Assembly: GCF_002210295.1 (NCBI RefSeq)
Contig: NZ_MWQH01000011.1
Coordinates: 1-64,000 of the forward strand
From: Fibrobacter sp. UWB5
Lineage (GTDB): Bacteria; Fibrobacterota; Fibrobacteria; Fibrobacterales; Fibrobacteraceae
Direction: 5' to 3'
DNA length: 64,000 nucleotides
Under the pieces are notes generated by a model that saw only the letters and a program-made list of their open reading frames with translations, searched no databases and was not told the origin of the DNA. Position 1 is the first letter of the stretch. The number at the start of each line of letters is the position of its first letter. A program made the position numbers and the translations under genes. This document shows positions 1 through 64,000 of the stretch, piece after piece.

Positions 1-123
1 GCGCAATGAATATAGTAGCTTATGCTACCCTCTTATTAAACTCCTGCATAGTCCAATACAAAAGATAATTCCATATCAATAAAAAAATTATTAGGGCACA
101 AAGAAGATAAAAAGTCCGACTCT

Positions 124-873
124 TTGTCGAAAAAAGAACGGGCCCAACTAAAAAGATACTCCCTCGAATCGTCATATGGATTTTGGGTTCCTCGGGAATA
201 TTGCGACAAAGTCGAAGACTCCTTAAAGGCTTCCAAAGAAACAAAAGAAAAAACACTGAACAATTATATCAGCATCTTGGAAGAAAACTGCTCAGAAATT
301 GAAAAAGGGTTCAAAAAATTCCTATGCATACTGATAAACGAATTTATTTCGTCATACCAAAACGGGATACTACAAAAAAATCCATTACCACAATTTGATT
401 CTATAGAATCAAAAATCAAATTCTACAAAGAAATATTAACCCATGATGACAATGAAATTATTGCGCGACTAGAAACGCGCTGGAAAAAATGGTTTAAAAA
501 TTTAAACGAAAAATTTTGCATTCCATATGAAGGGAAAAAGAATGATGACCCAAAGCATATAGACGCACGTGAAAACTTAAAGAAAAAACTGTCCACGAAT
601 TTATACGGATATCCAACGCCAGACATATGGAATGACATTGACGCCGCAGGATCTTTTGAAAAATCTATTATAGATTCTATAGATTATTTATTGCATCGCA
701 AAGGAAATAAACCCGCAATTATAAAAGATTTGATAGGCGACGCAACTTGCGACACAGATGAGGAAATAACAAAACTCCTCATTAACCACAAATTTGCCAT
801 TCCTTCCCCGGAAACAGAAAACAAAAGAAAGGGAAAAATGTCTAAAAAAAGGCGACGGAAGAGAACGCATTAA
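124..873 (+). CDS. Hypothetical protein, AT-rich gene
   Basis: Unrecognised soluble protein of about 249 residues, rich in Lys, Glu and Asn, with a Lys/Arg-rich C-terminus. I see no signal peptide, membrane segment or known motif. The frame is open from position 52, just after a TAG at 49-51, but contains no upstream ATG. TTG at 124 is the first usual start and has no clear Shine-Dalgarno sequence, so the 5' end is uncertain and the gene could be a 5'-truncated remnant. Codon use is much more AT-rich than in the metabolic genes further right, which suggests acquired DNA. Two small genes of similar composition follow on the same strand. Function unknown. Confidence 0.6.
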   Translation: MSKKERAQLKRYSLESSYGFWVPREYCDKVEDSLKASKETKEKTLNNYISILEENCSEIEKGFKKFLCILINEFISSYQNGILQKNPLPQFDSIESKIKFYKEILTHDDNEIIARLETRWKKWFKNLNEKFCIPYEGKKNDDPKHIDARENLKKKLSTNLYGYPTPDIWNDIDAAGSFEKSIIDSIDYLLHRKGNKPAIIKDLIGDATCDTDEEITKLLINHKFAIPSPETENKRKGKMSKKRRRKRTH

Positions 874-989
874 TGCATTCAGGCCCTATTTGAATCTTTT
901 TTGTAACAAAAACGTACAGAATTAAACGACTTTTGTTTGTCCGAAATAAATTAGTTTGTAAAAAACAACTATCAACTTCGGAGAAAAAA

Positions 990-1295
990 ATGGGTCGTTT
1001 AATTTTAAATCCATGCGCAATCACAAACTTTACCATTAATATTGTTAAAGAAAACGCCAATCTTGACGTCATACATTTGACAATAGACACAGAAGACGGA
1101 TCCTTAAAATATAGGATTTGTTGCGATGACAGAGAGCCCAATCTTTTGTCTATTCAAAACCAGCTTAATGCGGGCTTATCTCAAGTACTTAATGGAAATG
1201 TGGATATTGAACTCCGTGAATATATAGAGAGAGACTATTTATTTATCAAATACCCTAACGGGGTCACCAAACAATATACCGCAAGAAAAATATGA
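990..1295 (+). CDS. Hypothetical small protein, first of a tandem pair
   Basis: A 101-residue protein of unknown function, predicted soluble. An in-frame GTG/TTG extension reaches 933, but ATG at 990 is preceded by GGAG at 981-984 and is the better start. The central part (HLTIDTEDGSLKYRI, then a Gln/Asn/Leu-rich helix) resembles the same part of the next gene (HLEI, KYNLFGD, then a helix). The two may be diverged tandem paralogues of one small alpha/beta fold. This is a by-eye inference. The gap to the next gene is 27 nt, so cotranscription is likely. AT-rich like its neighbours. Confidence 0.7.
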   Translation: MGRLILNPCAITNFTINIVKENANLDVIHLTIDTEDGSLKYRICCDDREPNLLSIQNQLNAGLSQVLNGNVDIELREYIERDYLFIKYPNGVTKQYTARKI

Positions 1296-1322
1296 TGGAA
1301 AATATCTAAAAGGAAATCGAAA

Positions 1323-1634
1323 ATGAAAGCACACGGAACAGATCTAAAATCTTTTTCAGTACAGCAAACAACCTGCCCTTGCAAGGGAGACCCAACACAA
1401 TCGCGAAGCTGTGTTCATTTAGAGATTGTTCTTATCACGAATAAAACGTATAAGTACAATCTTTTCGGTGATGAATCAATGACAGAGCAGCAAATTGATA
1501 CCTACTTAAATTCAGAATGCTCCAAAATTAAGGACTCAAGCCATCTTTTTAAAATTGTTAAAGAGTCCCATCCTGGCTATATCGGATTTACATTCGCGGG
1601 AAATTACAAAAGAGTTTCCGGCGAAACAGCATAA
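1323..1634 (+). CDS. Hypothetical small protein, second of a tandem pair
   Basis: A 103-residue protein of unknown function. ATG at 1323 is preceded by AGGAAA about 9 nt upstream. The N-terminal third holds three cysteines (CPCKGD and RSC), which might bind metal, but no family is recognised. The remainder shows weak likeness to the preceding 101-residue protein. A strong hairpin and T tract directly after the stop suggest this gene ends a transcript that started at or before 990. Low GC and lack of recognisable relatives suggest phage- or island-derived DNA. Confidence 0.7.
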   Translation: MKAHGTDLKSFSVQQTTCPCKGDPTQSRSCVHLEIVLITNKTYKYNLFGDESMTEQQIDTYLNSECSKIKDSSHLFKIVKESHPGYIGFTFAGNYKRVSGETA

Positions 1635-1647
1635 CGAAACCTTTTAT

Positions 1648-1675
1648 TTAAAACGGTCCGACGGCCGTTTTTTTT
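1648..1675 (+). terminator. Intrinsic terminator after the tandem pair
   Basis: Stem AAAACGG (1650-1656) pairs with CCGTTTT (1665-1671) and continues into a run of eight T, 14 nt after the stop of the preceding gene. Confidence 0.75.
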
Positions 1676-1691
1676 CAAACTTTCAGGTTCT

Positions 1692-1708
1692 TAAGGGCGG
1701 AGCCCTTA
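1692..1708. repeat. Short perfect hairpin beside the IS-like palindrome
   Basis: TAAGGGC (1692-1698) and GCCCTTA (1702-1708) form a 7-bp stem with a GGA loop. It lies 4 nt before a longer palindrome and looks like part of one composite repeat unit. No T tract follows, so it is not a plain terminator. Confidence 0.6.
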
Positions 1709-1712
1709 GGCG

Positions 1713-1758
1713 TGAAGTGAACCCCAAAAGTTGGACACAACTTTTGAGGTTCACTTCA
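1713..1758. repeat. 46-bp palindrome resembling back-to-back IS3-family ends
   Basis: Arms 1713-1733 and 1738-1758 are 21 bp each with one mismatch, separated by GACA. The arm starts TGAAGTGAACCCC and continues AAAAGTTGGACA, which follows the pattern I know for IS3-family (IS150-group) terminal repeats (TG..., CCC, AAGTTGGACA). No transposase gene is adjacent. It is best read as a scar or a minimal palindromic element. The family assignment is from memory of the consensus and not from a search. Confidence 0.6.
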
Positions 1759-1787
1759 GGAGGAGGGGTAGCGAAAGACTTGCCCTA

Positions 1788-1813
1788 GATCCTTCGACTT
1801 CGCTCAGGATGAC
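1788..1813. repeat. REP-like dispersed repeat
   Basis: The segment GATCCTTCGACTTCGCTCAG plus GATGAC has terminal ATCCT/AGGAT pairing. It matches a widely seen intergenic REP-like sequence in many bacterial genomes. It is followed by G/C-rich tracts up to the next gene (1859), with nothing coding seen between 1635 and 1858. Confidence 0.55.
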
Positions 1814-1858
1814 ACGGGGCAAGGCTGGAGCGAGGGGAGGGCTCCCCCTCCAATAAAT

Positions 1859-2143
1859 TCACCCGTAGTATTCCTCGTAAAAGGTCTTGAACTCCGGGAT
1901 TGCGTCAACTACGGAAAAAGCCATTTTCATGTACCGGTTGAACAGTAGCGCCTTGAACCCTTCGGGCACGCCGTCATCTTCCCGGAATTCCTTCACGTAG
2001 CACCTGTATTCTTCAATCTGGTCTTTGTCGTCGCCCATGGAGGCGTAACTCTGCTCGTAGAACCAGAGCATCGCCTTGTCCTGATCCTTACCCTCGAAGG
2101 GATTTTCACTTTCGTTCTTGAAGTATCTGAAGAATTGCATCAT
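1859..2143 (-). CDS. Hypothetical small acidic protein
   Basis: A 94-residue acidic protein rich in Phe, Tyr and Glu (FFRYFKNE near the N-terminus, FYEEYYG at the end), with no signal peptide or membrane segment. Codon use is that of the core genome, unlike the AT-rich genes to its left. ATG at 2143 opens the frame. I do not recognise a family; it may be a lineage-restricted Fibrobacter protein. It stands alone between repeat-rich intergenic stretches, so context gives no functional clue. Confidence 0.65.
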   Translation of the reverse strand: MMQFFRYFKNESENPFEGKDQDKAMLWFYEQSYASMGDDKDQIEEYRCYVKEFREDDGVPEGFKALLFNRYMKMAFSVVDAIPEFKTFYEEYYG

Positions 2144-2450
2144 GAAAAATATACATCAAAAAAAATCCGAACGGACCTATTGACAAACCAGATTTTCAAA
2201 TTTATATTTAGTGCACAAGTGTGTAGTCTTTGGTATGGCTCTGTCAAGTCATTCAGTATTTTTTTCCAAAACTGCGGGTTAACTGCATTCTGGCTGCAGT
2301 TTCGGATGGGCTGACGTATTGGGAAAGTTTTGCCAGCCGTTTTTTGTGAATGGAATGGCTTGACAGAATTTTTTAAAAGCTATGTTTTGATTCCTTTTTC
2401 GTAAAGAATAAAGTATTTTAGGGATAATCCAGGAAGACTGTGGAGGCGTT
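2144..2450. other. Gene-free 307-bp stretch with nested inverted repeats
   Basis: No gene is seen. A 14-bp inverted repeat (2241-2254 and 2353-2366, one mismatch) could fold the interval into a long hairpin. Inside it lies AACTGCA/TGCAGTT near 2281-2302. The 12-mer GGCTCTGTCAAG (2237-2248) recurs inverted at 2873-2884, beyond the next gene. An AT-rich promoter-like part (about 2380-2440) precedes the strong ribosome binding site of the 2451 gene. Confidence 0.5.
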
Positions 2451-2798
2451 ATGTCATCAGAAGTAAGAATCTATAAAGGCCATTATACCAGCGGATCTGC
2501 CGTTTGGACTTTTGCGGATAACCGTTTGTACTCTGGTCATTATGCCAGCGGTACGGCTGTGTATTGCTTTGACAATGGTCGCATTTACAAGGGCCATTAC
2601 GCCAGCGGTTCCGCCATCGCAAACTTTGACAAGGACCGCATTTACAATGGCCATTACGCTAGCGGCACTGCGGAATACTGCATTGACGGTGGCCGAATTT
2701 TCGAAGGTCATTATGCCAGTGGTTCCGCTATTGCTTGCGTTGATAAGGCTCGGGATTTGCCTCTTTACGTGCTTGCCTTTGTGGCGACGTTATTTTGA
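2451..2798 (+). CDS. Tandem 19-residue repeat protein (4-fold beta-flower-like)
   Basis: A 115-residue protein made almost entirely of five 19-residue repeats starting at Arg6, 25, 44, 63 and 82. The core is RIYxGHYASGSA, then a hydrophobic-x-Asp/Asn segment. Repeats of this kind (short G-xY-ASG strands joined by D-x-G turns) resemble the small 4-fold beta-flower domain; this is from recall and unverified. A 15-residue hydrophobic tail (LPLYVLAFVATLF) follows and could be a membrane anchor or an out-of-repeat end. ATG 2451 has GGAGG 6 nt upstream. The gene sits between 12-bp inverted repeats at 2237-2248 and 2873-2884. Function unknown. Confidence 0.75.
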   Translation: MSSEVRIYKGHYTSGSAVWTFADNRLYSGHYASGTAVYCFDNGRIYKGHYASGSAIANFDKDRIYNGHYASGTAEYCIDGGRIFEGHYASGSAIACVDKARDLPLYVLAFVATLF

Positions 2799-2922
2799 TT
2801 AAAAATCCAAATTTTATTCCGAATAGGAAAAAGGGTCTTTTTGCTAACCGAGGTCCCGTGTAAGAATAATTCCTTGACAGAGCCTTTGGTATTTTGTCGC
2901 TTGTATGCCAGAGGAGTTGACG

Positions 2923-3021
2923 ATGCCTTTAGGAACTTACTCTCCCATTTTTAACACAACCAAACCAATTTTCGATATTTTTTATATCATTTTTATATTT
3001 GACGTTGACTTTTTCACCTAA
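2923..3021 (+). CDS. Candidate 32-residue hydrophobic small ORF
   Basis: ATG 2923 is preceded by GAGGAG (2911-2916) with ideal spacing. The 32-residue product is Phe/Ile-rich (IFDIFYIIFIFDVDFF), compatible with one short membrane segment. It ends 18 nt before the ATPase gene at 3040. It could be a leader peptide or small membrane protein of that operon, or chance coding in AT-rich DNA. Only the ribosome binding site and position support it. Confidence 0.35.
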   Translation: MPLGTYSPIFNTTKPIFDIFYIIFIFDVDFFT

Positions 3022-3039
3022 TTAATCTATTTTAGGGGT

Positions 3040-4407
3040 ATGATGAACGCAACGGTCATATTGAAGAGAATCCTCCTTGAGAACTTCAAAAACGTCAAAA
3101 GGGGAGAAATTCCCCTAGTTCGCAAGGACGAAAACGGTGCTTGTATTGCCGGTATTTACGGACAAAACGGTTCCGGTAAAACGGCGATTATCGAAGCCCT
3201 TGTCTTGCTGAGACATTGCCTTGTGGGATACTCAATGCCTCAAGACGTCGCCAACTATTTCATATCTTGCATCAATGTTGATAGCGAGTCCGCCCGACTT
3301 GAATTCGAGTTCGTAATCGAAGATAACGATAGCGAAACCAGCTACAAAGTAGTCTATAGTTTTACACTAAAAAAAGTCGAAAGCGAAAACCTCACCAAAT
3401 TGGTCATTTGCAACGAGAAGATCTCTTATTCGAGCAAGGGCAAAGATACCGCAACCAAATTTGTTGATTACATTGACACCGACAGCGATACCCCATTTGT
3501 CCCCAAGGCAAAATACGACACGCTCATCGGAAAAGACAAAAACAAAAAGACCGATTTGCTCGTCGCAAAGAAAATGGCCGAAGCAAATACCGCCTCCTTT
3601 ATTTTTTCAAAGGAAATATGTGACGCCATTTTGCCTAGAGAAACCGGCAACATTCTAGAACGTTTAGCATGGTATGGAGCACGTGAACTTTTCATAATCA
3701 GAACAGCATCCACGGGGCGTATCAACTTAAACGATATGCCACTCCATATTTCTCTGGACCACGGCGAAAACCATACATCAATAAGCCTATTGCTTGCATT
3801 AAAAAGATCAACACCTGTTTCTGCGGGCATTTTGGAGATTTTGAAAAAAACAATCAACAGCATAAACATCGTTCTGCCGCAGATTGTTCCCAATCTCAAG
3901 GTCGGTTTGAAGGTTCTCGGTAACGAACTTATGCCCGACACATCAATGGGTTATATCGTGCAGTTGACATCTTGCAAGGAAGGCCATGAATTTCCCCTTG
4001 CGATGGAATCCGACGGCATCAAGAAAATCATTTCCATACTCTCCTTGCTCATCGATGTTTACAACAACCGTTCCATCACGGTCGCCATAGACGAGCTCGA
4101 TTCCGGCATCTTCGAATACTTGCTGGGCGAAATCCTCCGAGTTATTTCCGAAAAGGGCAAGGGGCAGCTGCTGTTCACGTCGCACAATCTGCGCCCTCTC
4201 GAAACATTGGACAAAAACTTCATCGTATTCACTACCACAAACCCGATGAACAGATATATCCGTTTCAGCGGCGTGAAGACAACCAACAATTTGCGCGACT
4301 TCTATTATCGCGATATTATTTTGGGAGAACAGAGCGAACCCGTTTACGAATCAACCAATAATTCCGAAATTGCACTAGCATTCAAACTTGCCGAATTCCA
4401 ACGATAA
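3040..4407 (+). CDS. AAA family ATPase (AAA_15/AAA_21, ABC-type fold)
   Basis: A 455-residue soluble ATPase related to the OLD/AAA_15 and abortive-infection class. The N-terminus has LENFKN (as in RecF/SMC/OLD proteins), then Walker A GQNGSGKT (41-48). Near residue 350 is Walker B-type VAIDELDSGI (Asp351, Glu352), preceded by ESDGIKKIISILSLL in the signature position and followed by LLFTSHN (switch His). No C-terminal TOPRIM or HNH domain is seen. Solitary ATPases of this class often form phage-defence pairs with a small downstream effector, and a short ORF overlaps its 3' end. ATG 3040 is followed by a second ATG. The functional role is inferred from family only. Confidence 0.85.
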   Translation: MMNATVILKRILLENFKNVKRGEIPLVRKDENGACIAGIYGQNGSGKTAIIEALVLLRHCLVGYSMPQDVANYFISCINVDSESARLEFEFVIEDNDSETSYKVVYSFTLKKVESENLTKLVICNEKISYSSKGKDTATKFVDYIDTDSDTPFVPKAKYDTLIGKDKNKKTDLLVAKKMAEANTASFIFSKEICDAILPRETGNILERLAWYGARELFIIRTASTGRINLNDMPLHISLDHGENHTSISLLLALKRSTPVSAGILEILKKTINSINIVLPQIVPNLKVGLKVLGNELMPDTSMGYIVQLTSCKEGHEFPLAMESDGIKKIISILSLLIDVYNNRSITVAIDELDSGIFEYLLGEILRVISEKGKGQLLFTSHNLRPLETLDKNFIVFTTTNPMNRYIRFSGVKTTNNLRDFYYRDIILGEQSEPVYESTNNSEIALAFKLAEFQR

Positions 4408-4615
4408 GGACAAAGAGAATGATGCCGTAAATTTTGCCCTGCACTATAGGGAAAACATTCCCGGATTCATCAATTTCATTTCAAAGTCCGACTTCGCATA
4501 CAAGCCGAAACCCGAATTATCGCTCACGGAAAATCACAAGGAATCATGGAAAGAAATCCAGGTGGGAAAAAACTCTCTGGAAAGACGCACGAATTTCGGA
4601 TTAGCGTTTATGTAA
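4388..4615 (+). CDS. Small hypothetical protein overlapping the ATPase 3' end
   Basis: A 75-residue ORF starting at TTG 4388, 20 nt inside the ATPase gene in another frame. No ATG is available: the ATG at 4419 is out of frame and stops at once. The product is charged (DKDKENDAVNF, ESWKEIQVGKN) with no known motif. Overlap and shared strand suggest translational coupling. It may instead be the remnant of a longer partner gene. The stop is followed by a perfect 13-bp inverted repeat. Confidence 0.4.
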   Translation: MPNSNDKDKENDAVNFALHYRENIPGFINFISKSDFAYKPKPELSLTENHKESWKEIQVGKNSLERRTNFGLAFM

Positions 4616-4624
4616 TAACCAAAA

Positions 4625-4655
4625 AGTAGTTGTCAAGGAATACTTGACAACTACT
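4625..4655. terminator. Perfect 13-bp inverted repeat, likely terminator
   Basis: AGTAGTTGTCAAG (4625-4637), loop GAATA, then its exact complement (4643-4655). On the minus strand five T follow the stem, so it would best terminate the leftward GNAT transcript. It could also end the ATPase transcript. Confidence 0.55.
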
Positions 4656-4682
4656 GAACACGAGTTCCCTTCATTTTTACTC

Positions 4683-4719
4683 GGTCACTTCGACGAGCAC
4701 TTCGGCAGGCTCAGTGACC
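4683..4719. repeat. REP-like dispersed repeat
   Basis: Arms GGTCACT (4683-4689) and AGTGACC (4713-4719) enclose CTTCGACGAGCACTTCGGC-type sequence. It belongs to the same broad class of CTTCGACAGGCTCAGTGACC intergenic repeats as those at 1788, 44686 and 61037. Confidence 0.5.
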
Positions 4720-4724
4720 TTTTG

Positions 4725-5288
4725 TTACCCTAGTTGCCCGGGCAGCACGAGCTTTTCCTTATGCGGAAACTCCTTATCGTACTTCTCGAACGCCTCGGGG
4801 TTGCGCATGGCAACAAAGTACGGTTCAGGGTCGCGGTAGCTGCCGGTGATTCCGTCGAGGAACCCTTCTTGCAGTTCTTTGCAGAGGAAGTAGGGTGTGT
4901 CACTTTCGGGGTCGTCGGCGTAGCGGATTCCCCTGGTGCTCGCGACCACAAAGCCGCTCTTGCCGTAGAACGCGATGTTCCCGCAAATCAGGAGGCAGCC
5001 CGCGCCCATCTCGGCGGCAATGCGCATGGAATGGTCGAGCAATGTTTTCCCGTATCCCTTGCGCTTGTAGTCGGGGCGGATACTGATGGGCCCGAAGGTC
5101 ATCATGCGGATTTTGCACCCGTTGTCGGCGTCGATGTGCGACCACGCGTACATCACGTGCCCGATGATTTCGCCGTCCACTTCCAGCACAAGCGAGAGTT
5201 CCGGCACAAAGTCGGGCTCGCTCCCGTAGCAGTGCAGCACGTAATGCTCGGTGCATCCGGGACGGTCCTTTTTTTGCAAAAGGGGCAA
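4725..5288 (-). CDS. GNAT family N-acetyltransferase, 5' end apparently frameshifted
   Basis: A 187-residue GNAT-fold protein with the acetyl-CoA motif RPDYKRKGYGKTLL near residue 75-88 and a FYGKSGF strand near 108-114. The substrate is unknown. The only usual start in this frame is TTG 5288. The frame is open a little further upstream and encodes RQIAKVDEISAF, a typical GNAT N-terminus, but a TAG at 5327-5325 blocks it. An ATG at 5334-5332 reads M-K-I in the adjacent frame. Removing one G after ATA would join them as M-K-I-R-Q-I-A-K. So the gene is either a young frameshift or a sequencing error, or it uses the TTG. Its original start abuts the 33-bp repeat array. Confidence 0.75.
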   Translation of the reverse strand: MPLLQKKDRPGCTEHYVLHCYGSEPDFVPELSLVLEVDGEIIGHVMYAWSHIDADNGCKIRMMTFGPISIRPDYKRKGYGKTLLDHSMRIAAEMGAGCLLICGNIAFYGKSGFVVASTRGIRYADDPESDTPYFLCKELQEGFLDGITGSYRDPEPYFVAMRNPEAFEKYDKEFPHKEKLVLPGQLG

Positions 5289-5333
5289 AAATGCCGAAAT
5301 TTCGTCAACTTTCGCGATTTGCCGCTATTTTCA

Positions 5334-5419
5334 TTGAAAAATCTATAATTTTTAACAGATTTTATGTTGAAATATCTATAATTTTATGGTATATTTATGT
5401 TGAAAAATCTATAATTTTT
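5334..5419 (+). repeat. Three direct repeats with exact 33-bp period upstream of AAA_14 ATPase
   Basis: TTGAAAAATCTATAATTTTT occurs at 5334-5353 and 5400-5419. A two-mismatch copy (TTGAAATATCTATAATTTTA) is at 5367-5386. Start-to-start spacing is 33 bp both times. The 13-bp linkers are unrelated except that both end in TTTATG or TTTTATG. The last copy ends 21 nt before the ATPase start codon. The arrangement fits tandem operator sites on one DNA face or a repeat recognised by the encoded protein. A second AAA_14 gene in this window (30289) has the same architecture with a different unit. Confidence 0.85.
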
Positions 5420-5440
5420 GGATAATAACGGCGAGGAAGC

Positions 5441-6772
5441 ATGTTCAAACGCAAGGCATACGACAAATTGAAGGAGTGGAAACAGACTTACTCCGGGCGG
5501 TACGCCTGCCTTCTGGAGGGGGCGCGGCGCGTGGGCAAATCCACCATCGCCGAGGAATTCGCCAAGAACGAATACGAATCCTACATCCGGATTGACTTCG
5601 CCAATGTCACAGACGAAATGCTAGATGTCTTTCGCGATATTTCCAAGCCGGACCTTTTCTTTTTGCGCCTCCAGGCAGAAACGGGCGTAACTCTCAAGGA
5701 ACGCAAGTCCGCGATTATCTTCGACGAAATCCAGCTCCAGCCCAAGGTGCGCCAGGCAATCAAATACCTTGTTCAAGACGGCCGCTACGACTACATCGAA
5801 ACAGGGTCGCTCATATCCATCAAAAAGAACATCCAGGGAATCGTTATCCCTTCCGAGGAGCACAAGATTAACGTCTATCCCATGGATTACGAGGAATTCA
5901 TGTGGGCAATCGGCAAAGATCCCGCGGTGATACGCGAAATCTACAAGGCCAAGACACCCATCGGGAACGCCACCAACAGAAGCCTGATGCGTGATTTTCG
6001 GCTTTACATGGCTGTCGGCGGCATGCCGCAAGCGGTCGATGCGTACATCCGCAAGGAAAACTTCGAGGTTATCGACGGCATCAAGCGGAAGATCAACGAC
6101 CTGTATTTTGACGACTTGAAAAAACTGGACCCGACAGGACGTTTGTCCAACATTTATAAATCCATTCCGAGCCAGCTCGCGCTGAAGAAAAAGAACTTCA
6201 CAATCACTAAAGCGACGGGCAAGCAGAAAACGCCAAAAGACGAGGAACGCTTTTTTGAACTGATGGATTCAAAGACGGTGCTCGCCTGCTACCACGTGAG
6301 TAACCCGGCCTCGGCTCTAGCACAGACAAAAGATTTGGACAAGTTCAAACTCTACACCGCCGATACGGGACTTTTTATCTCGCTGATGTTCGACAACTCG
6401 AAACAGACCAACGAGATTTACAAGAAACTTCTGAGCGACAAGCTGGATGCCGATTTAGGTTACTTGTACGAAAATGTCGCGGCCCAAATTATAGCTTCAA
6501 GCGACAGGGAACTGTATTACCACACCTGGCAAAAAGAAAACAGCACGCACTATTACGAGATTGACTTTCTGCTATCGCATGGTAATAAGGTAGTCCCTGT
6601 CGAAATAAAGTCTTCGGCAGCACGGAACCACGAATCCATCGACCAGTTCGCAGAAAAGTATTCCAAAAAGGTTTACCGCAGAATCCTCTTCTCGCAAAAG
6701 GACGTGGACCACGTCGGAACACTGCAACTCAAACCCCTGTACATGTTGCCGTTTGCATTGGAAGAGATGTAG
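5441..6772 (+). CDS. AAA_14/DUF4143 family ATPase (ATP-binding protein)
   Basis: A 443-residue soluble protein of the AAA_14 plus DUF4143 architecture. Walker A GARRVGKST spans 27-35. Walker B is IIFDEIQ (Asp95, Glu96), followed by the sensor-type segment YIETGS. The C-terminus has the PD-(D/E)XK-like pattern YEIDFLL ... VVPVEIKSS, typical of DUF4143 and reminiscent of a nuclease core. The family is very abundant in Fibrobacter, Treponema and Bacteroides, and its role is poorly understood. ATG 5441 has GAGGAAG 7 nt upstream. The promoter region consists of three 33-bp-period repeats. It is monocistronic, with nothing coding between 6773 and 6887. Confidence 0.92.
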   Translation: MFKRKAYDKLKEWKQTYSGRYACLLEGARRVGKSTIAEEFAKNEYESYIRIDFANVTDEMLDVFRDISKPDLFFLRLQAETGVTLKERKSAIIFDEIQLQPKVRQAIKYLVQDGRYDYIETGSLISIKKNIQGIVIPSEEHKINVYPMDYEEFMWAIGKDPAVIREIYKAKTPIGNATNRSLMRDFRLYMAVGGMPQAVDAYIRKENFEVIDGIKRKINDLYFDDLKKLDPTGRLSNIYKSIPSQLALKKKNFTITKATGKQKTPKDEERFFELMDSKTVLACYHVSNPASALAQTKDLDKFKLYTADTGLFISLMFDNSKQTNEIYKKLLSDKLDADLGYLYENVAAQIIASSDRELYYHTWQKENSTHYYEIDFLLSHGNKVVPVEIKSSAARNHESIDQFAEKYSKKVYRRILFSQKDVDHVGTLQLKPLYMLPFALEEM

Positions 6773-6783
6773 GTATTTCCGCA

Positions 6784-6803
6784 ATTTTGTCCAATTTTTC
6801 CAT
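6784..6803 (-). repeat. Single inverted motif like the 30.2-kb repeat unit
   Basis: The minus strand reads ATGGAAAAATTGGACAAAAT. It differs only slightly from the TTGGAAAAACGGACAAAA unit upstream of the other AAA_14 gene at 30203. It lies 12 nt after the stop of the 5441 ATPase, in opposite orientation. AT-rich composition makes chance similarity possible. Confidence 0.35.
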
Positions 6804-6887
6804 ATACCCCTTCATATAGATTTCGGGCATAACCGCGACACGGTTTGCAAAAAGTCGCGAACGAAACACTAACATAGGAGTAAAATC

Positions 6888-7292
6888 ATGGAAAAAGCTA
6901 TTCTCGGTAACGATATTTTCGAGAAATTCAACGAGGGCGAGCTCAGGCTCCCAAGCAAAACGGTCGCTTTCAAAGGTATCGCGTGGTCCAAGCATCCGAC
7001 TTTCGAGGGTGTTGAACTCAAGCATATCATCACCGCGAAAGAAACCGGCGGCATGTTCAGCTATCATTTGGTGAGAATCGCGCCGAACAAAAGCATCAAA
7101 ACGCACATTCATGAAACCCAGCTCGAAACGCACGAGGTTATCGCAGGGAGCGGCATTTGCACCAATGACGGCGCCAAGCTCGAGTACGCTCCGGGCGTCA
7201 TCTCGATTATGCCGGCGAAGGTCCCGCACCAAGTAGACGCAGGCGACCAGGGGCTTTATCTGTTCGCAAAGTTCATGCCGGCCCTGTGCTAG
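6888..7292 (+). CDS. Cupin-domain protein
   Basis: A 134-residue single-domain cupin. The metal-site motif is recognisable as THIHETQLETHEVIAGSG (His-x-His, Glu and His), followed by the second cupin box PGVISIMPAKVPHQV with its His. Such small cupins bind a divalent metal and act as enzymes or ligand sensors; the substrate cannot be told. ATG 6888 has AGGAG about 9 nt upstream. It is convergent with, and 1 nt from, an AraC-type regulator that appears to have lost its own cupin-like sensing domain, so a functional link is possible but unproven. Confidence 0.85.
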   Translation: MEKAILGNDIFEKFNEGELRLPSKTVAFKGIAWSKHPTFEGVELKHIITAKETGGMFSYHLVRIAPNKSIKTHIHETQLETHEVIAGSGICTNDGAKLEYAPGVISIMPAKVPHQVDAGDQGLYLFAKFMPALC

Positions 7293-7293
7293 G

Positions 7294-7779
7294 CTAGAGC
7301 TTCACCGCTTTCTTGTATTCTTTCGGAGAAAGGCCGACGACTTTTTTAAAGCAACGGTCCATGTGGCTTTGGTCGTAAAATCCGGCATCGAATGTCACCT
7401 CGGCCGCGGGCCTTTCTTCGAGTAATTTTTGCGCCTTGCGGACTTTGCACTGCATCTGGAATTGGTGCGGCGTGAGTCCGAAGGCCTTTTTAAATTCACG
7501 TATCATGTGAAACGGACTGATGCACGCATCATGCGCCATTTGTTCTATCAGATAAATGTTCTCGGGATTTTCGAGAATACTTTTTTGCAATTCATCTAAT
7601 CGTGCAACCGAACTTTCTGCACAGGCATCTAAAGCGATGCACAGAACCACCATTGAATAGCATTCATAGCCGACGGTCATGTGCCCGGTATGCGTGTGCG
7701 GCGGGTACGACTTGCGCCAATCCTTGTAACGCACGCATTCAATCCGGTCATTCTTTTTGCTGTACGAAATCTCGCTCAT
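7294..7779 (-). CDS. AraC family transcriptional regulator, shortened sensor domain
   Basis: A 161-residue protein. Residues from about 65 to the end form an AraC DNA-binding domain with two helix-turn-helix units (MAHDACISPFHMIREFKKAFG; FDAGFYDQSHMDRCFKKVVG) and the family ending LSPKEYKK. The N-terminal 65 residues keep the first cupin strand pattern (PPHTHTGHMTVGY) but jump directly to the helical linker (SVARLDELQKSI). About 100 residues of the usual ligand-binding domain are therefore missing compared with 260-290-residue relatives. This looks like an in-frame internal deletion. DNA binding may persist without normal sensing. Convergent with the cupin gene. Confidence 0.88.
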   Translation of the reverse strand: MSEISYSKKNDRIECVRYKDWRKSYPPHTHTGHMTVGYECYSMVVLCIALDACAESSVARLDELQKSILENPENIYLIEQMAHDACISPFHMIREFKKAFGLTPHQFQMQCKVRKAQKLLEERPAAEVTFDAGFYDQSHMDRCFKKVVGLSPKEYKKAVKL

Positions 7780-7867
7780 TTTCTATCGCCATAGATAACA
7801 ATTTACTACTCCCCGCTCACCCACTTTTTGTATATTACCACTCGTTTTCAATTAAGGAGGAAAACAA

Positions 7868-8377
7868 ATGAAGAAAATCACCCTAATTATTTGCCTTTTG
7901 GCATGCATCAGCTTTGCGCAAACCAGTATTTTTGCTGGGCTTGGGCAAGCTTACCATGGACTCGTCGGTGTGGAACAGACGTTCTTGAACGGGCACCTGT
8001 CTGCAAACGCGCACTGGCTGGGCTACGATTCCGACTACGACTTTATGGGCGGCGCGGGCGTGGCTTACCGCTTTAACGGTTTGACCGGCCCGTACGTATT
8101 CCATTCGTCTGAATTCCTGACCGGCAGAACGAACGACCATATTTTCCATGAAGAACTGGGCGGCGTGAAAGAGGACCGCTTTTATTACTGGCGCTTGGTA
8201 TTCGGTTTCGGTCTGCAGCACATGTTCAACGAACACTTGGGAATGTTCTTTGAAACGGGCTTTGAATTTTATGCCGGCGATGGCGGCTACTACACCTACC
8301 TCGACATGGACGATGGCGGACTCAGCAAAGACAAGATCGCCTTCCCCATGGCCTTCGGCTTGGTCGTGAAGTTATAA
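7868..8377 (+). CDS. Secreted outer-membrane beta-barrel-like protein
   Basis: A 169-residue exported protein. The signal peptide is about residues 1-17 (MKKITLIICLLACISFA, cut before QTS). The mature part alternates aromatic/Gly-rich strands (AGLGQAYHGLVGV, GGAGVAYRFNGL, YYWRLVFGFGLQHMF) and ends in hydrophobic FGLVVKL, consistent with a small outer-membrane barrel. ATG 7868 has a strong AAGGAGG 9 nt upstream. No specific family recognised. It probably forms its own transcript, with the hydrolase gene starting 29 nt later. Confidence 0.8.
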   Translation: MKKITLIICLLACISFAQTSIFAGLGQAYHGLVGVEQTFLNGHLSANAHWLGYDSDYDFMGGAGVAYRFNGLTGPYVFHSSEFLTGRTNDHIFHEELGGVKEDRFYYWRLVFGFGLQHMFNEHLGMFFETGFEFYAGDGGYYTYLDMDDGGLSKDKIAFPMAFGLVVKL

Positions 8378-8405
8378 GCTACGCTGATTTAGCTATCTTT
8401 GGCGT

Positions 8406-9560
8406 ATGCCAGAGAAATTTTCGAAATGGGTCGCTTGCTGGGGCAATGCGACCTCTATTACAGACCGCAAAGAAGCGACTTACGCAAAAGACTTGACGCT
8501 CCGTTACCCGATTCGCGCATGCTTTTCGGGCAACAAGTTGCGGTTCCATTTTTCGAACTTGACTGGCACGGAGCCGGTGACCATTAGCGAGGCGTACGTC
8601 GCTAAAGAGGCGCCGAGTTCGTCGGAATATGCGCCGACCCCCATTACGTTCGGTGGCCGCACCTCCGCCGCAATCCCCGCTGGCGAAGAAATCTTGAGCG
8701 ACGAGATCGCATTCGATGTGACCGCGGGCGAAACATTCGATGTGAGCCTCTACTTTGCCGACTTTACGCAGATGAACGCAGGCACGGCGATTACGGGCCC
8801 GCTTTCGGGCGGCAAGTACAGCTACGGCAATTTCGCAAAGTCCGCAACGCTGCCTGACGACCTGACGCGCAAAACGAACTGGATTTACTTCCTGAATACC
8901 ATCGACATTTTTACCGAAGAAAAGAATTTTGCGTTGGTGTGTTTCGGCGATTCCATTACGGCGCAGGACTGGCCCGATTACCTGACGCTGCGTTGTGCAC
9001 GCGAGGGTTTTAACAACGTGGCGATTATCCGTCGCGCGGTGAGCGGCACTCGCATTTTACGCGAATACAGTTGCATTACTTACGCGGCCTATGGGCTCAA
9101 GGGCGCCACGCGATTCCCGATCGAGATGAACGTGGCTGGGGCCCGCACGGTGATTGTGCAGCACGGCATCAACGACATCATTCACCCGGTGGGTGTCGAG
9201 GTCAACAAGTTCCGTCCCTGGAGCGATATGCCCACGGCCGATGACTTGATTAACGGCGTGCGTTCGCTCTACATTACGCATGCGCGCAAGCTCGGGCTCA
9301 AGATTTACAGCGGCACGCTGCTGCCGATTTACGGTTGGCGCACCTACAACGAAAACCGCGATATCATTCGCATGGCGTTTAACCAGTGGCTGCGTACTGC
9401 TCCCGACTTTGACGGCTGCGTGGATTTCGACAAGGCGGTGCGCGGTCACGACAATCCGAAACAGTTCAGCAACGGGTTCGATTCGGGCGACCATTTGCAC
9501 CCGAGCGCCAAGGCTTACGAGGCCATGGCCGAATGCGTTCCCGAAGAATTGTTGAAATAA
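8406..9560 (+). CDS. SGNH/GDSL-family hydrolase (esterase-like)
   Basis: A 384-residue protein with a beta-sandwich-like N-terminal part (1-175) and an SGNH hydrolase domain. Block I is FGDSIT with nucleophile Ser183. Block II is around SGTRIL, block III is GIND near 253, and block V is the catalytic pair in GDHLHPS near 360. It presumably removes acyl or acetyl groups from a saccharide or lipid, and carbohydrate esterases of this type are common in fibre degraders. No signal peptide is evident, so it may act in the cytoplasm. ATG 8406 lacks a clear Shine-Dalgarno. It follows the barrel gene closely on the same strand. Confidence 0.88.
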   Translation: MPEKFSKWVACWGNATSITDRKEATYAKDLTLRYPIRACFSGNKLRFHFSNLTGTEPVTISEAYVAKEAPSSSEYAPTPITFGGRTSAAIPAGEEILSDEIAFDVTAGETFDVSLYFADFTQMNAGTAITGPLSGGKYSYGNFAKSATLPDDLTRKTNWIYFLNTIDIFTEEKNFALVCFGDSITAQDWPDYLTLRCAREGFNNVAIIRRAVSGTRILREYSCITYAAYGLKGATRFPIEMNVAGARTVIVQHGINDIIHPVGVEVNKFRPWSDMPTADDLINGVRSLYITHARKLGLKIYSGTLLPIYGWRTYNENRDIIRMAFNQWLRTAPDFDGCVDFDKAVRGHDNPKQFSNGFDSGDHLHPSAKAYEAMAECVPEELLK

Positions 9561-9692
9561 TTTTGCCTATTTTAGGCGTTTTTCGCGAAATAAGATTTTC
9601 GTAATGTAAGCTACATCACACTGTTTACAAGTGTAAAATTATTCGTTCCTTACAATATGGCTTTTGGCGGCCCAGAAATGTATCTTATAGGC

Positions 9693-9776
9693 ATGAATTC
9701 AAGAGAACTTCAAATCGTCAAACAAATCGTGTTGCTGGTTGCCGTAGCTGTGACCCTCGGTTTCATTTACGGTTAA
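9693..9776 (+). CDS. Candidate 27-residue single-membrane-segment microprotein
   Basis: ATG 9693 encodes 27 residues: a short charged head (MNSRELQIVKQ) and a hydrophobic stretch (IVLLVAVAVTLGFIYG). The ribosome binding site is weak (ATAGGC just before the ATG). A bidirectional terminator hairpin begins 28 nt after the stop, and the ORF occupies the only sizeable gap in this stretch (9561-9852). It could be a small inner-membrane protein. Support comes from composition and the isolated transcription-unit layout only. Confidence 0.5.
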   Translation: MNSRELQIVKQIVLLVAVAVTLGFIYG

Positions 9777-9799
9777 TCTCAGACGGTTTTAAATATTTA

Positions 9800-9832
9800 A
9801 AAAGTCATTGGCAAGCGCCAATGACCTTTTTT
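9800..9832. terminator. Bidirectional intrinsic terminator
   Basis: GTCATTGGC (9804-9812), loop AAGC, GCCAATGAC (9817-9825). It is flanked by A-rich sequence on the left and six T on the right, so it can serve both the 27-residue ORF and the leftward gene ending at 9853. Confidence 0.85.
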
Positions 9833-9852
9833 AATTCTCTTTCACCTTTCGA

Positions 9853-10860
9853 TTAGTAGTTGATAGCGATGTAGAAGCTACCGGCGCCGAAGCGACGGTC
9901 AAAGCTTTCAAAGCCATCCCACAGGGCGTCCCATGCGAGGCCGACTTCGAGCTGGGTGGCGGAATTGCGGAAGAAGATGACGCCGAGTTCTGCGCCGGCG
10001 GCAAGACCGATTGCAAAGCTTTCGTCGCTGTCGTAATAGCGATCGTCAATCTGAATACCGAGACCAACGCCTGCGCCCAGGAACGGGGTGACAACGCCCG
10101 TGCTCGGGAAGAATCGACCGCCGAGCAAGAAGACTTCGTGCCATTCCCATTCATCGCCGAACGAAATATTCATGTTGTCCACGATGGTGATGGCGGCTTG
10201 CGGAATCACTTCGAAGATGCGAGCGTAGTGGAATACGAATGCCTGTTCCCAAGAGCGTTCGACGTCGCGATCCTTGTGGCAATCGTCGGCATTGGCGTAC
10301 TGCTTGCAGCTCTTGTCTTTAAAGTCGTAGTTGTGCCAGAGGGCGGCACCCAAGCCGTAGCTCACGTAGTTGCGGGTGGGGCGCTTGTGGGCAAAGTTGT
10401 CGTTCGGGTCGCCATCGTTACGGTCGGCGGGCACGAGCACGACGACTTCGGGTTCCGAGCGGCTTGCCGTAGAGGCGTAGTAGTCTTCGGCAGGGGCGGC
10501 GCTTGCGTTATTGTCTTCAACGTTGGCGAGGGCGCTCTTGACCGCCCCTTCGATGGCCACGTCGAGGTCGTCTACAGAGCCGGCCTTTTGTTTACCGCTA
10601 CCGACCACGGCGCCGTCTTTGACCTGTTCGCAAACCACCACGAAGGTAGAGCCCATGGTCATCACGTTGGTGCGCAGCTGGATTTCGGCACTGCCGTCGA
10701 CCGGGGTGTTACCTGTCTGGCTCACGGAGGCGCGCACAATGGACTGCACCATGTTCGGGGCGTCGGGAGCAAATTCCGCACCTTCGGGGGCAAGGACTTG
10801 AACGTTTGCGGCGAGCGAGAACGCTGCCAGAGAAAGGATAGTGGAGAAAATCTTTTTCAT
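9853..10860 (-). CDS. Exported protein with C-terminal beta-barrel
   Basis: A 335-residue protein with a signal peptide of about 18 residues (MKKIFSTILSLAAFSLA). Residues 20-115 form an alpha/beta domain (VQSIVRASVSQTG ... IQLRTNVMTMGSTFVVVCEQV) like the small CsgG/LpoB-type periplasmic folds. A low-complexity Ala/Asp/Glu linker follows, then a barrel-like half (YVSYGLGAALWHNY ... PFLGAGVGLGIQIDD ... FGAGSFYIAINY). A role in the outer membrane or periplasm is inferred. The start ATG at 10860 is only 38 bp from the divergent murJ start, so the two share a promoter region. Confidence 0.8.
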   Translation of the reverse strand: MKKIFSTILSLAAFSLAANVQVLAPEGAEFAPDAPNMVQSIVRASVSQTGNTPVDGSAEIQLRTNVMTMGSTFVVVCEQVKDGAVVGSGKQKAGSVDDLDVAIEGAVKSALANVEDNNASAAPAEDYYASTASRSEPEVVVLVPADRNDGDPNDNFAHKRPTRNYVSYGLGAALWHNYDFKDKSCKQYANADDCHKDRDVERSWEQAFVFHYARIFEVIPQAAITIVDNMNISFGDEWEWHEVFLLGGRFFPSTGVVTPFLGAGVGLGIQIDDRYYDSDESFAIGLAAGAELGVIFFRNSATQLEVGLAWDALWDGFESFDRRFGAGSFYIAINY

Positions 10861-10898
10861 GCCATAAAGATAATAAAAGAATTGCTAAATTCAAGCCT

Positions 10899-12491
10899 AT
10901 GAATAAAGCCGCTATTATCGTTGCCGTTTCGATGCTTTTGAGCCGCGTGCTCGGAATTTTCCGCGAAATGCTTTTGGCACATGCCGCGGGCGTGTCGCTC
11001 GAAAAGAACGCGCTTGACCTTGCGTTCATGATTCCGGACATTTTGAATCACGTGGTGAGCACCGGATTTTTGTCCATCATCTTTATCCCGATTTTTACGG
11101 GCTACAAGGTGGCCGGCGATGAGAAGGGCGGTTGGAAATTCTTTAGCAATGTCCTGAATACTTTCGGAATTGCGCTGTTGATTTTGGTGGCGCCCGCATT
11201 CATTTGGATGAAGGAACTCTTGCAGCTCTTGACGGTCGAGGGAGCCACGCCAGAACTGATCGAGCGCGCCGCATACTATGGCCGCATTATTTTGCCGGGA
11301 CAGGTTTTCATTTTTGTCGGAAGTATTTTGGTCGCGGTGCAGCATACCCGCAAGCAGTTCTTGATTCCGTCGCTGACGGGCCTGATTTACAACGTGGCGA
11401 TTGTGGGCGGAGGCGCTTTGGGACTCGCGCTCGAGAAGTTCAGCGGCACGGAATACGGCCTGGAAGGTTTTGCCTGGGGCGTGCCGGTTGGCGCCTTCAT
11501 TGGATTCTTTGCCTTGCAGATTTTTGGCGCCCGGCGTGGCGGTGTGCATTACGAACTCTTGGTGCAGCCGACTCACCCCGATATCGTTCGCTATTTTAAG
11601 ATGATGCTCCCGATGTCGCTTGGTGTGGGCTCCATGTTCGGCCTTGAATTCATTATCAGGAGCTTTGGCGCGAACTTCGGTACGGGCGGCATTTCGAGCT
11701 TGAATTACGCTTACCGCGTGATGTACACGCTGGTTGCGGTGTTTGGATTTTCTGTTTCTGTCACGAGCTACCCGGACATGGCCCGCCTTGTTAAGGAAGG
11801 CGATTTCGGCCAGCTGAACCGCAAGATTTGGAAAAGCCTTTCGCGCATGTTCTGCATCTTGATTCCGGCGGTGGTTGCCGTGTGGGCTTTGAGTTTTCCG
11901 GCGGTGCGAATCTTGTTTGAACGCGGTGCTTTCCAGCGTGAAACCACCGAAGCGATTTCCGAGATTCTGCGCTGGTATTTGCCGGTGAGCCTTGGGCTTT
12001 GCCTGCAAGCAGTGCTTGTGCGTAGCTTCTATGCCTGCGAACGCATGTGGGTACCGACCCTTTTGAATACGGGCATTTTTGCCGCAACTATTCCCGCCTA
12101 CATTCTGCTGGGCGCGCCTGAAGTGGGTCTCGGCATCAAGAGCGTGCCGATTATCGGCGCCACCGGCGCTTTGCTGCAGGTGATTTCGATGATTTTCATG
12201 TGGGCAAAAAAGAACGGCACCGACGGCATGAAAGAAGCTTTGCTGAATATGGCCCGCGCCCTGGTTGCCTTCGGCATCATGATTGCTGCCGCTGTCGGAC
12301 TTGACCGCGTCTCGGGCGCATTCGTGCGCGAAGCAAACTTCGTCGTGCTCGTTGTATACGCCTGCGCTGCCGGCATTTTGCTCTTCACGCTCACGCTGAT
12401 TATCCAGCGTTACCTCGGAAGCAAAGATGCCAAGGATATTCTCAACGAACTCCTTGGCAAAATAATGAGGAAATTACATTTGGCGCGCTAG
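10899..12491 (+). CDS. murJ: Lipid II flippase MurJ (MviN)
   Basis: A 530-residue polytopic membrane protein of the MOP exporter superfamily, which flips lipid II to the periplasmic face for peptidoglycan synthesis. The MurJ hallmarks are present: N-terminal SMLLSRVLGIFREMLLA, later PTLLNTG, and about 14 hydrophobic segments spread over the full length. Length matches the family (about 500-530). ATG 10899 is the first start after a short AT-rich divergent promoter region. Convergent with the phosphohexomutase gene, 14 nt away. Confidence 0.95.
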   Translation: MNKAAIIVAVSMLLSRVLGIFREMLLAHAAGVSLEKNALDLAFMIPDILNHVVSTGFLSIIFIPIFTGYKVAGDEKGGWKFFSNVLNTFGIALLILVAPAFIWMKELLQLLTVEGATPELIERAAYYGRIILPGQVFIFVGSILVAVQHTRKQFLIPSLTGLIYNVAIVGGGALGLALEKFSGTEYGLEGFAWGVPVGAFIGFFALQIFGARRGGVHYELLVQPTHPDIVRYFKMMLPMSLGVGSMFGLEFIIRSFGANFGTGGISSLNYAYRVMYTLVAVFGFSVSVTSYPDMARLVKEGDFGQLNRKIWKSLSRMFCILIPAVVAVWALSFPAVRILFERGAFQRETTEAISEILRWYLPVSLGLCLQAVLVRSFYACERMWVPTLLNTGIFAATIPAYILLGAPEVGLGIKSVPIIGATGALLQVISMIFMWAKKNGTDGMKEALLNMARALVAFGIMIAAAVGLDRVSGAFVREANFVVLVVYACAAGILLFTLTLIIQRYLGSKDAKDILNELLGKIMRKLHLAR

Positions 12492-12505
12492 TAGCGTTCT
12501 TTCGT

Positions 12506-14044
12506 CTATTTACGCCAGGATTCCATGACCTTCATGCAGCCAGCGAGTAGCTCGGCGGAACGGTCCTTGGCTTCGGTTTCCACGTAGCAGCGGAATTCCG
12601 GAGCGTTGCCGCTCGGGCGCAAGTGCACGATATCGCCGGAATCGAATTCCATACGATAGCCGTCCGTTTCATCGATGGAAACAACTTCGCCGTGGAACGG
12701 CTTGGGAGCCGGGCCATCCTTGGGCTTGAACTTAGAAGGCTTTGCGGTAAGCGCGCCGAACAATTTGGCGCCGAGTTTCTTTTCGCGAATTTCGGCGAGC
12801 TTTGCCTTCGACACTTCGGTCGGGAATTCCTTGAGGCGGTCGCTGAGCGTAAAGCGCTTCGGGAGTTTCTTGAGCAAGTCCACCACGCACATTTTCTGTT
12901 CGCGGACCATGACCATCACGGCAATCATCGGGAGCAATGCATCGCGGGTCGGCAGCGCCGGGAGCGTGCGGGTTGCGCCATCTTCAAAAGAACGCGTGAG
13001 GTTTGTCTGCAGCAAGAATCCGCCGTTAGCTTCGTAGCCTGCGACAGAGACGCTCTTGTCATTTGCATCCACCAGGCTTTCCATGCCGGCGATCACGTAC
13101 GGGCTTCCGATTCGCGTGCGGCAAATACGCTCGAAGCTGCCAGATTTTTCGAGCGACGTGTTGCAACTCACCGGAGTTGCAATGCGCTTGATACCAAGCG
13201 CCTGGGCAGCCAAGATGCCCAGCACGTCGCCACGGAGCCACATGCCTACATCGTCTGCCAAAAGCGGGCGGTCGCTATCGCCATCGGTACTGAAGATTGC
13301 ATCTACGAAATCCTTGTGTGCAAAGTCGCGGGCCAAGTCTTCGTCTTCTTTACGGATAGCTTCGGTATCCACCGGAATAAAGGTTTCGCTGCGGGCAAAA
13401 GGCTTGACTGTTGCGCCCAAGCTTTCGAGCACCTTCACCACAATATCGCGGCCCACGGCGGAATGCTGGTACACGCCAATGGTCAGGCCTTGCAAAGCCT
13501 TAGCACCGAAAAATTCCGGATAGCGCTTGCAGTAATTTTCTTCGGCTTCGGTTTCGACAGCCGGGAGCGCGGGGGCATTCTTCAGCATGCCCTTCGCATC
13601 GAAAATCGATTCGTCGAAATCCACTGACTGCGAAACAATTCCCTGTTCGTCCTTCTTGGTGATTTCGCCCTGCGGGTGGTTGAACTTGATGCCGTTGCGG
13701 TCGGCCGGAATGTGGCTACCCGTCACCATGATAGTCGGGAGAGCCTTATCGATACCGTACAATGCGATTGCCGGGCTCGGAATGCGGCCGCAGTAAATCA
13801 CCTTCCAAGAGGAATCTTCGCCGGCTTTGACCAAGGCCTTCAAAATGCGTTCGGTACTCGGGCGCAAGTCGCCAGCAATTGCAATCGTATGGTCGCACTT
13901 GTAGCTAGCCTCGCAGTACTTGATAAACGAGCGCGCGTACACATAGCACACGCGGTCCGTCATTGCCGTCACCAGGCCGCGGGCACCGCTGGTACCGAAT
14001 GCCACGCCGGACTGTTTCATTACTTCTTGCATTGAAATGCTCAT
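12506..14044 (-). CDS. Phosphoglucomutase/phosphomannomutase family protein
   Basis: A 512-residue alpha-D-phosphohexomutase interconverting hexose 1- and 6-phosphates for glycan precursor synthesis. All four active-site loops are visible. The phosphoserine loop is TGSHIP (instead of the common TASHNP), the metal loop is DGDSDR, the sugar loop is GYEANGG, and the phosphate loop is RPSGNAPEFR. The N-terminus FGTSGARG is typical. The TGSHIP loop and Gly-rich sugar loop suggest a divergent subgroup with uncertain sugar preference. ATG 14044 has AGAGGA just upstream, overlapping the end of the FISUMP gene (8-nt gap), so the two are probably cotranscribed. Confidence 0.92.
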   Translation of the reverse strand: MSISMQEVMKQSGVAFGTSGARGLVTAMTDRVCYVYARSFIKYCEASYKCDHTIAIAGDLRPSTERILKALVKAGEDSSWKVIYCGRIPSPAIALYGIDKALPTIMVTGSHIPADRNGIKFNHPQGEITKKDEQGIVSQSVDFDESIFDAKGMLKNAPALPAVETEAEENYCKRYPEFFGAKALQGLTIGVYQHSAVGRDIVVKVLESLGATVKPFARSETFIPVDTEAIRKEDEDLARDFAHKDFVDAIFSTDGDSDRPLLADDVGMWLRGDVLGILAAQALGIKRIATPVSCNTSLEKSGSFERICRTRIGSPYVIAGMESLVDANDKSVSVAGYEANGGFLLQTNLTRSFEDGATRTLPALPTRDALLPMIAVMVMVREQKMCVVDLLKKLPKRFTLSDRLKEFPTEVSKAKLAEIREKKLGAKLFGALTAKPSKFKPKDGPAPKPFHGEVVSIDETDGYRMEFDSGDIVHLRPSGNAPEFRCYVETEAKDRSAELLAGCMKVMESWRK

Positions 14045-14052
14045 AGATTCCT

Positions 14053-15795
14053 CTAGTCGTTATAAATGCAACGGACGTTTACCGCAGCGTATTTATGCGC
14101 GTTGTCGGATCCATCCGTATCGTCCACATGATAGGCCCACAAATAGGCAAATTCATAACCATAGCCCGTTCCCGAAACATCGTATTCCGTAGAGCTCCAG
14201 TATAAAGATTCGTAATCCCCATTCTTGTAACGCCCTTCGTAGTGATAATATCCACCAATCTGGTTCGTGAAATACACGGTATATTCGGGGTGATCATTGA
14301 AATATTCATTGAGTTTTTTCCATTCCTCAAAACTCGGGAGGTGTGTGCCTTCGGGGCAAATTCCCTGATACGGCAAATCAATTTCGCCAAGCTGTTTCCG
14401 ATCGTATTCCGTATCGATTTTCATGGCCTGCGCCCACGTATAAAGGCGGCCATGCTTTTCGCAATTTTCAGGGACATCGTCGTAGCAGCGGCTGCCTTCA
14501 ACTTCAACATTCAAGTTGCGCGTCATCCATTTCTGTTCACCTAACTGAATGCTCGTCAGTTCCGGATCGTACACTTCATTCATCGAAGAATACACCAGCT
14601 CGCTAGACGAAGAAGACTGTACACTCGAAGAAGACTGCGCACTTGAAGAGCTCAGTTCCACCTTTTTAGAATCATCCCTAAGGCAGCGCACATAGGCTCC
14701 CGTAATTTTATGACCGTTGTCGCGACCTCTAGATTCGTCTTTACGGAACGACCATAGCCACGCAAATTCATATTCATAAAGCGCCGTCACTTGATATTCC
14801 GTAGAACTCCAGAAAAGAGCCTCGTAACCTTCGGACCTGTAATAGCCCTTGTAATCGTAGGCGCCGCCAGATTGCTGGTTGAAATACTTGTTATAGTCAG
14901 GATTTTTTTCAAGGTAGCTGAAAAGCCAATCCCATTCCGCATAACTCGGCAGGTGCGTACCTTCGGGGCAAATGCCCTGATACGGCAACTTGATTTTGCC
15001 CAGTTCTTTTTTGTTGTAGCTCTCGTCAACCTGCATCACTTGCGCCCAGGTGTACATGCGGCCATACTTGTCGCAATTTGCAGATTTGTCGTCATAGCAC
15101 ATGCTACCGTCAACGGCAACATCCAAATTCCTTGTCGTCCATATCTGGCCACCGACATTCACAAAACCGGAATCCGTAGGCGCAACTTTTTCGACACTGC
15201 TGCTGGACTTTGCCGCACTTGACGAAGAGCCTTTTTCGTCTTTACTACTCGAAGAAATCTTTGAATCGCTGGAGCTGGATTCGGCAGAAGAGCTGGAATC
15301 TTCCTTGAGCAATTCAGGATCTATGTTGCGGTAGTAAGTCTTGTCGTCTTCGGTCTTGCAGAAGCATTCGCCAAAATCAAATTCGGGCGAATTGGCGACA
15401 AATCCATTGAACTGGTAATTATCATCGACACCCAGCTTGTACTTGCAACCCGAAACATCGGCCCAAAGGTGATTGTCGTCTCTTTCGGTAAGAACATTGA
15501 TATCGAAACGGTTTTTAGACTTGTCGTATTTTGCCCCGGTACACCTTGCGTAGAACGAAAGCATGTAGCTCATGCGTTCGGACACCCTGTCGCACACAAT
15601 CTTTTCCAGATAGGTGCCGCCGGATATCATTTTGGACCATTCGGCGTTTTCTTCGAAACCGTATTTTTCGTAACACCGGTCTGCAACAGGGTCAACCACA
15701 GGCTCTTCCGGCGCACTGCTTTTACTATCGCCCCCGCAACCGTAAAACGACGCCATGGCCGCAAACACACCAAATAGAACAATGTTCTTCTTCAT
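14053..15795 (-). CDS. FISUMP lipoprotein with two paralogous domains
   Basis: A 580-residue surface lipoprotein. The start is taken at ATG 15795 (MKKNIVLFG); a longer frame to 15870 lacks a signal peptide. Lipobox SFYGC gives lipidated Cys20. After a unique region (20-190) come two copies of the Fibrobacter succinogenes major paralogous domain. Each has QxWxTRNLNV, CYDD, NC.K.GR.YTWAQ, YQGICPEGTHLPS, FWSSTEY or YWSSTEY, and a closing VRC. Ser-rich linkers separate the parts. Molecular role of FISUMP is unknown; surface exposure is inferred. It lies upstream of, and probably in one transcript with, the phosphohexomutase. Confidence 0.92.
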   Translation of the reverse strand: MKKNIVLFGVFAAMASFYGCGGDSKSSAPEEPVVDPVADRCYEKYGFEENAEWSKMISGGTYLEKIVCDRVSERMSYMLSFYARCTGAKYDKSKNRFDINVLTERDDNHLWADVSGCKYKLGVDDNYQFNGFVANSPEFDFGECFCKTEDDKTYYRNIDPELLKEDSSSSAESSSSDSKISSSSKDEKGSSSSAAKSSSSVEKVAPTDSGFVNVGGQIWTTRNLDVAVDGSMCYDDKSANCDKYGRMYTWAQVMQVDESYNKKELGKIKLPYQGICPEGTHLPSYAEWDWLFSYLEKNPDYNKYFNQQSGGAYDYKGYYRSEGYEALFWSSTEYQVTALYEYEFAWLWSFRKDESRGRDNGHKITGAYVRCLRDDSKKVELSSSSAQSSSSVQSSSSSELVYSSMNEVYDPELTSIQLGEQKWMTRNLNVEVEGSRCYDDVPENCEKHGRLYTWAQAMKIDTEYDRKQLGEIDLPYQGICPEGTHLPSFEEWKKLNEYFNDHPEYTVYFTNQIGGYYHYEGRYKNGDYESLYWSSTEYDVSGTGYGYEFAYLWAYHVDDTDGSDNAHKYAAVNVRCIYND

Positions 15796-15960
15796 GAAAA
15801 TAAAGGTAGAAAAGATAGCGGCATCAATCTTTTCAAAATCGTAACCAATGCAGGGCCAAGGCGAAAACACTTGATACAGTCGTATACAAAATCATCGCTT
15901 TTACGCTAACACCCCCCCGAAAAAAGAGGATATTTTCTACTTTGGATGTTAAAATAAGGG

Positions 15961-17601
15961 ATGATTATGCTCAAAAAAATCTTGACCGCAGGCGTTTTCA
16001 GCGCCGTAGCACTTAGTGCAGCACCGCTCCTCACCAACGGCGACTTGTCCTACGGTGACGGCGGTTGGTATGTTTGGAACAACCCCGATGGCCCCGCCAA
16101 GTACGAAAGCAAAATCGGTGTCGAAGGCCTCGGCGTAAACGGCAGCGAAGGCGTCAAGCTCACGGTGACCGAACTCCCGAACCCCTCTTGGGGTTTGCAG
16201 TTGCAGCCGCCCAAGTGGCTCGCCGACTCAGCCTACTACAAGCTCAGCTTTAAGGCCAAGGGCAACATGCCCATTAACGCCATCATTCAGGGTGGTCCTC
16301 CTGACTGGCGCCAGAAAGAAAGCGCCTCGTTCATGCTGACCAAGGACTGGAAGGAATATTCCATGATTTTCCTTGCCGACCAGAAGGGTTACGGCGTGAA
16401 CAACGTGACATTCCACGTGGGCCTTGCCAAGGGCTGGCTCCAGATGGATGACGTGTTTATCGAAAAAATCGAAGGCATGGATGACATGACCTGGTACAAC
16501 AATTCCGCCGCCCGCATCGACAGCCTGCGCAAAAAAGACTTGACGCTCAAGGCTGCCCCCGGCACCCAGGTGAAGGTGGAACTCATGCGCCACGCATTCC
16601 CCTTCGGTACAGCACTCGCCCTCTACCCCACCAAGGACAGCGTCGAAACCTGGTACCGCAAGACCGCCAATAAGTACTTCTGGTATGGCGTTCCCGAAAA
16701 CCAGTTCAAGTGGCCGGAATACGAACCCAAGAAGGGCAAGATCCGCCGCGAAGAATTCAAGCAGTACCTGGATTACGTGAACGATTACAAGTGGGGCTTC
16801 CGCGCCCATACGCTCATGTGGGGCCACCAGGGTTACGGCTTCGACAAGCACTTCAGTAACCAGGGCAGCTGCAAGGATATCTCGAAAAAGATCAAGGAAC
16901 GCATCACCCGCGACGTGAAGGAATACAAGGGCCGCATCAAGGAATACGACGTGTGGAACGAAGCATTCCACGAACCGTTCATCTTTAACAAGTGCGGCTG
17001 GGACCTGTTGGATAGCGCCCACGTTTGGGCTCACCGCGCCGACCCCGAGGCACGACTCTTCATCAACGAATACAACGTAGTGTCCGCCGGCGAAACCGAC
17101 CGCCTGTACGAAATCGTGAAGGGCATGCTCGAACGCAAGGTTCCTGTACACGGTATCGGCGTACAGTGCCACTTCGGCGACCGCCAGCTGAATCCGGCAT
17201 TCATCAAGGCCCGCTTCGATAGGCTCGGATCTCTGGGGCTCCCGATCAAGGTGACCGAACTTGACTTTGGCGACTGGCAGAAGGGCATGTACTTCGGCGA
17301 AGAAGAACAGGCCAAGCGCTACGAGATGTTCCTGCGCATCGCATTCAGCCACCCGGCTGTCGAAGGCATTGTGCTGTGGGGCTTCTGGGATGGCCGTCAC
17401 TGGGTCAAGAACGGCGGTATCGTTGCCATGGACGGTCGCGAAAAGCCCGCTGCCAAGCTCATTTACGACTTGTGGCACAAGGTGTGGACCACCAACGGTA
17501 CGTTCAAGGCCGACGAAAACGGTGTCGTGAAATTCCGCGGCTACCCTGGCAAGTACAAAGTAACCATCGACGGCAAGTCCGAAATGGTTGAGTTAAAGTA
17601 G
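15961..17601 (+). CDS. GH10 endo-1,4-beta-xylanase with N-terminal CBM
   Basis: A 546-residue exported xylanase. Signal peptide is about residues 1-20. Residues about 23-165 form a CBM4/9-type beta-sandwich (GDLSYGDGGWYVWNNPDG ... WLQMDDVFIEKIEG). The GH10 barrel follows with HTLMWGHQ, acid/base Glu334 in DVWNEAFHE and nucleophile Glu433 in IKVTELDFGD, then GIVLWGFWDG. A short beta-rich C-terminal segment (GTFKADENGVVKFRGYPGKY) completes it. It hydrolyses xylan backbones, so it acts outside the cell. Divergent from the FISUMP operon. A terminator follows at 17643. Confidence 0.96.
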   Translation: MIMLKKILTAGVFSAVALSAAPLLTNGDLSYGDGGWYVWNNPDGPAKYESKIGVEGLGVNGSEGVKLTVTELPNPSWGLQLQPPKWLADSAYYKLSFKAKGNMPINAIIQGGPPDWRQKESASFMLTKDWKEYSMIFLADQKGYGVNNVTFHVGLAKGWLQMDDVFIEKIEGMDDMTWYNNSAARIDSLRKKDLTLKAAPGTQVKVELMRHAFPFGTALALYPTKDSVETWYRKTANKYFWYGVPENQFKWPEYEPKKGKIRREEFKQYLDYVNDYKWGFRAHTLMWGHQGYGFDKHFSNQGSCKDISKKIKERITRDVKEYKGRIKEYDVWNEAFHEPFIFNKCGWDLLDSAHVWAHRADPEARLFINEYNVVSAGETDRLYEIVKGMLERKVPVHGIGVQCHFGDRQLNPAFIKARFDRLGSLGLPIKVTELDFGDWQKGMYFGEEEQAKRYEMFLRIAFSHPAVEGIVLWGFWDGRHWVKNGGIVAMDGREKPAAKLIYDLWHKVWTTNGTFKADENGVVKFRGYPGKYKVTIDGKSEMVELK

Positions 17602-17642
17602 ACGGTAGACAGTAGGAAGTAAACAGTAAAAATTTTTCAGAA

Positions 17643-17669
17643 GATGCTCCCACGCGGGGGCATTTTTTC
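17643..17669 (+). terminator. Intrinsic terminator after the GH10 gene
   Basis: ATGCTCCC (17644-17651), loop ACGC, GGGGGCAT (17656-17663), six T. Between stop and hairpin is an AGTAGAC/GTAGACAGTAG low-complexity repeat typical of short dispersed repeats here. Confidence 0.85.
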
Positions 17670-17702
17670 TATTATGAACTAATAAACCTTAGTGAGGAAA
17701 CA

Positions 17703-18416
17703 ATGAAGAGTTCTTATAAAATGGCAACGGCTACATGCGCCCTGTCTTTCGCATTGGCATTCACCGCCTGCGACGATTCCACCTCGGCCAGCGACAACGG
17801 CGGCAATGGCGGTAATGGAGGCGCAAACGTCGCCTGCACCAACGAACCAGTAGAATGCCCCACCATCCAATTCGAAAACGAAGTTTACGACTATCGAGAC
17901 TGCAATCATTACAAGATTCAAACCTTCGGCACACAGACATGGATGACCGAAAACTTGAACTACAACGGTTGCGAGACCAAGGGACAAAACTGGTGCTACG
18001 GTGGTGACGCAGCCAACTGCCAAAAGTACGGTCGCCTTTACACCTGGACAGCCGCAATGGGCCTCGATAAATCTTACCAGAAGAATTACGCGAACCTGCC
18101 CGAAGGCACCGTCACCAACGGACTCTGCCCTGTCGGATACCATATTCCGAGCGACGCCGAAACGGATATTCTCATTGCATACCTTGAAGACAATGACAAA
18201 GTGGCAGAATTCAACTTCCAGTTCGGCGGCAAGAATAACTTCGCAGGCTTCGCCGACTTAGACAGAACCGCATACTTCTGGACTGCCGACGAAGACCACT
18301 CCGAATTTGGCGGTAAAGAAAATGTCCGCATCTGGAGCTATTCCGAAACATTCAGCTTCGGTGGCGGTTCCATATTCAAGGACAGCGGTCTTTCGATCCG
18401 CTGCGTGAAGGACTAA
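17703..18416 (+). CDS. FISUMP lipoprotein, single domain
   Basis: A 237-residue lipoprotein. The export signal ends at lipobox FTAC (Cys23), followed by a Gly/Asn linker (GGNGGNGG). One FISUMP domain covers about 65-237: FGTQTWMTENLNYN, then CYGGDAANCQKYGRLYTWTAAM, LCPVGYHIPS, AYFWTADED and final IRCVKD. Predicted to be anchored in the outer membrane; molecular function unknown. ATG 17703 follows GTGAGGAAACA, a good ribosome binding site. It is monocistronic between two intrinsic terminators. Confidence 0.93.
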   Translation: MKSSYKMATATCALSFALAFTACDDSTSASDNGGNGGNGGANVACTNEPVECPTIQFENEVYDYRDCNHYKIQTFGTQTWMTENLNYNGCETKGQNWCYGGDAANCQKYGRLYTWTAAMGLDKSYQKNYANLPEGTVTNGLCPVGYHIPSDAETDILIAYLEDNDKVAEFNFQFGGKNNFAGFADLDRTAYFWTADEDHSEFGGKENVRIWSYSETFSFGGGSIFKDSGLSIRCVKD

Positions 18417-18439
18417 AAATTTCTGCATAAAAGAAAACG

Positions 18440-18466
18440 CCCCGCGATATAATCGCGGGGTTTTTC
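18440..18466 (+). terminator. Intrinsic terminator after the FISUMP gene
   Basis: CCCCGCGAT (18440-18448), loop ATA, ATCGCGGGG (18452-18460), then TTTTT. Confidence 0.9.
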
Positions 18467-18504
18467 TTGTTGCTATTAAATGCAGCATTGTTTGTGAGCA
18501 ACAA

Positions 18505-18526
18505 ACGCCTCGTATTAACGAGGCGT
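18505..18526 (-). terminator. Hairpin downstream of rubrerythrin
   Basis: ACGCCTCGT (18505-18513), loop ATTA, ACGAGGCGT (18518-18526). On the minus strand it is followed by TTGTTG, a weak T tract, 57 nt after the rubrerythrin stop. Confidence 0.5.
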
Positions 18527-18582
18527 GGTTGCGAGAGCGAGGCGATATCACATTCTTGTTGATGCGATAGAGCCGAGCGGTC

Positions 18583-19122
18583 TTAGTAGTTTTCGGCGGT
18601 CACTTCGAAGAAGGACTGCGGGTGGGCGCACACCGGGCATGCGGCCGGAGCCTTGGTGCCAACGACAATGTGACCGCAGTTGCGGCATTCCCACACTTTG
18701 ACTTCGCTCTTTTCGAACACGGCTGCAGTTTCCACGTTCTTGAGGAGTGCGCGGTAGCGTTCTTCGTGGCGCTTTTCGATAGCGGCGACCATGCGGAACT
18801 TCTTGGCGAGAGCGGCAAAGCCTTCGGCTTCGGCAGTCTTTGCGAAGTCTTCGTACATGTCGGTCCATTCGTAGTTTTCGCCATCGGCGGCAGCCTTCAA
18901 GTTGGCAGCAGTATCACCGATACCGTCCAATTCCTTGAACCAAAGCTTGGCGTGTTCCTTTTCGTTGTCGGCAGTCTTCAGGAACAGTTCAGCGATCTGT
19001 TCATAGCCTTCTTTCTTGGCGCAGCTTGCAAAGTAGGTGTACTTGTTGCGAGCCTGGGATTCGCCAGCGAAGGCGGCCTGGAGGTTCTTTTCGGTTTGGG
19101 TTCCGGCGTACTTGTTTGCCAT
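18583..19122 (-). CDS. rbr: Rubrerythrin
   Basis: A 179-residue non-haem di-iron peroxidase that detoxifies hydrogen peroxide in anaerobes. The ferritin-like N-terminal part has the iron-ligand motifs [24 protein letters not shown] and EKRHEERY. The C-terminus is a rubredoxin-like Fe(Cys)4 domain ([13 protein letters not shown] ... [11 protein letters not shown]). The start is ATG 19122, with GAGGAAT 4 nt upstream. An upstream in-frame extension to 19218 is not part of the family. Divergent from the dicarboxylate carrier gene with about 130 bp between starts. Confidence 0.97.
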
Positions 19123-19252
19123 AAATTCCTCTCTTGGTTGAAGTGTCTCGAAAAGAATATACACATTTTTAGGTCGTCCTGGGCAAAAATAAGTCCATTC
19201 AGAGCCTTTTTTCTGCAAAATAATATATATCTAAACCCAAAGGAGGCCTTTT

Positions 19253-20623
19253 ATGACCCTCATGATTATCCAGCTTTTGATTGTACTATTGGCACTTTAC
19301 GTGGGCTCGCGATACGAGAGCCTTGCCCTCGGCGCCATTTCGGGAATCGGTCTTGCCATTCTGGTGCTCGGGTTCGGCATGCAACCCGGCAAACCGCCTA
19401 CCGACGTCATTTACATCATTATCGCGGCAGTCACCTGCGCGGGCATTATGCAGGCTTCGGGCGGTATGGATTGGCTGATTCAAATTGCAGAGCGCCTGTT
19501 ACGCAAGCACCCGAACCATATCACGATTCTCGCTCCGCTCTGCACGTTCTTCCTCACGGTTCTCGTGGGCACCGGTCACGTAGTTTACACCCTGATGCCG
19601 ATTATTTGCGACATCTCCTTGAAAAAGGGAATCCGCCCGGAACGCCCCTGCGGTGTAGCTTCTGTCGCCTCACAGGTGGGCATTACCTGTTCCCCCATTG
19701 CAGCCGCCGTCGCCTCGTTCGTGATTATCTCGAACGCAAACGGTTTTGAAATCAACAACCTGCAAGTCATCGCGATTACGATTCCCGCCTGTCTCTGCGG
19801 TCTTATGGCCGCAGCCGCCGTCTCGTACAAGCGCGGACTCGACCTCGACAAAGACCCTGCCTTCCAGGCGCGCCTCAAAGACCCGCAGATGAAGGAATAC
19901 ATGTATGGGAATACCGCTTCCGTGCTCGACAAGGAAGTATCCAAAGAAGCAAAACGAGCTGTATTCATCTTCCTCGGCGCTCTCGCCGTTATTGTGCTCT
20001 TCTCCGTGTTCCAGATTATCGGCCATGATATCCGCCCGCAATTCCCGACCGGCAAGATTGTCGATGGAGTCGCCCAAATGAAACCGCTCGCCATGAACAT
20101 CATCATTCAGATTGTGATGATTTCGGCCGCCGCGTTCATGGTTATTTTTTGTAAGGCAGCCCCCAAGAAGGCCGTAGCTGGAGCCGTGTGGCAAAGCGGC
20201 ATGGTGGCCGTCGTCGCCATTTACGGAATTGCCTGGCTTGCCGACACTTACTTCGCAAACTACATGGACGTGATGCAGGGCGGACTTAAGGACATCGTGC
20301 AACATTACCCATGGGCTATCGCATTCGCATTCTTCGCGGTGAGCGTGCTCATCAACTCGCAGGGCGCAGTCGTGGTCGCCATGCTCCCGCTCGCCTATAG
20401 CCTCGGCATCGAAGGCCCTGTGCTCCTGGGCGTACTCCCGAGCGTATACGGCTACTTCTTTATTCCGAATTACCCTTCGGACATTGCAACCGTGAACTTC
20501 GACCGTTCGGGCACCACCGTTATCGGCAAGTACCTATTGAACCACAGTTTCATGCGCCCAGGCATGGTGAGCGTCATCGTCTCGACCATCGTAGGCACCA
20601 TCTTGGTGAAAATTTTCTACTAG
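19253..20623 (+). CDS. dcuB: Anaerobic C4-dicarboxylate transporter, DcuA/DcuB family
   Basis: A 456-residue polytopic inner-membrane carrier of the Dcu family. It matches from the start (LLALYVGSRYESLALGAISGIG) through the family core GTGHVVYTLMPIICDIS and SQVGITCSPIAAAVASF, to PNYPSDIATVNFDRSGTTVIGKYLLNHSFMRPG at the end. Dcu carriers exchange fumarate, malate, aspartate or succinate; in a succinate-forming fermenter, succinate efflux is the likely job. DcuA versus DcuB cannot be decided by eye. ATG 19253 has a near-perfect AAAGGAGG upstream, suggesting strong expression. Confidence 0.93.
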   Translation: MTLMIIQLLIVLLALYVGSRYESLALGAISGIGLAILVLGFGMQPGKPPTDVIYIIIAAVTCAGIMQASGGMDWLIQIAERLLRKHPNHITILAPLCTFFLTVLVGTGHVVYTLMPIICDISLKKGIRPERPCGVASVASQVGITCSPIAAAVASFVIISNANGFEINNLQVIAITIPACLCGLMAAAAVSYKRGLDLDKDPAFQARLKDPQMKEYMYGNTASVLDKEVSKEAKRAVFIFLGALAVIVLFSVFQIIGHDIRPQFPTGKIVDGVAQMKPLAMNIIIQIVMISAAAFMVIFCKAAPKKAVAGAVWQSGMVAVVAIYGIAWLADTYFANYMDVMQGGLKDIVQHYPWAIAFAFFAVSVLINSQGAVVVAMLPLAYSLGIEGPVLLGVLPSVYGYFFIPNYPSDIATVNFDRSGTTVIGKYLLNHSFMRPGMVSVIVSTIVGTILVKIFY

Positions 20624-20710
20624 CTGTTTCCTGCGAGAACCAGAAAATTTCTTTTTAAAGGACGAGCAATCGTCCTTTTGTTGTATATTTGGTAAAAAAA
20701 GGCGGTACTT

Positions 20711-22459
20711 ATGCTGATGGAAAAGATTGCATCCCCTGCTGATGTGAAAAAGATGGACACAGAAAGCCTCAAGGCGCTCGCGGCAGAAATTCGCACGGCA
20801 CTTTTGAACAAGATTTCCAAATGCGGCGGGCACCTGGCGCCGAACCTCGGATTTGTGGACGCCACCATCGCATTGCATTACGTTTTTGAATCGCCCAAAG
20901 ACAAGATTGTCTACGATGTTAGCCACCAGAGTTACACCCACAAGATTTTGACGGGCCGCGCCGAAGCATTCCTGAATCCGGACAAGTACTGGAGCGTTAC
21001 GGGCTACACCGAACCCTGCGAAAGTGAACACGACCAGTTCATGATTGGCCACACTTCGACCTCGGTGAGTTTGGCGCTCGGGCTTGCAACCGCCCGCGAT
21101 GTGAAGGGTGAAAAGGGAAATGTCATCGCCGTCATCGGCGATGGTTCGCTCAGCGGGGGCGAAGCATTCGAAGGCCTCGACAACGCCGGCGAATACGCGA
21201 CCAACTTTATCGTAGTCGTGAACGATAACGAGATGTCCATCGCCGAAAACCACGGCGGCCTTTATGGGAGTCTCGCAGAACTCCGCGCCACGCAGGGCAA
21301 AAGCGAAAACAATTACTTCAAGAGCCTCGGCTTTGATTACCTGTATGTAGAACAAGGTAACGATATCGAATCGCTCATCGCCGCATTCAAGCAGGTGAAG
21401 GATTCCACGAAGCCCGTGGTCGTACACATTCACACGCTCAAGGGCAAAGGCTACAGCTTCGCCGAAAATTCCAAGGAAGGTTTCCACTGGGCCGCACCGT
21501 TTGACATTCCGACCGGTGTCGTGAACTGGGACAGCGGTGAATCGTACGGCAACATTCTCGGCGAATACTTGATGAAGAAAATCAAGGCCGACCCGAAGGT
21601 GGTCGTAATCCATTCCGCAGTACCCGCAGGTATCGGCTTCTTTGCCGAACAGCGCAAAGCGGCGGGCAAGCAGTTCATTGACGTGGGCATCGCCGAAGAG
21701 CACGCGGTAGCTCTGGCCTCGGGCCTTGCCAAGGGCGGCGCAAAGCCCGTGTACAGCACGCACAGCACGTTCATCCAGCGCACCTACGACCAGCTTTCGC
21801 AGGATTTGTGCGCGAACAACAACCCGGCCACATTGCTCATTACCATGTCCGGTGCCGACGGCATGAACGACACCACGCACCTCTGCATTTTCGACATCGC
21901 GATGATGAGCAACATCCCGAACCTGGTTTACCTCTGCCCCACCTGCGTAGAAGAGGCGATTGCCATGATGGATTACGCGATCGACCAGACGGAACACCCC
22001 ATGGCCATCCGCATCCCGAACGGAGTCGCGCACAGGAATGTCGCGTTTGACACCGACTACTCCAAACTGAATACATACAAAGTAGACAAGCGCGGAAGCA
22101 AGGTGGCGCTTATCGGCCTCGGCAGTTACTACGCCCTCGCCGAAGAAGCCGCCGCGGAACTAGCAAAGTCGGGAATCGATGCGACGATTATCAACCCGCG
22201 ATTTGCAACGGGCGTTGACCGCGCGGTTCTTGAAGGATTGCTCGCAGACCATCAGGTCGTCGTGACGCTGGAAAACGGCGTCGTCGATGGCGGCTTCGGC
22301 GAAAAGATTGCCCGTTTCTACGGCAACACCGACATGCGCGTTCTGGTAAAGGGGCTCAAGAAGGAATTCTACGACAAGGTGCCCTACGGCGAGCTCATGG
22401 AAAGGAACCGCCTCACGCCCAAGCAGATTGCAGAAGACGTGATGGCTGCGCTCAAATAA
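20711..22459 (+). CDS. dxs: 1-deoxy-D-xylulose-5-phosphate synthase
   Basis: A 582-residue thiamine-diphosphate enzyme joining pyruvate and glyceraldehyde 3-phosphate in the MEP isoprenoid pathway. Visible features: KCGGHLAPNLGFVDATIALHY and DVSHQSYTHKILTGR; the ThDP/Mg motif GDGSLSGGEAFEGLDNA through NDNEMSIAEN; the transketolase-type pyrimidine domain DVGIAEEHAVALASG; and a C-terminal transketolase domain (LENGVVDGGFGEKIARFY). It is slightly shorter than the usual 620 residues, as in some anaerobes. ATG 20711 is followed in frame by a second ATG at 20717; either may be used. Confidence 0.93.
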   Translation: MLMEKIASPADVKKMDTESLKALAAEIRTALLNKISKCGGHLAPNLGFVDATIALHYVFESPKDKIVYDVSHQSYTHKILTGRAEAFLNPDKYWSVTGYTEPCESEHDQFMIGHTSTSVSLALGLATARDVKGEKGNVIAVIGDGSLSGGEAFEGLDNAGEYATNFIVVVNDNEMSIAENHGGLYGSLAELRATQGKSENNYFKSLGFDYLYVEQGNDIESLIAAFKQVKDSTKPVVVHIHTLKGKGYSFAENSKEGFHWAAPFDIPTGVVNWDSGESYGNILGEYLMKKIKADPKVVVIHSAVPAGIGFFAEQRKAAGKQFIDVGIAEEHAVALASGLAKGGAKPVYSTHSTFIQRTYDQLSQDLCANNNPATLLITMSGADGMNDTTHLCIFDIAMMSNIPNLVYLCPTCVEEAIAMMDYAIDQTEHPMAIRIPNGVAHRNVAFDTDYSKLNTYKVDKRGSKVALIGLGSYYALAEEAAAELAKSGIDATIINPRFATGVDRAVLEGLLADHQVVVTLENGVVDGGFGEKIARFYGNTDMRVLVKGLKKEFYDKVPYGELMERNRLTPKQIAEDVMAALK

Positions 22460-22527
22460 CATCGCCGAAATAACGTCGCCGAAACCAGAATCGTGCCTTT
22501 CGCCTGAAATAAGTATATATTTCAGGT

Positions 22528-23751
22528 ATGTCCATCTCGCAGCACATATTCCGACTCATGCTCCCCGCGCTCCTGTGCGGAGCTGTCGGGCCGTTCGCCG
22601 GCATATCCTATGCCGCCGACTCCGAGGAAGCAAGCGCCGCGGAAACAAACGTCGCGAAAACAAGTGCCTCGGGAATCGCGGGCATATTCGATGCAGGCTG
22701 GTCGACCGCCTACCAGTCGCAAGATTCCATTACGCACATGCACCAACGCCTGCATGCGCTCGGCATGGAGCAAGTCGTTTTGCAATACGCCGCCGTCGAA
22801 GCGACACATTTGTATTACCCCTCGGAACTGGACTTTCTGCAGAACACGCAATACAAGAACAATGAGCTTTTCCCCAAGAGCATTGAGGCGGCAAAGGCCA
22901 CCGGGACCAGGGTCTGGCTCGGGCTCTACTACAATGGCGAAAACTGGTACACTCCGCCGACCGCCGAGCAACTTGACACGCTCGCATCACGGAACCTGAA
23001 GGTACTCGATGAAATCCATTCGCTATACGGCAGCGAGAACGTTATTGAAGGCGTGTACATTCCGCAAGAAATCGCGCGCTATTACTGGGACGGCCTGCGC
23101 GATGACGCGACACCGGAAATGCTCACGGAACATTTCTTGAAGCCGGTCACCGAAGCCGCACAAGCGAAGGGCTGGAAGGTGATGGCGGCCCCGTTCTACA
23201 ACCAAAACCTGGAAACGCCCGAGAAACTGCAATCGTTTTTCGAGAAACTCTTTGCCGCAGGATTCAAGCCAGACATTATCGCCGTGCAGGATGGCATCGG
23301 TGCAAACGACGCAGGCAAACTCCATGCCGAAACCGCGACTGTGGGCAATTACGAACGCGCCGTAGCGCAGGCCTGCAAAAAGTATGGAATTGAATTCTGG
23401 GTCGACATGGAACTGTTCCACACCGACGACTCGCACGCGCTCGCCGACAGCGCAAGAATCTCCGCACAGCTCGATACCGCAAACGCCGCAGGCGCCACAA
23501 AAGTCATCGCCTACGACCTGGCCGTTCTCGGAAACGCAGGCCTAGACTCGCTTGAAAAGTGGAAATTAAAATCGAGCGTGGAACCGCCGGCCCGCATCTA
23601 CAAAACGCCCCGCGAAAGTCGCCGCGCATCCAATGCCCACAGCGAAAAAACGCAGAAACGCGAACTCTTCCTGAACGGGCGTTTACAGAACAGCCGTCCC
23701 CTAAACGAAAATTCGCAATACTACAAGGCGAACGGCGCGAAGGTCAAGTAA
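22528..23751 (+). CDS. DUF4434 exported TIM-barrel protein with basic C-terminus
   Basis: A 407-residue exported protein. The N-terminal signal (MSISQHIFRLMLPALLCGAVGPFAGISYAA) precedes a short linker. Residues about 50-340 form a DUF4434-type glycosidase-like barrel (GIFDAGWSTAYQSQ, VVLQYAAVEATHLYYPSE, RVWLGLYYNGENWY, GVYIPQEIARYYWDGL, DIIAVQDGIG). The Glu in PQEIARYYW sits where an acid residue is expected. The last 60 residues are Arg/Lys-rich and end QYYKANGAKVK, like the GH11 protein at 24070. A wall-polysaccharide role is inferred from the family and neighbours. Confidence 0.82.
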   Translation: MSISQHIFRLMLPALLCGAVGPFAGISYAADSEEASAAETNVAKTSASGIAGIFDAGWSTAYQSQDSITHMHQRLHALGMEQVVLQYAAVEATHLYYPSELDFLQNTQYKNNELFPKSIEAAKATGTRVWLGLYYNGENWYTPPTAEQLDTLASRNLKVLDEIHSLYGSENVIEGVYIPQEIARYYWDGLRDDATPEMLTEHFLKPVTEAAQAKGWKVMAAPFYNQNLETPEKLQSFFEKLFAAGFKPDIIAVQDGIGANDAGKLHAETATVGNYERAVAQACKKYGIEFWVDMELFHTDDSHALADSARISAQLDTANAAGATKVIAYDLAVLGNAGLDSLEKWKLKSSVEPPARIYKTPRESRRASNAHSEKTQKRELFLNGRLQNSRPLNENSQYYKANGAKVK

Positions 23752-23765
23752 GTTTTTCACGAGCC

Positions 23766-24017
23766 CTAATGCTCGTGTTTTCCTGTCGGGCTATAACTGC
23801 AACCGGAACCGTAACTAGTCGAGCCGCAATAAGCGCACTTGTCATTGCCGTGACCGTGCTTATGCTTGCCGGTGGGGCTGTAGCTGCACGAGCCATAACT
23901 GGACGAGCCGCAGTAAATGCATTCGGAAGAGTCCGCAATATGGATATGCTTGCCAGTGGGGCTGTAAGAGCAACCGCTCCCGTGACTGGATGAACCACAA
24001 TAACGACAATGTGACAT
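23766..24017 (-). CDS. Cys/His-rich triple-repeat microprotein
   Basis: An 83-residue protein consisting of three near-identical units: CRYCGSSSHGSGCSYSPTGK, CIYCGSSSYGSCSYSPTGK and CAYCGSTSYGSGCSYSPTGK, each closed by HxH. Each unit offers a CxxC pair, one further Cys and two His, enough to bind one zinc. The ORF opens at ATG 24017 with AGAGGT 8 nt upstream and is cytoplasmic by sequence (no signal peptide). Such C..CG-S-G-CSYSPTGKHxH repeats occur as short bacterial orphans of unknown role; RNA, DNA or metal binding are options. Divergent from the GH11 gene. Confidence 0.75.
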   Translation of the reverse strand: MSHCRYCGSSSHGSGCSYSPTGKHIHIADSSECIYCGSSSYGSCSYSPTGKHKHGHGNDKCAYCGSTSYGSGCSYSPTGKHEH

Positions 24018-24069
24018 AATTAGTACCTCTTGTCGTAATATACATTAAAAAATAGTGTATATTAATAAC

Positions 24070-24945
24070 ATGAAGAAGAATCTAGCGGGTTTAGGAATCG
24101 CCCTCATCATGGGCATGGCTACGACTGTCTATGCGAATAGGTGCCCTAACGCATGGCCCGCGGAGGGCGAAAACTACGCCTCGGGCACAATAGACAGCAC
24201 AAACTACAGTTACGAAGTCTGGCGCACTGGCTACGCCGCGTCTTTGAATTGCGACGATAATGGCAGCTACGTAGTTTACTCCAAGGACGCGGACGAAGCT
24301 ATCGTGCGTTTCGGGCCCAAGTTCGACGAGCCCAAAACCTTCGACCAGCACGGCAATTTTTCTGCGGACTACAAGTTTCGCACAAAAGGCGGCGGCTTCG
24401 GCACCCCCTTTTACCTGGTCGGCATCCAGGGCAATACCACCGAGCCGAAAACCGAATTCTACATCGTAGACTACTGGATCTACGAAGACGCCGACACAAC
24501 AGTATTCGGGACCAGGATGGGAGAATTCACTGTCGATGGCGACACCTACGACATCTGGCAGAACACCGCCAACAACTACTTGAGCGCCCAGGGCGACATA
24601 TCGTACAAGCGGTATTACAGTATTCGCCGCACCAAGCGCGATAGCGGGCACGTCGACATTACCGCCCACTTCAAGAAGTGGGAAGAGCTCGGCCTGAAGG
24701 TGGGCAAGATAACCGATGTCATGGCGCTTGTAGAAGCGAGCAAAGGGGAAGGCTACATCAACTTTTTTCAAATTGACTACTTCAACATCACCGAATCGGC
24801 AGACACTACCGGCACCACGGCCATCGCAAAACGCCGTGCCCCCAATGCGCACGCCAGTGACCGCAAGCAAGCTCCACTCAAATACTACAAGCCGGACGGA
24901 GCAAGAGCCCAGCCCGGCCAGAGAGTGAGAACGTTCACGAGATAA
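24070..24945 (+). CDS. GH11-like endo-1,4-beta-xylanase
   Basis: A 291-residue exported enzyme (start ATG 24070; a GTG at 24055 would add five residues). The signal peptide ends near TTVYA. Residues about 40-240 have the GH11 jelly-roll pattern: YSYEVWRT, nucleophile region TEFYIVDYWIYE (Glu129), GDTYDIWQNT, YYSIRRTKRDSGHVDITAHFKKWEELGL, and acid/base region GEGYINFFQIDYFNIT (Glu227 in EGY). It hydrolyses xylan outside the cell. A divergent loop set makes it a distant family member. The C-terminus (KRRAPNAHASDRKQ ... KYYKPDGARA) resembles the basic tail of the DUF4434 protein. Confidence 0.85.
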   Translation: MKKNLAGLGIALIMGMATTVYANRCPNAWPAEGENYASGTIDSTNYSYEVWRTGYAASLNCDDNGSYVVYSKDADEAIVRFGPKFDEPKTFDQHGNFSADYKFRTKGGGFGTPFYLVGIQGNTTEPKTEFYIVDYWIYEDADTTVFGTRMGEFTVDGDTYDIWQNTANNYLSAQGDISYKRYYSIRRTKRDSGHVDITAHFKKWEELGLKVGKITDVMALVEASKGEGYINFFQIDYFNITESADTTGTTAIAKRRAPNAHASDRKQAPLKYYKPDGARAQPGQRVRTFTR

Positions 24946-24980
24946 AACTCCCCTAGCGAAGCGTCAGAAAGAACCTCTTT

Positions 24981-26237
24981 CTAGGCGGTCTCCGCAAGCC
25001 TCCGCATCTTCTCAAAATCGTGGGTGGGATTATCGACCACTTCGGGGATGCCGAACGCGTCCTCTTTCAGGGTGAGGCCGTACTGCCCGATATCATCGGC
25101 AAGTTTCGTCCCTTTGTAAATCTGCAAGGGGAACGCACCCACCTTCCCGACACCGTAGCTCTTGACAATCCCGACATCGCGGGCAAAAGAATCGTAAGTC
25201 TGCAGCGGAAGCCCGTAAATCAGGGTGACCATCGTCGCGATGCCAAGTTCCCTGCAACGATCCAGCTTTTCGCGGAGTTGCGCCTCGGTCTTGTTGCCGC
25301 CACGCTGAATCGTCTTCAACACAGCCGGATCAAGGCTCTGCACGCCAATCTCGAAATTCACATTCGGATTCAGCGAAGCCTCTTCCATAAACCGTTCCGT
25401 CAGCAGTTCCGGGCGAATCTGCAGCGTGACTTTTCCAGCGAAACCGACTTTGCGAATCAGCTTTAGGTACTGTTCCCCGTGGCCTTCGTAATCGTTGAAG
25501 AGCGGGTCCAGAACGTTCAGCTTTTTCACCCCGCGTTCCTTGAACAACTTGAGTTCGTCAAGATGACGCTCGTAATTATCGATGCGATACACCTTGCCCG
25601 AAAGCGTATCACGATGCTTACAGAAGGAACAGCGGAAAGAGCAACCGCGGCGAGTTTCGGCCCGCACGGTATCGACACCTCCGCCAAGGGAAATGACGCC
25701 CGAAAGATACGGAGATTCAAGTTCCCCGAACCTGGGCAAATCCATCACGCGGGCAACTCCCTGACTGATATAATGGCGTAAATTCGCGAATATCTTTTCG
25801 CCGTAGCTGAGCGTAAACATATTCGCGAACGGGAAACGCCTGCGAAGATCCTCTTCACTTCCAAAAATGGAGGCTCCCCCCAGCATAATGAAGATGTCCG
25901 GAATGCGTCGGCGAAGTTCCGCGCCAGCGAGCGCCACCATCTTCTCGCACCAGCCAAACACGCTGAACGCGACCACGTTGTACCCACCGATAAGCGCCCT
26001 GGTGACAACCTCGCTTGCCACGAGATTCCAGTCGATATCGAAATCGCTGTTCATCTTCTGAAAGCGATTCAAGTCGCTGGTGAACACGTCAAGCGTATCG
26101 CCTGCATTCGCAGGACTATTCCAGAACGCGCCGGCAAGGCAGCTGGCCCCGTAAGCCTCGCGAGGCTCGTTCTTGCGGCAGAAATTACTGCTCACAAGCA
26201 GCACGCGAAGCGGAGAGTAGATGAAGGAATTTTTCAT
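24981..26237 (-). CDS. Radical SAM protein with N-terminal cobalamin-binding-like domain
   Basis: A 418-residue radical SAM enzyme. Residues 1-150 look like a B12-binding Rossmann domain (LRVLLVSSNF, NVVAFSVFGW, DIFIMLGGASIFG). The 4Fe-4S motif CSFRCSFC (CX3CX2C) follows VRAETRRG. Then come NVLDPLFND, IGVQSLDP and MVTLIYGLP, as in B12-dependent radical SAM oxidoreductases or methylases. The substrate is unknown. The start is ATG 26237 with GGAGG 5 nt upstream; an ATG at 26249 overlaps that site and is less likely. It is the last gene of a three-gene minus-strand cassette, 36 nt behind the previous gene. Confidence 0.88.
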   Translation of the reverse strand: MKNSFIYSPLRVLLVSSNFCRKNEPREAYGASCLAGAFWNSPANAGDTLDVFTSDLNRFQKMNSDFDIDWNLVASEVVTRALIGGYNVVAFSVFGWCEKMVALAGAELRRRIPDIFIMLGGASIFGSEEDLRRRFPFANMFTLSYGEKIFANLRHYISQGVARVMDLPRFGELESPYLSGVISLGGGVDTVRAETRRGCSFRCSFCKHRDTLSGKVYRIDNYERHLDELKLFKERGVKKLNVLDPLFNDYEGHGEQYLKLIRKVGFAGKVTLQIRPELLTERFMEEASLNPNVNFEIGVQSLDPAVLKTIQRGGNKTEAQLREKLDRCRELGIATMVTLIYGLPLQTYDSFARDVGIVKSYGVGKVGAFPLQIYKGTKLADDIGQYGLTLKEDAFGIPEVVDNPTHDFEKMRRLAETA

Positions 26238-26273
26238 GAGAGCCTCCATTATAGGTAGCTACGGAATCATATC

Positions 26274-27173
26274 CTACCCATTAAGGATGGAATTAATCCA
26301 CATTTCATCAGAAGCATCAGCATCCGTGAAGAGGCCAAACATCTTCTTCATCGAGAATACAAGTTGGGTTGTTTCGCAGTCTTGTACCTTGTCTTCAGAA
26401 GAAAACTCTAACCAACTACACAAATCATCCATCGAGACTTCGGCAAGCCCCTTCAAAGGCATGCATCCAACATTATTAATCTGATAGATATTCCCGTTGG
26501 AAGACACTACCAAGGCGCGTTCTTTCGTAGAATTCCTGACCTGTACAGAGAGAGTCGTATCCATGATGTTATTACGGAGAAACGAGAAAAACTTGAAGTC
26601 AGAGGTCGTTTGCATTCCGTCATCATCCTGCCGTAAAATTTTCCACTGACAGTTCTTGAATCTTTGAAGAGAATCGGCCAAAATTTCGGTGTAGTTGTTT
26701 TCGTTCACTACCGTCCTGAATTTGACAATCAACTTCTCGTTAACCTGACGCAATGATTCAATCTTGCGAGAAAGACCTTCAAACGAAATATTCTGAGCAA
26801 GGACATCGCGATTCTTTTTCTCGATAAATTCGGGAACAAAGGAATCAACGGGTACCTCCACCTCAGTAATCAGGTGCGCCATAGGGCGCAGAATGCCAAG
26901 TTGCGAGTAATCAACCAATACCGAGATGCCAAAGCCGTTTTCTTTGGCGATTTTCGAAACCCTTAAAATCTCTTCCGGATCGAAAGTACCCCTTTTAGTG
27001 GGAATGCACAGACGAATATCGAAATCCTTGTAGTAATCTCGTATTTTCTTGGCAAATTGCACTGTGCGAACACTGTCACCAAAATTTTTTTCTTCGAAAT
27101 AACAGAGCGAGAACCCCAAAGAATCTTTGGAATTATTTTGTGGAATTATTGCGATAGGAATGAACTTTGACAT
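26274..27173 (-). CDS. Radical-SAM-fold protein without the Cys motif, viperin-like
   Basis: A 299-residue soluble protein. There is no CX3CX2C motif. From residue 50 on it follows a radical SAM barrel and most resembles viperin. DIRLCIPTKRGTFDPEEILR stands where the GGEP strand lies, then VEVPVDSF (viperin: AISCDSF), LIVKFRTVVNENN (viperin: VAFKINSVINRFN), CQWKIL (RWKVFQ), SDFKFFSFL (DEEFERFL) and ALVVSSNGNIYQ (SYLILDEYMRFL). This is by-eye similarity, so a pseudoenzyme or regulatory partner is inferred. ATG 27173 has AAGGAGAT upstream. It lies between the HicA-like gene and the active radical SAM gene in one operon. Confidence 0.7.
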   Translation of the reverse strand: MSKFIPIAIIPQNNSKDSLGFSLCYFEEKNFGDSVRTVQFAKKIRDYYKDFDIRLCIPTKRGTFDPEEILRVSKIAKENGFGISVLVDYSQLGILRPMAHLITEVEVPVDSFVPEFIEKKNRDVLAQNISFEGLSRKIESLRQVNEKLIVKFRTVVNENNYTEILADSLQRFKNCQWKILRQDDDGMQTTSDFKFFSFLRNNIMDTTLSVQVRNSTKERALVVSSNGNIYQINNVGCMPLKGLAEVSMDDLCSWLEFSSEDKVQDCETTQLVFSMKKMFGLFTDADASDEMWINSILNG

Positions 27174-27204
27174 GTTAATCTCCTTTTGTTATTTTTGTTG
27201 TGGT

Positions 27205-27447
27205 TTAGGCGATGATGACGCCGGTTTGAATGAGGAATGCGCGGATATAGCGATTGTAATCCCTTCGGAAGTTCGCAAAAGCGCGCGGGTCACTTGGCGT
27301 GCATGGGACAATAAAGAACTTGGTCGCCCCATCAGCCAAATGCCGTAGAATCGGATGCTTCGAGTGTCGAGTAAGTTCCCAACGACCACTTTTCAGCATC
27401 GCGTTGCACATTTCATTGATTTTGGAATCATTTGAGATGTTTGACAT
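27205..27447 (-). CDS. HicA-like small protein
   Basis: An 80-residue protein starting at ATG 27447 (AAGGAG 7 nt upstream). The pattern MLKSGRWELTRHSKHPILRH, a hydrophobic strand FFIVPCTPSD, then a basic helix RAFANFRRDYNRY resembles the HicA-type double-stranded-RNA-binding-like fold (W-x-x-x-R, K-H-x-x-x-R-H, VP-x-TPSD-x-RA). No HicB-type antitoxin gene is adjacent, so a classical toxin-antitoxin role is not supported. It opens the three-gene cassette with the viperin-like and radical SAM genes and might be an RNA-binding component. A hairpin (CCATTCC/GGAATGG near 27465-27483) precedes its ribosome binding site. Confidence 0.6.
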   Translation of the reverse strand: MSNISNDSKINEMCNAMLKSGRWELTRHSKHPILRHLADGATKFFIVPCTPSDPRAFANFRRDYNRYIRAFLIQTGVIIA

Positions 27448-27525
27448 GATAATACTCCTTAAGCCCATTCCTAGTGGGAATGGATTTGTAGGTTGGTTTG
27501 AACGATTTTAGACAATACTCGTACA

Positions 27526-27547
27526 AGGCATTCAATGAAGAATGCCT
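27526..27547 (-). terminator. Hairpin downstream of the OLD-like ATPase gene
   Basis: AGGCATTC (27526-27533) pairs with GAATGCCT (27540-27547) over a 6-nt loop. It is 30 nt after the ATPase stop. Only a weak T-rich tail follows, so it may be a partial terminator separating the two minus-strand units. Confidence 0.4.
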
Positions 27548-27576
27548 AAGTAAAGTGCATTTGGGTTAGTGGCTTG

Positions 27577-29643
27577 TTACTCGTCTATGTCGTTAAGGAT
27601 TTTCTTGAATATTTCGCGAAAGTTATCACGAGTCTTATCCGATAATGAATCCTTTATGCTTGGGATATGGTTCTTGAAGTAGTACGAGCCATACTTTAAG
27701 CATAACGAGTCCGTCACGAACAAAGTGCGGATTGAATGATCAGGAATGCTTTTCTTGTTGATAAATGAACTGTAGTTTCTGACAAGGACGTTCCTGCTGT
27801 TGGCGTCCTTTTGGCAGTAGTCCCCAATACGCTTGAAGGCCGTGTCGTTAGGAAGCAAAATGATAGAATTTTGCTTGTTTATTCTGCGAATTTCATCCAT
27901 CAGCTTAGCGATGTCCTCGTCTTCATCCACTTTTCCGATAGGGAAGAAATATATGTCGTTTATACCTTCTATATCAAGAACTTTCTTGAAAGCAGTCAAT
28001 ATGTTGTATTCTTCCATGCTTTCAACGAAGACTACCTTTGAACCCGGCTTGATGATTTGGTAGTTCTCTATCGTGAGGGCTCTCTTGACATCAATGGTTG
28101 CTTTGGAGTGTTTAGACAACAGAGTGTATTCGTTATCTATAGAGGCTATCCCGTTTTCATCGCAAGATACAATTCTCAGTTCGTCCAAGTTATCAGGGCT
28201 GATTAGGAAAGGGCAATGTGTCGCGCAAAGAATCAAAACCTGATTGCGAATGGCGAAATCCTTGAGAAACGAACGTAGTTCCTTTTGGGCTGGTACGGAC
28301 AAGTTGGTTGCCGGCTCATCCATGGTGATGATATCACCCGGTTTTAAGCTTCCATCGTACAGCAAACCAAAATACATATTGAAGAAGTAGATAAAGCCGG
28401 TAGCCTCGTTTTTAAGGACTACACGCTGGTTTCCCTTCCTAATTAGGAAATGGATTTCGTCTTTACTCAAATCTATTTCGAAACTGTACTTGCTCGGGGA
28501 ATTGTATAGCTTGTTGAAATCGTTTGCAACCTTAGGTAATTTTTGGTTGATGTCTTCCTGCAGATCCTTTAGAATCCCGTAGCCATCCAAGTGCTTGTAC
28601 GTCTGATAACGGTCTTCTACTATCGCTATGTCGTAGCTGAGTGCCTTGAAAAGTGCAGAAAAAAAACGACTGTTTGAAATATTAGTCCATCTTGATTCAA
28701 GATCCTTATCGGAAAAAGATTCCGACTTATACTCGAAGACTTTCCCTACGAGGTCGATGTTAAAACGTTCTTTGAAATTTGTACGATATTGGAAAAATTG
28801 ATCATTCTCCGCAAAAAATCTTAGGTCATTGCCAATTTTATAATAGACCTCGTTAACAAAACGTTCATACATATCCTTGTGAGGATCATACATCGATGAC
28901 TCTTGTCTGTGAGCGAAATCCATGTACTCCCTTATGACAGACCAAATACGTTCTTTAATACGGTCGATTTCTTGGGTTGACAACTTCAAGCTGCTCATAA
29001 TTTGGCTTTGCACCTGTTTCAGGAATTCCTTATAAGCTTCGGAATTTGGGTATGCACAACCAGAAATGTCAATTTTGAAGTCCGCCGAGAGATCCTTGCA
29101 ATGTGTGCGAATGACATCGTTCAGGATGTCATTTAAGCGAGTTTCTATGGGGCGCGAGTTAGTATATCTATTTTCGAGAAATGTATCTGCTTCTATTTGG
29201 CAAAAAGTGAAAAAATTGGAGAACAACCTGTCTTTCAAGTCTTTTTGCTTTACGCTTGTAGCCGAATTCTCAGCTTCCGGCGAGAACGAAAACACACCGC
29301 CGTTTTCCTTGGTGATTGAAAACTTTTGCTTATTGCTTGGTGAACCAGCGCAAATGCAGGACATCGTAATTCTTGGCCTTCTGCATTCGGTGTTCCAAGA
29401 TATTATCGTATAGTCCTTGTCAATGAATCGGTTGTCTGTAGTCCACGCGAAGTGATTGACTGCATCGAGGGCGTTCGACTTGCCGGCTCCGTTTTCACCA
29501 ATCAACAAAACTAGGCCACCAGCCTTGCCAGGTTCAAAATTACGGTCGAGAATGAGAGTCTCTGAACTTGGCTTGAAGCCATCGCCGTCTTTTGCCAATC
29601 CAAAATTACGGAAGGCCTCCATGCTTAGGGTTCGTTCTATCAC
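27577..29643 (-). CDS. OLD-like AAA ATPase with degenerate TOPRIM-like C-terminus
   Basis: A 688-residue SMC/ABC-type ATPase. The N-terminus is MEAFRNFG and Walker A GENGAGKS (49-56), then a long helical insert (about 120-400). Walker B is IITMDEPATNL (Asp442, Glu443), followed by LILCATHCPF (switch His). The C-terminal part resembles TOPRIM: VVFVESMEEYNI near 540 supplies the acidic residue, but the expected DxD strand reads LLPNDTAF, so metal binding may be lost or altered. OLD-type proteins act in phage defence. The gene starts 2 nt after an HTH regulator gene and is surely coupled to it. Confidence 0.85.
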   Translation of the reverse strand: MIERTLSMEAFRNFGLAKDGDGFKPSSETLILDRNFEPGKAGGLVLLIGENGAGKSNALDAVNHFAWTTDNRFIDKDYTIISWNTECRRPRITMSCICAGSPSNKQKFSITKENGGVFSFSPEAENSATSVKQKDLKDRLFSNFFTFCQIEADTFLENRYTNSRPIETRLNDILNDVIRTHCKDLSADFKIDISGCAYPNSEAYKEFLKQVQSQIMSSLKLSTQEIDRIKERIWSVIREYMDFAHRQESSMYDPHKDMYERFVNEVYYKIGNDLRFFAENDQFFQYRTNFKERFNIDLVGKVFEYKSESFSDKDLESRWTNISNSRFFSALFKALSYDIAIVEDRYQTYKHLDGYGILKDLQEDINQKLPKVANDFNKLYNSPSKYSFEIDLSKDEIHFLIRKGNQRVVLKNEATGFIYFFNMYFGLLYDGSLKPGDIITMDEPATNLSVPAQKELRSFLKDFAIRNQVLILCATHCPFLISPDNLDELRIVSCDENGIASIDNEYTLLSKHSKATIDVKRALTIENYQIIKPGSKVVFVESMEEYNILTAFKKVLDIEGINDIYFFPIGKVDEDEDIAKLMDEIRRINKQNSIILLPNDTAFKRIGDYCQKDANSRNVLVRNYSSFINKKSIPDHSIRTLFVTDSLCLKYGSYYFKNHIPSIKDSLSDKTRDNFREIFKKILNDIDE

Positions 29644-29645
29644 GT

Positions 29646-30137
29646 TTAATTCTCCTTGCAGTTGTCGATGATGTTCCTGATGTCATCGTACGGCTTGATA
29701 AATTCGATTTCCGCATCGCTCAGGCGTCGGTTGCGGAGTAGGGGGTAAACTTTCAGAAGGTACTCCAAAATGCTGTCGAAATCCGTAGTTGATACAGCCA
29801 GCTGGATAAATTCGGCTTTGGGAGATTCGGGGTATTCTGCTAGATACTTCATTACTGGCGAAAGTGCGGTGTTTGCCGCATTGTCGATTCGTTCCATATT
29901 GTCGGTAATATCGGACAGTATAAACGCGATGACATTTTTTTTGCCAGCGGATGGGTTGTTAGTTACGTAGTCAAAAATCTTGAGGACCTTTTGGCTGATT
30001 AATTTTTTTTCTCCTTTGTCGTAGGCGTCCATAAAGTTGTATATGGTGGTCCTTGACATGTGTAGGTAATCGGATAAATCCGTTATTTTGAGTTCCATTG
30101 ATTTAAAACGTTCGCGAATCATGTCCATAACATACAT
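29646..30137 (-). CDS. HTH regulator-like protein coupled to the OLD-like ATPase
   Basis: A 163-residue protein if started at ATG 30137; in-frame ATGs also lie at 30128 and 30122, and the open frame reaches 30218. Near the N-terminus is an HTH (LKITDLSDYLHMSRTTIYNFMDAYDKG) of the Cro/TetR-like kind. The remainder is helical (NVIAFILSDITDNMERIDN ... DFDSILEYLLKVYPLLRN) with no known domain. As the first gene of a two-gene operon it could autoregulate, with TGTTC/GAACA half-sites just upstream, or sense infection for the ATPase. No strong Shine-Dalgarno supports any start. Function inferred. Confidence 0.7.
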   Translation of the reverse strand: MYVMDMIRERFKSMELKITDLSDYLHMSRTTIYNFMDAYDKGEKKLISQKVLKIFDYVTNNPSAGKKNVIAFILSDITDNMERIDNAANTALSPVMKYLAEYPESPKAEFIQLAVSTTDFDSILEYLLKVYPLLRNRRLSDAEIEFIKPYDDIRNIIDNCKEN

Positions 30138-30173
30138 TTTTGAACATAATTTGTCAAGTAAAAAGTTAAAATC

Positions 30174-30188
30174 GAACAAAAAATGTTC
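30174..30188. promoter_or_regulatory. Palindromic operator candidate GAACA-N5-TGTTC
   Basis: GAACA (30174-30178), five A, TGTTC (30184-30188), in the region between the divergent HTH and AAA_14 genes. Another ATGTTCAAAAATG is readable on the minus strand near 30149-30137, overlapping the HTH start. The TGTTCAAAA half-site therefore recurs and is a likely binding site of the HTH protein. Confidence 0.5.
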
Positions 30189-30202
30189 AAAAACCAACGA
30201 AA

Positions 30203-30285
30203 TTGGAAAAACGGACAAAAATAAATAAAAAATAGTTGGAAAAACGGATAAAATTAGTTATTTTAAGGTTGGATAAACGGGAAAA
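30203..30285 (+). repeat. Second array of three repeats with exact 33-bp period upstream of an AAA_14 ATPase
   Basis: TTGGAAAAACGGACAAAA at 30203-30220, TTGGAAAAACGGATAAAA at 30236-30253 and TTGGATAAACGGGAAAA at 30269-30285. Starts are 33 bp apart both times. The last copy overlaps the ribosome binding site; ATG follows at 30289. Unit sequence differs from the array at 5334 but shares TTG-purine-A-rich start, copy number and period. The base before each copy is A, G, G in both arrays. Confidence 0.85.
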
Positions 30286-30288
30286 CCT

Positions 30289-31644
30289 ATGATTCAACGC
30301 AAAATAGACAACTATTTGGTCGATTTCTATGCCAAGCATAGGAAGGCGCTGCTTGTTACGGGAGCAAGGCAAATTGGCAAGACGAGCTCAATTCGCGAAT
30401 TCGGTAAAAAGCATTTCAAGCACTTTGTTGAAATCAATTTCCTGGAATCGCCAGCCGCTAAGGCGATCTTTGAGGGAGCCGACACCTCCGACATTCTACT
30501 CCGTCTGTCGGCATACACCAAAACGAAGTTGGTCAAAAACGAAACCCTGATTTTCCTAGACGAAATTCAGGAATGTCCGAATGCGGTAACGGCGATCAAG
30601 TTCCTTGTCGAGGAAGGCTCTTACCGTTACATCATGAGCGGTTCACTTCTTGGAGTGGAACTCAAAGATATCCGTTCCCTTCCGGTCGGATTTTTAAGCA
30701 TCAAGGAAATGTTCCCTCTAGACCTGGAGGAATTTGCGAATGCGGTAGGCGTGCAGCCGGAAGTCCTGAAATCTATCCACTCTGCTTTCGCAAATAAAAC
30801 CGAAGTTGATGCGCTTGTCCATGAAAAAATGATGGCAATCTTTCGCCTGTATATGGTTATCGGCGGAATGCCCGCAGCAGTCGCGGAGTATCTGGAATCA
30901 AACAACATCCAGAATGTCGTAGAAATTCAGCAAAGCATTATTGAGTTATACAAGAAGGATATTGCCAAATACGACCCCAAGAACAAGTTGTATCTGAACG
31001 AAATCTTCGACTTGATTCCGCCGGAACTGAACAACCAGAACAAGAGATTTATCCTGAAAAAACTGAACGAGAATCTCAAATTCTCGCATTACGAAAATTC
31101 CTTTATCTGGTTAAAAGAAGCAGGCGTGGCGATCCCTGTTTATAATGTAGATGAACCCAAAATACCCCTGTTACTTTCGCGTTCGCGGAACCTGTTCAAG
31201 TTGTTCCTGAACGATGTCGGATTGCTCACCTGCCAATATGCAAACGGAATCCAGCTGAAAATTTTGAACGGCGACTCCGATATCAATTTCGGCTCTGTTT
31301 ATGAAAATGTCGCCGCGACCGAACTCCGGGCGCACGGCTTTGACCTTTATTATTTCAACAGCAAAAAGCAGGGCGAACTGGATTTTGTCATTGAGCAGAA
31401 CGGGAACGTTCTCCCCATAGAAATCAAGTCGGGCAAAGATTACAAGCGACACAACGCCCTGAAGAATGTCATGGAGACACCCAACTATGCAATTAAGCAG
31501 GCAGTGGTGTTTTGCAATGACAACATCCGTACGAAAGACAGCATTTTATATTGCCCGATTTACATGCTCATGTTCTTGAGCAACGAAAAGATTGTTTTGG
31601 GAACGTATAAGCTTGATTTAAACGGCTTAGAGTCGCGTGTATAG
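30289..31644 (+). CDS. AAA_14/DUF4143 family ATPase (ATP-binding protein)
   Basis: A 451-residue soluble protein with the same architecture as the one at 5441 but distant in sequence. Walker A is TGARQIGKT (24-32) and Walker B LIFLDEIQE (Asp91, Glu92), followed by YIMSGSLLG. The DUF4143 part holds LFLNDVGLLTC, GSVYENVAATEL and the nuclease-like LDFVIEQNGNVLPIEIKSG. ATG 30289 directly follows GGGAAAACCT, itself within the third upstream repeat. It is divergent from the HTH/OLD-like operon. Its stop is 3 nt from the convergent FISUMP gene. Function of the family is not settled. Confidence 0.92.
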   Translation: MIQRKIDNYLVDFYAKHRKALLVTGARQIGKTSSIREFGKKHFKHFVEINFLESPAAKAIFEGADTSDILLRLSAYTKTKLVKNETLIFLDEIQECPNAVTAIKFLVEEGSYRYIMSGSLLGVELKDIRSLPVGFLSIKEMFPLDLEEFANAVGVQPEVLKSIHSAFANKTEVDALVHEKMMAIFRLYMVIGGMPAAVAEYLESNNIQNVVEIQQSIIELYKKDIAKYDPKNKLYLNEIFDLIPPELNNQNKRFILKKLNENLKFSHYENSFIWLKEAGVAIPVYNVDEPKIPLLLSRSRNLFKLFLNDVGLLTCQYANGIQLKILNGDSDINFGSVYENVAATELRAHGFDLYYFNSKKQGELDFVIEQNGNVLPIEIKSGKDYKRHNALKNVMETPNYAIKQAVVFCNDNIRTKDSILYCPIYMLMFLSNEKIVLGTYKLDLNGLESRV

Positions 31645-31647
31645 ATT

Positions 31648-32238
31648 TCACTTCACGCACCTAACAGACCGCGCTTCGTCTTTGCCGAAGGCGCTGAGCT
31701 TGGCGGCCTTGATGCTGAAATCTAATAGCATGTAATAAGCGAGGCCATCAGGGGTTTCAACGGCGCTCCAGATATGCGCATAGCCGCCGATGCCGTCGAA
31801 CTTGCCGCGCGTACCATTTCCGGCGAGGCGGTAGCCTGCGGGCAAAGCATTAAAGCCGTAATCGTCCGAGCCGTTCCCTTTCTTAAACCAGCCGCTTGTC
31901 GATTTGAGCGCATAGCCGGCAACCTCTGCGCCGCCAACACTTGCAATCAGTTTTTCAAAGTCAGCGCTGTCGGGCAAGTGCCAGCCTTCGGGGCACACGG
32001 TGCGGGCCATGTCCCATGTGTAGAGCCGTCCGTACTTGGAGCATTTTCGGTCGTCACCTTCGGGGCATGCGCTTCCCTGGACTTCGTAATCCATATTCTC
32101 GGCCATCCAGGTCTGCGAACCGATTTGCACAATCGCATACGACTTGCCGTCGCGCGGATCGGTAAACGATTCGGAGCAGGCCGCCAGAATAATTGCCGCG
32201 AGAACGGAAAACAGCGAAAATCTTGTTATCAAGCGCAT
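31648..32238 (-). CDS. FISUMP lipoprotein, single short domain
   Basis: A 196-residue lipoprotein. The start is placed at ATG 32238, which overlaps the stop of the upstream gene (TGATG); ATGs at 32241 and 32253 are possible. AAGGA lies just before. Lipobox LAAC gives Cys21. The domain shows IGSQTWMAENMDYEV, CPEGDDRKCSKYGRLYTWDMA, CPEGWHLPDSADF, then a variant middle (YALKSTSGWFKKG, FNALPAGYRLAGNG) also seen in Fib_succ_major hits, and SVRCVK. Translationally coupled to the larger FISUMP gene. Surface location inferred. Confidence 0.9.
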   Translation of the reverse strand: MRLITRFSLFSVLAAIILAACSESFTDPRDGKSYAIVQIGSQTWMAENMDYEVQGSACPEGDDRKCSKYGRLYTWDMARTVCPEGWHLPDSADFEKLIASVGGAEVAGYALKSTSGWFKKGNGSDDYGFNALPAGYRLAGNGTRGKFDGIGGYAHIWSAVETPDGLAYYMLLDFSIKAAKLSAFGKDEARSVRCVK

Positions 32239-34310
32239 CATTCCTTCATGCACCTAAGGCTAAACATTCCATACAACGGACAAAGGCCAAGACTTACATA
32301 GTCATAAATTCCCCAACCTTCCCAGCAAGACATATATCTCAAATCTCTTGAAGACGTCCAATAGTGAGCGCCCCAACGTTCCACAGAAAACTCCCACGAA
32401 CCAGCATCATCACGCTCCGCGCCGCCAGAGGGCAACATGGTAAATCCAGACTCATTCGTAAAAATCCTGCGAGCGATAGCCCTGTTTTCATTCATTACAT
32501 ACCACTTGTGCGGGCTCAAAAGATACGTCGCTACATGGAACACCTTGTCGGTCGTATCCCTTTTATATTCGCGGCTAAGGTAGCGTCCCAGTTCAACATA
32601 GTCCGAATCCGTCGGCACGTGGTACCCTGCGGGGCAAATTCCCCTCACATGTTTCTTGTCGTCAATGTAATCTGCCGACAAGTCACATTCCGAAGAATCC
32701 TGGGGGCATTCTTCCAAGGTCTTGCCAACCGCCACATGCCACGGATAAAGTCTTCCGTGCACAGCGCAATTTGCGGAATCGTTGTATAGGCAGTAGCTGG
32801 AATCGGCGGCGTAGTTCAGGTTCTGCGCCATCCAAACCTGGTTACCCAATTTCAAGGTGCGGTACACGTGATTGTCGCGCTCGTCAAGCAGTTCGCCGTA
32901 TTCCACATCCGGATTCAACAGACCCACATATTGGCAATCGTACTTTGAACAATCATACTTTTTGGAAGGAATCTTTGCAGGCACAAAGAGATCAGACAAC
33001 GTGTAATCCGAAACGGAATCCCTTCCGATATACAGCTTCGTCAATTCTACGATATTGACATTCTGGTATTCATCTTCCACCTTCACGCGAATCTGATAAT
33101 AATCCGTATCGCCCAAGCGAAGGTCAATAAGAGTCGTATCCAATGTATTCAGCAGGTAATTGGTCGTATCGTTTTTCAAGACGACAGAATCAGAATAAAT
33201 CGTCTTGTATTCATCCGAATCATATTCGGCGGCTTCCAGATAAACCTTCGCAAACCTTTCTGCACCGTACACGGGCTGCACCAAGTCGAAAGACACCTTG
33301 AACTGGGTCATGTATTTGTCGCTGGCCCTATAAATCGAGGCCGCATAATCCTTCGGCATGTTCGCAATTGCAGGGGCATTGCGGCCAATCACGAAAGACG
33401 TATCGCTGACTGCTCCAAGAAGCCCCTTTCGAACATTCAGGTTTTCATCGAAGGCCCAAGCCAATTTTTGATCCGTCGTACTGTCTTCCGTATCGTTCCT
33501 CAGCAATTTCAGGTACATGCTCGTATCAGGCGCCACAATACCGGAAACCGCCATAAAGCGCAAGGAGTACCGGCCTTCAGGCAACACGTTCCAAAGCGAA
33601 TCCATGGAATACGAAAGCAACGGCGTAAACCTATCGGGCTTGTAGAATTGCCTTACAGTATCGCCCTTAGAGTCCGTCATTATCATCTTGTAGATATGCT
33701 CTTCAAAACGGCAACCTTCGCACAGTATCTCTACGTTCTTGTGTTCTTCGGTCATGTCAAAATCCCAAACAAGATCGTCAAACCTGCGAATCAGCAAAAA
33801 CACGACATCGTAAGACTTGCCGTAAAATTCCAGCACTACCTTGTAATAGCCATCTACCAGTTTAGACTTTTTATCCAGTTCTGTCAGATTGTAGCTCAGG
33901 TGCCATTTACGCGAATTAGCCGTATCCTGCACCACCTTCACTTTAACCGAGCCGACTTTCTTGTACGATTCAGTAGCGCCGATCATTTTGTATTTACTTT
34001 TAGCGGCTTCATCGTAATACAAGGTCGCCGAATCAACCTCGACTTCCTTGTCACAGCTAATGGTATTGACGCTTGCCGTAAAATCAAAATCAAGATCCGC
34101 GATATAGGAATCGTTCAAGGGCCAAACCAAGTTCAACACGGGCGGCACACTACAGCGTGTCTCGTAAACCGGCTCACTGCTACTTGACTCGGCTTCGCTG
34201 CTGCTCGATTCCTCCGGTGCGCTGGAGCTGTTGTCGTCTCCGCATGCGCACAAGCCAACACAAAATGCAATGGCTAACATGCAATCGAGTAAAATGGAAT
34301 GAAATTTCAT
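32238..34310 (-). CDS. Large FISUMP lipoprotein
   Basis: A 690-residue lipoprotein. ATG 34310 is preceded by GGGGGAAA. Lipobox LCAC (Cys23) is followed by a Ser/Glu-rich linker (APEESSSSEAESSSSE). Residues about 60-450 are beta-rich with Ig-like stretches (VPPVLNLVWPLNDSYIADLDFDFTASV, LVDGYYKVVLEFYGKSYDVVFLL) suggesting carbohydrate- or protein-binding sandwiches. A FISUMP domain closes the protein: LGNQVWMAQNLNYAAD, CYL-type Cys, NCAVHGRLYPWHVAV, GICPAGYHVPTDSDY, YWTSSRDL and LRCMKE. Function unknown. Coupled by stop/start overlap to the next FISUMP gene. Confidence 0.9.
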   Translation of the reverse strand: MKFHSILLDCMLAIAFCVGLCACGDDNSSSAPEESSSSEAESSSSEPVYETRCSVPPVLNLVWPLNDSYIADLDFDFTASVNTISCDKEVEVDSATLYYDEAAKSKYKMIGATESYKKVGSVKVKVVQDTANSRKWHLSYNLTELDKKSKLVDGYYKVVLEFYGKSYDVVFLLIRRFDDLVWDFDMTEEHKNVEILCEGCRFEEHIYKMIMTDSKGDTVRQFYKPDRFTPLLSYSMDSLWNVLPEGRYSLRFMAVSGIVAPDTSMYLKLLRNDTEDSTTDQKLAWAFDENLNVRKGLLGAVSDTSFVIGRNAPAIANMPKDYAASIYRASDKYMTQFKVSFDLVQPVYGAERFAKVYLEAAEYDSDEYKTIYSDSVVLKNDTTNYLLNTLDTTLIDLRLGDTDYYQIRVKVEDEYQNVNIVELTKLYIGRDSVSDYTLSDLFVPAKIPSKKYDCSKYDCQYVGLLNPDVEYGELLDERDNHVYRTLKLGNQVWMAQNLNYAADSSYCLYNDSANCAVHGRLYPWHVAVGKTLEECPQDSSECDLSADYIDDKKHVRGICPAGYHVPTDSDYVELGRYLSREYKRDTTDKVFHVATYLLSPHKWYVMNENRAIARRIFTNESGFTMLPSGGAERDDAGSWEFSVERWGAHYWTSSRDLRYMSCWEGWGIYDYVSLGLCPLYGMFSLRCMKE

Positions 34311-34350
34311 ATTTCCCCCTAACACTATTAGTTTGTATTACAATATAACA

Positions 34351-34378
34351 AAACACCCCCGACTGTTAAGTCGGGGGC
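34351..34378 (-). terminator. Intrinsic terminator after lysC
   Basis: CCCCCGACT (34356-34364), loop GTTA, AGTCGGGGG (34369-34377). On the minus strand a TGTTTTGTT tail follows. Placed 33 nt after the lysC stop. Confidence 0.75.
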
Positions 34379-34410
34379 GGCAATGGTTCGCGGGGTTCAC
34401 CCCGCCATTT

Positions 34411-35733
34411 TTATTTTACGAAGGCGCCGTAGATGGCCTTGATAGCCTTCTCGGTATCGGCTTCGTCAACACCGGTGATGATGTTGATCTGCGAAGAACC
34501 CTGGTCAATAATGCGGACGTTCACCTTGTTGTCTGCGAGAGCCGTGAAGAGCTTTGCAGCCACACCGATCTTGTTCGTCATGCCGTGACCCACGGTAGCG
34601 ATGAGTGCGATACCCGGGAACACCTTGATACGGTCGGGGCGCATCTGCTGCGTGATGTCTTCGAGAACCACGTCCTGCACGGCGTCGAGAGCCTTGCTAT
34701 CTACCACGATGCTCATGGAGTCGATAGCGCTCGGGCACAGTTCGTAGGAGAGGCCTTCGCTTTCGAGCACGGCGAGCACGCGGCGGCCGAAACCGACTTC
34801 CTTGTTCATCATGGACTTTTCGATGTAGATCATCGAGAAGCCCTTACGGCCGGCAACACCCGTAATCGGGAGCTTTGCTTCTTCCGGAGTGGGGCCGATG
34901 ATGGTACCCGGATCCTGCGGGCGGTTCGTGTTGCGGATGTTGATAGGAATCTTCTTGGCGCGGCACGGAGCGATGGATTCGTCGTGGAGCACAGAAGCGC
35001 CGGAGTAAGCGAGTTCACGGATTTCGCGGTAGCTCACGTATTCGATCGGCAGCGGATTTTCGACGATGCGCGGGTCAGCCATGAGCATGCCCGAAACGTC
35101 GGTCCAGTTTTCGTACTTGGCAGCATCGATGCCGTTGGCAAGGATAGCGCCCGTGATGTCGGAGCCGCCACGGCTGAAGGTCTTGACTTCGCCACGGAGG
35201 TTGCTACCATAGAAGCCCGGCAGCACGTAAAGCTGGTTTTCGTCGGACAAGGTCTTCGCGATGTCTTCGTAAGTCTTCGGCGTAATGCGATACTTGTCGT
35301 CGAAGGTGATCAGCGGGAAGGTGTCCACGAAGTTTGCACCCAGGTACTTGGCCATGAGACGGGCGCAAAGGAATTCGCCGCGGCTCACCAAGAAGTCGGT
35401 GCTGATGGTTTCAGGATGGTTCTTGAGCTTGTCTTCGAGGCTGTCGAGATCTTCGGAAAGCTTGTCGCCGAGGCCCAGGTCCTTGCAGATTTCGTCGTAG
35501 CGCTGGCGGATCAGGTTCCACGGGGTCGAAAAGTCGAGACCCTTGCTAGCGAGGTCGTAGGTGCTGTAGAGGAGGTCGGTAAGCTTGGTTTCCTTAGGAT
35601 TGCGCTTGCCGGGGGCGGAAACGACGATGACCTTACGGTTCTTGTCGGATTCAACGATGGCCTTGATCTTCTTGAACTGGCCTGCATCGGCGACAGAGCT
35701 GCCACCGAACTTACATACGATTCTTTGACTCAT
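34411..35733 (-). CDS. lysC: Aspartate kinase
   Basis: A 440-residue monofunctional aspartokinase, the first step toward lysine, threonine, methionine and diaminopimelate. Start ATG 35733 has AAGGAAA upstream; an in-frame extension to 35775 lacks family sequence. The N-terminal kinase motif is VCKFGGSSVADAGQFKKI, then FLVSRGEF, FSRGGSDITGA and NWTDVSGMLMADPRI. Two ACT-type regulatory segments follow (FSMIYIEKSMMNKEVGFGRRV; IALIATVGHGMTNKIGVAAK ... VRIIDQGSSQINIITGV), implying feedback control by an amino acid. No other lysine-pathway gene is adjacent. Confidence 0.96.
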   Translation of the reverse strand: MSQRIVCKFGGSSVADAGQFKKIKAIVESDKNRKVIVVSAPGKRNPKETKLTDLLYSTYDLASKGLDFSTPWNLIRQRYDEICKDLGLGDKLSEDLDSLEDKLKNHPETISTDFLVSRGEFLCARLMAKYLGANFVDTFPLITFDDKYRITPKTYEDIAKTLSDENQLYVLPGFYGSNLRGEVKTFSRGGSDITGAILANGIDAAKYENWTDVSGMLMADPRIVENPLPIEYVSYREIRELAYSGASVLHDESIAPCRAKKIPINIRNTNRPQDPGTIIGPTPEEAKLPITGVAGRKGFSMIYIEKSMMNKEVGFGRRVLAVLESEGLSYELCPSAIDSMSIVVDSKALDAVQDVVLEDITQQMRPDRIKVFPGIALIATVGHGMTNKIGVAAKLFTALADNKVNVRIIDQGSSQINIITGVDEADTEKAIKAIYGAFVK

Positions 35734-36064
35734 TTTTTCCTTTTGGGCCACCAAACCTCTCAGCTTCGAGCGCAATCGCTTTCCTCGCGACCGTCGTGCC
35801 CAAGCCTACCCATCTGGCCAGCCACTTGGTTTATTTGTCTATGTCTGCGGTAGGAAATCCACCGCGCGGGGGAAAGATAAAAAAATTGCCCCTTTGTTTC
35901 AAGGGGGGAGGCCTCCCCCCTCGGTGGCACGTTGTTGCCACCTACCCCCTCTGCGGGAGCACCCGCAACGCCCCATCGCATGTAAAAAAACGCCCGCAAT
36001 TGTAAATTATTCGCACTTTTGGTATTCAGAGCCTCGAAAAAAGCGTGTATAGTATAGAGGCTCT
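35734..36064. repeat. Gene-free 331-bp stretch with a chain of GC-rich hairpins
   Basis: No gene is supported; a 79-codon minus-strand ORF here has repeat-like content. Three consecutive hairpins are visible: the 18-bp perfect palindrome GGGGGGAGGCCTCCCCCC (35903-35920), GGTGGCA/TGCCACC (35923-35942) and GCGGG/CCCGC (35953-35966). The cluster resembles a short dispersed repeat element. The right end (35990-36064) is AT-richer and presumably holds the promoter of the sigma-54 activator gene. Confidence 0.6.
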
Positions 36065-36961
36065 ATGAACAGACACGAATCCATGTTACGTATTGCGGCA
36101 AGCTCCGACATCTCGGTGCTACTGCTTGGGGAATCGGGCAGCGGCAAAGAAGTCGCCGCCCGCTTTGTCCACGCTCACAGCAAGCGGGCGGGCGGGCCCT
36201 TTATCGCCCTCAATTGCGGGGCGATTGCCAAGGGACTCACCGAAAGCATTCTGGAAGGCCACCGCAAGGGGGCTTTCACCGGCGCCTCCGAGGAGCGCCT
36301 GGGAGTGGTGCGCTCGGCGGACCACGGCACACTTTTCTTGGATGAAATCGGCGAGATGCCGTTCGAAACCCAGTGCAAGCTGTTGCGTATACTGCAGGAG
36401 CGCGCCGTCATGCCGCTCGGCAGTTGCGACCCCCTGCCGGTAGACTTTCGGCTGGTCTGCGCCACCAACCGAGACTTACGCGCCGAAGTGCATGCAGGCC
36501 GGTTCCGCGAAGACCTTTACTTCAGACTGAACGTGTTTCCCGTAAAAATCCCGCCACTCCGCGAACGCGAAGACTTCGCGGCCATCGCCCAAGAAATCTG
36601 GAAAGAAATCGCCGATCACAATCCGCTTAATGCAAACGAGATTGCATCGCTTTCAAAACGCAAATGGCCCGGGAACGTACGCCAGCTCAAGAACGTACTG
36701 CAGCGCTATTCGCTTTTAAAGCCCTACGATATCACCCTGCCCAAGCTACTCGACGAAGAATTCTTCGACCCGACATCAAGCAACATTGCCGAGCCAAGCA
36801 GGCTTTATAACATCAAATCCAGGCGCATCACCGAAACGCCCGAATGGAAATTAATTTGTTCAGAACTTTCCAAGAACAGCGGCAACAGGAGCATCACCGC
36901 ACAAAAACTAGGTATCAGCCGCGGCTGCCTAAATTACCATATTAAGAAACACCAGAGCTAA
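36065..36961 (+). CDS. Sigma-54-dependent transcriptional activator without receiver domain
   Basis: A 298-residue bacterial enhancer-binding protein that should remodel RpoN-holoenzyme using ATP. The AAA+ core starts at the N-terminus: Walker A GESGSGKE (22-29), the sigma-54-contact loop GAFTGA (69-74), Walker B GTLFLDEIGE, then CATNRDL, FREDLYFRLNVFPVKIPPLRER and WPGNVRQLKN. The C-terminus is a Fis-type HTH (RSITAQKLGISRGCLNYHIKKH). No receiver, GAF or PAS domain precedes the core, so activity may be constitutive or controlled in trans. ATG 36065 has AGAGG just upstream. Confidence 0.93.
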   Translation: MNRHESMLRIAASSDISVLLLGESGSGKEVAARFVHAHSKRAGGPFIALNCGAIAKGLTESILEGHRKGAFTGASEERLGVVRSADHGTLFLDEIGEMPFETQCKLLRILQERAVMPLGSCDPLPVDFRLVCATNRDLRAEVHAGRFREDLYFRLNVFPVKIPPLREREDFAAIAQEIWKEIADHNPLNANEIASLSKRKWPGNVRQLKNVLQRYSLLKPYDITLPKLLDEEFFDPTSSNIAEPSRLYNIKSRRITETPEWKLICSELSKNSGNRSITAQKLGISRGCLNYHIKKHQS

Positions 36962-36967
36962 AAAGAA

Positions 36968-36994
36968 CTTAGTTGGCAGAACTTAGAACTTAGT
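36968..36994. repeat. Short dispersed repeat, copy 1
   Basis: CTTAGTTGGCAGAACTTAG plus AACTTAGTG. The reverse complement recurs at 48984-49009 with one mismatch over 26 bp. Both copies lie between the ends of two genes. Confidence 0.6.
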
Positions 36995-37000
36995 GATTAA

Positions 37001-37945
37001 CTAGAATCGAATGCCAAGCGTCAAGTAGTGGTAGCCACCATCAAACGCTTTTTTGGGGCTGTAGGCGTAATCGAAATGCGCCATACCGATAGCAACGCCA
37101 AGGCCGGCACTGATACCGTCTTCGGTATCGGGGCGCGCCGCGTAGCCCATACGGAACGCGAGCAAGTCAGCGTAAGTCAGTTCGCCACCGAATCGCCATT
37201 CGGGGTCCTGCATATCGGCGCGGCGGTAAGCGTCGGCAGACACATGCAAGTTCCAATTGCTCTGCAAGTCAAAGAACTTTGCAATCGGCAAAATGCCCGT
37301 AATGCCTGCCTGCAATGCCATCGGGGCAGTTTCATCTTCGCCGTCGTAGTCGCTCATGTAGCCAAAGTTCGTAAGGGTCGCGCCAAAGGCAAAGTATTCA
37401 TTCACATGGTAGGCGCCACCCACATCGCCAAGGAACGCAATCGCCGATTCGTCATCAATCGTCTGCACACTCAAACGCGCCGACGTTGCCCAGTTAAAAA
37501 CCTTGCTGCGGTTACCGAGGCCCGCCGAGAGCGACCAGGCGTAGGCACCGTATTCCGACGTCTTGAAACCTTCTTCGTCGCGGCCCTCGATGCCATCGTA
37601 ACCCAAGAATTCAAAACCTGCCGACGCCGTGAGCGGGAATTTCCAGAATTCGAACGGGAGCGCCAAATACGCCGTCGTAAAATCGTCGGCCGTCATTTCC
37701 GGGAAAATGACATGGTTAATGCCCGCCTCGGCCTCTTGAACCGCGGACATAGCCAGCGGGTTACGCGAAATTTCAGAAGCATTCGCCGCATCGGCAACAC
37801 CCGCGCCCGAAAGGCCGGCAGTCCTAGCCGACGCATGCATCGAAAGGAACTTCATCGATACCCCGCCCGCATCTACGTTCCAATGCTCCCCGGCAAACAC
37901 AAGGGAACATGCAACAAGACTTATAGCGAGGATCTTCTTATTCAT
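37001..37945 (-). CDS. PorV/PorQ family outer-membrane protein
   Basis: A 314-residue exported barrel protein. The signal peptide is 1-18 (MNKKILAISLVACSLVFA). The family-type N-terminus (MKFLSMHASARTAGLSGAGVADAANASEISRNPLAMSAV) matches the PorV/PorQ (FadL-like) pattern G-x-R-x-A-G-M-G-x-A ... NPA. The rest alternates strands and ends in HYLTLGIRF with a terminal Phe, as usual for outer-membrane barrels. PorV/PorQ proteins shuttle or attach type IX secretion substrates in Bacteroidetes; related proteins occur in Fibrobacter. A type IX-like role here is inferred. Confidence 0.85.
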   Translation of the reverse strand: MNKKILAISLVACSLVFAGEHWNVDAGGVSMKFLSMHASARTAGLSGAGVADAANASEISRNPLAMSAVQEAEAGINHVIFPEMTADDFTTAYLALPFEFWKFPLTASAGFEFLGYDGIEGRDEEGFKTSEYGAYAWSLSAGLGNRSKVFNWATSARLSVQTIDDESAIAFLGDVGGAYHVNEYFAFGATLTNFGYMSDYDGEDETAPMALQAGITGILPIAKFFDLQSNWNLHVSADAYRRADMQDPEWRFGGELTYADLLAFRMGYAARPDTEDGISAGLGVAIGMAHFDYAYSPKKAFDGGYHYLTLGIRF

Positions 37946-37971
37946 GCCCTATAAGATACAAAATTTCGGAT

Positions 37972-38682
37972 TTATTCTTCTAGCCGGTTATAGCGATTCA
38001 CTGCAGAACTATAGCTCGCATGAGACACAGCCATCATTGTAGCCCCAAACGGAATGGCAACAATGCCTCCCATCATCAGAAAATGGCCATAATTCTTGTC
38101 ATTCACCATGGCTACACCACCCGTCGCAATCAAGGCTGCTGAGGCGACCGCCAAAAATACTCCCGCTGCATTCATCTTCTTGCTCGTCTGCAATTGCGAT
38201 TTAGCCTTTTCGCGCTCCATCAAGGCCTCTTGAATATCACGGCCCACGTTATAGCTATCCACCTTCATGTTCTGCACTTCGTAATATTCAAAGAATGACA
38301 GCCATAAAAGCGGGGCCATGGCAGCGCTACTTACCAAAACGTACTTTCCGCCTTTCTGCGACGCACTTAAGCTTCCGGTAATCAAAGAAAGCAGTTCAAG
38401 CGTCACCATCGATATGCCAGAATATTTCCAGAACTTGCCTTTAAAGCGATAGGAATCGTACCACTCTTCGCCATCAAACAAAGGTTCGATTTCATCAATA
38501 GAGGCCTTCTTGCCATCCAGCGTATAGTCCCAACCCACGCCAAGTAAAACCAAAGGCGAACCAAACTCATACGCCATTATATGACGGTCACTGGTATCTT
38601 TTGCAGCAGGCAACACCTGCGCATACACCGCACACGGAATCAAGACAAGGAACAATACTTTTATCAGGGATTTTATCACCAC
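37972..38682 (-). CDS. Hypothetical membrane protein with signal peptide
   Basis: A 236-residue protein. The N-terminal signal (MVIKSLIKVLFLVLIPCAVYA) is followed by several hydrophobic segments: YSGISMVTLELLSLITG, YVLVSSAAMAPLLWLSFF, and the C-terminal pair AGVFLAVASAALIATGGVAMV and HFLMMGGIVAIPFGATMMAVS. A helical charged stretch lies between (NVGRDIQEALMEREKAKSQLQTSKKM). I do not recognise the family. It lies 26 nt upstream of the PorV-like gene on the same strand, so cotranscription is likely and an envelope role is plausible. Confidence 0.75.
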   Translation of the reverse strand: MVIKSLIKVLFLVLIPCAVYAQVLPAAKDTSDRHIMAYEFGSPLVLLGVGWDYTLDGKKASIDEIEPLFDGEEWYDSYRFKGKFWKYSGISMVTLELLSLITGSLSASQKGGKYVLVSSAAMAPLLWLSFFEYYEVQNMKVDSYNVGRDIQEALMEREKAKSQLQTSKKMNAAGVFLAVASAALIATGGVAMVNDKNYGHFLMMGGIVAIPFGATMMAVSHASYSSAVNRYNRLEE

Positions 38683-38717
38683 CCAAATCTAACAAATTAA
38701 CAATCTTGTGTAAAGTA

Positions 38718-38752
38718 AAAAAATAGTCCCGCGAAAACATCGCAGGACTATT
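38718..38752 (-). terminator. Intrinsic terminator after the first GH45 gene
   Basis: AATAGTCC (38722-38729) with inner GCGA/TCGC pairs and GGACTATT (38745-38752). On the minus strand seven T follow. It is 20 nt after the GH45 stop. Confidence 0.88.
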
Positions 38753-38772
38753 CAAATCACGTTGTTTCCGGC

Positions 38773-40449
38773 TTATTGCACATCGCAACCGGCGCTCGGG
38801 TTGACCCAACCGTCTTCCGGAGGAGCCTCGCCCGCCTTCCAGCAATGGAGCGTATCGAGCACGTCGCCTTCCTTGAAAGTGGACCAGTCCGTCACCTTCT
38901 TATAGTTGTTTTCCAGCGAGGTGTTGTATCGGCTCATGTAATGGTCAATCAAGTACTGCGGGCATTCCACTTCTTCGATGTAGTAAGTCGGATTGTCTGC
39001 TGCCATGTACCAGTCGGCAAACCAGTGGCAACCGCGCAAGAGATTCGGGAGGCCGGCATCAGCAAAAGCGGCGTCGCACATATCCTTGACACAAGTCTGA
39101 TAACATTCCAAGGAACCTTCGGTACCGCAGTTGACGTTTTTCTGGCATTCGGTCAAGAATCCGCCAAAGCCTGCGCCCCAGTTAAAGTCGCTGCCCTTGT
39201 TCACCTGAGTAGAGAGAGCGTCAAAGGCGCCCACGCCACCGCCCGGAACCATCAAGTCAAACTGACCTGCCGGAAGATCCGGATTACCGCCTGCCACATC
39301 CATACCGATGTTAGAGGCCATCACCACCAGATGCTTACCCTTAAGTGCCTTATGAGTCGCCTTGGGCGGGTTCATCTCGAACTCATCCTTAAAGTGACCA
39401 TCATACTGCAAGTGATAGCACTTGCCGCACTTGCTATCGGCAGTGCCTGCAACGTATGCATAGGCAAGAGTGTCGTTCACGGCAATCGGCGCCATGTCGG
39501 TGCAGGTGAACACGCCCTTTTCCTTTTCGTCACCGCAAGCGCTTCTGGTCCCGTTGTAACCGAACCAGGACTTCGTTACGTCACCCAAGGTAAAGGTGGG
39601 AACTTCGACATCGTGGATGTTGCAGTTACGCGCAGTGCCAAAGTCGGCAAGGAACGCCTCGTTGGAAGAAGTATCTGCACGGGTTTTATCGTTAGAGCTT
39701 TCCTTAAGCCAGGAACAATGCGGCTTACAGGCGTCCCAGTAGCGAGTGTTCCAGCCACGTTTTGCCGTAGCGCTAATGTCCTTGGTGTATTCGGCCGGAG
39801 GCGCACCGTAAGATTCAAGAGTCGGGAACCCGTCGGGGCCCAGTTCCGGATCCGTATTCACGGAGCCGCTGCTTGCAACAGGGTCAGCGCCCGCACTCGA
39901 CGTCGGATCGGTAATGCCCGCAGAAGATGTCGGGTTAGTCGGATCGGTAACGCCCGCGCTAGAAGTCGGATTCTGACCATTGTCAGTTGCCGAAGAAAGC
40001 GGAGTGCCGTCTGCAGCGGTATTGGCCTGACAGAACTGCTTTACAGCCATGTTCATGTCAATCCAGATATCCTTCTCTCCGTTGATAATTTCGTAGACAT
40101 GTCCGATTTTGAATCCGTTCTTCTCTTCTTCGTAGTAGTAGTAAGAAGAAACTTTTCCGTCGGAATCATAGACAATGCCTCGATCCGTTCCAGAGGTTGC
40201 CTGGTCAATGACCAAGTAATCGCCACCACCGATATCTTCGATCCAACCCGGAGCAACCACCTTGTATTTTGCACAGGGGTCGTTCGCGTTGTTCTTATTG
40301 GAATCGCCAGGCGTCTGGGCGGAATTACTCGAAAGATCCGTACCATTGCCCGGGCTCGGCTGCGACGAATTGCTGGAATCGTCACCGCAAGCGCAAATCA
40401 TGGCAACCGCGCCTGCAGCAAGCATGGACTTAAACAGTTTACGATTCAT
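38773..40449 (-). CDS. GH45 endoglucanase lipoprotein
   Basis: A 558-residue lipoprotein (lipobox ICAC, Cys21). After a Ser/Asn-rich stretch and a small beta domain (about 58-140) comes a linker of DPT/TSSAG repeats. The GH45 domain covers about 225-500: signature NTRYWDACKPHCSW with catalytic base Asp239, HDVEVPTFTLGD, CGKCYHLQYDG, VPGGGVGAFDALSTQ, and catalytic-acid segment GCHWFADWYMAADNP with Asp479 in the FDWF position of fungal enzymes. It cleaves internal beta-1,4-glucan bonds and is anchored at the cell surface. Preceded 19 nt upstream by a paralogue. Confidence 0.94.
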   Translation of the reverse strand: MNRKLFKSMLAAGAVAMICACGDDSSNSSQPSPGNGTDLSSNSAQTPGDSNKNNANDPCAKYKVVAPGWIEDIGGGDYLVIDQATSGTDRGIVYDSDGKVSSYYYYEEEKNGFKIGHVYEIINGEKDIWIDMNMAVKQFCQANTAADGTPLSSATDNGQNPTSSAGVTDPTNPTSSAGITDPTSSAGADPVASSGSVNTDPELGPDGFPTLESYGAPPAEYTKDISATAKRGWNTRYWDACKPHCSWLKESSNDKTRADTSSNEAFLADFGTARNCNIHDVEVPTFTLGDVTKSWFGYNGTRSACGDEKEKGVFTCTDMAPIAVNDTLAYAYVAGTADSKCGKCYHLQYDGHFKDEFEMNPPKATHKALKGKHLVVMASNIGMDVAGGNPDLPAGQFDLMVPGGGVGAFDALSTQVNKGSDFNWGAGFGGFLTECQKNVNCGTEGSLECYQTCVKDMCDAAFADAGLPNLLRGCHWFADWYMAADNPTYYIEEVECPQYLIDHYMSRYNTSLENNYKKVTDWSTFKEGDVLDTLHCWKAGEAPPEDGWVNPSAGCDVQ

Positions 40450-40468
40450 AAAACCTCTTACGGGGCGA

Positions 40469-42070
40469 CTAGTAAGACTTGGCCTTGTCAGCAGCTAGCT
40501 GATCCGGGTCGCAGTATTGTCCCTGTGCATCGGGAGTTCTGGAGCAGGCATCCGTGGTAATGAATTGTCCATCCCCTTTATAGTTGTCCCACTTGTCAGA
40601 GTAAAGGACATTGGTTTCAAGTTCCAGGCTGAGAGTCGTACGGTACTTATCCACCAAATACTGGGGGCATTCCACTTCTTCCCAAACAAAGGAAGGATTG
40701 TCCGCGGCCTCGAAGAATGTGGCAAGCCACTTGCAACCACGATTCAGGTGAGGCCATACAGTGGAGTCAAATACGGCCTCGCACTTTTCAATCACACATT
40801 CCTGGTATTGTTCCTTGGTCACTTGCCAGTAACCCAGTTTCTGCATGCAATAGCTCAAGACACCACCATTGTTGCTACCGAGGTCTTCCGGAGACTTGCC
40901 AATCTGCGTAGAGAGTGCGTTAAAGATACCAACACCACCACCAGGAACAAGCAGGTCGAACTGGGTGCTACTAGCATCAACATCATGACCGATATTGGAA
41001 GCCATGACGATCATATGCTTGCCCTTAAGTGCTAAGTGCGTGTCCTTTACATCCGGGCCACCATTTCCCATATTGCTGGTGCTGCCATCATACTGCAAGT
41101 GATAGCACTTACCGCAACCCTGGTTGCTGGGGCCAGCCACAAAGCCATAGGACAAAGTATCGTTCACCTTAATGGGAGCCATATCGGTACAAGTGAAGGA
41201 ACCGCCAGCGCCAACTTCACAGGAGCTGGGCACACCTTCCATGCCCCACCAATAACGCTCCAGGCCCTTGCTCAATGTGAACGTGGGAATTTCAACGTCA
41301 TGGATGTTGCAGTTCCTTACCGTGTAACCCGCAGCTGCATACGCGGCCTGACTGGAGGTATCCACATTATCCATCCAACTGCAGTGGGGCTTGCAGGAAT
41401 CCCAATAGCGAGAGTTCCATCCCTTTTGGGTCGTGCCTGCCGCCAGGAGGTTCTTATAAGATGCAACAGGATACTTCTTGATGTCTTCTTCGGGGTTGCC
41501 GCTCGGCTTGACAGGTTCCACGCTGCTGGAGCTGGTTTCTACAGGTTCGGTGCCTGCGCTAGAAGTCGGGTCGGTCGGATCCGTGACACCTGCAGAAGAT
41601 GTCGGATCCGTCGGATCGGTCGGGTCCGTAACGCCCGCAGAAGACGTCGGGTTCGTCGGATCGGTCGGGTCCGTGACGCCTGCAGAAGATGTCGGGTTTG
41701 TCGGATCGGTCGTCACAGACGAAGAACTAAACTTTTCGATGACGCCCGTTTGCGGGTCAACAGCCGCATTTGCCGGGCACATGGTAAGGTCGGCCAAGTT
41801 GACATTCTGCGCAAGAGGAGCGCCGTTCAAATCCATCACGATACCGGCATCAAAGTAGCCAATTGCATTGCCGGCAAGATCGGTCACGTTACCGTCGGCA
41901 TAAATGACCCAGTTGTTCAAAAGCCATGCATCGGCAGTTACGACAGCCTTCGCGCAGCCGTTATCGGCAATCGGGGTTGCAGGATTGCTCGAAGCGGAAT
42001 CGTCGCCGCAAGCGCAAATCATGGCGACCGCACCGGCCGCAATCATGGACTTGAATAATTTACGTTTCAT
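40469..42070 (-). CDS. GH45-like lipoprotein lacking the usual catalytic acid
   Basis: A 533-residue paralogue of the downstream GH45 protein with the same signal and lipobox (ICAC). The linker is an expanded TDPTNPTSSAGV tandem repeat (nucleotides about 41560-41710). The GH45 base region is kept (NSRYWDSCKPHCSWMD), as are CGKCYHLQYDG and VPGGGVGIFNALSTQ. The acid segment reads GCKWLATFFEAADNP, with Thr451 where the paralogue has Asp479. It may therefore be inactive (binding only), or use another residue. ATG 42070 has AGAGGAT upstream. Gap to the paralogue is 19 nt, so both are in one operon. Confidence 0.9.
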   Translation of the reverse strand: MKRKLFKSMIAAGAVAMICACGDDSASSNPATPIADNGCAKAVVTADAWLLNNWVIYADGNVTDLAGNAIGYFDAGIVMDLNGAPLAQNVNLADLTMCPANAAVDPQTGVIEKFSSSSVTTDPTNPTSSAGVTDPTDPTNPTSSAGVTDPTDPTDPTSSAGVTDPTDPTSSAGTEPVETSSSSVEPVKPSGNPEEDIKKYPVASYKNLLAAGTTQKGWNSRYWDSCKPHCSWMDNVDTSSQAAYAAAGYTVRNCNIHDVEIPTFTLSKGLERYWWGMEGVPSSCEVGAGGSFTCTDMAPIKVNDTLSYGFVAGPSNQGCGKCYHLQYDGSTSNMGNGGPDVKDTHLALKGKHMIVMASNIGHDVDASSTQFDLLVPGGGVGIFNALSTQIGKSPEDLGSNNGGVLSYCMQKLGYWQVTKEQYQECVIEKCEAVFDSTVWPHLNRGCKWLATFFEAADNPSFVWEEVECPQYLVDKYRTTLSLELETNVLYSDKWDNYKGDGQFITTDACSRTPDAQGQYCDPDQLAADKAKSY

Positions 42071-42170
42071 ACATCCTCTTATTGTTTTTCAATTCTAAAA
42101 ATAAATTCTGTTGCCCGATTTTCAAAGCAAAATCAAATTACTAAATCATTATATGTTCCCGAAATGTGCA

Positions 42171-42221
42171 CAAAGCCCCGAAATATGAGAACTGCGTCAC
42201 GCAAAATTACTCGGGGCTTTG
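42171..42221. terminator. Long-loop inverted repeat upstream of the GH45 operon
   Basis: CAAAGCCCCGA (42171-42181) pairs with TCGGGGCTTTG near 42211-42221 over a loop of about 29 nt. It may be a terminator or dispersed element; no gene lies between 42071 and 42330. Confidence 0.45.
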
Positions 42222-42279
42222 ACGACTATTCCGAGCAGGTTGTATTTTAACCTGCCCTTCATAGTCGCATACCGCAAAA

Positions 42280-42309
42280 AAAAGACTTGCAGCGAATGCA
42301 AGCCTTTTA
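42280..42309 (-). terminator. Intrinsic terminator after purM
   Basis: On the minus strand: AAGGCTTGCA, loop TTCGC, TGCAAGTCTT followed by a run of eight T (plus-strand A run ending near 42290). It lies about 22 nt after the purM stop. Confidence 0.85.
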
Positions 42310-42330
42310 AATTCTCTTGTTACGAGAGGA

Positions 42331-43356
42331 TTAGTCGCGGAACTTCACCTGCTTGGTGCCCTTCACGACTTCGCCGATCTGCACCCACTTTTCGCCCTTG
42401 GCTTCAAGGTGAGCGGTGACTTCGGCCTTGTCAGCCGGGTCGATGAAGATGAGCATGCCCATACCCATGTTGAAGGTAGAGTACATTTCGTCCTTTTCGA
42501 CAGAGCCGGCCTGCTGGATGAGCTTGAAGATCATCGGAGGATCCCACGTGGTGCGGTCGATAATCACGTCGACATCGTCCGGCAAGATACGCGGAATGTT
42601 GCCCTGGTAGCCAGAACCCGTGATGTGTGCGAGGCCCTGAATAATCTTCTTGTTGCAAAGATCGATGAGGCTCGGATAGTAGCTGCGGTGCGGCACGGCG
42701 AGAGCTTCGCCGATGGACTTGTCCATGCCGTCGACCATGGTGTCGACCTTGTAGCCGGCCACGTCGAAGAGCACCTTACGGGCCAAGGAATAACCATTGG
42801 TATGAAGACCGGTAGAAGGCAGACCGAGAATGATGGTACCCGGCTTGATCTTCTTGCCATCGATGATGTTTTCGCGTTCCACGACACCCACGATGGTGCC
42901 GGAAATATCGTAGTCGCCCGGACCGTAGAAGCCCGGCATTTCAGCAGTTTCACCGCCGATCAACACGAGGTCGTTTTCGCGACAAGCCTTGGCCATACCG
43001 GCAACGAGCTTGTCCATGACACCCGGTTCCAAACGGCCGGTAGCCACGTAGTCCAAGAAGAACAGCGGACGTGCGCCCTGCACCAGAATGTCGTCGCAGC
43101 AGTGGTTCACGATATCCTGACCCGGAAGTTCGTGCGTACCCATTTCGATGTCGACCTTGAGCTTGGTGCCCACGCCGTCCACGGAGCTCACGAGCACGGG
43201 ATCCTTCATGCCGAGGTGGTTCAGCGTAAAGAGGCCGCCGAAGTTACCCACGTCGCCCAAAACGCCCTGGTTGAATGTAGTACGTACGGATTTCTTGACA
43301 CCGACCATTGCTTCGTCGGCACGTGCCAAGGACACTCCTGCGTCTGCGTAGTTCAT
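42331..43356 (-). CDS. purM: Phosphoribosylformylglycinamidine cyclo-ligase (AIR synthase)
   Basis: A 341-residue cytoplasmic enzyme closing the imidazole ring (FGAM plus ATP to AIR) in purine synthesis. Typical PurM sequence runs from MNYADAGVSLARADE through DPVLVSSVDGVGTKLKVDIEMG, HCCDDILVQGARPLFFLDY, IGGETAEMPGFYGPGDYD, GLPSTGLHTNGYSLAR and GNIPRILPDDVDVII. The length matches the family. No other pur gene is adjacent; the cNMP-binding gene lies 36 nt upstream on the same strand and may be cotranscribed. Confidence 0.97.
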   Translation of the reverse strand: MNYADAGVSLARADEAMVGVKKSVRTTFNQGVLGDVGNFGGLFTLNHLGMKDPVLVSSVDGVGTKLKVDIEMGTHELPGQDIVNHCCDDILVQGARPLFFLDYVATGRLEPGVMDKLVAGMAKACRENDLVLIGGETAEMPGFYGPGDYDISGTIVGVVERENIIDGKKIKPGTIILGLPSTGLHTNGYSLARKVLFDVAGYKVDTMVDGMDKSIGEALAVPHRSYYPSLIDLCNKKIIQGLAHITGSGYQGNIPRILPDDVDVIIDRTTWDPPMIFKLIQQAGSVEKDEMYSTFNMGMGMLIFIDPADKAEVTAHLEAKGEKWVQIGEVVKGTKQVKFRD

Positions 43357-43392
43357 CTTTTATCCTTTGCCCTAGCGGGCATCTTTTCGCCC

Positions 43393-44190
43393 TTAACGGG
43401 CATTTTGTTTTTCATCAATATTTCTGAGCGCATCCAGAATCAGGCTCGTGGTGTCGGACATCTGGTTGATGTTCACGATGTCAGGCATCAGGTGGGTGTC
43501 GAGCTTGAACAACGTCTCGTCGCCCCAGGAGAGCATTTTTTCGAGAGCGTCTGGGCCTGCCAGTTTGCCACACTTGGCACAGCAGATTCGGCCGTCCTGG
43601 AATGCGATAAAGCCCTTTTCGCCATTGCATTCGAACATGACCGTTCCCGTAACGCGGCTCTTTTCCAGAGTTTGCGCAAAATCGATAAAGGGGAGCACCT
43701 TTGCAGAAGCAAGGAGCGAAAGTCTTTCGAATTCGTCGAATGCCTTGTTCTTTGCACGCAGGCGGTCGGCGACCACCTTGTAAAGGTACACCATGATGTT
43801 CGGGTTCTTGTCCAAAAACTTCACGAACTCGTCGCTGGGAATATGGAGCACCGTAGCGCCATCTTCGCCTGCAACCACCGTATTGCTCGTGGGTTCGTTA
43901 CAAATGATGGACATTTCGCCAAAGCACGCGCCCATTTCGAGCTGGGCAAGCGTATTGTAGTGGCCGTCGGCCAAAAGTTCGCCACAAATAAAAGCGCGAC
44001 CGCTCTGCAACACGCAGAACGAATCCCCGACCGAACCACCGTTGATAATGATTTCCCCCGGCTCGTACTCGCGGATCTGCGCATTCAAGAGCAAATAGTC
44101 TGCACAGTCCCTGGGCACCTGCTGCAAAAAAGGTGTCCCAAGTTCATAGTTGGCTGCAATCCAGTCACCAATACCAGTATGAGTCTTCAT
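43393..44190 (-). CDS. Cyclic-nucleotide-binding domain protein with DUF4388 domain
   Basis: A 265-residue cytoplasmic regulatory protein. Residues about 20-145 form a CRP-like cNMP-binding barrel (IREYEPGEIIINGGSVGDSFCVLQSGRAFI ... FGEMSIICNEPTSNTVVA). The phosphate-binding cassette FGEMSI-x-x-x-E-x-TS lacks the usual Arg, so ligand binding is uncertain. Residues about 165-245 are DUF4388-like (TGTVMFECNGEKGFIAFQDGRICCAKCGKLAGPDALEKMLSWGDETLF). No HTH follows, so it is not a classical CRP regulator. Its 5' end is 3 nt from the stop of the upstream binding-protein gene. Confidence 0.85.
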   Translation of the reverse strand: MKTHTGIGDWIAANYELGTPFLQQVPRDCADYLLLNAQIREYEPGEIIINGGSVGDSFCVLQSGRAFICGELLADGHYNTLAQLEMGACFGEMSIICNEPTSNTVVAGEDGATVLHIPSDEFVKFLDKNPNIMVYLYKVVADRLRAKNKAFDEFERLSLLASAKVLPFIDFAQTLEKSRVTGTVMFECNGEKGFIAFQDGRICCAKCGKLAGPDALEKMLSWGDETLFKLDTHLMPDIVNINQMSDTTSLILDALRNIDEKQNAR

Positions 44191-44193
44191 GGT

Positions 44194-45381
44194 CTAAAAG
44201 ATAAAAATATTATGGTACCAGTCAAAACCCTTTCGGGTAGAATCAGCCCCATTTGTAGAGTTTTGTATACATAGACGCAAATTCGTAAGAATTTCGGCAG
44301 GGTACGCGACTGCAGACTCGAAGAAATCGTTCCCGCCGCCGGCGCCCTTGACCGCGTCGTTCTGGTACACGCGTTTTTCCTTGAACGCCTTGATGAACTT
44401 GACGCGGGGTTCGGCCATCAGCAAGTCATCAACAGTCGCGAACATTCCCGGATTCACCCACACGTCGGCGCTGTCCGCCACCTGCAAGATTTCCTCGAGG
44501 CTGAACTGCAGATCTTGATTCGTGTCCGCGGCCCACAGGTAGCAACCGCCCGCATCCTTGATGAGACGCGCAGTAAAGCTGTTGCCGCCCGGCGCATGCC
44601 ATACGCCGCCGTAGCTCATACCTACAAGAACGCGAGGGCAAGAATTAGTTGGCAGATGGTAGTCGGCAGCTGGCAGAGAATCAGCAACGTCATTGCGAAC
44701 ATCGCGAAGCAATCCATCTCTGACGTCTAAATAATCTTTCTTACTTTGTTCAAAAATCGAATCCGCAAGCGCCTCGACACCGAACAGGCGCCCGAACAGC
44801 TTGATCCACTCGGCCTTCGCGAGCGGGCTCCGTTCCTGCCATTCCGACGTAAGCATCAGCGAAAGCCCGATGGCGCCAATGCGCTCGTAGTCGTCCATGC
44901 CGCCGCCAGTCGCAAAGTCGAACACCAGGTCGGGCTTTGTCGCCATCAGCTTCTCGAGCGAAAGCGTAGGCCCGTTACCGACCTCGGCCACTTCGCCCGC
45001 GGCGACGCGCGCATAAAGAACGCTATCGACCAGGTAGCGCCCCTCGCCCACCGCCACGATGCGGTCGCGCAGCCCGAGGCGCAGCATGTAGCCCACCTGC
45101 GACGACGAAAGCGCCACCACGCGCTTAAGCGGCTCGCCCAGCTTGAATCGCTTGATCAAGGTATCGCGGCCCACGATCGAGCGGATTTCGGCGTAATCTT
45201 CGCCGCAAAGCTTGCCGATTTTCAGGTTTTCGCTAAATTCCAGCGACGGAAGTTCGCCACAATCGGCCGTTTTCCCGCCGCCTTCGGCCTCGTTTTTGCA
45301 GCCCGACAGCCCAAAGGCCGAAAATGCCATAAAAAGCCCGAAGGCAGCGCTTGCGACCATTTTTCCACAAAAATTCAACAT
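44194..45381 (-). CDS. ABC-type metal/cobalamin substrate-binding lipoprotein (BtuF/FepB-like)
   Basis: A 395-residue lipoprotein (lipobox LSGC, Cys28; ATG 45381 with GGAG upstream). It has the two-lobed helical-backbone binding fold: RVVALSSSQVGYMLRLGLRDRIVAVGEG, LSLEKLMATKPDLVFDF, VLVGMSYGGVWHAPGGNSFTARLIKDAGG and ADVWVNPGMFATVDDL. Family members capture iron-siderophore, haem or cobalamin; the ligand is unknown. Part of the middle (codons from about 44655-44730) is encoded by a REP-like dispersed sequence inserted in frame (RDGLLRDVRNDVADS). No permease gene is adjacent. Confidence 0.85.
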   Translation of the reverse strand: MLNFCGKMVASAAFGLFMAFSAFGLSGCKNEAEGGGKTADCGELPSLEFSENLKIGKLCGEDYAEIRSIVGRDTLIKRFKLGEPLKRVVALSSSQVGYMLRLGLRDRIVAVGEGRYLVDSVLYARVAAGEVAEVGNGPTLSLEKLMATKPDLVFDFATGGGMDDYERIGAIGLSLMLTSEWQERSPLAKAEWIKLFGRLFGVEALADSIFEQSKKDYLDVRDGLLRDVRNDVADSLPAADYHLPTNSCPRVLVGMSYGGVWHAPGGNSFTARLIKDAGGCYLWAADTNQDLQFSLEEILQVADSADVWVNPGMFATVDDLLMAEPRVKFIKAFKEKRVYQNDAVKGAGGGNDFFESAVAYPAEILTNLRLCIQNSTNGADSTRKGFDWYHNIFIF

Positions 45382-45498
45382 CCTAGCTCCTAAAAAAGCA
45401 CGTAAATCGTTGATTTTTAACGTCTTATGAAAATTTCCGATGCAATTTTCCTAAACATAATGTATTTTATAGCCTAGATATTAGCAATGGAATCTTTT

Positions 45499-46416
45499 AT
45501 GAAAACAAAGATAGCCTCTTTTTTGAGCATTGTTGCTCTCAGCTTGCTCACCCTCGCAACCGGCTCGTTTGCCGAAGAAGAAGAAGGGTTTTACGAAAAG
45601 GACCACGTCCGTGGGTTCATTTCTATTGGCGCCGACTACCGCGGCATGCGCAAGGAATTCCAGCGCTACGTGAACAATACGGCCTTCCAGAACTTCGGTC
45701 ACCGCGTCAAGTACGCCGTCCCCGATAGCACAGGCAATGTCGATACAGTCCAAACGACTTCGTACGGCGCATTCAGATACGACAAGTTCGATGACTGGTA
45801 CCTGGGACTCCACGTAAACGTAGGTGCCCAGTACAAGCAGTTCATGACCTGGATCGACTTCAACTTCATGCCCTCCCAGGTGTCCGAACGCAAGGCCGAC
45901 TGGTATACCGCAGATATTCCCGCAACCGCACTGCCCGAAGGTTCATACGCCGTCACAGACGATTATTTCCCGCTTTACGACGTCGAATGGTTCGCTTACG
46001 GCGCCGACTGGATGTTCGCATGGAAGCTCTTCGGCGAAAATGCGCCGATCAACCTGATTCCGGCAATCGGCTTCGGTTTCAACCTCATCAACTTCCACTT
46101 CGCCTCCCACTTCGACCATTACGAAAAGGGCAACGAAGACCACGTGGAAACCGTCCGCGACCGTTTCTACAGCACGTTCGCAACGACGGTCAACTCCGAA
46201 CTTGAACTCCGCATCGAACTCGGTCGTTTGGCTCTGGGCGGCTACATCGGTTACCGTTTCATCCGCTATAACGACCTCGACGTCGAAGGCTTTACCATTC
46301 AGTACGGCGCAGTCCCGAACGGCACGGACAACGTCGGCGATACCTACTACCTCGGTCTTCGCCTGACGTGGTACTTCCTTTCTCAATGGGAAAAGAAACA
46401 AGCGGATAAATTGTAA
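45499..46416 (+). CDS. Outer-membrane beta-barrel-like protein
   Basis: A 305-residue exported protein (start ATG 45499; ATG 45487 would add four residues). The signal peptide runs to SFA before an acidic EEEEG. The mature chain shows alternating aromatic strands (HVRGFISIGADYRGM, FDDWYLGLHVNVGAQYKQFMTWIDFNFMP, LGGYIGYRFIRYNDLDVEGFTI, YYLGLRLTWYFLSQW) consistent with a barrel of about 10-12 strands. Family not recognised. It forms a single-gene transcript ending at a strong terminator. Confidence 0.8.
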   Translation: MKTKIASFLSIVALSLLTLATGSFAEEEEGFYEKDHVRGFISIGADYRGMRKEFQRYVNNTAFQNFGHRVKYAVPDSTGNVDTVQTTSYGAFRYDKFDDWYLGLHVNVGAQYKQFMTWIDFNFMPSQVSERKADWYTADIPATALPEGSYAVTDDYFPLYDVEWFAYGADWMFAWKLFGENAPINLIPAIGFGFNLINFHFASHFDHYEKGNEDHVETVRDRFYSTFATTVNSELELRIELGRLALGGYIGYRFIRYNDLDVEGFTIQYGAVPNGTDNVGDTYYLGLRLTWYFLSQWEKKQADKL

Positions 46417-46437
46417 TAAAGGCTTTTTGCTAAAATC

Positions 46438-46462
46438 GCCCCGCACAAAGCGGGGCTTTTTT
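46438..46462 (+). terminator. Intrinsic terminator after the barrel gene
   Basis: GCCCCGC (46438-46444), loop ACAAA, GCGGGGC (46450-46456), six T. Confidence 0.92.
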
Positions 46463-46466
46463 GTAT

Positions 46467-47165
46467 TTAATTAAGGCGGCGAGGCGCGTGAGGATCGCGC
46501 CCCACCGCCACCTTCGGTCGAGGATTACGCCCTTTGCTGAACGCGTGCTCGCGCTTGAAGAAAAACCCGCAGGGGGCATCGCCGTTCGGATTGGAATCCA
46601 GAATTTTTTCCATGGCCACGTAATGGGCGCAGGTGCGCCTCAAGCACGAATCCGTTTTCCAGCGGACCATGTATTTCGCCTTCGGGTAAATGAATTCCCA
46701 ACCCAGCACCAGTGTAGGAACCCCAAGCAACCGCAACCTGTCGGGGAGTGGCGCGTACTCGCCCTGTGTAGATAAAAGCACCACGGCATCGAGCTTGCGG
46801 TACATGGCAAACAGCAGCGCATCTTCCATGAGCAACATGTTCGGGCCCACGCAACCGCTCTCCGCGGGGTTATTAAAATGCACGCTGTAACCGGCATCCA
46901 TCAAGGTCTGCTCCAGCCTGAACACGCCCTCACGGTCGCGCGCGAACACATGCGGGTCGCGGTACGGGTGGTAATAGTGCGACTCCATTTGCAACTCGCG
47001 GTACTTGCCGCCCTCGAAGTAGCGTATCGCCTGCGATTCGACCCAGAGCCTTAAACTCCTGAAGTCCAGGCTCGAATGGAAACGGTGAACGTTGCGGTAA
47101 TAATCGTTCACCTTTTTCAGGGTAAAGCCATCCAGGAAAAATCCTATGCGGAGCGGTTGCGGCAT
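46467..47165 (-). CDS. NYN (PIN-like) domain protein with variant active site
   Basis: A 232-residue protein with a LabA/NYN-like fold. The first strand with acidic residue is RIGFFLDGFTLKKVNDYY (Asp12). Later come MLLMEDALLFAMYRKLDAVVLLSTQGEYAPLPDRLRLLGVPTLVLG and a C-terminal strand. In canonical NYN ribonucleases the second strand ends SGDGDF; here it is STQGEY, and the usual KGVD motif is CVGPNM. Metal-dependent RNase activity is therefore doubtful. The C-terminus is basic (RPKVAVGRDPHAPRRLN). ATG 47165 has AGGT upstream only. Function inferred from fold. Confidence 0.75.
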   Translation of the reverse strand: MPQPLRIGFFLDGFTLKKVNDYYRNVHRFHSSLDFRSLRLWVESQAIRYFEGGKYRELQMESHYYHPYRDPHVFARDREGVFRLEQTLMDAGYSVHFNNPAESGCVGPNMLLMEDALLFAMYRKLDAVVLLSTQGEYAPLPDRLRLLGVPTLVLGWEFIYPKAKYMVRWKTDSCLRRTCAHYVAMEKILDSNPNGDAPCGFFFKREHAFSKGRNPRPKVAVGRDPHAPRRLN

Positions 47166-47297
47166 AATACCTCCATAAAAGACGTGCCTCTTACTAACAC
47201 GCTTTTTTTGGGGTACCTAATACCAATTTCAGATGTTAAATTTTCTATACAAACTATCGCGTGGCATTTTGCGCGATACACTTGCGTCGACACAACC

Positions 47298-48242
47298 TTA
47301 GAGCAATTTACGCTTCTTCAGATCGTCCATGAGCGAGCCCGGCATCCAGTCCTTGAGTTCCTTGAACTTCGGGTCGTCCAACGTCTTGCGCCAGGCTTCG
47401 GCTTTTTCCTTGTCGCCCTTGTCGCTGTAGATGCGAATCAAATTCAACGCCGAGCACCAGTAGCGAATGCTCTTGCCCGTGCGCTTCAGATAGTCGGCGG
47501 CGCTGCGCTCGTAAATGCCCGCGGCCTCGTCATATTTCTTGAGGCGGTAAAGCATGTCGGCCTTGATCTGCAGCATGACGGGGTGATTCGGCGCGCGCTT
47601 GAGCCCGCGTTCGGCAAGACTCAGGCCCGTCGAAAAGTCTTCCTTGTCGTAATGCATCCAGATGAGCGGCGTCAGGAACAGCGGCCAAAAGCGCTCGGAC
47701 TTTTGCGAGGCGCTGTCGAGAGTGGCCAAATAAAGATCGCGGTTGTCCGACTTGAAGGGCACCCAGCTAAAGCTCTTGTCAATGTAATAGGCGTAAATGG
47801 CAAAGAAGGCGCGAGCTTCGAGTTCCTTGGAATCTTCGAATGCCTTAGCCGCAGAGCGCGTGGTCATTGCCCCTTTGACCGAATGCCCCGTCTCGCCCTG
47901 CACGAAACCCATCTCAAAACGGCGCAAGGCATCCCAGAGGCCAGCGGTCTTGCAGCTTTCCAAATACTTGCCCGCCTTCTGGAGAGCGGCCGTGTCGCCC
48001 TTGTCGTCGTAAATGCTGATGCGCACGATGTTTTCGAGCACGCAGCCCGCGCCCTCGTTTTCGGCACGCAGCTTCTTGGCAAGCTCCAGGGCATCGCCAT
48101 AGCGCAGCGTCATGGTCGCCGAAGTCGCCTTGGACCAGAGTTCCGCCTGTCCCTGGGGGAGCGAAAGCGTCAAAGGTTCCTCCGCAAAACAAAAGGCAGC
48201 CAGTGCAAAAAGGGCACAAAATATCGTCTTCAAGAATCGCAT
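47298..48242 (-). CDS. Exported TPR-like protein
   Basis: A 314-residue exported helical-repeat protein. Start ATG 48242 (MRFLKTIF) gives a signal peptide ending at CFA; an in-frame extension to 48284 has no signal. The mature part shows TPR-like helix pairs (YGDALELAKKLRAEN, FSTGLSLAERGLKRAPNHPVMLQIKADMLYRLKKYDEAAGIYERSAADYLK, DKGDKEKAEAWRKTL). Probably a periplasmic scaffold or assembly factor; partner unknown. Its 5' end faces the DnaA-box-rich gap. Confidence 0.8.
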   Translation of the reverse strand: MRFLKTIFCALFALAAFCFAEEPLTLSLPQGQAELWSKATSATMTLRYGDALELAKKLRAENEGAGCVLENIVRISIYDDKGDTAALQKAGKYLESCKTAGLWDALRRFEMGFVQGETGHSVKGAMTTRSAAKAFEDSKELEARAFFAIYAYYIDKSFSWVPFKSDNRDLYLATLDSASQKSERFWPLFLTPLIWMHYDKEDFSTGLSLAERGLKRAPNHPVMLQIKADMLYRLKKYDEAAGIYERSAADYLKRTGKSIRYWCSALNLIRIYSDKGDKEKAEAWRKTLDDPKFKELKDWMPGSLMDDLKKRKLL

Positions 48243-48700
48243 CGGTGCAAATTTAGAAAATATGGCAACCCATGAACCGCCCAAAATGTGTTGATAAACT
48301 ATTGATAAAAAACACTAATTCACGATTTATCCACAAGGAAAAATCAGTTTTCGGCGAATTCCCAAAACTTATTTTCCTTATTTTTTATTCCAAATTGGAA
48401 TATGTCGAAAAGGGGCAATCCCGAGGGTCAAAGGGGATCAAAACGGGCAATCTAACCTGTTGATAGGCAACGATTTAGATTTTGACATTTTGGACAAAAG
48501 TGCTTTTTTCAAGCGAATTTGGGCAAATTTAAGAAAATGTTTCTTAAACCTTACACGCTTTTTTGGTATTGCCTGGGCACGAAAAATTATCTATAACTGG
48601 TATAGAAGTTCAACAAGTTATCAACATATAAACAACAATCTGTTATGTAAAACCTTAATATTCAGGAATCCAAAAAGGAATAACACGCGACGGAGGTCTT
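48243..48700. other. AT-rich 458-bp gap with DnaA-box-like cluster (oriC candidate)
   Basis: No credible gene; two plus-strand ORFs here lack coding character. One perfect DnaA box TTATCCACA lies at 48327-48335. One-mismatch boxes TTATCAACA lie at 48618-48626 and, inverted, at 48289-48297. A two-mismatch form, inverted, is at 48458-48466. TTATCTATA is at 48587. AT-rich runs lie between. The flanking genes are not the usual dnaA, dnaN, gidA or rpmH, so an origin role is only a candidate; binding-site clusters such as datA-like titration sites are an alternative. Confidence 0.4.
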
Positions 48701-48916
48701 ATGAAACTTTTCCATAAAACATCTGCATTGTCATTCTACATGATCCACTCCGGCTTCAGGGCATTCAAGGCCCGCGTCAAGGAAGAACTCGACGCTGCCG
48801 GCGGCGGGAACCTGGACGACCTCCTGGACGACGACAGCCTGCATGCCTATTACCGCAACGGGGACTCCCCGGACTACGTGGCGGCATCACTTTGCCCCAC
48901 CTGTGAAGACGACTGA
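48701..48916 (+). CDS. Small hypothetical protein with acidic C-terminal half
   Basis: A 71-residue protein with ATG 48701 preceded by CGGAGG (7-nt spacing), a strong ribosome binding site. The N-terminal half is basic and aromatic (MKLFHKTSALSFYMIHSGFRAFKARVKEEL). The C-terminal half is acidic (DDLLDDDSLHAYYRNGDSPDY) and ends with CPTCEDD, a CxxC pair. No family recognised. A strong terminator follows, so it is a single-gene unit next to the DnaA-box-rich gap. Confidence 0.7.
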   Translation: MKLFHKTSALSFYMIHSGFRAFKARVKEELDAAGGGNLDDLLDDDSLHAYYRNGDSPDYVAASLCPTCEDD

Positions 48917-48937
48917 ATTTCTCTCCCTCCTAGAAAC

Positions 48938-48974
48938 AAAAATTCCCGTAGCGCGCCGCTGCGGGAATTTTTTG
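48938..48974. terminator. Bidirectional intrinsic terminator
   Basis: AATTCCCG (48941-48948) pairs with CGGGAATT (48962-48969) with inner AGCG/CGCT pairing; A-run left, T-run right. It serves the small gene at 48701 and possibly the leftward gene ending at 49012. Confidence 0.88.
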
Positions 48975-48983
48975 ATATCTATT

Positions 48984-49009
48984 CTAAGTTCTAAGTTCTA
49001 CCAACTAAG
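48984..49009. repeat. Short dispersed repeat, copy 2
   Basis: CTAAGTTCTAAGTTCTACC plus AACTAAG, the reverse complement of 36968-36994 with one mismatch, again directly beside a gene 3' end. Confidence 0.6.
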
Positions 49010-49011
49010 CT

Positions 49012-50805
49012 CTATTTCGCCGGGCAGCCTTCGACGGTTTCGAACTTGCCCTTGTTCACGGTCACGATCTTGGTGTTCATGTTCATGCCGCGCTTGAACT
49101 TGATTTCGCCGTACACGCCGTGGAAGTTTGCAGTGTAGTTGATCAGGTTCGTGAGGCTGTTCGGGTTCTTGGCCATGGAGCTGAACACGATGTTGGCAGC
49201 GTCGTAGCTGAGTCCGCTCACCCTGTCTTCGCCGGGTTCTGCACCCCAGCGTTCCTTGAAGTCGCTCACAAACTTCTTGAGGCCGTCGTTGTTGCCGCCC
49301 ATGTCCATGGCGGGCACGCTAAAGTAGGAGCTGTCGACCTGGCGCTTGCCCTGGATCAGGAGCTCGCGGCCATACCAGCCGGAGGCGCCGAGCAGCACGC
49401 CCGAAATCTTGTTGAAGGCCACCTGGCCTGCCATGAGGCCAGCGTCACCCGGGTTCGTCGCCGGAATGAAGATGCCCGGAATATTGAACGTGGAGTCCTG
49501 CATGTAGAAGCGGCGTTCCTTGGCGTTCACGGCGTCGAGGTCGCTGGCACCGCGGGCAATGTTCTGGCGGCGGTTGATCTGCTTGAAGCGCACATCGCGA
49601 AGCAGGCTGAATTCGGTCTTGTAGTCGGGGCGGCCTTCTTCGTAGTTACGGAAGGCGATCACGGAACCGCCGCGGCGTTCGACGGCGGTGGTAAAGCTCT
49701 GCGACATCGAGGCGCCATAGCCACCGAGCGGGCTCAAGATGGCGTATTCGCGGATGTTCAGGCACTTGGTCGCGAAGTCGGCGATGCTTCTGGCGAGGTT
49801 ATCCATGGTGATGTTCACCTGGAAAATGTTCGGGCCCATCTTGGCGATACCGTCGTCGGTAGCGGTCGGGGTGAGCATCGGGATGTTCTGGAAGTTACTG
49901 CCGAGCCAGGCGGCAACGGTTGCGGCCGGGGCACTCATGATGGGGCCGATAACAGCCACAATGCTGTCCTGGTTAATGGCCTGCTGGGTGCGGAGAAGCG
50001 CCTGGGCGGCGTCAGCACGGGTATCGGCCACGCGCAGGTTCACCTTGCCCTTGAGTCCGGCCTTTTCGTGGGCGAGAATCACGCCCTGAATGGCCGCCGC
50101 GCCGAATTCGGCATAGTCGCCCGAAAGCGGTGCGAGCACCAAGACCGTCGGCATACCGGCGCCGCGGTCTTCCAAAGATTCAAGCCCCTTCTCGGCGGTG
50201 TTGGAGAGGTTTTCGGCCACCCCGCCTGCCACAACCTTCTTGTACCAGTAACGGGCTGCCTTGTAACGCTTGGAGTTCTGGCATTCGCGGCCGATCTGCA
50301 GCTGCATCCAGCCCACGATGTCCTTATCGACCGGGTACTTTTCCAAAAGGGCCTGCAACTGGTCGGCAGTCAAGAGAGAGGCGGCCAGCGTCTGGATGGC
50401 GACATCCTTGGTGCGGCTGCGGGCGGCCGGGTTCTTGGAGTAGGCCAGAATGCGGAGCATGGCCTCCACGCCTTCGTAGACATTCCCCTTTTCGACCAGC
50501 ACGATGGCGTTGGCCAGTTCCATGCGTTCGCGGTAAATCGTGTTCACGTAGTATTCCAAAAAACGGGAAGAAAGCTTCAAGGCTTCGTCGCGCTTGTGTT
50601 CGCGCAGGTAGCATTCCGTGAGCATCACGGCGGCCTTTTCGCCCGAGGACTTGCGGAAGCTGGACTTGTAGACCTTCTGGAGCGGGGCAATCGCCTCGGC
50701 ACACTGGCCATTCTGGATTAAATTCTTTGCCTCACGAATTTCGTCCTGGGCAAAAGCGGAAGCGGCAAGCATTGCCACCAAAGCAAAAGGTAAAAGACGT
50801 TTCAT
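49012..50805 (-). CDS. Penicillin-binding-protein activator-like / periplasmic ligand-binding protein (Peripla_BP_6)
   Basis: A 597-residue exported protein. Start ATG 50805 (MKRLLPFALVAMLAASAFA) gives a signal peptide; the frame extends to 50925 but that part overlaps the upstream gene. Residues 20-230 are TPR-like helices (EAKNLIQNGQCAEAIAPLQKVYKSS, NSKRYKAARYWYKKVV). Residues about 240-590 are a two-lobed Leu/Ile/Val-binding-type domain (VLVLAPLSGDYAEFGAAAIQGVILA, VAVIGPIMSAPAATVAAWLG, FGV-like GVYGEIKF). The TPR plus Peripla_BP_6 layout is that of LpoA-type activators, though a transport role cannot be excluded. Confidence 0.85.
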   Translation of the reverse strand: MKRLLPFALVAMLAASAFAQDEIREAKNLIQNGQCAEAIAPLQKVYKSSFRKSSGEKAAVMLTECYLREHKRDEALKLSSRFLEYYVNTIYRERMELANAIVLVEKGNVYEGVEAMLRILAYSKNPAARSRTKDVAIQTLAASLLTADQLQALLEKYPVDKDIVGWMQLQIGRECQNSKRYKAARYWYKKVVAGGVAENLSNTAEKGLESLEDRGAGMPTVLVLAPLSGDYAEFGAAAIQGVILAHEKAGLKGKVNLRVADTRADAAQALLRTQQAINQDSIVAVIGPIMSAPAATVAAWLGSNFQNIPMLTPTATDDGIAKMGPNIFQVNITMDNLARSIADFATKCLNIREYAILSPLGGYGASMSQSFTTAVERRGGSVIAFRNYEEGRPDYKTEFSLLRDVRFKQINRRQNIARGASDLDAVNAKERRFYMQDSTFNIPGIFIPATNPGDAGLMAGQVAFNKISGVLLGASGWYGRELLIQGKRQVDSSYFSVPAMDMGGNNDGLKKFVSDFKERWGAEPGEDRVSGLSYDAANIVFSSMAKNPNSLTNLINYTANFHGVYGEIKFKRGMNMNTKIVTVNKGKFETVEGCPAK

Positions 50806-50806
50806 A

Positions 50807-51121
50807 CTAGGATTCCGCAGCGGCTTGAACCACGTCGTGTTCTTTCTTGATTTGTTTTTGGAGAGATTCAGGGAGTTTAGCCCAGTCCATGACATCGACC
50901 CGGAACGGGAGTCCGCTATCGACAAATGCCTTTTCGACGGCGGTCATCGCCTCGAAAGAAAGGGGACTATCGGAAATAACCACCAATTCCAGTTCCGTAT
51001 CGGGAGTAAGGTCTACTCCTGTGACACGGGCTCCATGCGCCCATACTTCGAGCCCTTCGAAATGGAGGGCCAAGATCCTCTGGACCTTTTCCAAATGATC
51101 TGATTCAATACATAAAGCCAT
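50807..51121 (-). CDS. Minimal nucleotidyltransferase-like protein
   Basis: A 104-residue protein of the MNT-like NTP_transf_2 fold. It has an N-terminal helix (HLEKVQRILALHF), then EVWAHGARVTGVDLTPDTELELVVISDSPL in place of the usual GSRARG ... SDxDL, and FRVDVMDWAKLPESLQKQI as the third strand with VDV-x-D. The first glycine-serine pair is changed to HG-A and the DxD pair to ELE, so catalytic competence is uncertain. Its stop lies 1 nt before the start of the ligand-binding gene, indicating coupled translation. Substrate unknown. Confidence 0.75.
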   Translation of the reverse strand: MALCIESDHLEKVQRILALHFEGLEVWAHGARVTGVDLTPDTELELVVISDSPLSFEAMTAVEKAFVDSGLPFRVDVMDWAKLPESLQKQIKKEHDVVQAAAES

Positions 51122-51170
51122 ACGGGGTCAAATATAGTTAACTCAAAAAAAGTTTTGCTATTATTGAAAC

Positions 51171-52418
51171 ATGATTGCGTTCCTATTTATACTGCTTATC
51201 GGCCTTGCGCTGATTTATATTAACGTCAGCAGCGTCGCCAAAGGTAAAACAGGTAAAATTATCGGCGCAGCCGTGCTGTTCGTGCTCTTTTTGGGCATGT
51301 TCTTGCGCTCTACGCTTATCGGAAGTTTAATTGTTACCTTTTTTGCAGTTTGGCTCCCCAATTCTCTAATTCTTTACATTCCCTGGACACTTTATAGAGT
51401 CGTCTATTACTTTACACAACCGCATCACCTGAGTAGACACCTGGTGCGCCGCGTGAGCCGCTACCTGCTCGGAATCACATGCGCATTCACGTTCATATTC
51501 ATCGGCTACGGCATGCAGCACAACGATGAATACAAGACGAACTTGCTTACTATCGACTTGCCAGGCGTTTACACCGAAAGCTTTACCGCCATATTCTTTA
51601 GCGACATTCACGTAGACCCGCTGTTCAACGCCCAAAAGCTGGAACGCCTTATTGCGCAAGTCGATTCCATCAAGCCCGACTACTTGCTGTTCGGTGGCGA
51701 CTTGGCAGACATTACCACCGAAAAGATGGACCGCATGGGCTACGATAGTTTGTTCAAAAAACTGACCGCCGGAGCGAAAGTGGCGGCAGTTGCCATCAAT
51801 GGAAATCACGAAGCGTTCATGGCGAACTCGGACAACAGCCCCGAAGAATGGATGCGCAAGGTGGGTTTCGTGGTGCTCGACGATTCTACCGCATGCCTGG
51901 GCGGCGTCTGCTTTACCGGCCGTACCGACTACATGGTCGCCCGCGGCAGAGACATTGAACGCAAGCCCCTTGGCGTACTGATTCCCGATTCCATCAAGAT
52001 CGTGGAACACGTAAAAGATACTACGGATTCTCTCGCAGATTCTACAAGGACGGTTGCCGCACAAGATTCGACCATGGATACCGTTGCCGCCGCCCCTGCA
52101 ATTACTTACGATACGATTCCGCTTTACCGCCCGTGGATTTTGCTGGACCACCAGCCCAAGGGAATCGAGAAAACGCATTCCGGCAGACTTCCGGATTTCG
52201 CGCTTTCGGGCCACACGCATGACGGCCAATTCTTCCCGGTCACCATCCTGATCGATTTCGTATGGAAACTCGCCTACGGCAAGGGTGCGCTCAGCGGCGT
52301 GCTTTGGCTCGTGAGTTCCGGCTTCGATTGCTGGGGCCCGCCCGTCCGCTTAGGGAGCGATTCCGAAATTTGGGTCATCAAATTCAAGGCGAAAGAAGCC
52401 GATTCAAGCGATCAATAA
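51171..52418 (+). CDS. Membrane-anchored metallophosphoesterase (YkuE/YaeI-like)
   Basis: A 415-residue calcineurin-like phosphoesterase behind N-terminal membrane segments (FLFILLIGLALIYINV, IGAAVLFVLFLGMFL, SLIVTFFAVWLPNSLILYI, YLLGITCAFTFIFIGYG). Metal ligands are visible: FFSDIHVD (Asp145, His147), GGDLAD (Asp177), INGNHEA (Asn212, His213) and SGHTHDGQF (His348, His350). A low-complexity insert of Asp/Thr/Ala (about 285-315) separates the last blocks. Relatives cleave lipid-linked pyrophosphates or UDP-diacylglucosamine-type substrates; the substrate here is unknown. Divergent from the nucleotidyltransferase gene by about 50 bp. Confidence 0.9.
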   Translation: MIAFLFILLIGLALIYINVSSVAKGKTGKIIGAAVLFVLFLGMFLRSTLIGSLIVTFFAVWLPNSLILYIPWTLYRVVYYFTQPHHLSRHLVRRVSRYLLGITCAFTFIFIGYGMQHNDEYKTNLLTIDLPGVYTESFTAIFFSDIHVDPLFNAQKLERLIAQVDSIKPDYLLFGGDLADITTEKMDRMGYDSLFKKLTAGAKVAAVAINGNHEAFMANSDNSPEEWMRKVGFVVLDDSTACLGGVCFTGRTDYMVARGRDIERKPLGVLIPDSIKIVEHVKDTTDSLADSTRTVAAQDSTMDTVAAAPAITYDTIPLYRPWILLDHQPKGIEKTHSGRLPDFALSGHTHDGQFFPVTILIDFVWKLAYGKGALSGVLWLVSSGFDCWGPPVRLGSDSEIWVIKFKAKEADSSDQ

Positions 52419-52462
52419 CAGCAGGGCGATTTATAGGTTTTACCTATAACTAAAATAAAGCC

Positions 52463-52491
52463 TTGACCCTCTACAATTGTTTTGATATATT
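52463..52491 (+). promoter_or_regulatory. Sigma-70-type promoter for the Cys-rich envelope operon
   Basis: TTGACC (52463-52468), 17-bp AT-rich spacer, TATATT (52486-52491). Expected transcription start near 52498. It points at the four genes 52549-55490. Confidence 0.65.
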
Positions 52492-52509
52492 TACATTAGA
52501 CTAGTGAAA

Positions 52510-52534
52510 ATCCGGAGTCCATCCGGATTTTTTT
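52510..52534 (+). terminator. Hairpin with T tract in the 5' leader
   Basis: ATCCGGA (52510-52516), loop GTCCA, TCCGGAT (52522-52528), six T. It can end the phosphoesterase transcript, but it also sits about 12 nt after the predicted start of the next operon. Confidence 0.7.
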
Positions 52535-52548
52535 CGAGGGAGCATTTT

Positions 52549-53016
52549 ATGAAATATTCCATTCGCGCCTTAATCATCCTTGCCGTCGCCCTTCTTACCG
52601 GCTGCGCCGCGACCTACGACTTAAAGGAAAACTGGATCGACGACGATGATATGCAAACCATTCTCGCCGAACCGAACATTCAAAAAATCGCTCCGCTTCT
52701 CGGCACACCGGTCTTTACCGAATACCGCGGCGACACCGTCGAATTCGTGTACAACTACAGACCCCACCTTTACAAGTCCGCACGCAACGGCCGTGAATTC
52801 AAGCCCAACGACAAGGACCGCGTCGACTTGTGGAGCGTACGCACCGAACTCGTCGGAATCCTGGTAGTCAACAACCGCATTATCGGACTCCGTCCGAGAG
52901 ACGACTACAATGTCGTCGACAACAACAACACCGTGAAAACAACGACCCCCGTTTGGCTGATTATACTCGGTATTGTGGCCACAGCAGGCATCATCGTCCT
53001 CATCGCCGTTGACTAG
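52549..53016 (+). CDS. Small lipoprotein with C-terminal membrane segment
   Basis: A 155-residue lipoprotein. Start ATG 52549 has GAGGGAG upstream; a frame extension to 52504 crosses the leader hairpin and is rejected. Lipobox LTGC gives Cys19. The middle is a small domain (NIQKIAPLLGTPVFTEYRGDTVEFVYNYRPHLYKSARNG ... DLWSVRTELVGILVVNNRIIGLRPRDDY), similar in style to SmpA/OmlA-like lipoproteins. A C-terminal hydrophobic helix (TPVWLIILGIVATAGIIVLIAV) follows. First gene of a four-gene operon; next gene 10 nt downstream. Function unknown. Confidence 0.8.
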   Translation: MKYSIRALIILAVALLTGCAATYDLKENWIDDDDMQTILAEPNIQKIAPLLGTPVFTEYRGDTVEFVYNYRPHLYKSARNGREFKPNDKDRVDLWSVRTELVGILVVNNRIIGLRPRDDYNVVDNNNTVKTTTPVWLIILGIVATAGIIVLIAVD

Positions 53017-53026
53017 CGGGGTTCCT

Positions 53027-53488
53027 ATGTCAAGACTTATTCTAGCGATTCTCTTGATAGCGCCGTTCGCCTTTGCAATATCGAACGACGCGTCTTGTGT
53101 CGAGTTCTGCAAAAAATGCGCCGAGGAACAGTCGGAATTGTGCACCGAAATCATCGAGACTTGCCAATGCAACGAGTCCAGCGAAACTGTTGTAAATGAC
53201 GATGAAAGCGCACAAGCCGAAGAACCCGAAGCCGTGAGCAAAACCGTCGAGCCCGCTCCAAGCGCACCTATCATGAAGGCTTCTTTTGCGCCGCCGCCGG
53301 AAAAAAAGAAAAAGAAAGACGGCGCCATTATGAACGTCAACTTCGGTTACAAGGGCGACAGCGAATACACCGCCGAACTGCAAGCCGACGGTTCTTACGA
53401 AATGAAGGAAAAGAGTAATACGGGGATATGGGTTGCCATTGGGGGCGGCATCGTGTTAGCACTCGTCATCATCTTAGCATCACTATAA
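53027..53488 (+). CDS. Cys-rich exported protein with C-terminal membrane helix
   Basis: A 153-residue protein. Start ATG 53027; signal peptide to AFA. Directly after it lies a cysteine cluster SCVEFCKKC ... C ... CQC (C-x3-C-x2-C-x7-C-x6-C-x-C). Then come an acidic/Pro linker (PEAVSKTVEPAPSAP) and a Lys run (PPPEKKKKKDG). A short beta segment and a terminal membrane helix (GIWVAIGGGIVLALVIILASL) end the chain. The same cysteine spacing opens the next gene's product, so the two are likely paralogous modules for disulfide or metal binding. Its stop overlaps the next start (TAATG). Confidence 0.8.
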   Translation: MSRLILAILLIAPFAFAISNDASCVEFCKKCAEEQSELCTEIIETCQCNESSETVVNDDESAQAEEPEAVSKTVEPAPSAPIMKASFAPPPEKKKKKDGAIMNVNFGYKGDSEYTAELQADGSYEMKEKSNTGIWVAIGGGIVLALVIILASL

Positions 53489-54576
53489 TGAAAAATAAAA
53501 TCCTCCCGTACCTTTTATTCTTATCAATTAGCGTTTTCGCTAACGACACCTGCATCGAATTTTGCGGATCCTGCATGGGCAAGAGCGATTCCCCGGCCTG
53601 CGCCAAGGTAGAACTGCTTTGCAAGTGCTCCGAGATGATTTCGAGCCTTAAGGACGAAATCTCCGAAGTCCCAAGCGATACCGTTACAACCGACAGCATT
53701 CCTGCCGATACCGCTTTCGTCGATACGGTTTCTGACGACACCTTGCAAGCAGCGGATTCGACAGCGGACACAATGGTCGTCGACACCACCGCCTTGCCAG
53801 CAAAAGATTCTGTCGTTAAAGATACCGTAGTTAAAGATACCACCACTCAAGAAGCTGCTCCCGATACAAGCCTTGCAATCATTGCGCCGACAACGCCGCA
53901 ACACGTGGAAGTGAATTCCGACAAAAAGGAACGCAATTTCTATAAAGGCATTTCGCTTGGATTTGAGCAATTCCAGGAAGTATCTGTCGCCAATTACGAT
54001 GTAAAAAAAGCCGACGAAGTATTCAATCACTTGGGCCTCAACTTGGGATTTTTTATGCGTTGGTATTTCTATTCCGCCGGTTCTTTCCAGATTGGCTTAA
54101 ATGGTATTTGGCATCATGGACGCTACGCTCTTGACGGATCCAATTTTGATGCCAGATGGTATGTTCTTTACTACCACCACGACGTTTCAATTGATTACCA
54201 TAACATCATGGCCGAAATCCCCTTGACAGTCAGATTCGGTCTGCCATTCAAGTATAGCCCTTATATTAGCTTGAGCGCCCATATCCGTAAACCCATTTAC
54301 GCATGGGTCGAATACGATGCAAATATCAGCTGGAGTATTGACGACGACTACTATGATCCATGGTCCTATCACTTTGGTGATTTCAACAGTTCAGATGGAG
54401 CCTATACTGCCGATGACTGGGAATTCATAGGATTCGTTGGCGCAGGTCTTGAAATTTCGCGTCACGTATCAATCCAATGGCAAGTGGTATGCATCAACGC
54501 TGTCACCTACTCCAACGAACACATCAACTACAGACTCGGCGAATCTTGGCGCCTTAGCCTTGACTTTGCATGGTAG
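53488..54576 (+). CDS. Cys-cluster outer-membrane beta-barrel protein
   Basis: A 362-residue exported protein starting at ATG 53488, coupled to the previous stop. Signal peptide about 1-17, then the cluster TCIEFCGSC ... C ... CKC (C-x3-C-x2-C-x8-C-x6-C-x-C), nearly as in the preceding protein. An Asp/Thr/Val-rich low-complexity linker follows (DTVTTDSIPADTAFVDTVSD style, about 55-145). The C-terminal barrel-like part (NFYKGISLGFEQFQEV, YFYSAGSFQIGLNGIWHHG, SWRLSLDFAW with terminal aromatic) suggests outer-membrane insertion. No family recognised. Confidence 0.82.
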   Translation: MKNKILPYLLFLSISVFANDTCIEFCGSCMGKSDSPACAKVELLCKCSEMISSLKDEISEVPSDTVTTDSIPADTAFVDTVSDDTLQAADSTADTMVVDTTALPAKDSVVKDTVVKDTTTQEAAPDTSLAIIAPTTPQHVEVNSDKKERNFYKGISLGFEQFQEVSVANYDVKKADEVFNHLGLNLGFFMRWYFYSAGSFQIGLNGIWHHGRYALDGSNFDARWYVLYYHHDVSIDYHNIMAEIPLTVRFGLPFKYSPYISLSAHIRKPIYAWVEYDANISWSIDDDYYDPWSYHFGDFNSSDGAYTADDWEFIGFVGAGLEISRHVSIQWQVVCINAVTYSNEHINYRLGESWRLSLDFAW

Positions 54577-54587
54577 GAGAATTGAAA

Positions 54588-55490
54588 ATGAAAAAAATCT
54601 TCTTGTTTGCAATTCTTGCTCTTTTCGCCGCCTGTAGTGACGAGAACCCCTTCGATTCCATCGAAGACGATCTGGACGCCAACTACCGCGAAGCAAATAA
54701 CGAAGTCGTAGAGTCTGAATATAACTCTCATCGTTCCAGCTCCAGCTACATGAGCGAATCTGAAAAATGCCAGATGGGCATCAGTTCCTATAGTGACACA
54801 TATTGTTGCTCCAATTACGGATACAAGTGCAGCTCCAGTCTGGGTGAGTACGAAAAATGCCGTTTAGGCACGAGCACAAAGAGCAATAGCTATTGCTGTT
54901 CTCAATACGGATTCCAGTGCTATAACTCCAGCAGTTCCAGCTACATGAGTGAATCCGATAAATGCCGCTTGGGCACCAGTTCCTATAGCGACAGCTATTG
55001 CTGTTCTTATTACGGATACAGGTGCAGCTATGTTTCAAGCAGTTCATCGCGTTATACATCAAGCAGCTCTAGCGCCGTCTACTACTTGACCACCGCAAAA
55101 TCGATGAAAGTCACCCTGACCTATTACAAGCAGCTTTCAAGTAACTGGGATGGTTTAGACAACGCTGGCGACCCGGAAGTTTCGTTCACGATTTACACTT
55201 ACAGCGACGGCGTTTTAGGGCAAACCATCAACACCACCACCTTTATCGACAAACAAGATACTAGGCTATGGAGCGGCACCGTTACCAAATCTTATACGAT
55301 TAACAAGGGGACGGACCAGATTAAAATTTGCCCCAAAGTCATCGACGAGGACATCTCGGAACATGACAACTATTCTTCGGGAAAATGCTTTACGAAATCG
55401 AACATCGGATACCTAAAATCCACCGATGTCATGGAGCACGAAGATTACAACAGCAACTACGACCTTGAATGGGAATGGTATCTGTTGTAG
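54588..55490 (+). CDS. Lipoprotein with three Cys-rich repeats
   Basis: A 300-residue lipoprotein (ATG 54588, AGGAG 8 nt upstream; lipobox FAAC, Cys16). Three tandem repeats follow: KCQMGISSYSDTYCCSNYGY, KCRLGTSTKSNSYCCSQYGF and KCRLGTSSYSDSYCCSYYGY, each closed by one further Cys. They are separated by Ser-rich linkers (SSSSSYMSES). Each unit has four cysteines with a CC pair, suggesting a disulfide-knotted micro-domain. The C-terminal 130 residues are beta-rich (MKVTLTYYKQLSSNWDG ... VSFTIYTYSDG). Last gene of the operon; its 3' end overlaps the convergent glycosyltransferase by 34 nt. Confidence 0.82.
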   Translation: MKKIFLFAILALFAACSDENPFDSIEDDLDANYREANNEVVESEYNSHRSSSSYMSESEKCQMGISSYSDTYCCSNYGYKCSSSLGEYEKCRLGTSTKSNSYCCSQYGFQCYNSSSSSYMSESDKCRLGTSSYSDSYCCSYYGYRCSYVSSSSSRYTSSSSSAVYYLTTAKSMKVTLTYYKQLSSNWDGLDNAGDPEVSFTIYTYSDGVLGQTINTTTFIDKQDTRLWSGTVTKSYTINKGTDQIKICPKVIDEDISEHDNYSSGKCFTKSNIGYLKSTDVMEHEDYNSNYDLEWEWYLL

Positions 55491-56677
55491 ACCGCGATTT
55501 GACGCTCGATGATTCCGTCCCAGGTAAAGCATTCGTTGATGCGCTTCTGGGCGCCGGCGAGTAATTGCTTTATGAGTCCGGGCTCGGCGGCGAGACGCTT
55601 GTAGGCGCTTGCGAGGGCCTCGGGGTCTTTTTCGGGAACGAGGATTCCCGTTTCGCCATCAATCACGACATCGGGGATTCCGCCCACATTGCTTGCCACA
55701 ATCGGGAGGCCGAGTTCCATGGCCTCGATGAGTACGACGCCGAGGCCTTCGGTGTCGCCCTTGCTGTCGACAATCGCCGGGAGCGTGAAGACGTTGGCAG
55801 TCTTGTACTCGCTTGCGAGCGCTTCGGGCGAAAGCTTGCCGGTGAAGATGATTTCGGCGGAATTCGGGGTCGCAGACTCCGAAGCCAACTTCTTCAATTC
55901 ATCCGTTAAATCGCCGACGCCGACGATTCGGATTTCGAACTGGTCGCGGGGCAGGTACTTGGCCGCTTCGATCAGGTAGCGAATGCCCTTGCGTTCAATG
56001 TGGCGCCCGACAAAAAGAATCTTGAACTTACCGTTTATTGCATGCGGTTCGGCGTTCCCCGTCCCCGTCTCCAAAGTTGTTCCATAGGGGCTCCACTCGA
56101 CATCGACATTGCGGAGGGCCTTGATTTTGCTGGCGGTAAAACTTGAATTTGCGAATACGGCTTGTGCCTGGCCGATTGCAAATTTAAGGAGCGGCTTGAC
56201 CCATTTCTTTTTGCGGATGAGCAGGAGTTCAGCCCCATGGAAATTCAGCACCAGCGGGATTTTGAACAACTTAGCGGCACCGAGCGCAATGTAGGCGTGC
56301 GGGAACGGCCAATGCGCATGGATGATGTCGGGCTTGAACTTGCGGCAGATTTTAATGCACTTGAAGAACCCGCTGATGATGTAAGGAATCGCCAAAAGCT
56401 GCAACCAGGGCTTGTTCGCCATCTTGCTGGGAGCGCCTTCTTCGTGGGTCAAGAATTCCCAGCTTGCAGGTGCGTAACGGAATCGGTTGACCTTCACGCC
56501 ATCGATTTCGTGGCTCTTCAGACCCTTGTATGCAGGCGCCAAAACCTGGATATCGAGGCCCGCCTTTTTGAGGTGCGCAATCGAGGCTCGCAGCCAGGGG
56601 ACTTCGGCGTCTTCGTGAAAGCGCGGGTAAACCGAACCGATGACTAAAACTTTTTGAACGCCGGATTGTTCTGCCAT
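55457..56677 (-). CDS. GT4 family glycosyltransferase
   Basis: A 406-residue GT-B enzyme. Start ATG 56677 (MAEQSGV), 2 nt after the stop of the upstream gene. The N-lobe carries VLVIGSVYPRF, PDIIHAHWPFPHAYIA and VLNFHGAELL. The C-lobe carries KILFVGRHIERKGIRYLIEAAKYL, VFTLPAIVDSKGDTEGLGVVLIEAMELGLPIVASNVGGIPDVV (E-x7-E nucleotide-sugar motif) and GILVPEKDPEALASA. It transfers a sugar from a nucleotide donor to an envelope glycan or exopolysaccharide; donor and acceptor unknown. The last 34 nt overlap the convergent Cys-repeat lipoprotein gene. Confidence 0.93.
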   Translation of the reverse strand: MAEQSGVQKVLVIGSVYPRFHEDAEVPWLRASIAHLKKAGLDIQVLAPAYKGLKSHEIDGVKVNRFRYAPASWEFLTHEEGAPSKMANKPWLQLLAIPYIISGFFKCIKICRKFKPDIIHAHWPFPHAYIALGAAKLFKIPLVLNFHGAELLLIRKKKWVKPLLKFAIGQAQAVFANSSFTASKIKALRNVDVEWSPYGTTLETGTGNAEPHAINGKFKILFVGRHIERKGIRYLIEAAKYLPRDQFEIRIVGVGDLTDELKKLASESATPNSAEIIFTGKLSPEALASEYKTANVFTLPAIVDSKGDTEGLGVVLIEAMELGLPIVASNVGGIPDVVIDGETGILVPEKDPEALASAYKRLAAEPGLIKQLLAGAQKRINECFTWDGIIERQIAVYNRYHSHSRS

Positions 56678-56679
56678 AA

Positions 56680-57132
56680 CTACACAGCCGCCGGCGTGGG
56701 CACGTTCTGAATGCAAGCCGGGTAAAGGATCGGCTTGACAACTTTGTCCAAAATAGCCTTGATTTTCCCGTTATTGTCGGCATCGGCCTTCTGTTCGATG
56801 CGGCCCTTCACGCGCAGCCAGCCATCGAGTTTAGAATCGAGCAAAAGCATGCCGATTCCCGATTCATGTTCCAGGAACCCGACAATGTCGCTTCCGCGGC
56901 TGCCACTGCTCAATACGGCAAAAATGGAATTCCAGAACTGGGCGTATTCGCTTTCGTCGGGCAGTTCCTTTTTCAGAGTTTCAAAATCGAATTCCAGATA
57001 TACAAACGAGCTGTTATCCTCGTCACTGCGGATAATTTCTTCTTGACAACGTCTTTCAAAGATCTCTTCGGTATAAATCGAGATACTATACTTGTGTTTT
57101 CGTATCAAATTATAGAGCAGCTCTTTCATCAT
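56680..57132 (-). CDS. Hypothetical protein with degenerate GGDEF-like pattern
   Basis: A 150-residue soluble protein. The order of a hydrophobic strand (SFVYLEFDFE), helix (EYAQFWNSIFAVLSSGSRGSDIVGFLEHESGIGMLLLDS) and a further helix (ADNNGKIKAILDKVV) recalls GGDEF-like or nucleotide-cyclase-like domains (R-xSDIV, L-xE...G-IGMLLL). The GGDEF loop itself is absent, so this is a weak structural guess. It is the first gene of a two-gene unit with the glycosyltransferase and could regulate it. It starts 28 nt from the divergent DUF4954 gene. Confidence 0.65.
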   Translation of the reverse strand: MMKELLYNLIRKHKYSISIYTEEIFERRCQEEIIRSDEDNSSFVYLEFDFETLKKELPDESEYAQFWNSIFAVLSSGSRGSDIVGFLEHESGIGMLLLDSKLDGWLRVKGRIEQKADADNNGKIKAILDKVVKPILYPACIQNVPTPAAV

Positions 57133-57160
57133 CCACCCAAATTTAGGCTATTTTTACGAC

Positions 57161-59038
57161 ATGCAGCGATTGTTAAAATTGAAAAAAGTGCTCAAGAACA
57201 GCATTTTGGCGACCTCCGTCGAAAATTTCAAGGGAATCAGGTCCGGAACCGCAAAATACCGCCACCTGACCGAAGACGAAATCCAGATTCTTGAAAAGAA
57301 CGGTAACCGCTCCGAATCTTGGGACAAGGTCATGGTCGAAGCCGACTTCGACCCGAACCGTATTATCCGTTCGTCGTTCATGGGCGAAGTCTACCTGCCC
57401 AAATTCTTCGGAACGCTTTTATTGCCGGGCGACGTGTCGTTCCCCACAGGCATTTACGACAGCCTTGTACACAATTGCTTTATCGAAAACGCGCTGGTCC
57501 ACAAGGTGGCCATGCTCAGCAACATTCTAGTGCGCAGCAGCGCCGTGGTGCAGAACGTGGGCTCGATTATCAGTAGCGGAAAAATCAGCTACATGATCGG
57601 AAACTCCATGCACGTGGGTAACGAAATGGGCGGCCGCAAAGTCGCCGTGTTCCCCGAAATTACCATGGAACTGGTCGAAGCGCAGCTGTTCCACAAGCCG
57701 GACCCCGAAGTCGCAGCAGCCTTCGACGAACAGCTCAAGGCCTACCGCGAAGAGACTGCACTCCCGTTCGGCGTAGTCGGCAAGGGTGCCGTCGTCTGCA
57801 ACACCAACATCATTCGTAACAGCTGGATCGGTGCCCACGCACGCATCGAGGGCGCCGAAAAAATCCGCAATTCCGTGGTGCTTTCTTCGCTCGAAGAACC
57901 GAGCCACGTTTACGATTCCGTGATTCTCGAAAATTCGAACGTGCAAAAGTCGGTCACCATTCACACCGGTGCCGAAGTTCAAGGCTCCGTGCTCATGAGC
58001 CGCACGACGGTCGCCTGCAAGGCCATCGTCAAGTCTTCGATTATTGCACCCTGCTGCCATATCGAAGAAGGCGAAGTCAACAGCTCTTATGTGGGCCCCA
58101 TGACCCAAATGCACCACCACTCGCTCTTGATTGCAGCCCTCTGGCCCGAAGGCTGCGGGAACCTCGGCTATGGCGCAAACGTGGGCAGCAACCACACCGG
58201 CCGTATGCCCGACCAAGAAGTCATGCCCGGCCAGGGAATGTTCTTTGGCCTCGGCGTGAACATCAAGTTCCCCGCGAACTACCGCGAATCGCCTTTCACC
58301 CTGATTGCAACCGGACTCACCACGCTCCCGCAGCGCGTGAAGTTCCCGTTCTCGCTGATTCGCCCGGGCGACCCGCAACTCGTGGGAGTGGCACCGCGCC
58401 TGAACGAAATCGTGCCGGGCTGGAATTACGCCCGCAACGCCTACGCACTCGATCGTAACCTTTACAAGTATTCGCTGCGCGGCAAGGGCATTGTGCCCGC
58501 CACCTTCTACAGCATCTTTAGCCCCGATACCGTGCGCTACGTTTACGACGCTTACCAGCGCCTGCAAGTAAATGCCATTCGCGACATTTACACCAAGGAA
58601 CACATCGACGGCCTCGGCGAAAACTTTATGCGCGAACGCATTCGCCAGCAGGCGATCAAGACGTACCAGGAATACATGGAACGTTACGCGCTCGAACAGA
58701 TTATCACTCTAGTCGTAAACGACCAGAACCTGCAAGCGCAACCCGTAAAGGAAATGCGCCGCATGGCCACCAACGACGCGAACAAGGACGTGATGCGCAT
58801 CGTGAGCTTGCCCGAAACGTTCGACGAATTGCTCAAGCGTTACCGCCAGCTCGAAAAGGACTGGTACGAACGCGTGACGCACGGACTCGACAAGGACAAC
58901 GAACGCGGCCGCCAGATTTTTGACGACTACGACAACGCGCACCCGATCGACAAGGGTTTCACCGAATGGGAAAAATCCCGCGTCGAAGAAAAGTTGCGCC
59001 GCCTGAATTCTATTGCCAAAACGAACAAGCCCGAATAG
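57161..59038 (+). CDS. DUF4954 protein, left-handed beta-helix
   Basis: A 625-residue cytoplasmic protein. Hexapeptide-type repeats run through about residues 110-330 (NCFIENALVHKVAMLSNILVRSSAVVQNVG; VVCNTNIIRNSWIGAHARIEGAEKIRNSVVLSS; SVTIHTGAEVQGSVLMSRTTVACKAIVKSSIIAPCCHIEEG). Conserved loops follow (YGANVGSNHTGRMPDQEVMPGQGMFFGLGVNIKFPANY) and a long C-terminal helical part (YQRLQVNAIRDIY, ALEQIITLVVNDQNL). This is the DUF4954 family, distantly related to sugar-nucleotide acyl/nucleotidyltransferases; biochemical role not established. The next gene begins 5 nt later. Confidence 0.88.
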   Translation: MQRLLKLKKVLKNSILATSVENFKGIRSGTAKYRHLTEDEIQILEKNGNRSESWDKVMVEADFDPNRIIRSSFMGEVYLPKFFGTLLLPGDVSFPTGIYDSLVHNCFIENALVHKVAMLSNILVRSSAVVQNVGSIISSGKISYMIGNSMHVGNEMGGRKVAVFPEITMELVEAQLFHKPDPEVAAAFDEQLKAYREETALPFGVVGKGAVVCNTNIIRNSWIGAHARIEGAEKIRNSVVLSSLEEPSHVYDSVILENSNVQKSVTIHTGAEVQGSVLMSRTTVACKAIVKSSIIAPCCHIEEGEVNSSYVGPMTQMHHHSLLIAALWPEGCGNLGYGANVGSNHTGRMPDQEVMPGQGMFFGLGVNIKFPANYRESPFTLIATGLTTLPQRVKFPFSLIRPGDPQLVGVAPRLNEIVPGWNYARNAYALDRNLYKYSLRGKGIVPATFYSIFSPDTVRYVYDAYQRLQVNAIRDIYTKEHIDGLGENFMRERIRQQAIKTYQEYMERYALEQIITLVVNDQNLQAQPVKEMRRMATNDANKDVMRIVSLPETFDELLKRYRQLEKDWYERVTHGLDKDNERGRQIFDDYDNAHPIDKGFTEWEKSRVEEKLRRLNSIAKTNKPE

Positions 59039-59043
59039 CTCTG

Positions 59044-59622
59044 ATGAGTTCTGCCACGCTGATACTCGCCTTATTGCTTGCCATTGAATTCGTGGCACGC
59101 CTCGTGCTTGAAATCCGCGAACGCAGGCTGACGCAAATGCGCGGCGGCATCTTTGCCGTACTGCGCCTGATTCCGCTATTGAACGACATCGTGCCGCTGC
59201 CTGAAAACCGCAAGGAGCCTGCCGAAAACGAATTCGTGAAAAAGCACGAAGAAGGCCATGCGAGCCTGCGTCACGGCATTTTGCGGAACCTCGCGAAAAT
59301 CGCCCTGTTGCTGTTGGCCGTGTGGCTATTCGCCTTCTTGCTTGCAAGCCACGGCATGTCGCTTGTGGAATCGGTTTTGTGGTTACACCTGGCCGCAATC
59401 CCATTCCGCATTCTATTCCATTTATATTGCTGGCACCAGGAATATGAAGCCGACCGCTACGCCTTCGAAAAACTCGGCAAAAAAGTCGCCAAGGCGGCCA
59501 TGCGAAACCTCGCCGAAAGCGAAATCCCGTACACAAAATTGTTCGCAGTCATTTACCGCGAACACCCGACTGTCGCCATTCGCAGTCAAAAAATTTTGAA
59601 CAAAGAAATTAAAGCCGCTTAA
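59044..59622 (+). CDS. M48-like integral membrane metalloprotease
   Basis: A 192-residue membrane protein. Zinc motif HEEGH (68-72; HExxH) and a second-ligand motif EYEAD (133-137) match the M48/HtpX pattern. Hydrophobic segments flank the site (LILALLLAIEFVARLVL; IALLLLAVWLFAFLLASHG; LHLAAIPFRILFHLYCW). ATG 59044 is used; an in-frame extension to 58966 overlaps the upstream gene. It is shorter than HtpX (about 290), so it is a minimal variant probably acting in membrane protein quality control. Likely cotranscribed with the DUF4954 gene. Confidence 0.8.
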   Translation: MSSATLILALLLAIEFVARLVLEIRERRLTQMRGGIFAVLRLIPLLNDIVPLPENRKEPAENEFVKKHEEGHASLRHGILRNLAKIALLLLAVWLFAFLLASHGMSLVESVLWLHLAAIPFRILFHLYCWHQEYEADRYAFEKLGKKVAKAAMRNLAESEIPYTKLFAVIYREHPTVAIRSQKILNKEIKAA

Positions 59623-59632
59623 TCAAAACGGC

Positions 59633-60976
59633 TTAAATCACGCGCGGGCGGCGACCCAATGCGAGAATCACGGCATTCACCACGAACGCGGCAATCATCA
59701 AGATATCCCCGGTATGCGAGCCAAGCGAACCCGGTAACGCCGGACACAGTTTACCCGCGAGCGCCAAGATTCCGCCCGCCACAATGGCGGCCCCCACAAA
59801 CTTGGGCTTAGCCTTAAGGCCCAAAAGTCCCCACAGAATCGGCACCGTAAACGCACCCGCATAAACCGCAAGCGCCAAAAGCAAGGTGCCGATGATATCG
59901 GTAAATACAAGCGCCAGAATCAAGGCAAGCAATCCGTTCATCAAGATCACCACGCGGGCCTGGAGCAGCGAAGGCTTGCTGCACAACCCGTTAATGATAA
60001 TGGAACTGCTCAACAGCGTGGTATCGGCACTGCTCAGCACCACGCTCAAAAGCGCAAGCGCAAATATCGGCAAAAGCGCTGGCGGCAATACCGCATTGGC
60101 AATCGCCGTAATGCGGGCGCCCTGCACGCCTGCGAGGCTCACGCCGTAAACCGCCAGGAACCCGATTACGAATGCAACGGGAATCAAGACGCACGCCGCC
60201 ATACCGATCGCCTTCTTGGCAGTTGCTGCATCTTTCGCGCAAAACATGCGGCTGTAAATGTCGGGGCCCGCCGTGTACGTGGTGCCGTAAGTGAGAATCA
60301 AAAGGAACAAGTCGAGCGGCGTGAAATTCGTATTGAACGGGAACTTGGGCGCCACACTCGTCGTGGCGCTTGCCACCACACTGCCTAACTCGCCGCCGCC
60401 AAACTTCGCAAAGCCCGCAAGCAACAAGAGTCCCGCGATAATCAGGCATGCCTGCATAAAGTCGGTGCGCAAAATCGAAACCTGGCCGCCCGCAAGCGTG
60501 TAACCCGTAAACACCGCCGCCGACACAATCGCCGCCGTGGTATAACCCATCGAGGTAAACGTCATCAGGAGCTTGGCCGACGCAATAATCTGGGCAGCCA
60601 CAATGCCCGTCCACGCCACCGGAATCACGAAAGAAGCGACCAGACGCGGGCCCTTGCCGTACAAGTTTTCAACCAAGTCCGGCAAAGCGTATTTGCCATG
60701 GCTGTAGGCACGCCCCGCAAACGGAATCAGCGCCAGCAGGCCAAGCGCACCCACTAGCATGAACCAGCTCGCGGCCCCGCCGAGTTTTGCGCCGCTATCG
60801 ACGGCGCCAATCACGGCCGACCCGCCAAGAATCGTCGCCACGAGGCTACCGGCTACCGCCTTCGCCGACGCCCCTTTGCGCGCCACGAAAAAATCGGGAA
60901 TGTCCTTTACGCGCCGCGCACTGCGCACCGCAATCGCAATCAAAAACACCAAGTAGATAATTAAGGCAATATTCAT
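59633..60976 (-). CDS. Sodium:solute symporter family protein
   Basis: A 447-residue inner-membrane carrier of the SSS family (TC 2.A.21) with about 13 hydrophobic segments. Typical features: DFFVARKGASAKAVAGSLVATILGGSAVIGAVDSGAKLGGAAS near the start (first discontinuous helix), YGKGPRLVASFVIPVAWTG, and GGQVSILRTDFMQACLIIAG (family pattern GG..AV..TD..Q). It imports a small solute with sodium; substrate unknown. The start is ATG 60976; the frame continues to 61012 through a palindromic repeat. Convergent with the protease gene, 10 nt away. Confidence 0.9.
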   Translation of the reverse strand: MNIALIIYLVFLIAIAVRSARRVKDIPDFFVARKGASAKAVAGSLVATILGGSAVIGAVDSGAKLGGAASWFMLVGALGLLALIPFAGRAYSHGKYALPDLVENLYGKGPRLVASFVIPVAWTGIVAAQIIASAKLLMTFTSMGYTTAAIVSAAVFTGYTLAGGQVSILRTDFMQACLIIAGLLLLAGFAKFGGGELGSVVASATTSVAPKFPFNTNFTPLDLFLLILTYGTTYTAGPDIYSRMFCAKDAATAKKAIGMAACVLIPVAFVIGFLAVYGVSLAGVQGARITAIANAVLPPALLPIFALALLSVVLSSADTTLLSSSIIINGLCSKPSLLQARVVILMNGLLALILALVFTDIIGTLLLALAVYAGAFTVPILWGLLGLKAKPKFVGAAIVAGGILALAGKLCPALPGSLGSHTGDILMIAAFVVNAVILALGRRPRVI

Positions 60977-60986
60977 GTTTTCTGTC

Positions 60987-61006
60987 ATGCCCGCAACAGC
61001 GGGCAT
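60987..61006. repeat. Short palindromic repeat ahead of the symporter gene
   Basis: ATGCCCGC, loop AACA, GCGGGCAT (8-bp perfect stem), 10 nt upstream of the start codon. A common dispersed TGCCCGC-type repeat rather than a terminator (no T tract). Confidence 0.55.
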
Positions 61007-61036
61007 CTCCATTTTTAAAATTTAAAAAAAGGCTAA

Positions 61037-61073
61037 AGATTGCTTCGCCCCTTTCAGGGACTCGCAATGACGT
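61037..61073. repeat. REP-like repeat (GATTGCTTCG ... CGCAATGACG)
   Basis: AGATTGCTTCGCCCCTTTCA followed by GGGACTCGCAATGACGT. It is the same class as the copy embedded in the binding-protein gene at 44686-44715, and forms an imperfect hairpin between two minus-strand genes. Confidence 0.6.
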
Positions 61074-61077
61074 GAAT

Positions 61078-62088
61078 CTAGAATTTCCGGCTCATGACAA
61101 ACATGACCGTGCGCAAGTCCCATTCGCTCCCCACCTGCTTTTGCAGCAATTCTTCGGTGGTCGGGTAGCGGCGATTTTCGAACTTGCGGTCGCGCGAGAC
61201 AGACGCCATGAGCATGCCGTTCCATTTTTCGCTTACCTTAATCGAGGCCATCGGAGTTATACTCACCGTTATGAAACCCGGATTGTAATCCTTGTAAGCC
61301 TTGTCAAAATCATATTCGTGCTTGAAGCCGCTCGCATTTACCGAAAGCATCGCCATGGGCACGCGCTCGAACGGCATCATGTAAATGAGCGTACCGCCGT
61401 ACTTGTACTTGAATCCGTTCACCATGTTTTCGTTGCCGGCCTTCCACACCTCTTTATCGTCTGCACCTGTATACGCAGAATACTTGAGTTCCGCCGTTCC
61501 CTTCAGAATAATCTTGGTCCAGTCGCTCTTGGGCAAGAACGCGAGCAGCGGAATCGTGAGCGCCGTATGGTAACGCATGCCATATGCGTACTGCGTAAAC
61601 ATGGCATCTTGCCGGTAGTTCCTTTTTTCAGTATCGTACACGCCCATGAATGTCGCGGTTTCGCCATAGTTCAGCGCCGTCCCCGTATTTGCTTCGGCGC
61701 CAAGTTCCAGCAAGTGCATCAATTCAATTGCGGCATCCAGTTTTAGGCCAACCCCGGCAAAGTTCACATCGCCTGCCGCCAGGCCCTTAAAGCTCAGCAG
61801 TTTGCCGAAATCCTGTTGCACCTTAAAATGGTACGTGTACGCGGGCACCGCAAACGCGAAGAATGGCCAGTTGTGCAAGGTCTCTGAATTCCTGAGCGAA
61901 TTATGCGGCAACAACAAAGCGGCAATCGAAAACACGCCCTCGCGCGAAGTCTTGAGCCCAGTGCTATCGGCCACGGCAACGGAATCTTTCTTGACTGCCG
62001 AGCTGTCGGCGGTTTCGGCGGCAACGGCGAACGCGGCGCCAAACAGCACCATTACGAACACCAGCTTGCAAATTTTTCGCCAAGACAT
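61078..62088 (-). CDS. Exported outer-membrane-like protein
   Basis: A 336-residue protein. Start ATG 62088 (MSWRKICKLVFVMVLFGAAFAVAA) gives a signal peptide; a frame extension to 62163 does not. A Ser/Val/Asp linker follows (TADSSAVKKDSVAVADS). The mature part has long alternating strands (AAGDVNFAGVGLKLDAAIELMHLLELGAEANTGTALNY; TKIILKGTAELKYSAYTG; GMLMASVSRDRKFENR) and a terminal LRTVMFVMSRKF with final Phe. It is best read as an outer-membrane barrel; family not recognised. Divergent from the BatD-like gene by about 85 bp. Confidence 0.75.
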   Translation of the reverse strand: MSWRKICKLVFVMVLFGAAFAVAAETADSSAVKKDSVAVADSTGLKTSREGVFSIAALLLPHNSLRNSETLHNWPFFAFAVPAYTYHFKVQQDFGKLLSFKGLAAGDVNFAGVGLKLDAAIELMHLLELGAEANTGTALNYGETATFMGVYDTEKRNYRQDAMFTQYAYGMRYHTALTIPLLAFLPKSDWTKIILKGTAELKYSAYTGADDKEVWKAGNENMVNGFKYKYGGTLIYMMPFERVPMAMLSVNASGFKHEYDFDKAYKDYNPGFITVSITPMASIKVSEKWNGMLMASVSRDRKFENRRYPTTEELLQKQVGSEWDLRTVMFVMSRKF

Positions 62089-62173
62089 AAGCCTTGGGGA
62101 ATATAGATAAACATCCCGCCCAAGTTGCCCCGCATACCCCAAAATTTGTATATTCTTGAGCACAGAGGTTTAT

Positions 62174-63172
62174 ATGTCTCGAATTTTTAGCTCTCTCGCA
62201 ATTCTTTTTACCGCAATCGCATTTTGTGCCACAAGCGCCCTCGCCTTCGACGTATCGGTCAAGGCAAACGTCGATAACGCCCAGGTGTTCGTGGGCGACA
62301 TGTTCAATTACGAAATCCAGGTAGTGGCCCCCGAAAACGCAATCGTCGACTTGCCGAGCTTTGTCGGAAACCTCGGCAGTTTCGAAGTCAAGGAAATGAA
62401 GAACGAAAAGGTGACCGAAGGCATGCCCAAGGGCACCGCCAAATTCACCTGGCTCGCAACGCTCAACACCTTCGTGAGCGGCGACTTCCTGATCGCACCG
62501 CAGCAAGTGAACGCCGTCGTCGGTAGCGACACCGTCAAGGTAAGCACCGACCCCGTGGCCGTCAAGGTTTCTACCCGCACCACCGGCGAAGAAGAAGACA
62601 TTATCGAAGTCGAAGACCCGCTCGACGACCCGCGACTCCCGCAGTGGCTCTACATCGTGCTGATTGTGGTAGGCGTGCTGTTGCTCGTGTTCCTCGGCTG
62701 GTTCTTGCATAAAAAGTTTGCCAAGCGTGGCGAAGCCCCGAGGCTCCCGCCGTACGAAGAAGCGGTGCTCGCCCTCAAGGAACTCCGTCAGAAGAATTAC
62801 CTCGCCGAAGGGAACCAGGGCGACTACTTTATGGCACTCGGGTTCATTACCCGCCGCTATATCGAGCGCCGTTTCGAAGTCGATATTCTGGATGCCACCG
62901 TGGCCGAACTCAAGCAGCGCATGGCGCACGTGGCAGGCCTTCCGCAGGCCTACAAGGAATCGGTCGTGACGCTTGCCGTCGAAACCGAACCGGTCAAGTT
63001 TGCCAAGATGAAACTTGAAGGCGAACGCTGCCGTTTCTGGGACGAATGGGCCGACCGCCTTTTGGAAGATACAAAGCCCACGCCGGAAGAGGAACAGGAC
63101 AAAAAGGATGCGCTCAAGGCAGCGGTACAAACCGTAAAGGCAGAACGCGCCAAGGCCAGCAAGAAATTATAG
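62174..63172 (+). CDS. BatD/DUF4381-like membrane protein
   Basis: A 332-residue protein. ATG 62174 (AGAGG upstream); signal peptide to SALA. Residues about 25-150 form a beta-sandwich domain (FDVSVKANVDNAQVFVGDMFNYEIQVV) like BatD oxygen-tolerance-type proteins. A membrane helix (WLYIVLIVVGVLLLVFLGWFL) is followed by a cytoplasmic DUF4381-like helical part (YEEAVLALKELRQKNYLAEGNQGDYFMALGFITRRYIERRF). The C-terminus is a charged coil. Bat proteins normally sit with MoxR ATPase and VWA genes, which are not in this window to the left; the flank on the right is opposite strand. Confidence 0.82.
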   Translation: MSRIFSSLAILFTAIAFCATSALAFDVSVKANVDNAQVFVGDMFNYEIQVVAPENAIVDLPSFVGNLGSFEVKEMKNEKVTEGMPKGTAKFTWLATLNTFVSGDFLIAPQQVNAVVGSDTVKVSTDPVAVKVSTRTTGEEEDIIEVEDPLDDPRLPQWLYIVLIVVGVLLLVFLGWFLHKKFAKRGEAPRLPPYEEAVLALKELRQKNYLAEGNQGDYFMALGFITRRYIERRFEVDILDATVAELKQRMAHVAGLPQAYKESVVTLAVETEPVKFAKMKLEGERCRFWDEWADRLLEDTKPTPEEEQDKKDALKAAVQTVKAERAKASKKL

Positions 63173-63185
63173 ACTAGCGGATTGT

Positions 63186-64000
63186 TTATTCCAAGGCGTA
63201 GCTCACAAAAGCGAACCTCTGGCTATCGGGCGCCCAGGAATTCACGTTAATCGTGCCCTGACCGCCGAACAATTTCAACAACGTGCGCGGCTTGCTCCAG
63301 CCGCTTGCATCGCTGCCTGTCATCAGGCGGATTTCGACATCTTTATTCGGAACATGGTCGCCCGGGCGCACATCACTTTCGTGATATGCGATCATGACCA
63401 CCTTCTTGCGGTCCGGCGAAATATGCGGGAACCAGGTATTCCAATGCGGGTCGTCGGTCATTTGCGTCTGTTCGGAACCGTCGGCCTTCATGCGCCAAGC
63501 CTGCATGCGGCCCGTGCGCACCGAATTGAACCAAATGTATTCGCCGTCGCAGTCGTATTCCGGGCCGTCATTTAACCCGAGCGCGCTTGTCAGCTGCGTC
63601 TCGTTACCGCCCGCGGCAGGAATCGTGTAAATGTCGTATTCGCCATTGCGTTCGGCGCAGTAGGCTAGCGTCTTGCCATCAGTCGTAATGCCGTGCAAGT
63701 AACTCGGCGCAAGAGGCGTCACCAGTTCCGGCATGCGGCCATCAAAGTAAACCCTGTAAATGCGAGAAAGGCCGTCTTCTTTGGTGTGGTGGCTTACATA
63801 AAGGCCCGAACCGTCAGAAGCGAGCACGTGGTCGTTATTGCAGTTGTCCACAAAGAAACTCGGCACTTCGGTAATCGAGCCGCTCTCCAGTTCGTACTTG
63901 TAAATTCGGCCTTCGCTGTTGTAAGTCAAGAACTTCCCGTCGGCACTCCAGTTCGGCGCCTCGATCACCTTGTCAAATTCCTTGAGCAACGTCGTCTTGC
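63186..64000 (-). CDS. TolB-like beta-propeller protein, 5' end outside window
   Basis: At least 271 residues; the frame is open to the window edge, so the start is missing. WD40-like PD40 repeats are clear: IEAPNWSADGKFLTYNSEGRIYKYEL, YDIYTIPAAGGNETQLTS, DGPEYDCDGEYIWFNSVRTGRMQAWRMKADGSEQTQMTDD, TWFPHISPDRKKVVMIAYH and VNSWAPDSQRFAFVSY. Proteins of this kind form a six-bladed propeller, periplasmic in TolB or a cytoplasmic or secreted binding module elsewhere. The visible part contains no signal peptide. Convergent with the BatD-like gene, 13 nt away. Confidence 0.88.
   Translation of the reverse strand, partial: KTTLLKEFDKVIEAPNWSADGKFLTYNSEGRIYKYELESGSITEVPSFFVDNCNNDHVLASDGSGLYVSHHTKEDGLSRIYRVYFDGRMPELVTPLAPSYLHGITTDGKTLAYCAERNGEYDIYTIPAAGGNETQLTSALGLNDGPEYDCDGEYIWFNSVRTGRMQAWRMKADGSEQTQMTDDPHWNTWFPHISPDRKKVVMIAYHESDVRPGDHVPNKDVEIRLMTGSDASGWSKPRTLLKLFGGQGTINVNSWAPDSQRFAFVSYALE

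Follow-up and report, generated by a model that had tools for sequence, protein, structure and literature searches.

A putative self-matched operator array with a 33-bp period upstream of AAA_14/DUF4143 ATPase genes

The question raised by the locus studied here is whether a short repeat in front of a gene is a local oddity or a dedicated regulatory element of the gene behind it. In a 64,000-nucleotide stretch of Fibrobacter sp. UWB5 DNA (assembly GCF_002210295.1, contig NZ_MWQH01000011.1, positions 1 to 64,000 of the forward strand; hereafter the window), three near-identical 20-mers precede a gene of the AAA_14/DUF4143 ATPase family. A sequence-only reading had proposed that they form a dedicated cis array in the promoter, selected for spacing, which marks autoregulation or is the target of the ATPase and its nuclease-like domain. 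This family is widespread: one 2026 survey counts 29,494 systems of the corresponding phage-defense candidate PDC-S01 in Bacteria and 9,986 in Archaea (PMC12988326), and another finds PDC-S01 to be the most frequent single locus in rumen genomes (PMC13356809), yet no molecular function was found in the papers searched. Here, we examine the array, its distribution upstream of homologous genes and its relation to the encoded protein.

The array and the predicted protein

The proposed array is real. The spacing between successive copies is exactly 33 and 33 bp, the middle copy carries two changes, and 21 nt separate the last copy from the start codon; a repeat finder and Tandem Repeats Finder (score 123) detected it independently. 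The 141-bp region matches only itself in the 3.36-Mb genome. The 19-mer core with up to three mismatches occurs eight times, namely in these three copies at 0-1 mismatch and at five other places with exactly three mismatches, against one occurrence of the reversed control pattern. The sequence-only reading requires two corrections. It had described the linkers as unrelated, but AACAGATTTTATG and TGGTATATTTATG share their last six bases (TTTATG), so that the conserved unit of copies 2 and 3 is about 26 bp, and it had ended the element at 5440, which includes the leader. An upstream sequence, TTTTAGCGAAATTTCGCC, suspected of being a genome-wide repeat, is not one in this genome (one hit with two mismatches, control 1).

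The 443-aa product scores above the curated cut-offs for AAA_14 (PF13173, 76.7 bits, cut-off 27) and DUF4143 (PF13635, 64.4 bits, cut-off 28.1) and matches the PADLOC profile of PDC-S01 over residues 1-438 (E 2.3e-92). An AlphaFold2 model built from 39 homologues (mean pLDDT 90.6) aligns best with the archaeal STAND-type ATPases PABY2304 (2qen, Z 16.1 over 272 residues, rmsd 5.0) and SSO1545 (2fna, Z 14.8 over 262 residues, rmsd 3.8), then with CED-4 and plant NLRs, while Foldseek also lists MalT (8bob) and ORC/Cdc6. This relationship is one of fold only, since a sequence search of the PDB gave no relative (one match at E 0.024 to a designed protein was ignored). Walker residues and the E-x-K of the C-terminal PD-(D/E)XK-like domain are invariant, so both activities look intact.

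Table 1. Coordinates of features in the window and in contig C1 of the same genome.
Position	Strand	Feature	Basis or remark
5334-5353	+	Array copy 1, TTGAAAAATCTATAATTTTT	Direct reading, repeat finder, Tandem Repeats Finder
5367-5386	+	Array copy 2, TTGAAATATCTATAATTTTA	Direct reading, repeat finder, Tandem Repeats Finder
5400-5419	+	Array copy 3, TTGAAAAATCTATAATTTTT; covers the predicted transcription start	As above; start site inferred from the -10 box
5367-5372	+	Candidate -35 box TTGAAA, inside copy 2	Read from the sequence; 17-bp spacer to 5390
5390-5395	+	Candidate -10 box TATATT, between copies 2 and 3	Read from the sequence; same placement (copy centre about 4 bp upstream of the spacer centre) typical of Bacillota homologues
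5432-5438	+	Candidate ribosome-binding site	Read from the sequence
5441-6772	+	AAA_14/DUF4143 ATPase gene, 443 aa (PADLOC PDC-S01)	Profile searches
5519-5545	+	Walker A GARRVGKST (residues 27-35)	G27, G32 and K33 invariant
6140-6358	+	Predicted winged-helix region, residues 234-306	Helix-strand order in the AlphaFold2 model; assignment as a winged helix is inference
6458-6610	+	PD-(D/E)XK-like domain, residues 340-390	E373, E388 and K390 invariant, D375 nearly so (90% or more among 39 homologues)
30203-30280	+	Second array of the window, period 33, unit about GTTGGAAAAACGGA	Different letters; also found in the blind scan
30289-31644	+	Second AAA_14/DUF4143 gene of the window	32% identical to the first
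2478-2752		Five copies of a 57-bp repeat	Inside an ORF (2451-2798) coding for a GHYASG-type 19-residue repeat
39893-41712		Repeats of 36 and 45 bp, GTCGGATCGG-like	Look like low-complexity coding sequence
54737-55029		Three diverged 80-98-bp repeats	On the + strand reading like cysteine-rich coding sequence
C1 237486-237527		20-bp-period repeat TTCTGCGATTTTTTGTCGGG	Outside the DUF4143 genes found in this genome
C1 273401		Non-coding array, period 32-34	Upstream of the homologue at 273495

Distribution of the arrays among homologous genes

The array is not restricted to this locus. Of 80 genomes of the genus, 64 hold homologues, and in the 150 bp upstream of 89 of these homologues the best self-match period is 32-35 in 85 (33 in 48); 83 exceed all 60 dinucleotide shuffles of their own sequence, while shuffles prefer a period of 32-35 in 9%. 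In 80 named loci, mainly from Bacillota, Bacteroidota and Spirochaetota (Lachnospiraceae, Ruminococcus, Treponema, Sphaerochaetaceae, Bacteroidales, Prevotella relatives and others), the best period is exactly 33 in 76, compared to 4.5% of 223 control regions upstream of other ORFs in the same loci and 3.3% of 215 random stretches. Homologues on viral contigs, down to 24% identity, still give 33 in 23 of 34, although several of these are duplicates. Plasmid homologues in Agathobacter, Segatella, Collinsella, Fusobacterium, Criblamydia, Acinetobacter and Vibrio give 32 or 33, whereas a Bacteroides and a Ruminococcus albus plasmid gene do not by this measure. A few homologues show a weak array or none, among them L037 and the Ruminococcus albus locus L249 (L numbers denote individual loci examined here). 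Conversely, a blind scan of the window finds period-33 arrays only upstream of its two AAA_14/DUF4143 genes, and in 400 kb of contig C1 the only non-coding array with a period of 32-34 at a score of 16 or more precedes a further homologue. All four such genes of this genome have an array. The conditions under which the sequence-only reading would have failed, namely absence of the array from close homologues or a scattering of the 20-mer over the genome, are thus not fulfilled.

While the period is nearly constant, the letters of the unit differ from gene to gene and by subfamily, for example CATTTTGCGAAAATG in L022, ATATCTGCATTTTCGTGCAA in L032, TGCGCACTCT in L034 and GTCAAATTCGTGGCA in L082. 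Close homologues of the window protein in Lachnospiraceae and Spirochaetota keep the half TTGAA and change the other half. Across pairs from different phyla, unit similarity rises with protein identity (Spearman 0.26; none of 1000 within-phylum label permutations reaches this value, null maximum 0.20), and at 60-75% protein identity the mean unit similarity is 0.42 between phyla and 0.44 within them, indicating that the unit follows the phylogeny of the protein and not the host. However, motif similarity falls off fast and is near background below 50% protein identity. Paralogues within one genome are no more different in motif than pairs from different genomes at equal identity, so active avoidance of cross-talk is not supported. 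Selection on core and spacing is supported by the constant period with changing letters and by a copy-to-copy identity of about 0.80-0.95 in the core against about 0.45 in the linkers, a contrast that is inflated because the core was chosen for identity.

The copies are also phased to the promoter. In Bacteroidota the copy nearest the promoter is mostly centred 14-24 bp upstream of the -7 box (TAnnTTTG), and in Bacillota a copy usually lies in the spacer between TTGACA-like and TATAAT-like boxes. Circular tests of these phases give p of about 1e-5 and 5e-8, but these values are rough, since the offsets were transcribed by hand and reduced modulo 33 and include some doubtful promoter picks. The promoter calls are consensus scans with some freedom. 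In the window, the candidate boxes put copy 2 over the -35 box and spacer and copy 3 over the predicted start.

Other geometries occur in a sister DUF4143 clade of about 380-400 aa, where 35 of 62 upstream regions hold a gene-specific imperfect inverted repeat (z above 3), usually centred 20-60 bp upstream of the start, and 7 of 62 a direct repeat with a period of 23 bp (one of the 35 also has a direct repeat). The inverted repeats are about 30-43 bp long and many have TTGAC or GTTCAAC near the centre, while a DUF4143 subfamily (L113, L115, L117-L119, L121 and L274) carries ATGATTTTCATAAA-like words three times at a 23-bp period, in L274 with another word. The principle of a private operator therefore seems family-wide, while its geometry differs between clades, although this part rests on a smaller sample and on plain (mononucleotide) shuffles.

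Possible roles of the array

The best reading, to which we assign a probability of roughly 0.7, is that the array is the gene's own operator, although binding by the cognate protein and the sign of regulation are inferred in the absence of binding or expression data. In this view, the predicted STAND-like AAA+ ATPase binds, as an oligomer and presumably cooperatively, to three (sometimes two or four) copies of a 14-20-bp site, which at a distance of 33 bp (about three helical turns) present the same DNA face. Since one site lies in the core promoter between the -35 and -10 boxes and its neighbours lie upstream or over the start of transcription, bound protein should block RNA polymerase, and the result would most likely be negative autoregulation, perhaps released when the ATPase changes nucleotide state. 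The STAND class includes the transcription factor MalT, and the lack of a second copy of the window's motif elsewhere in the genome is as expected of a self-dedicated operator. The interpretation of the sequence-only reading is supported to this extent; its other option, that the array is a substrate of the nuclease-like domain, is neither supported nor excluded. Which part of the protein would read the DNA could not be assigned, as a sliding-window test for covariation of protein and motif gave weak peaks, the highest (partial correlation 0.25) at residues 376-396 in the PD-(D/E)XK motif and not in the putative winged helix. A self-matched operator gives every gene a predicted DNA target, argues that the proteins are sequence-specific DNA binders and yields a natural set of protein and DNA-word pairs with fixed geometry from which a recognition code could be derived. 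It also warns that defense annotation from genome context alone may be counting autoregulated DNA-binding ATPases whose job is not yet known.

Other readings are less likely. The cognate protein may act on its operator by activation, or by ATP-dependent switching as with MalT, and some arrays indeed extend upstream of the promoter, but the usual position of one copy inside the core-promoter spacer and of another over the start of transcription is a classical repressor placement, which leaves this alternative improbable. Still more doubtful is the possibility that the array is a recognition end or landing site of a mobile cassette, with the period reflecting assembly of a transposition-like or homing complex and regulation being secondary. 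Array and gene can travel together, which also speaks for the operator reading: L010 and L011 are 96% identical from 146 bp upstream of the start to the stop codon with unrelated flanks, L013-L015 carry one copy of the L082-type word just upstream of an L010-type array, and L084 is followed by an internally deleted remnant of an L010-type gene (positions 1940-2073), indicating that two cassette types share an insertion site. The distribution is sporadic, there are cross-phylum relatives at 60-68% identity, and TnsC and MuB appear among the weaker fold matches. However, the array is at one end only and is phased to the promoter, and no terminal inverted repeat, target duplication or matching array after the stop codon was noticed, though without a systematic search.

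The least likely alternative is that the repeats are binding sites of another host regulator, or merely AT-rich promoter spacers copied by tandem duplication. Some arrays (L159, L164 and L195) are identical over the whole 33-bp unit, linker included, which shows recent duplication, but duplication alone would not give the same period in many phyla nor cores conserved above linkers, control genes lack arrays, and one host protein would need to bind many unrelated arrays, since the letters differ between paralogues of one genome while the period stays. A more speculative and unlikely reading, not excluded by the evidence, is that the array is an address label, by which the ATPase/nuclease recognizes its own word not only to set its own level but also to act on other DNA that carries the same word, for instance an incoming copy of the same or a related cassette on a phage or plasmid. 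The family would then be a large set of mutually distinct, single-gene, DNA-addressed exclusion systems whose targets can be read from their own promoters.

Comparison with known systems

PDC-S01 of PADLOC-DB is an unproven, single-gene phage-defense candidate that is defined by the protein and by its embedding in defense loci; the window protein matches it over its full length, but no operator array was found described in the papers searched. The STAND ATPases of the SSO1545/PABY2304 type share the predicted AAA+ core and helical region, and MalT is also matched, while the family studied here adds a C-terminal PD-(D/E)XK-like domain and has cis sites that are private to each gene, where MalT seems to serve a shared regulon. 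CRISPR arrays consist of many identical repeats of about 23-47 bp with unique spacers of similar length, in contrast to the three degenerate 20-bp copies with 13-bp linkers found here within a promoter. Iteron arrays of plasmid Rep proteins, which appear to be tandem direct repeats of about 20 bp in helical phase next to the gene of the binder, with autoregulation, are comparable. The genes described here, however, are mostly chromosomal (that of the window lies in a 93-kb contig of chromosomal genes), show no sign of a replication origin and no Rep domain, and have a longer period of 33 and one unit word per gene. Autorepressed controller genes of restriction-modification and toxin-antitoxin systems likewise tend to have a self-specific operator over their own promoter in a horizontally mobile, defense-linked gene, whereas here one 443-aa ATPase/nuclease-like protein is presumed to do both, with direct repeats at a fixed 33-bp period.
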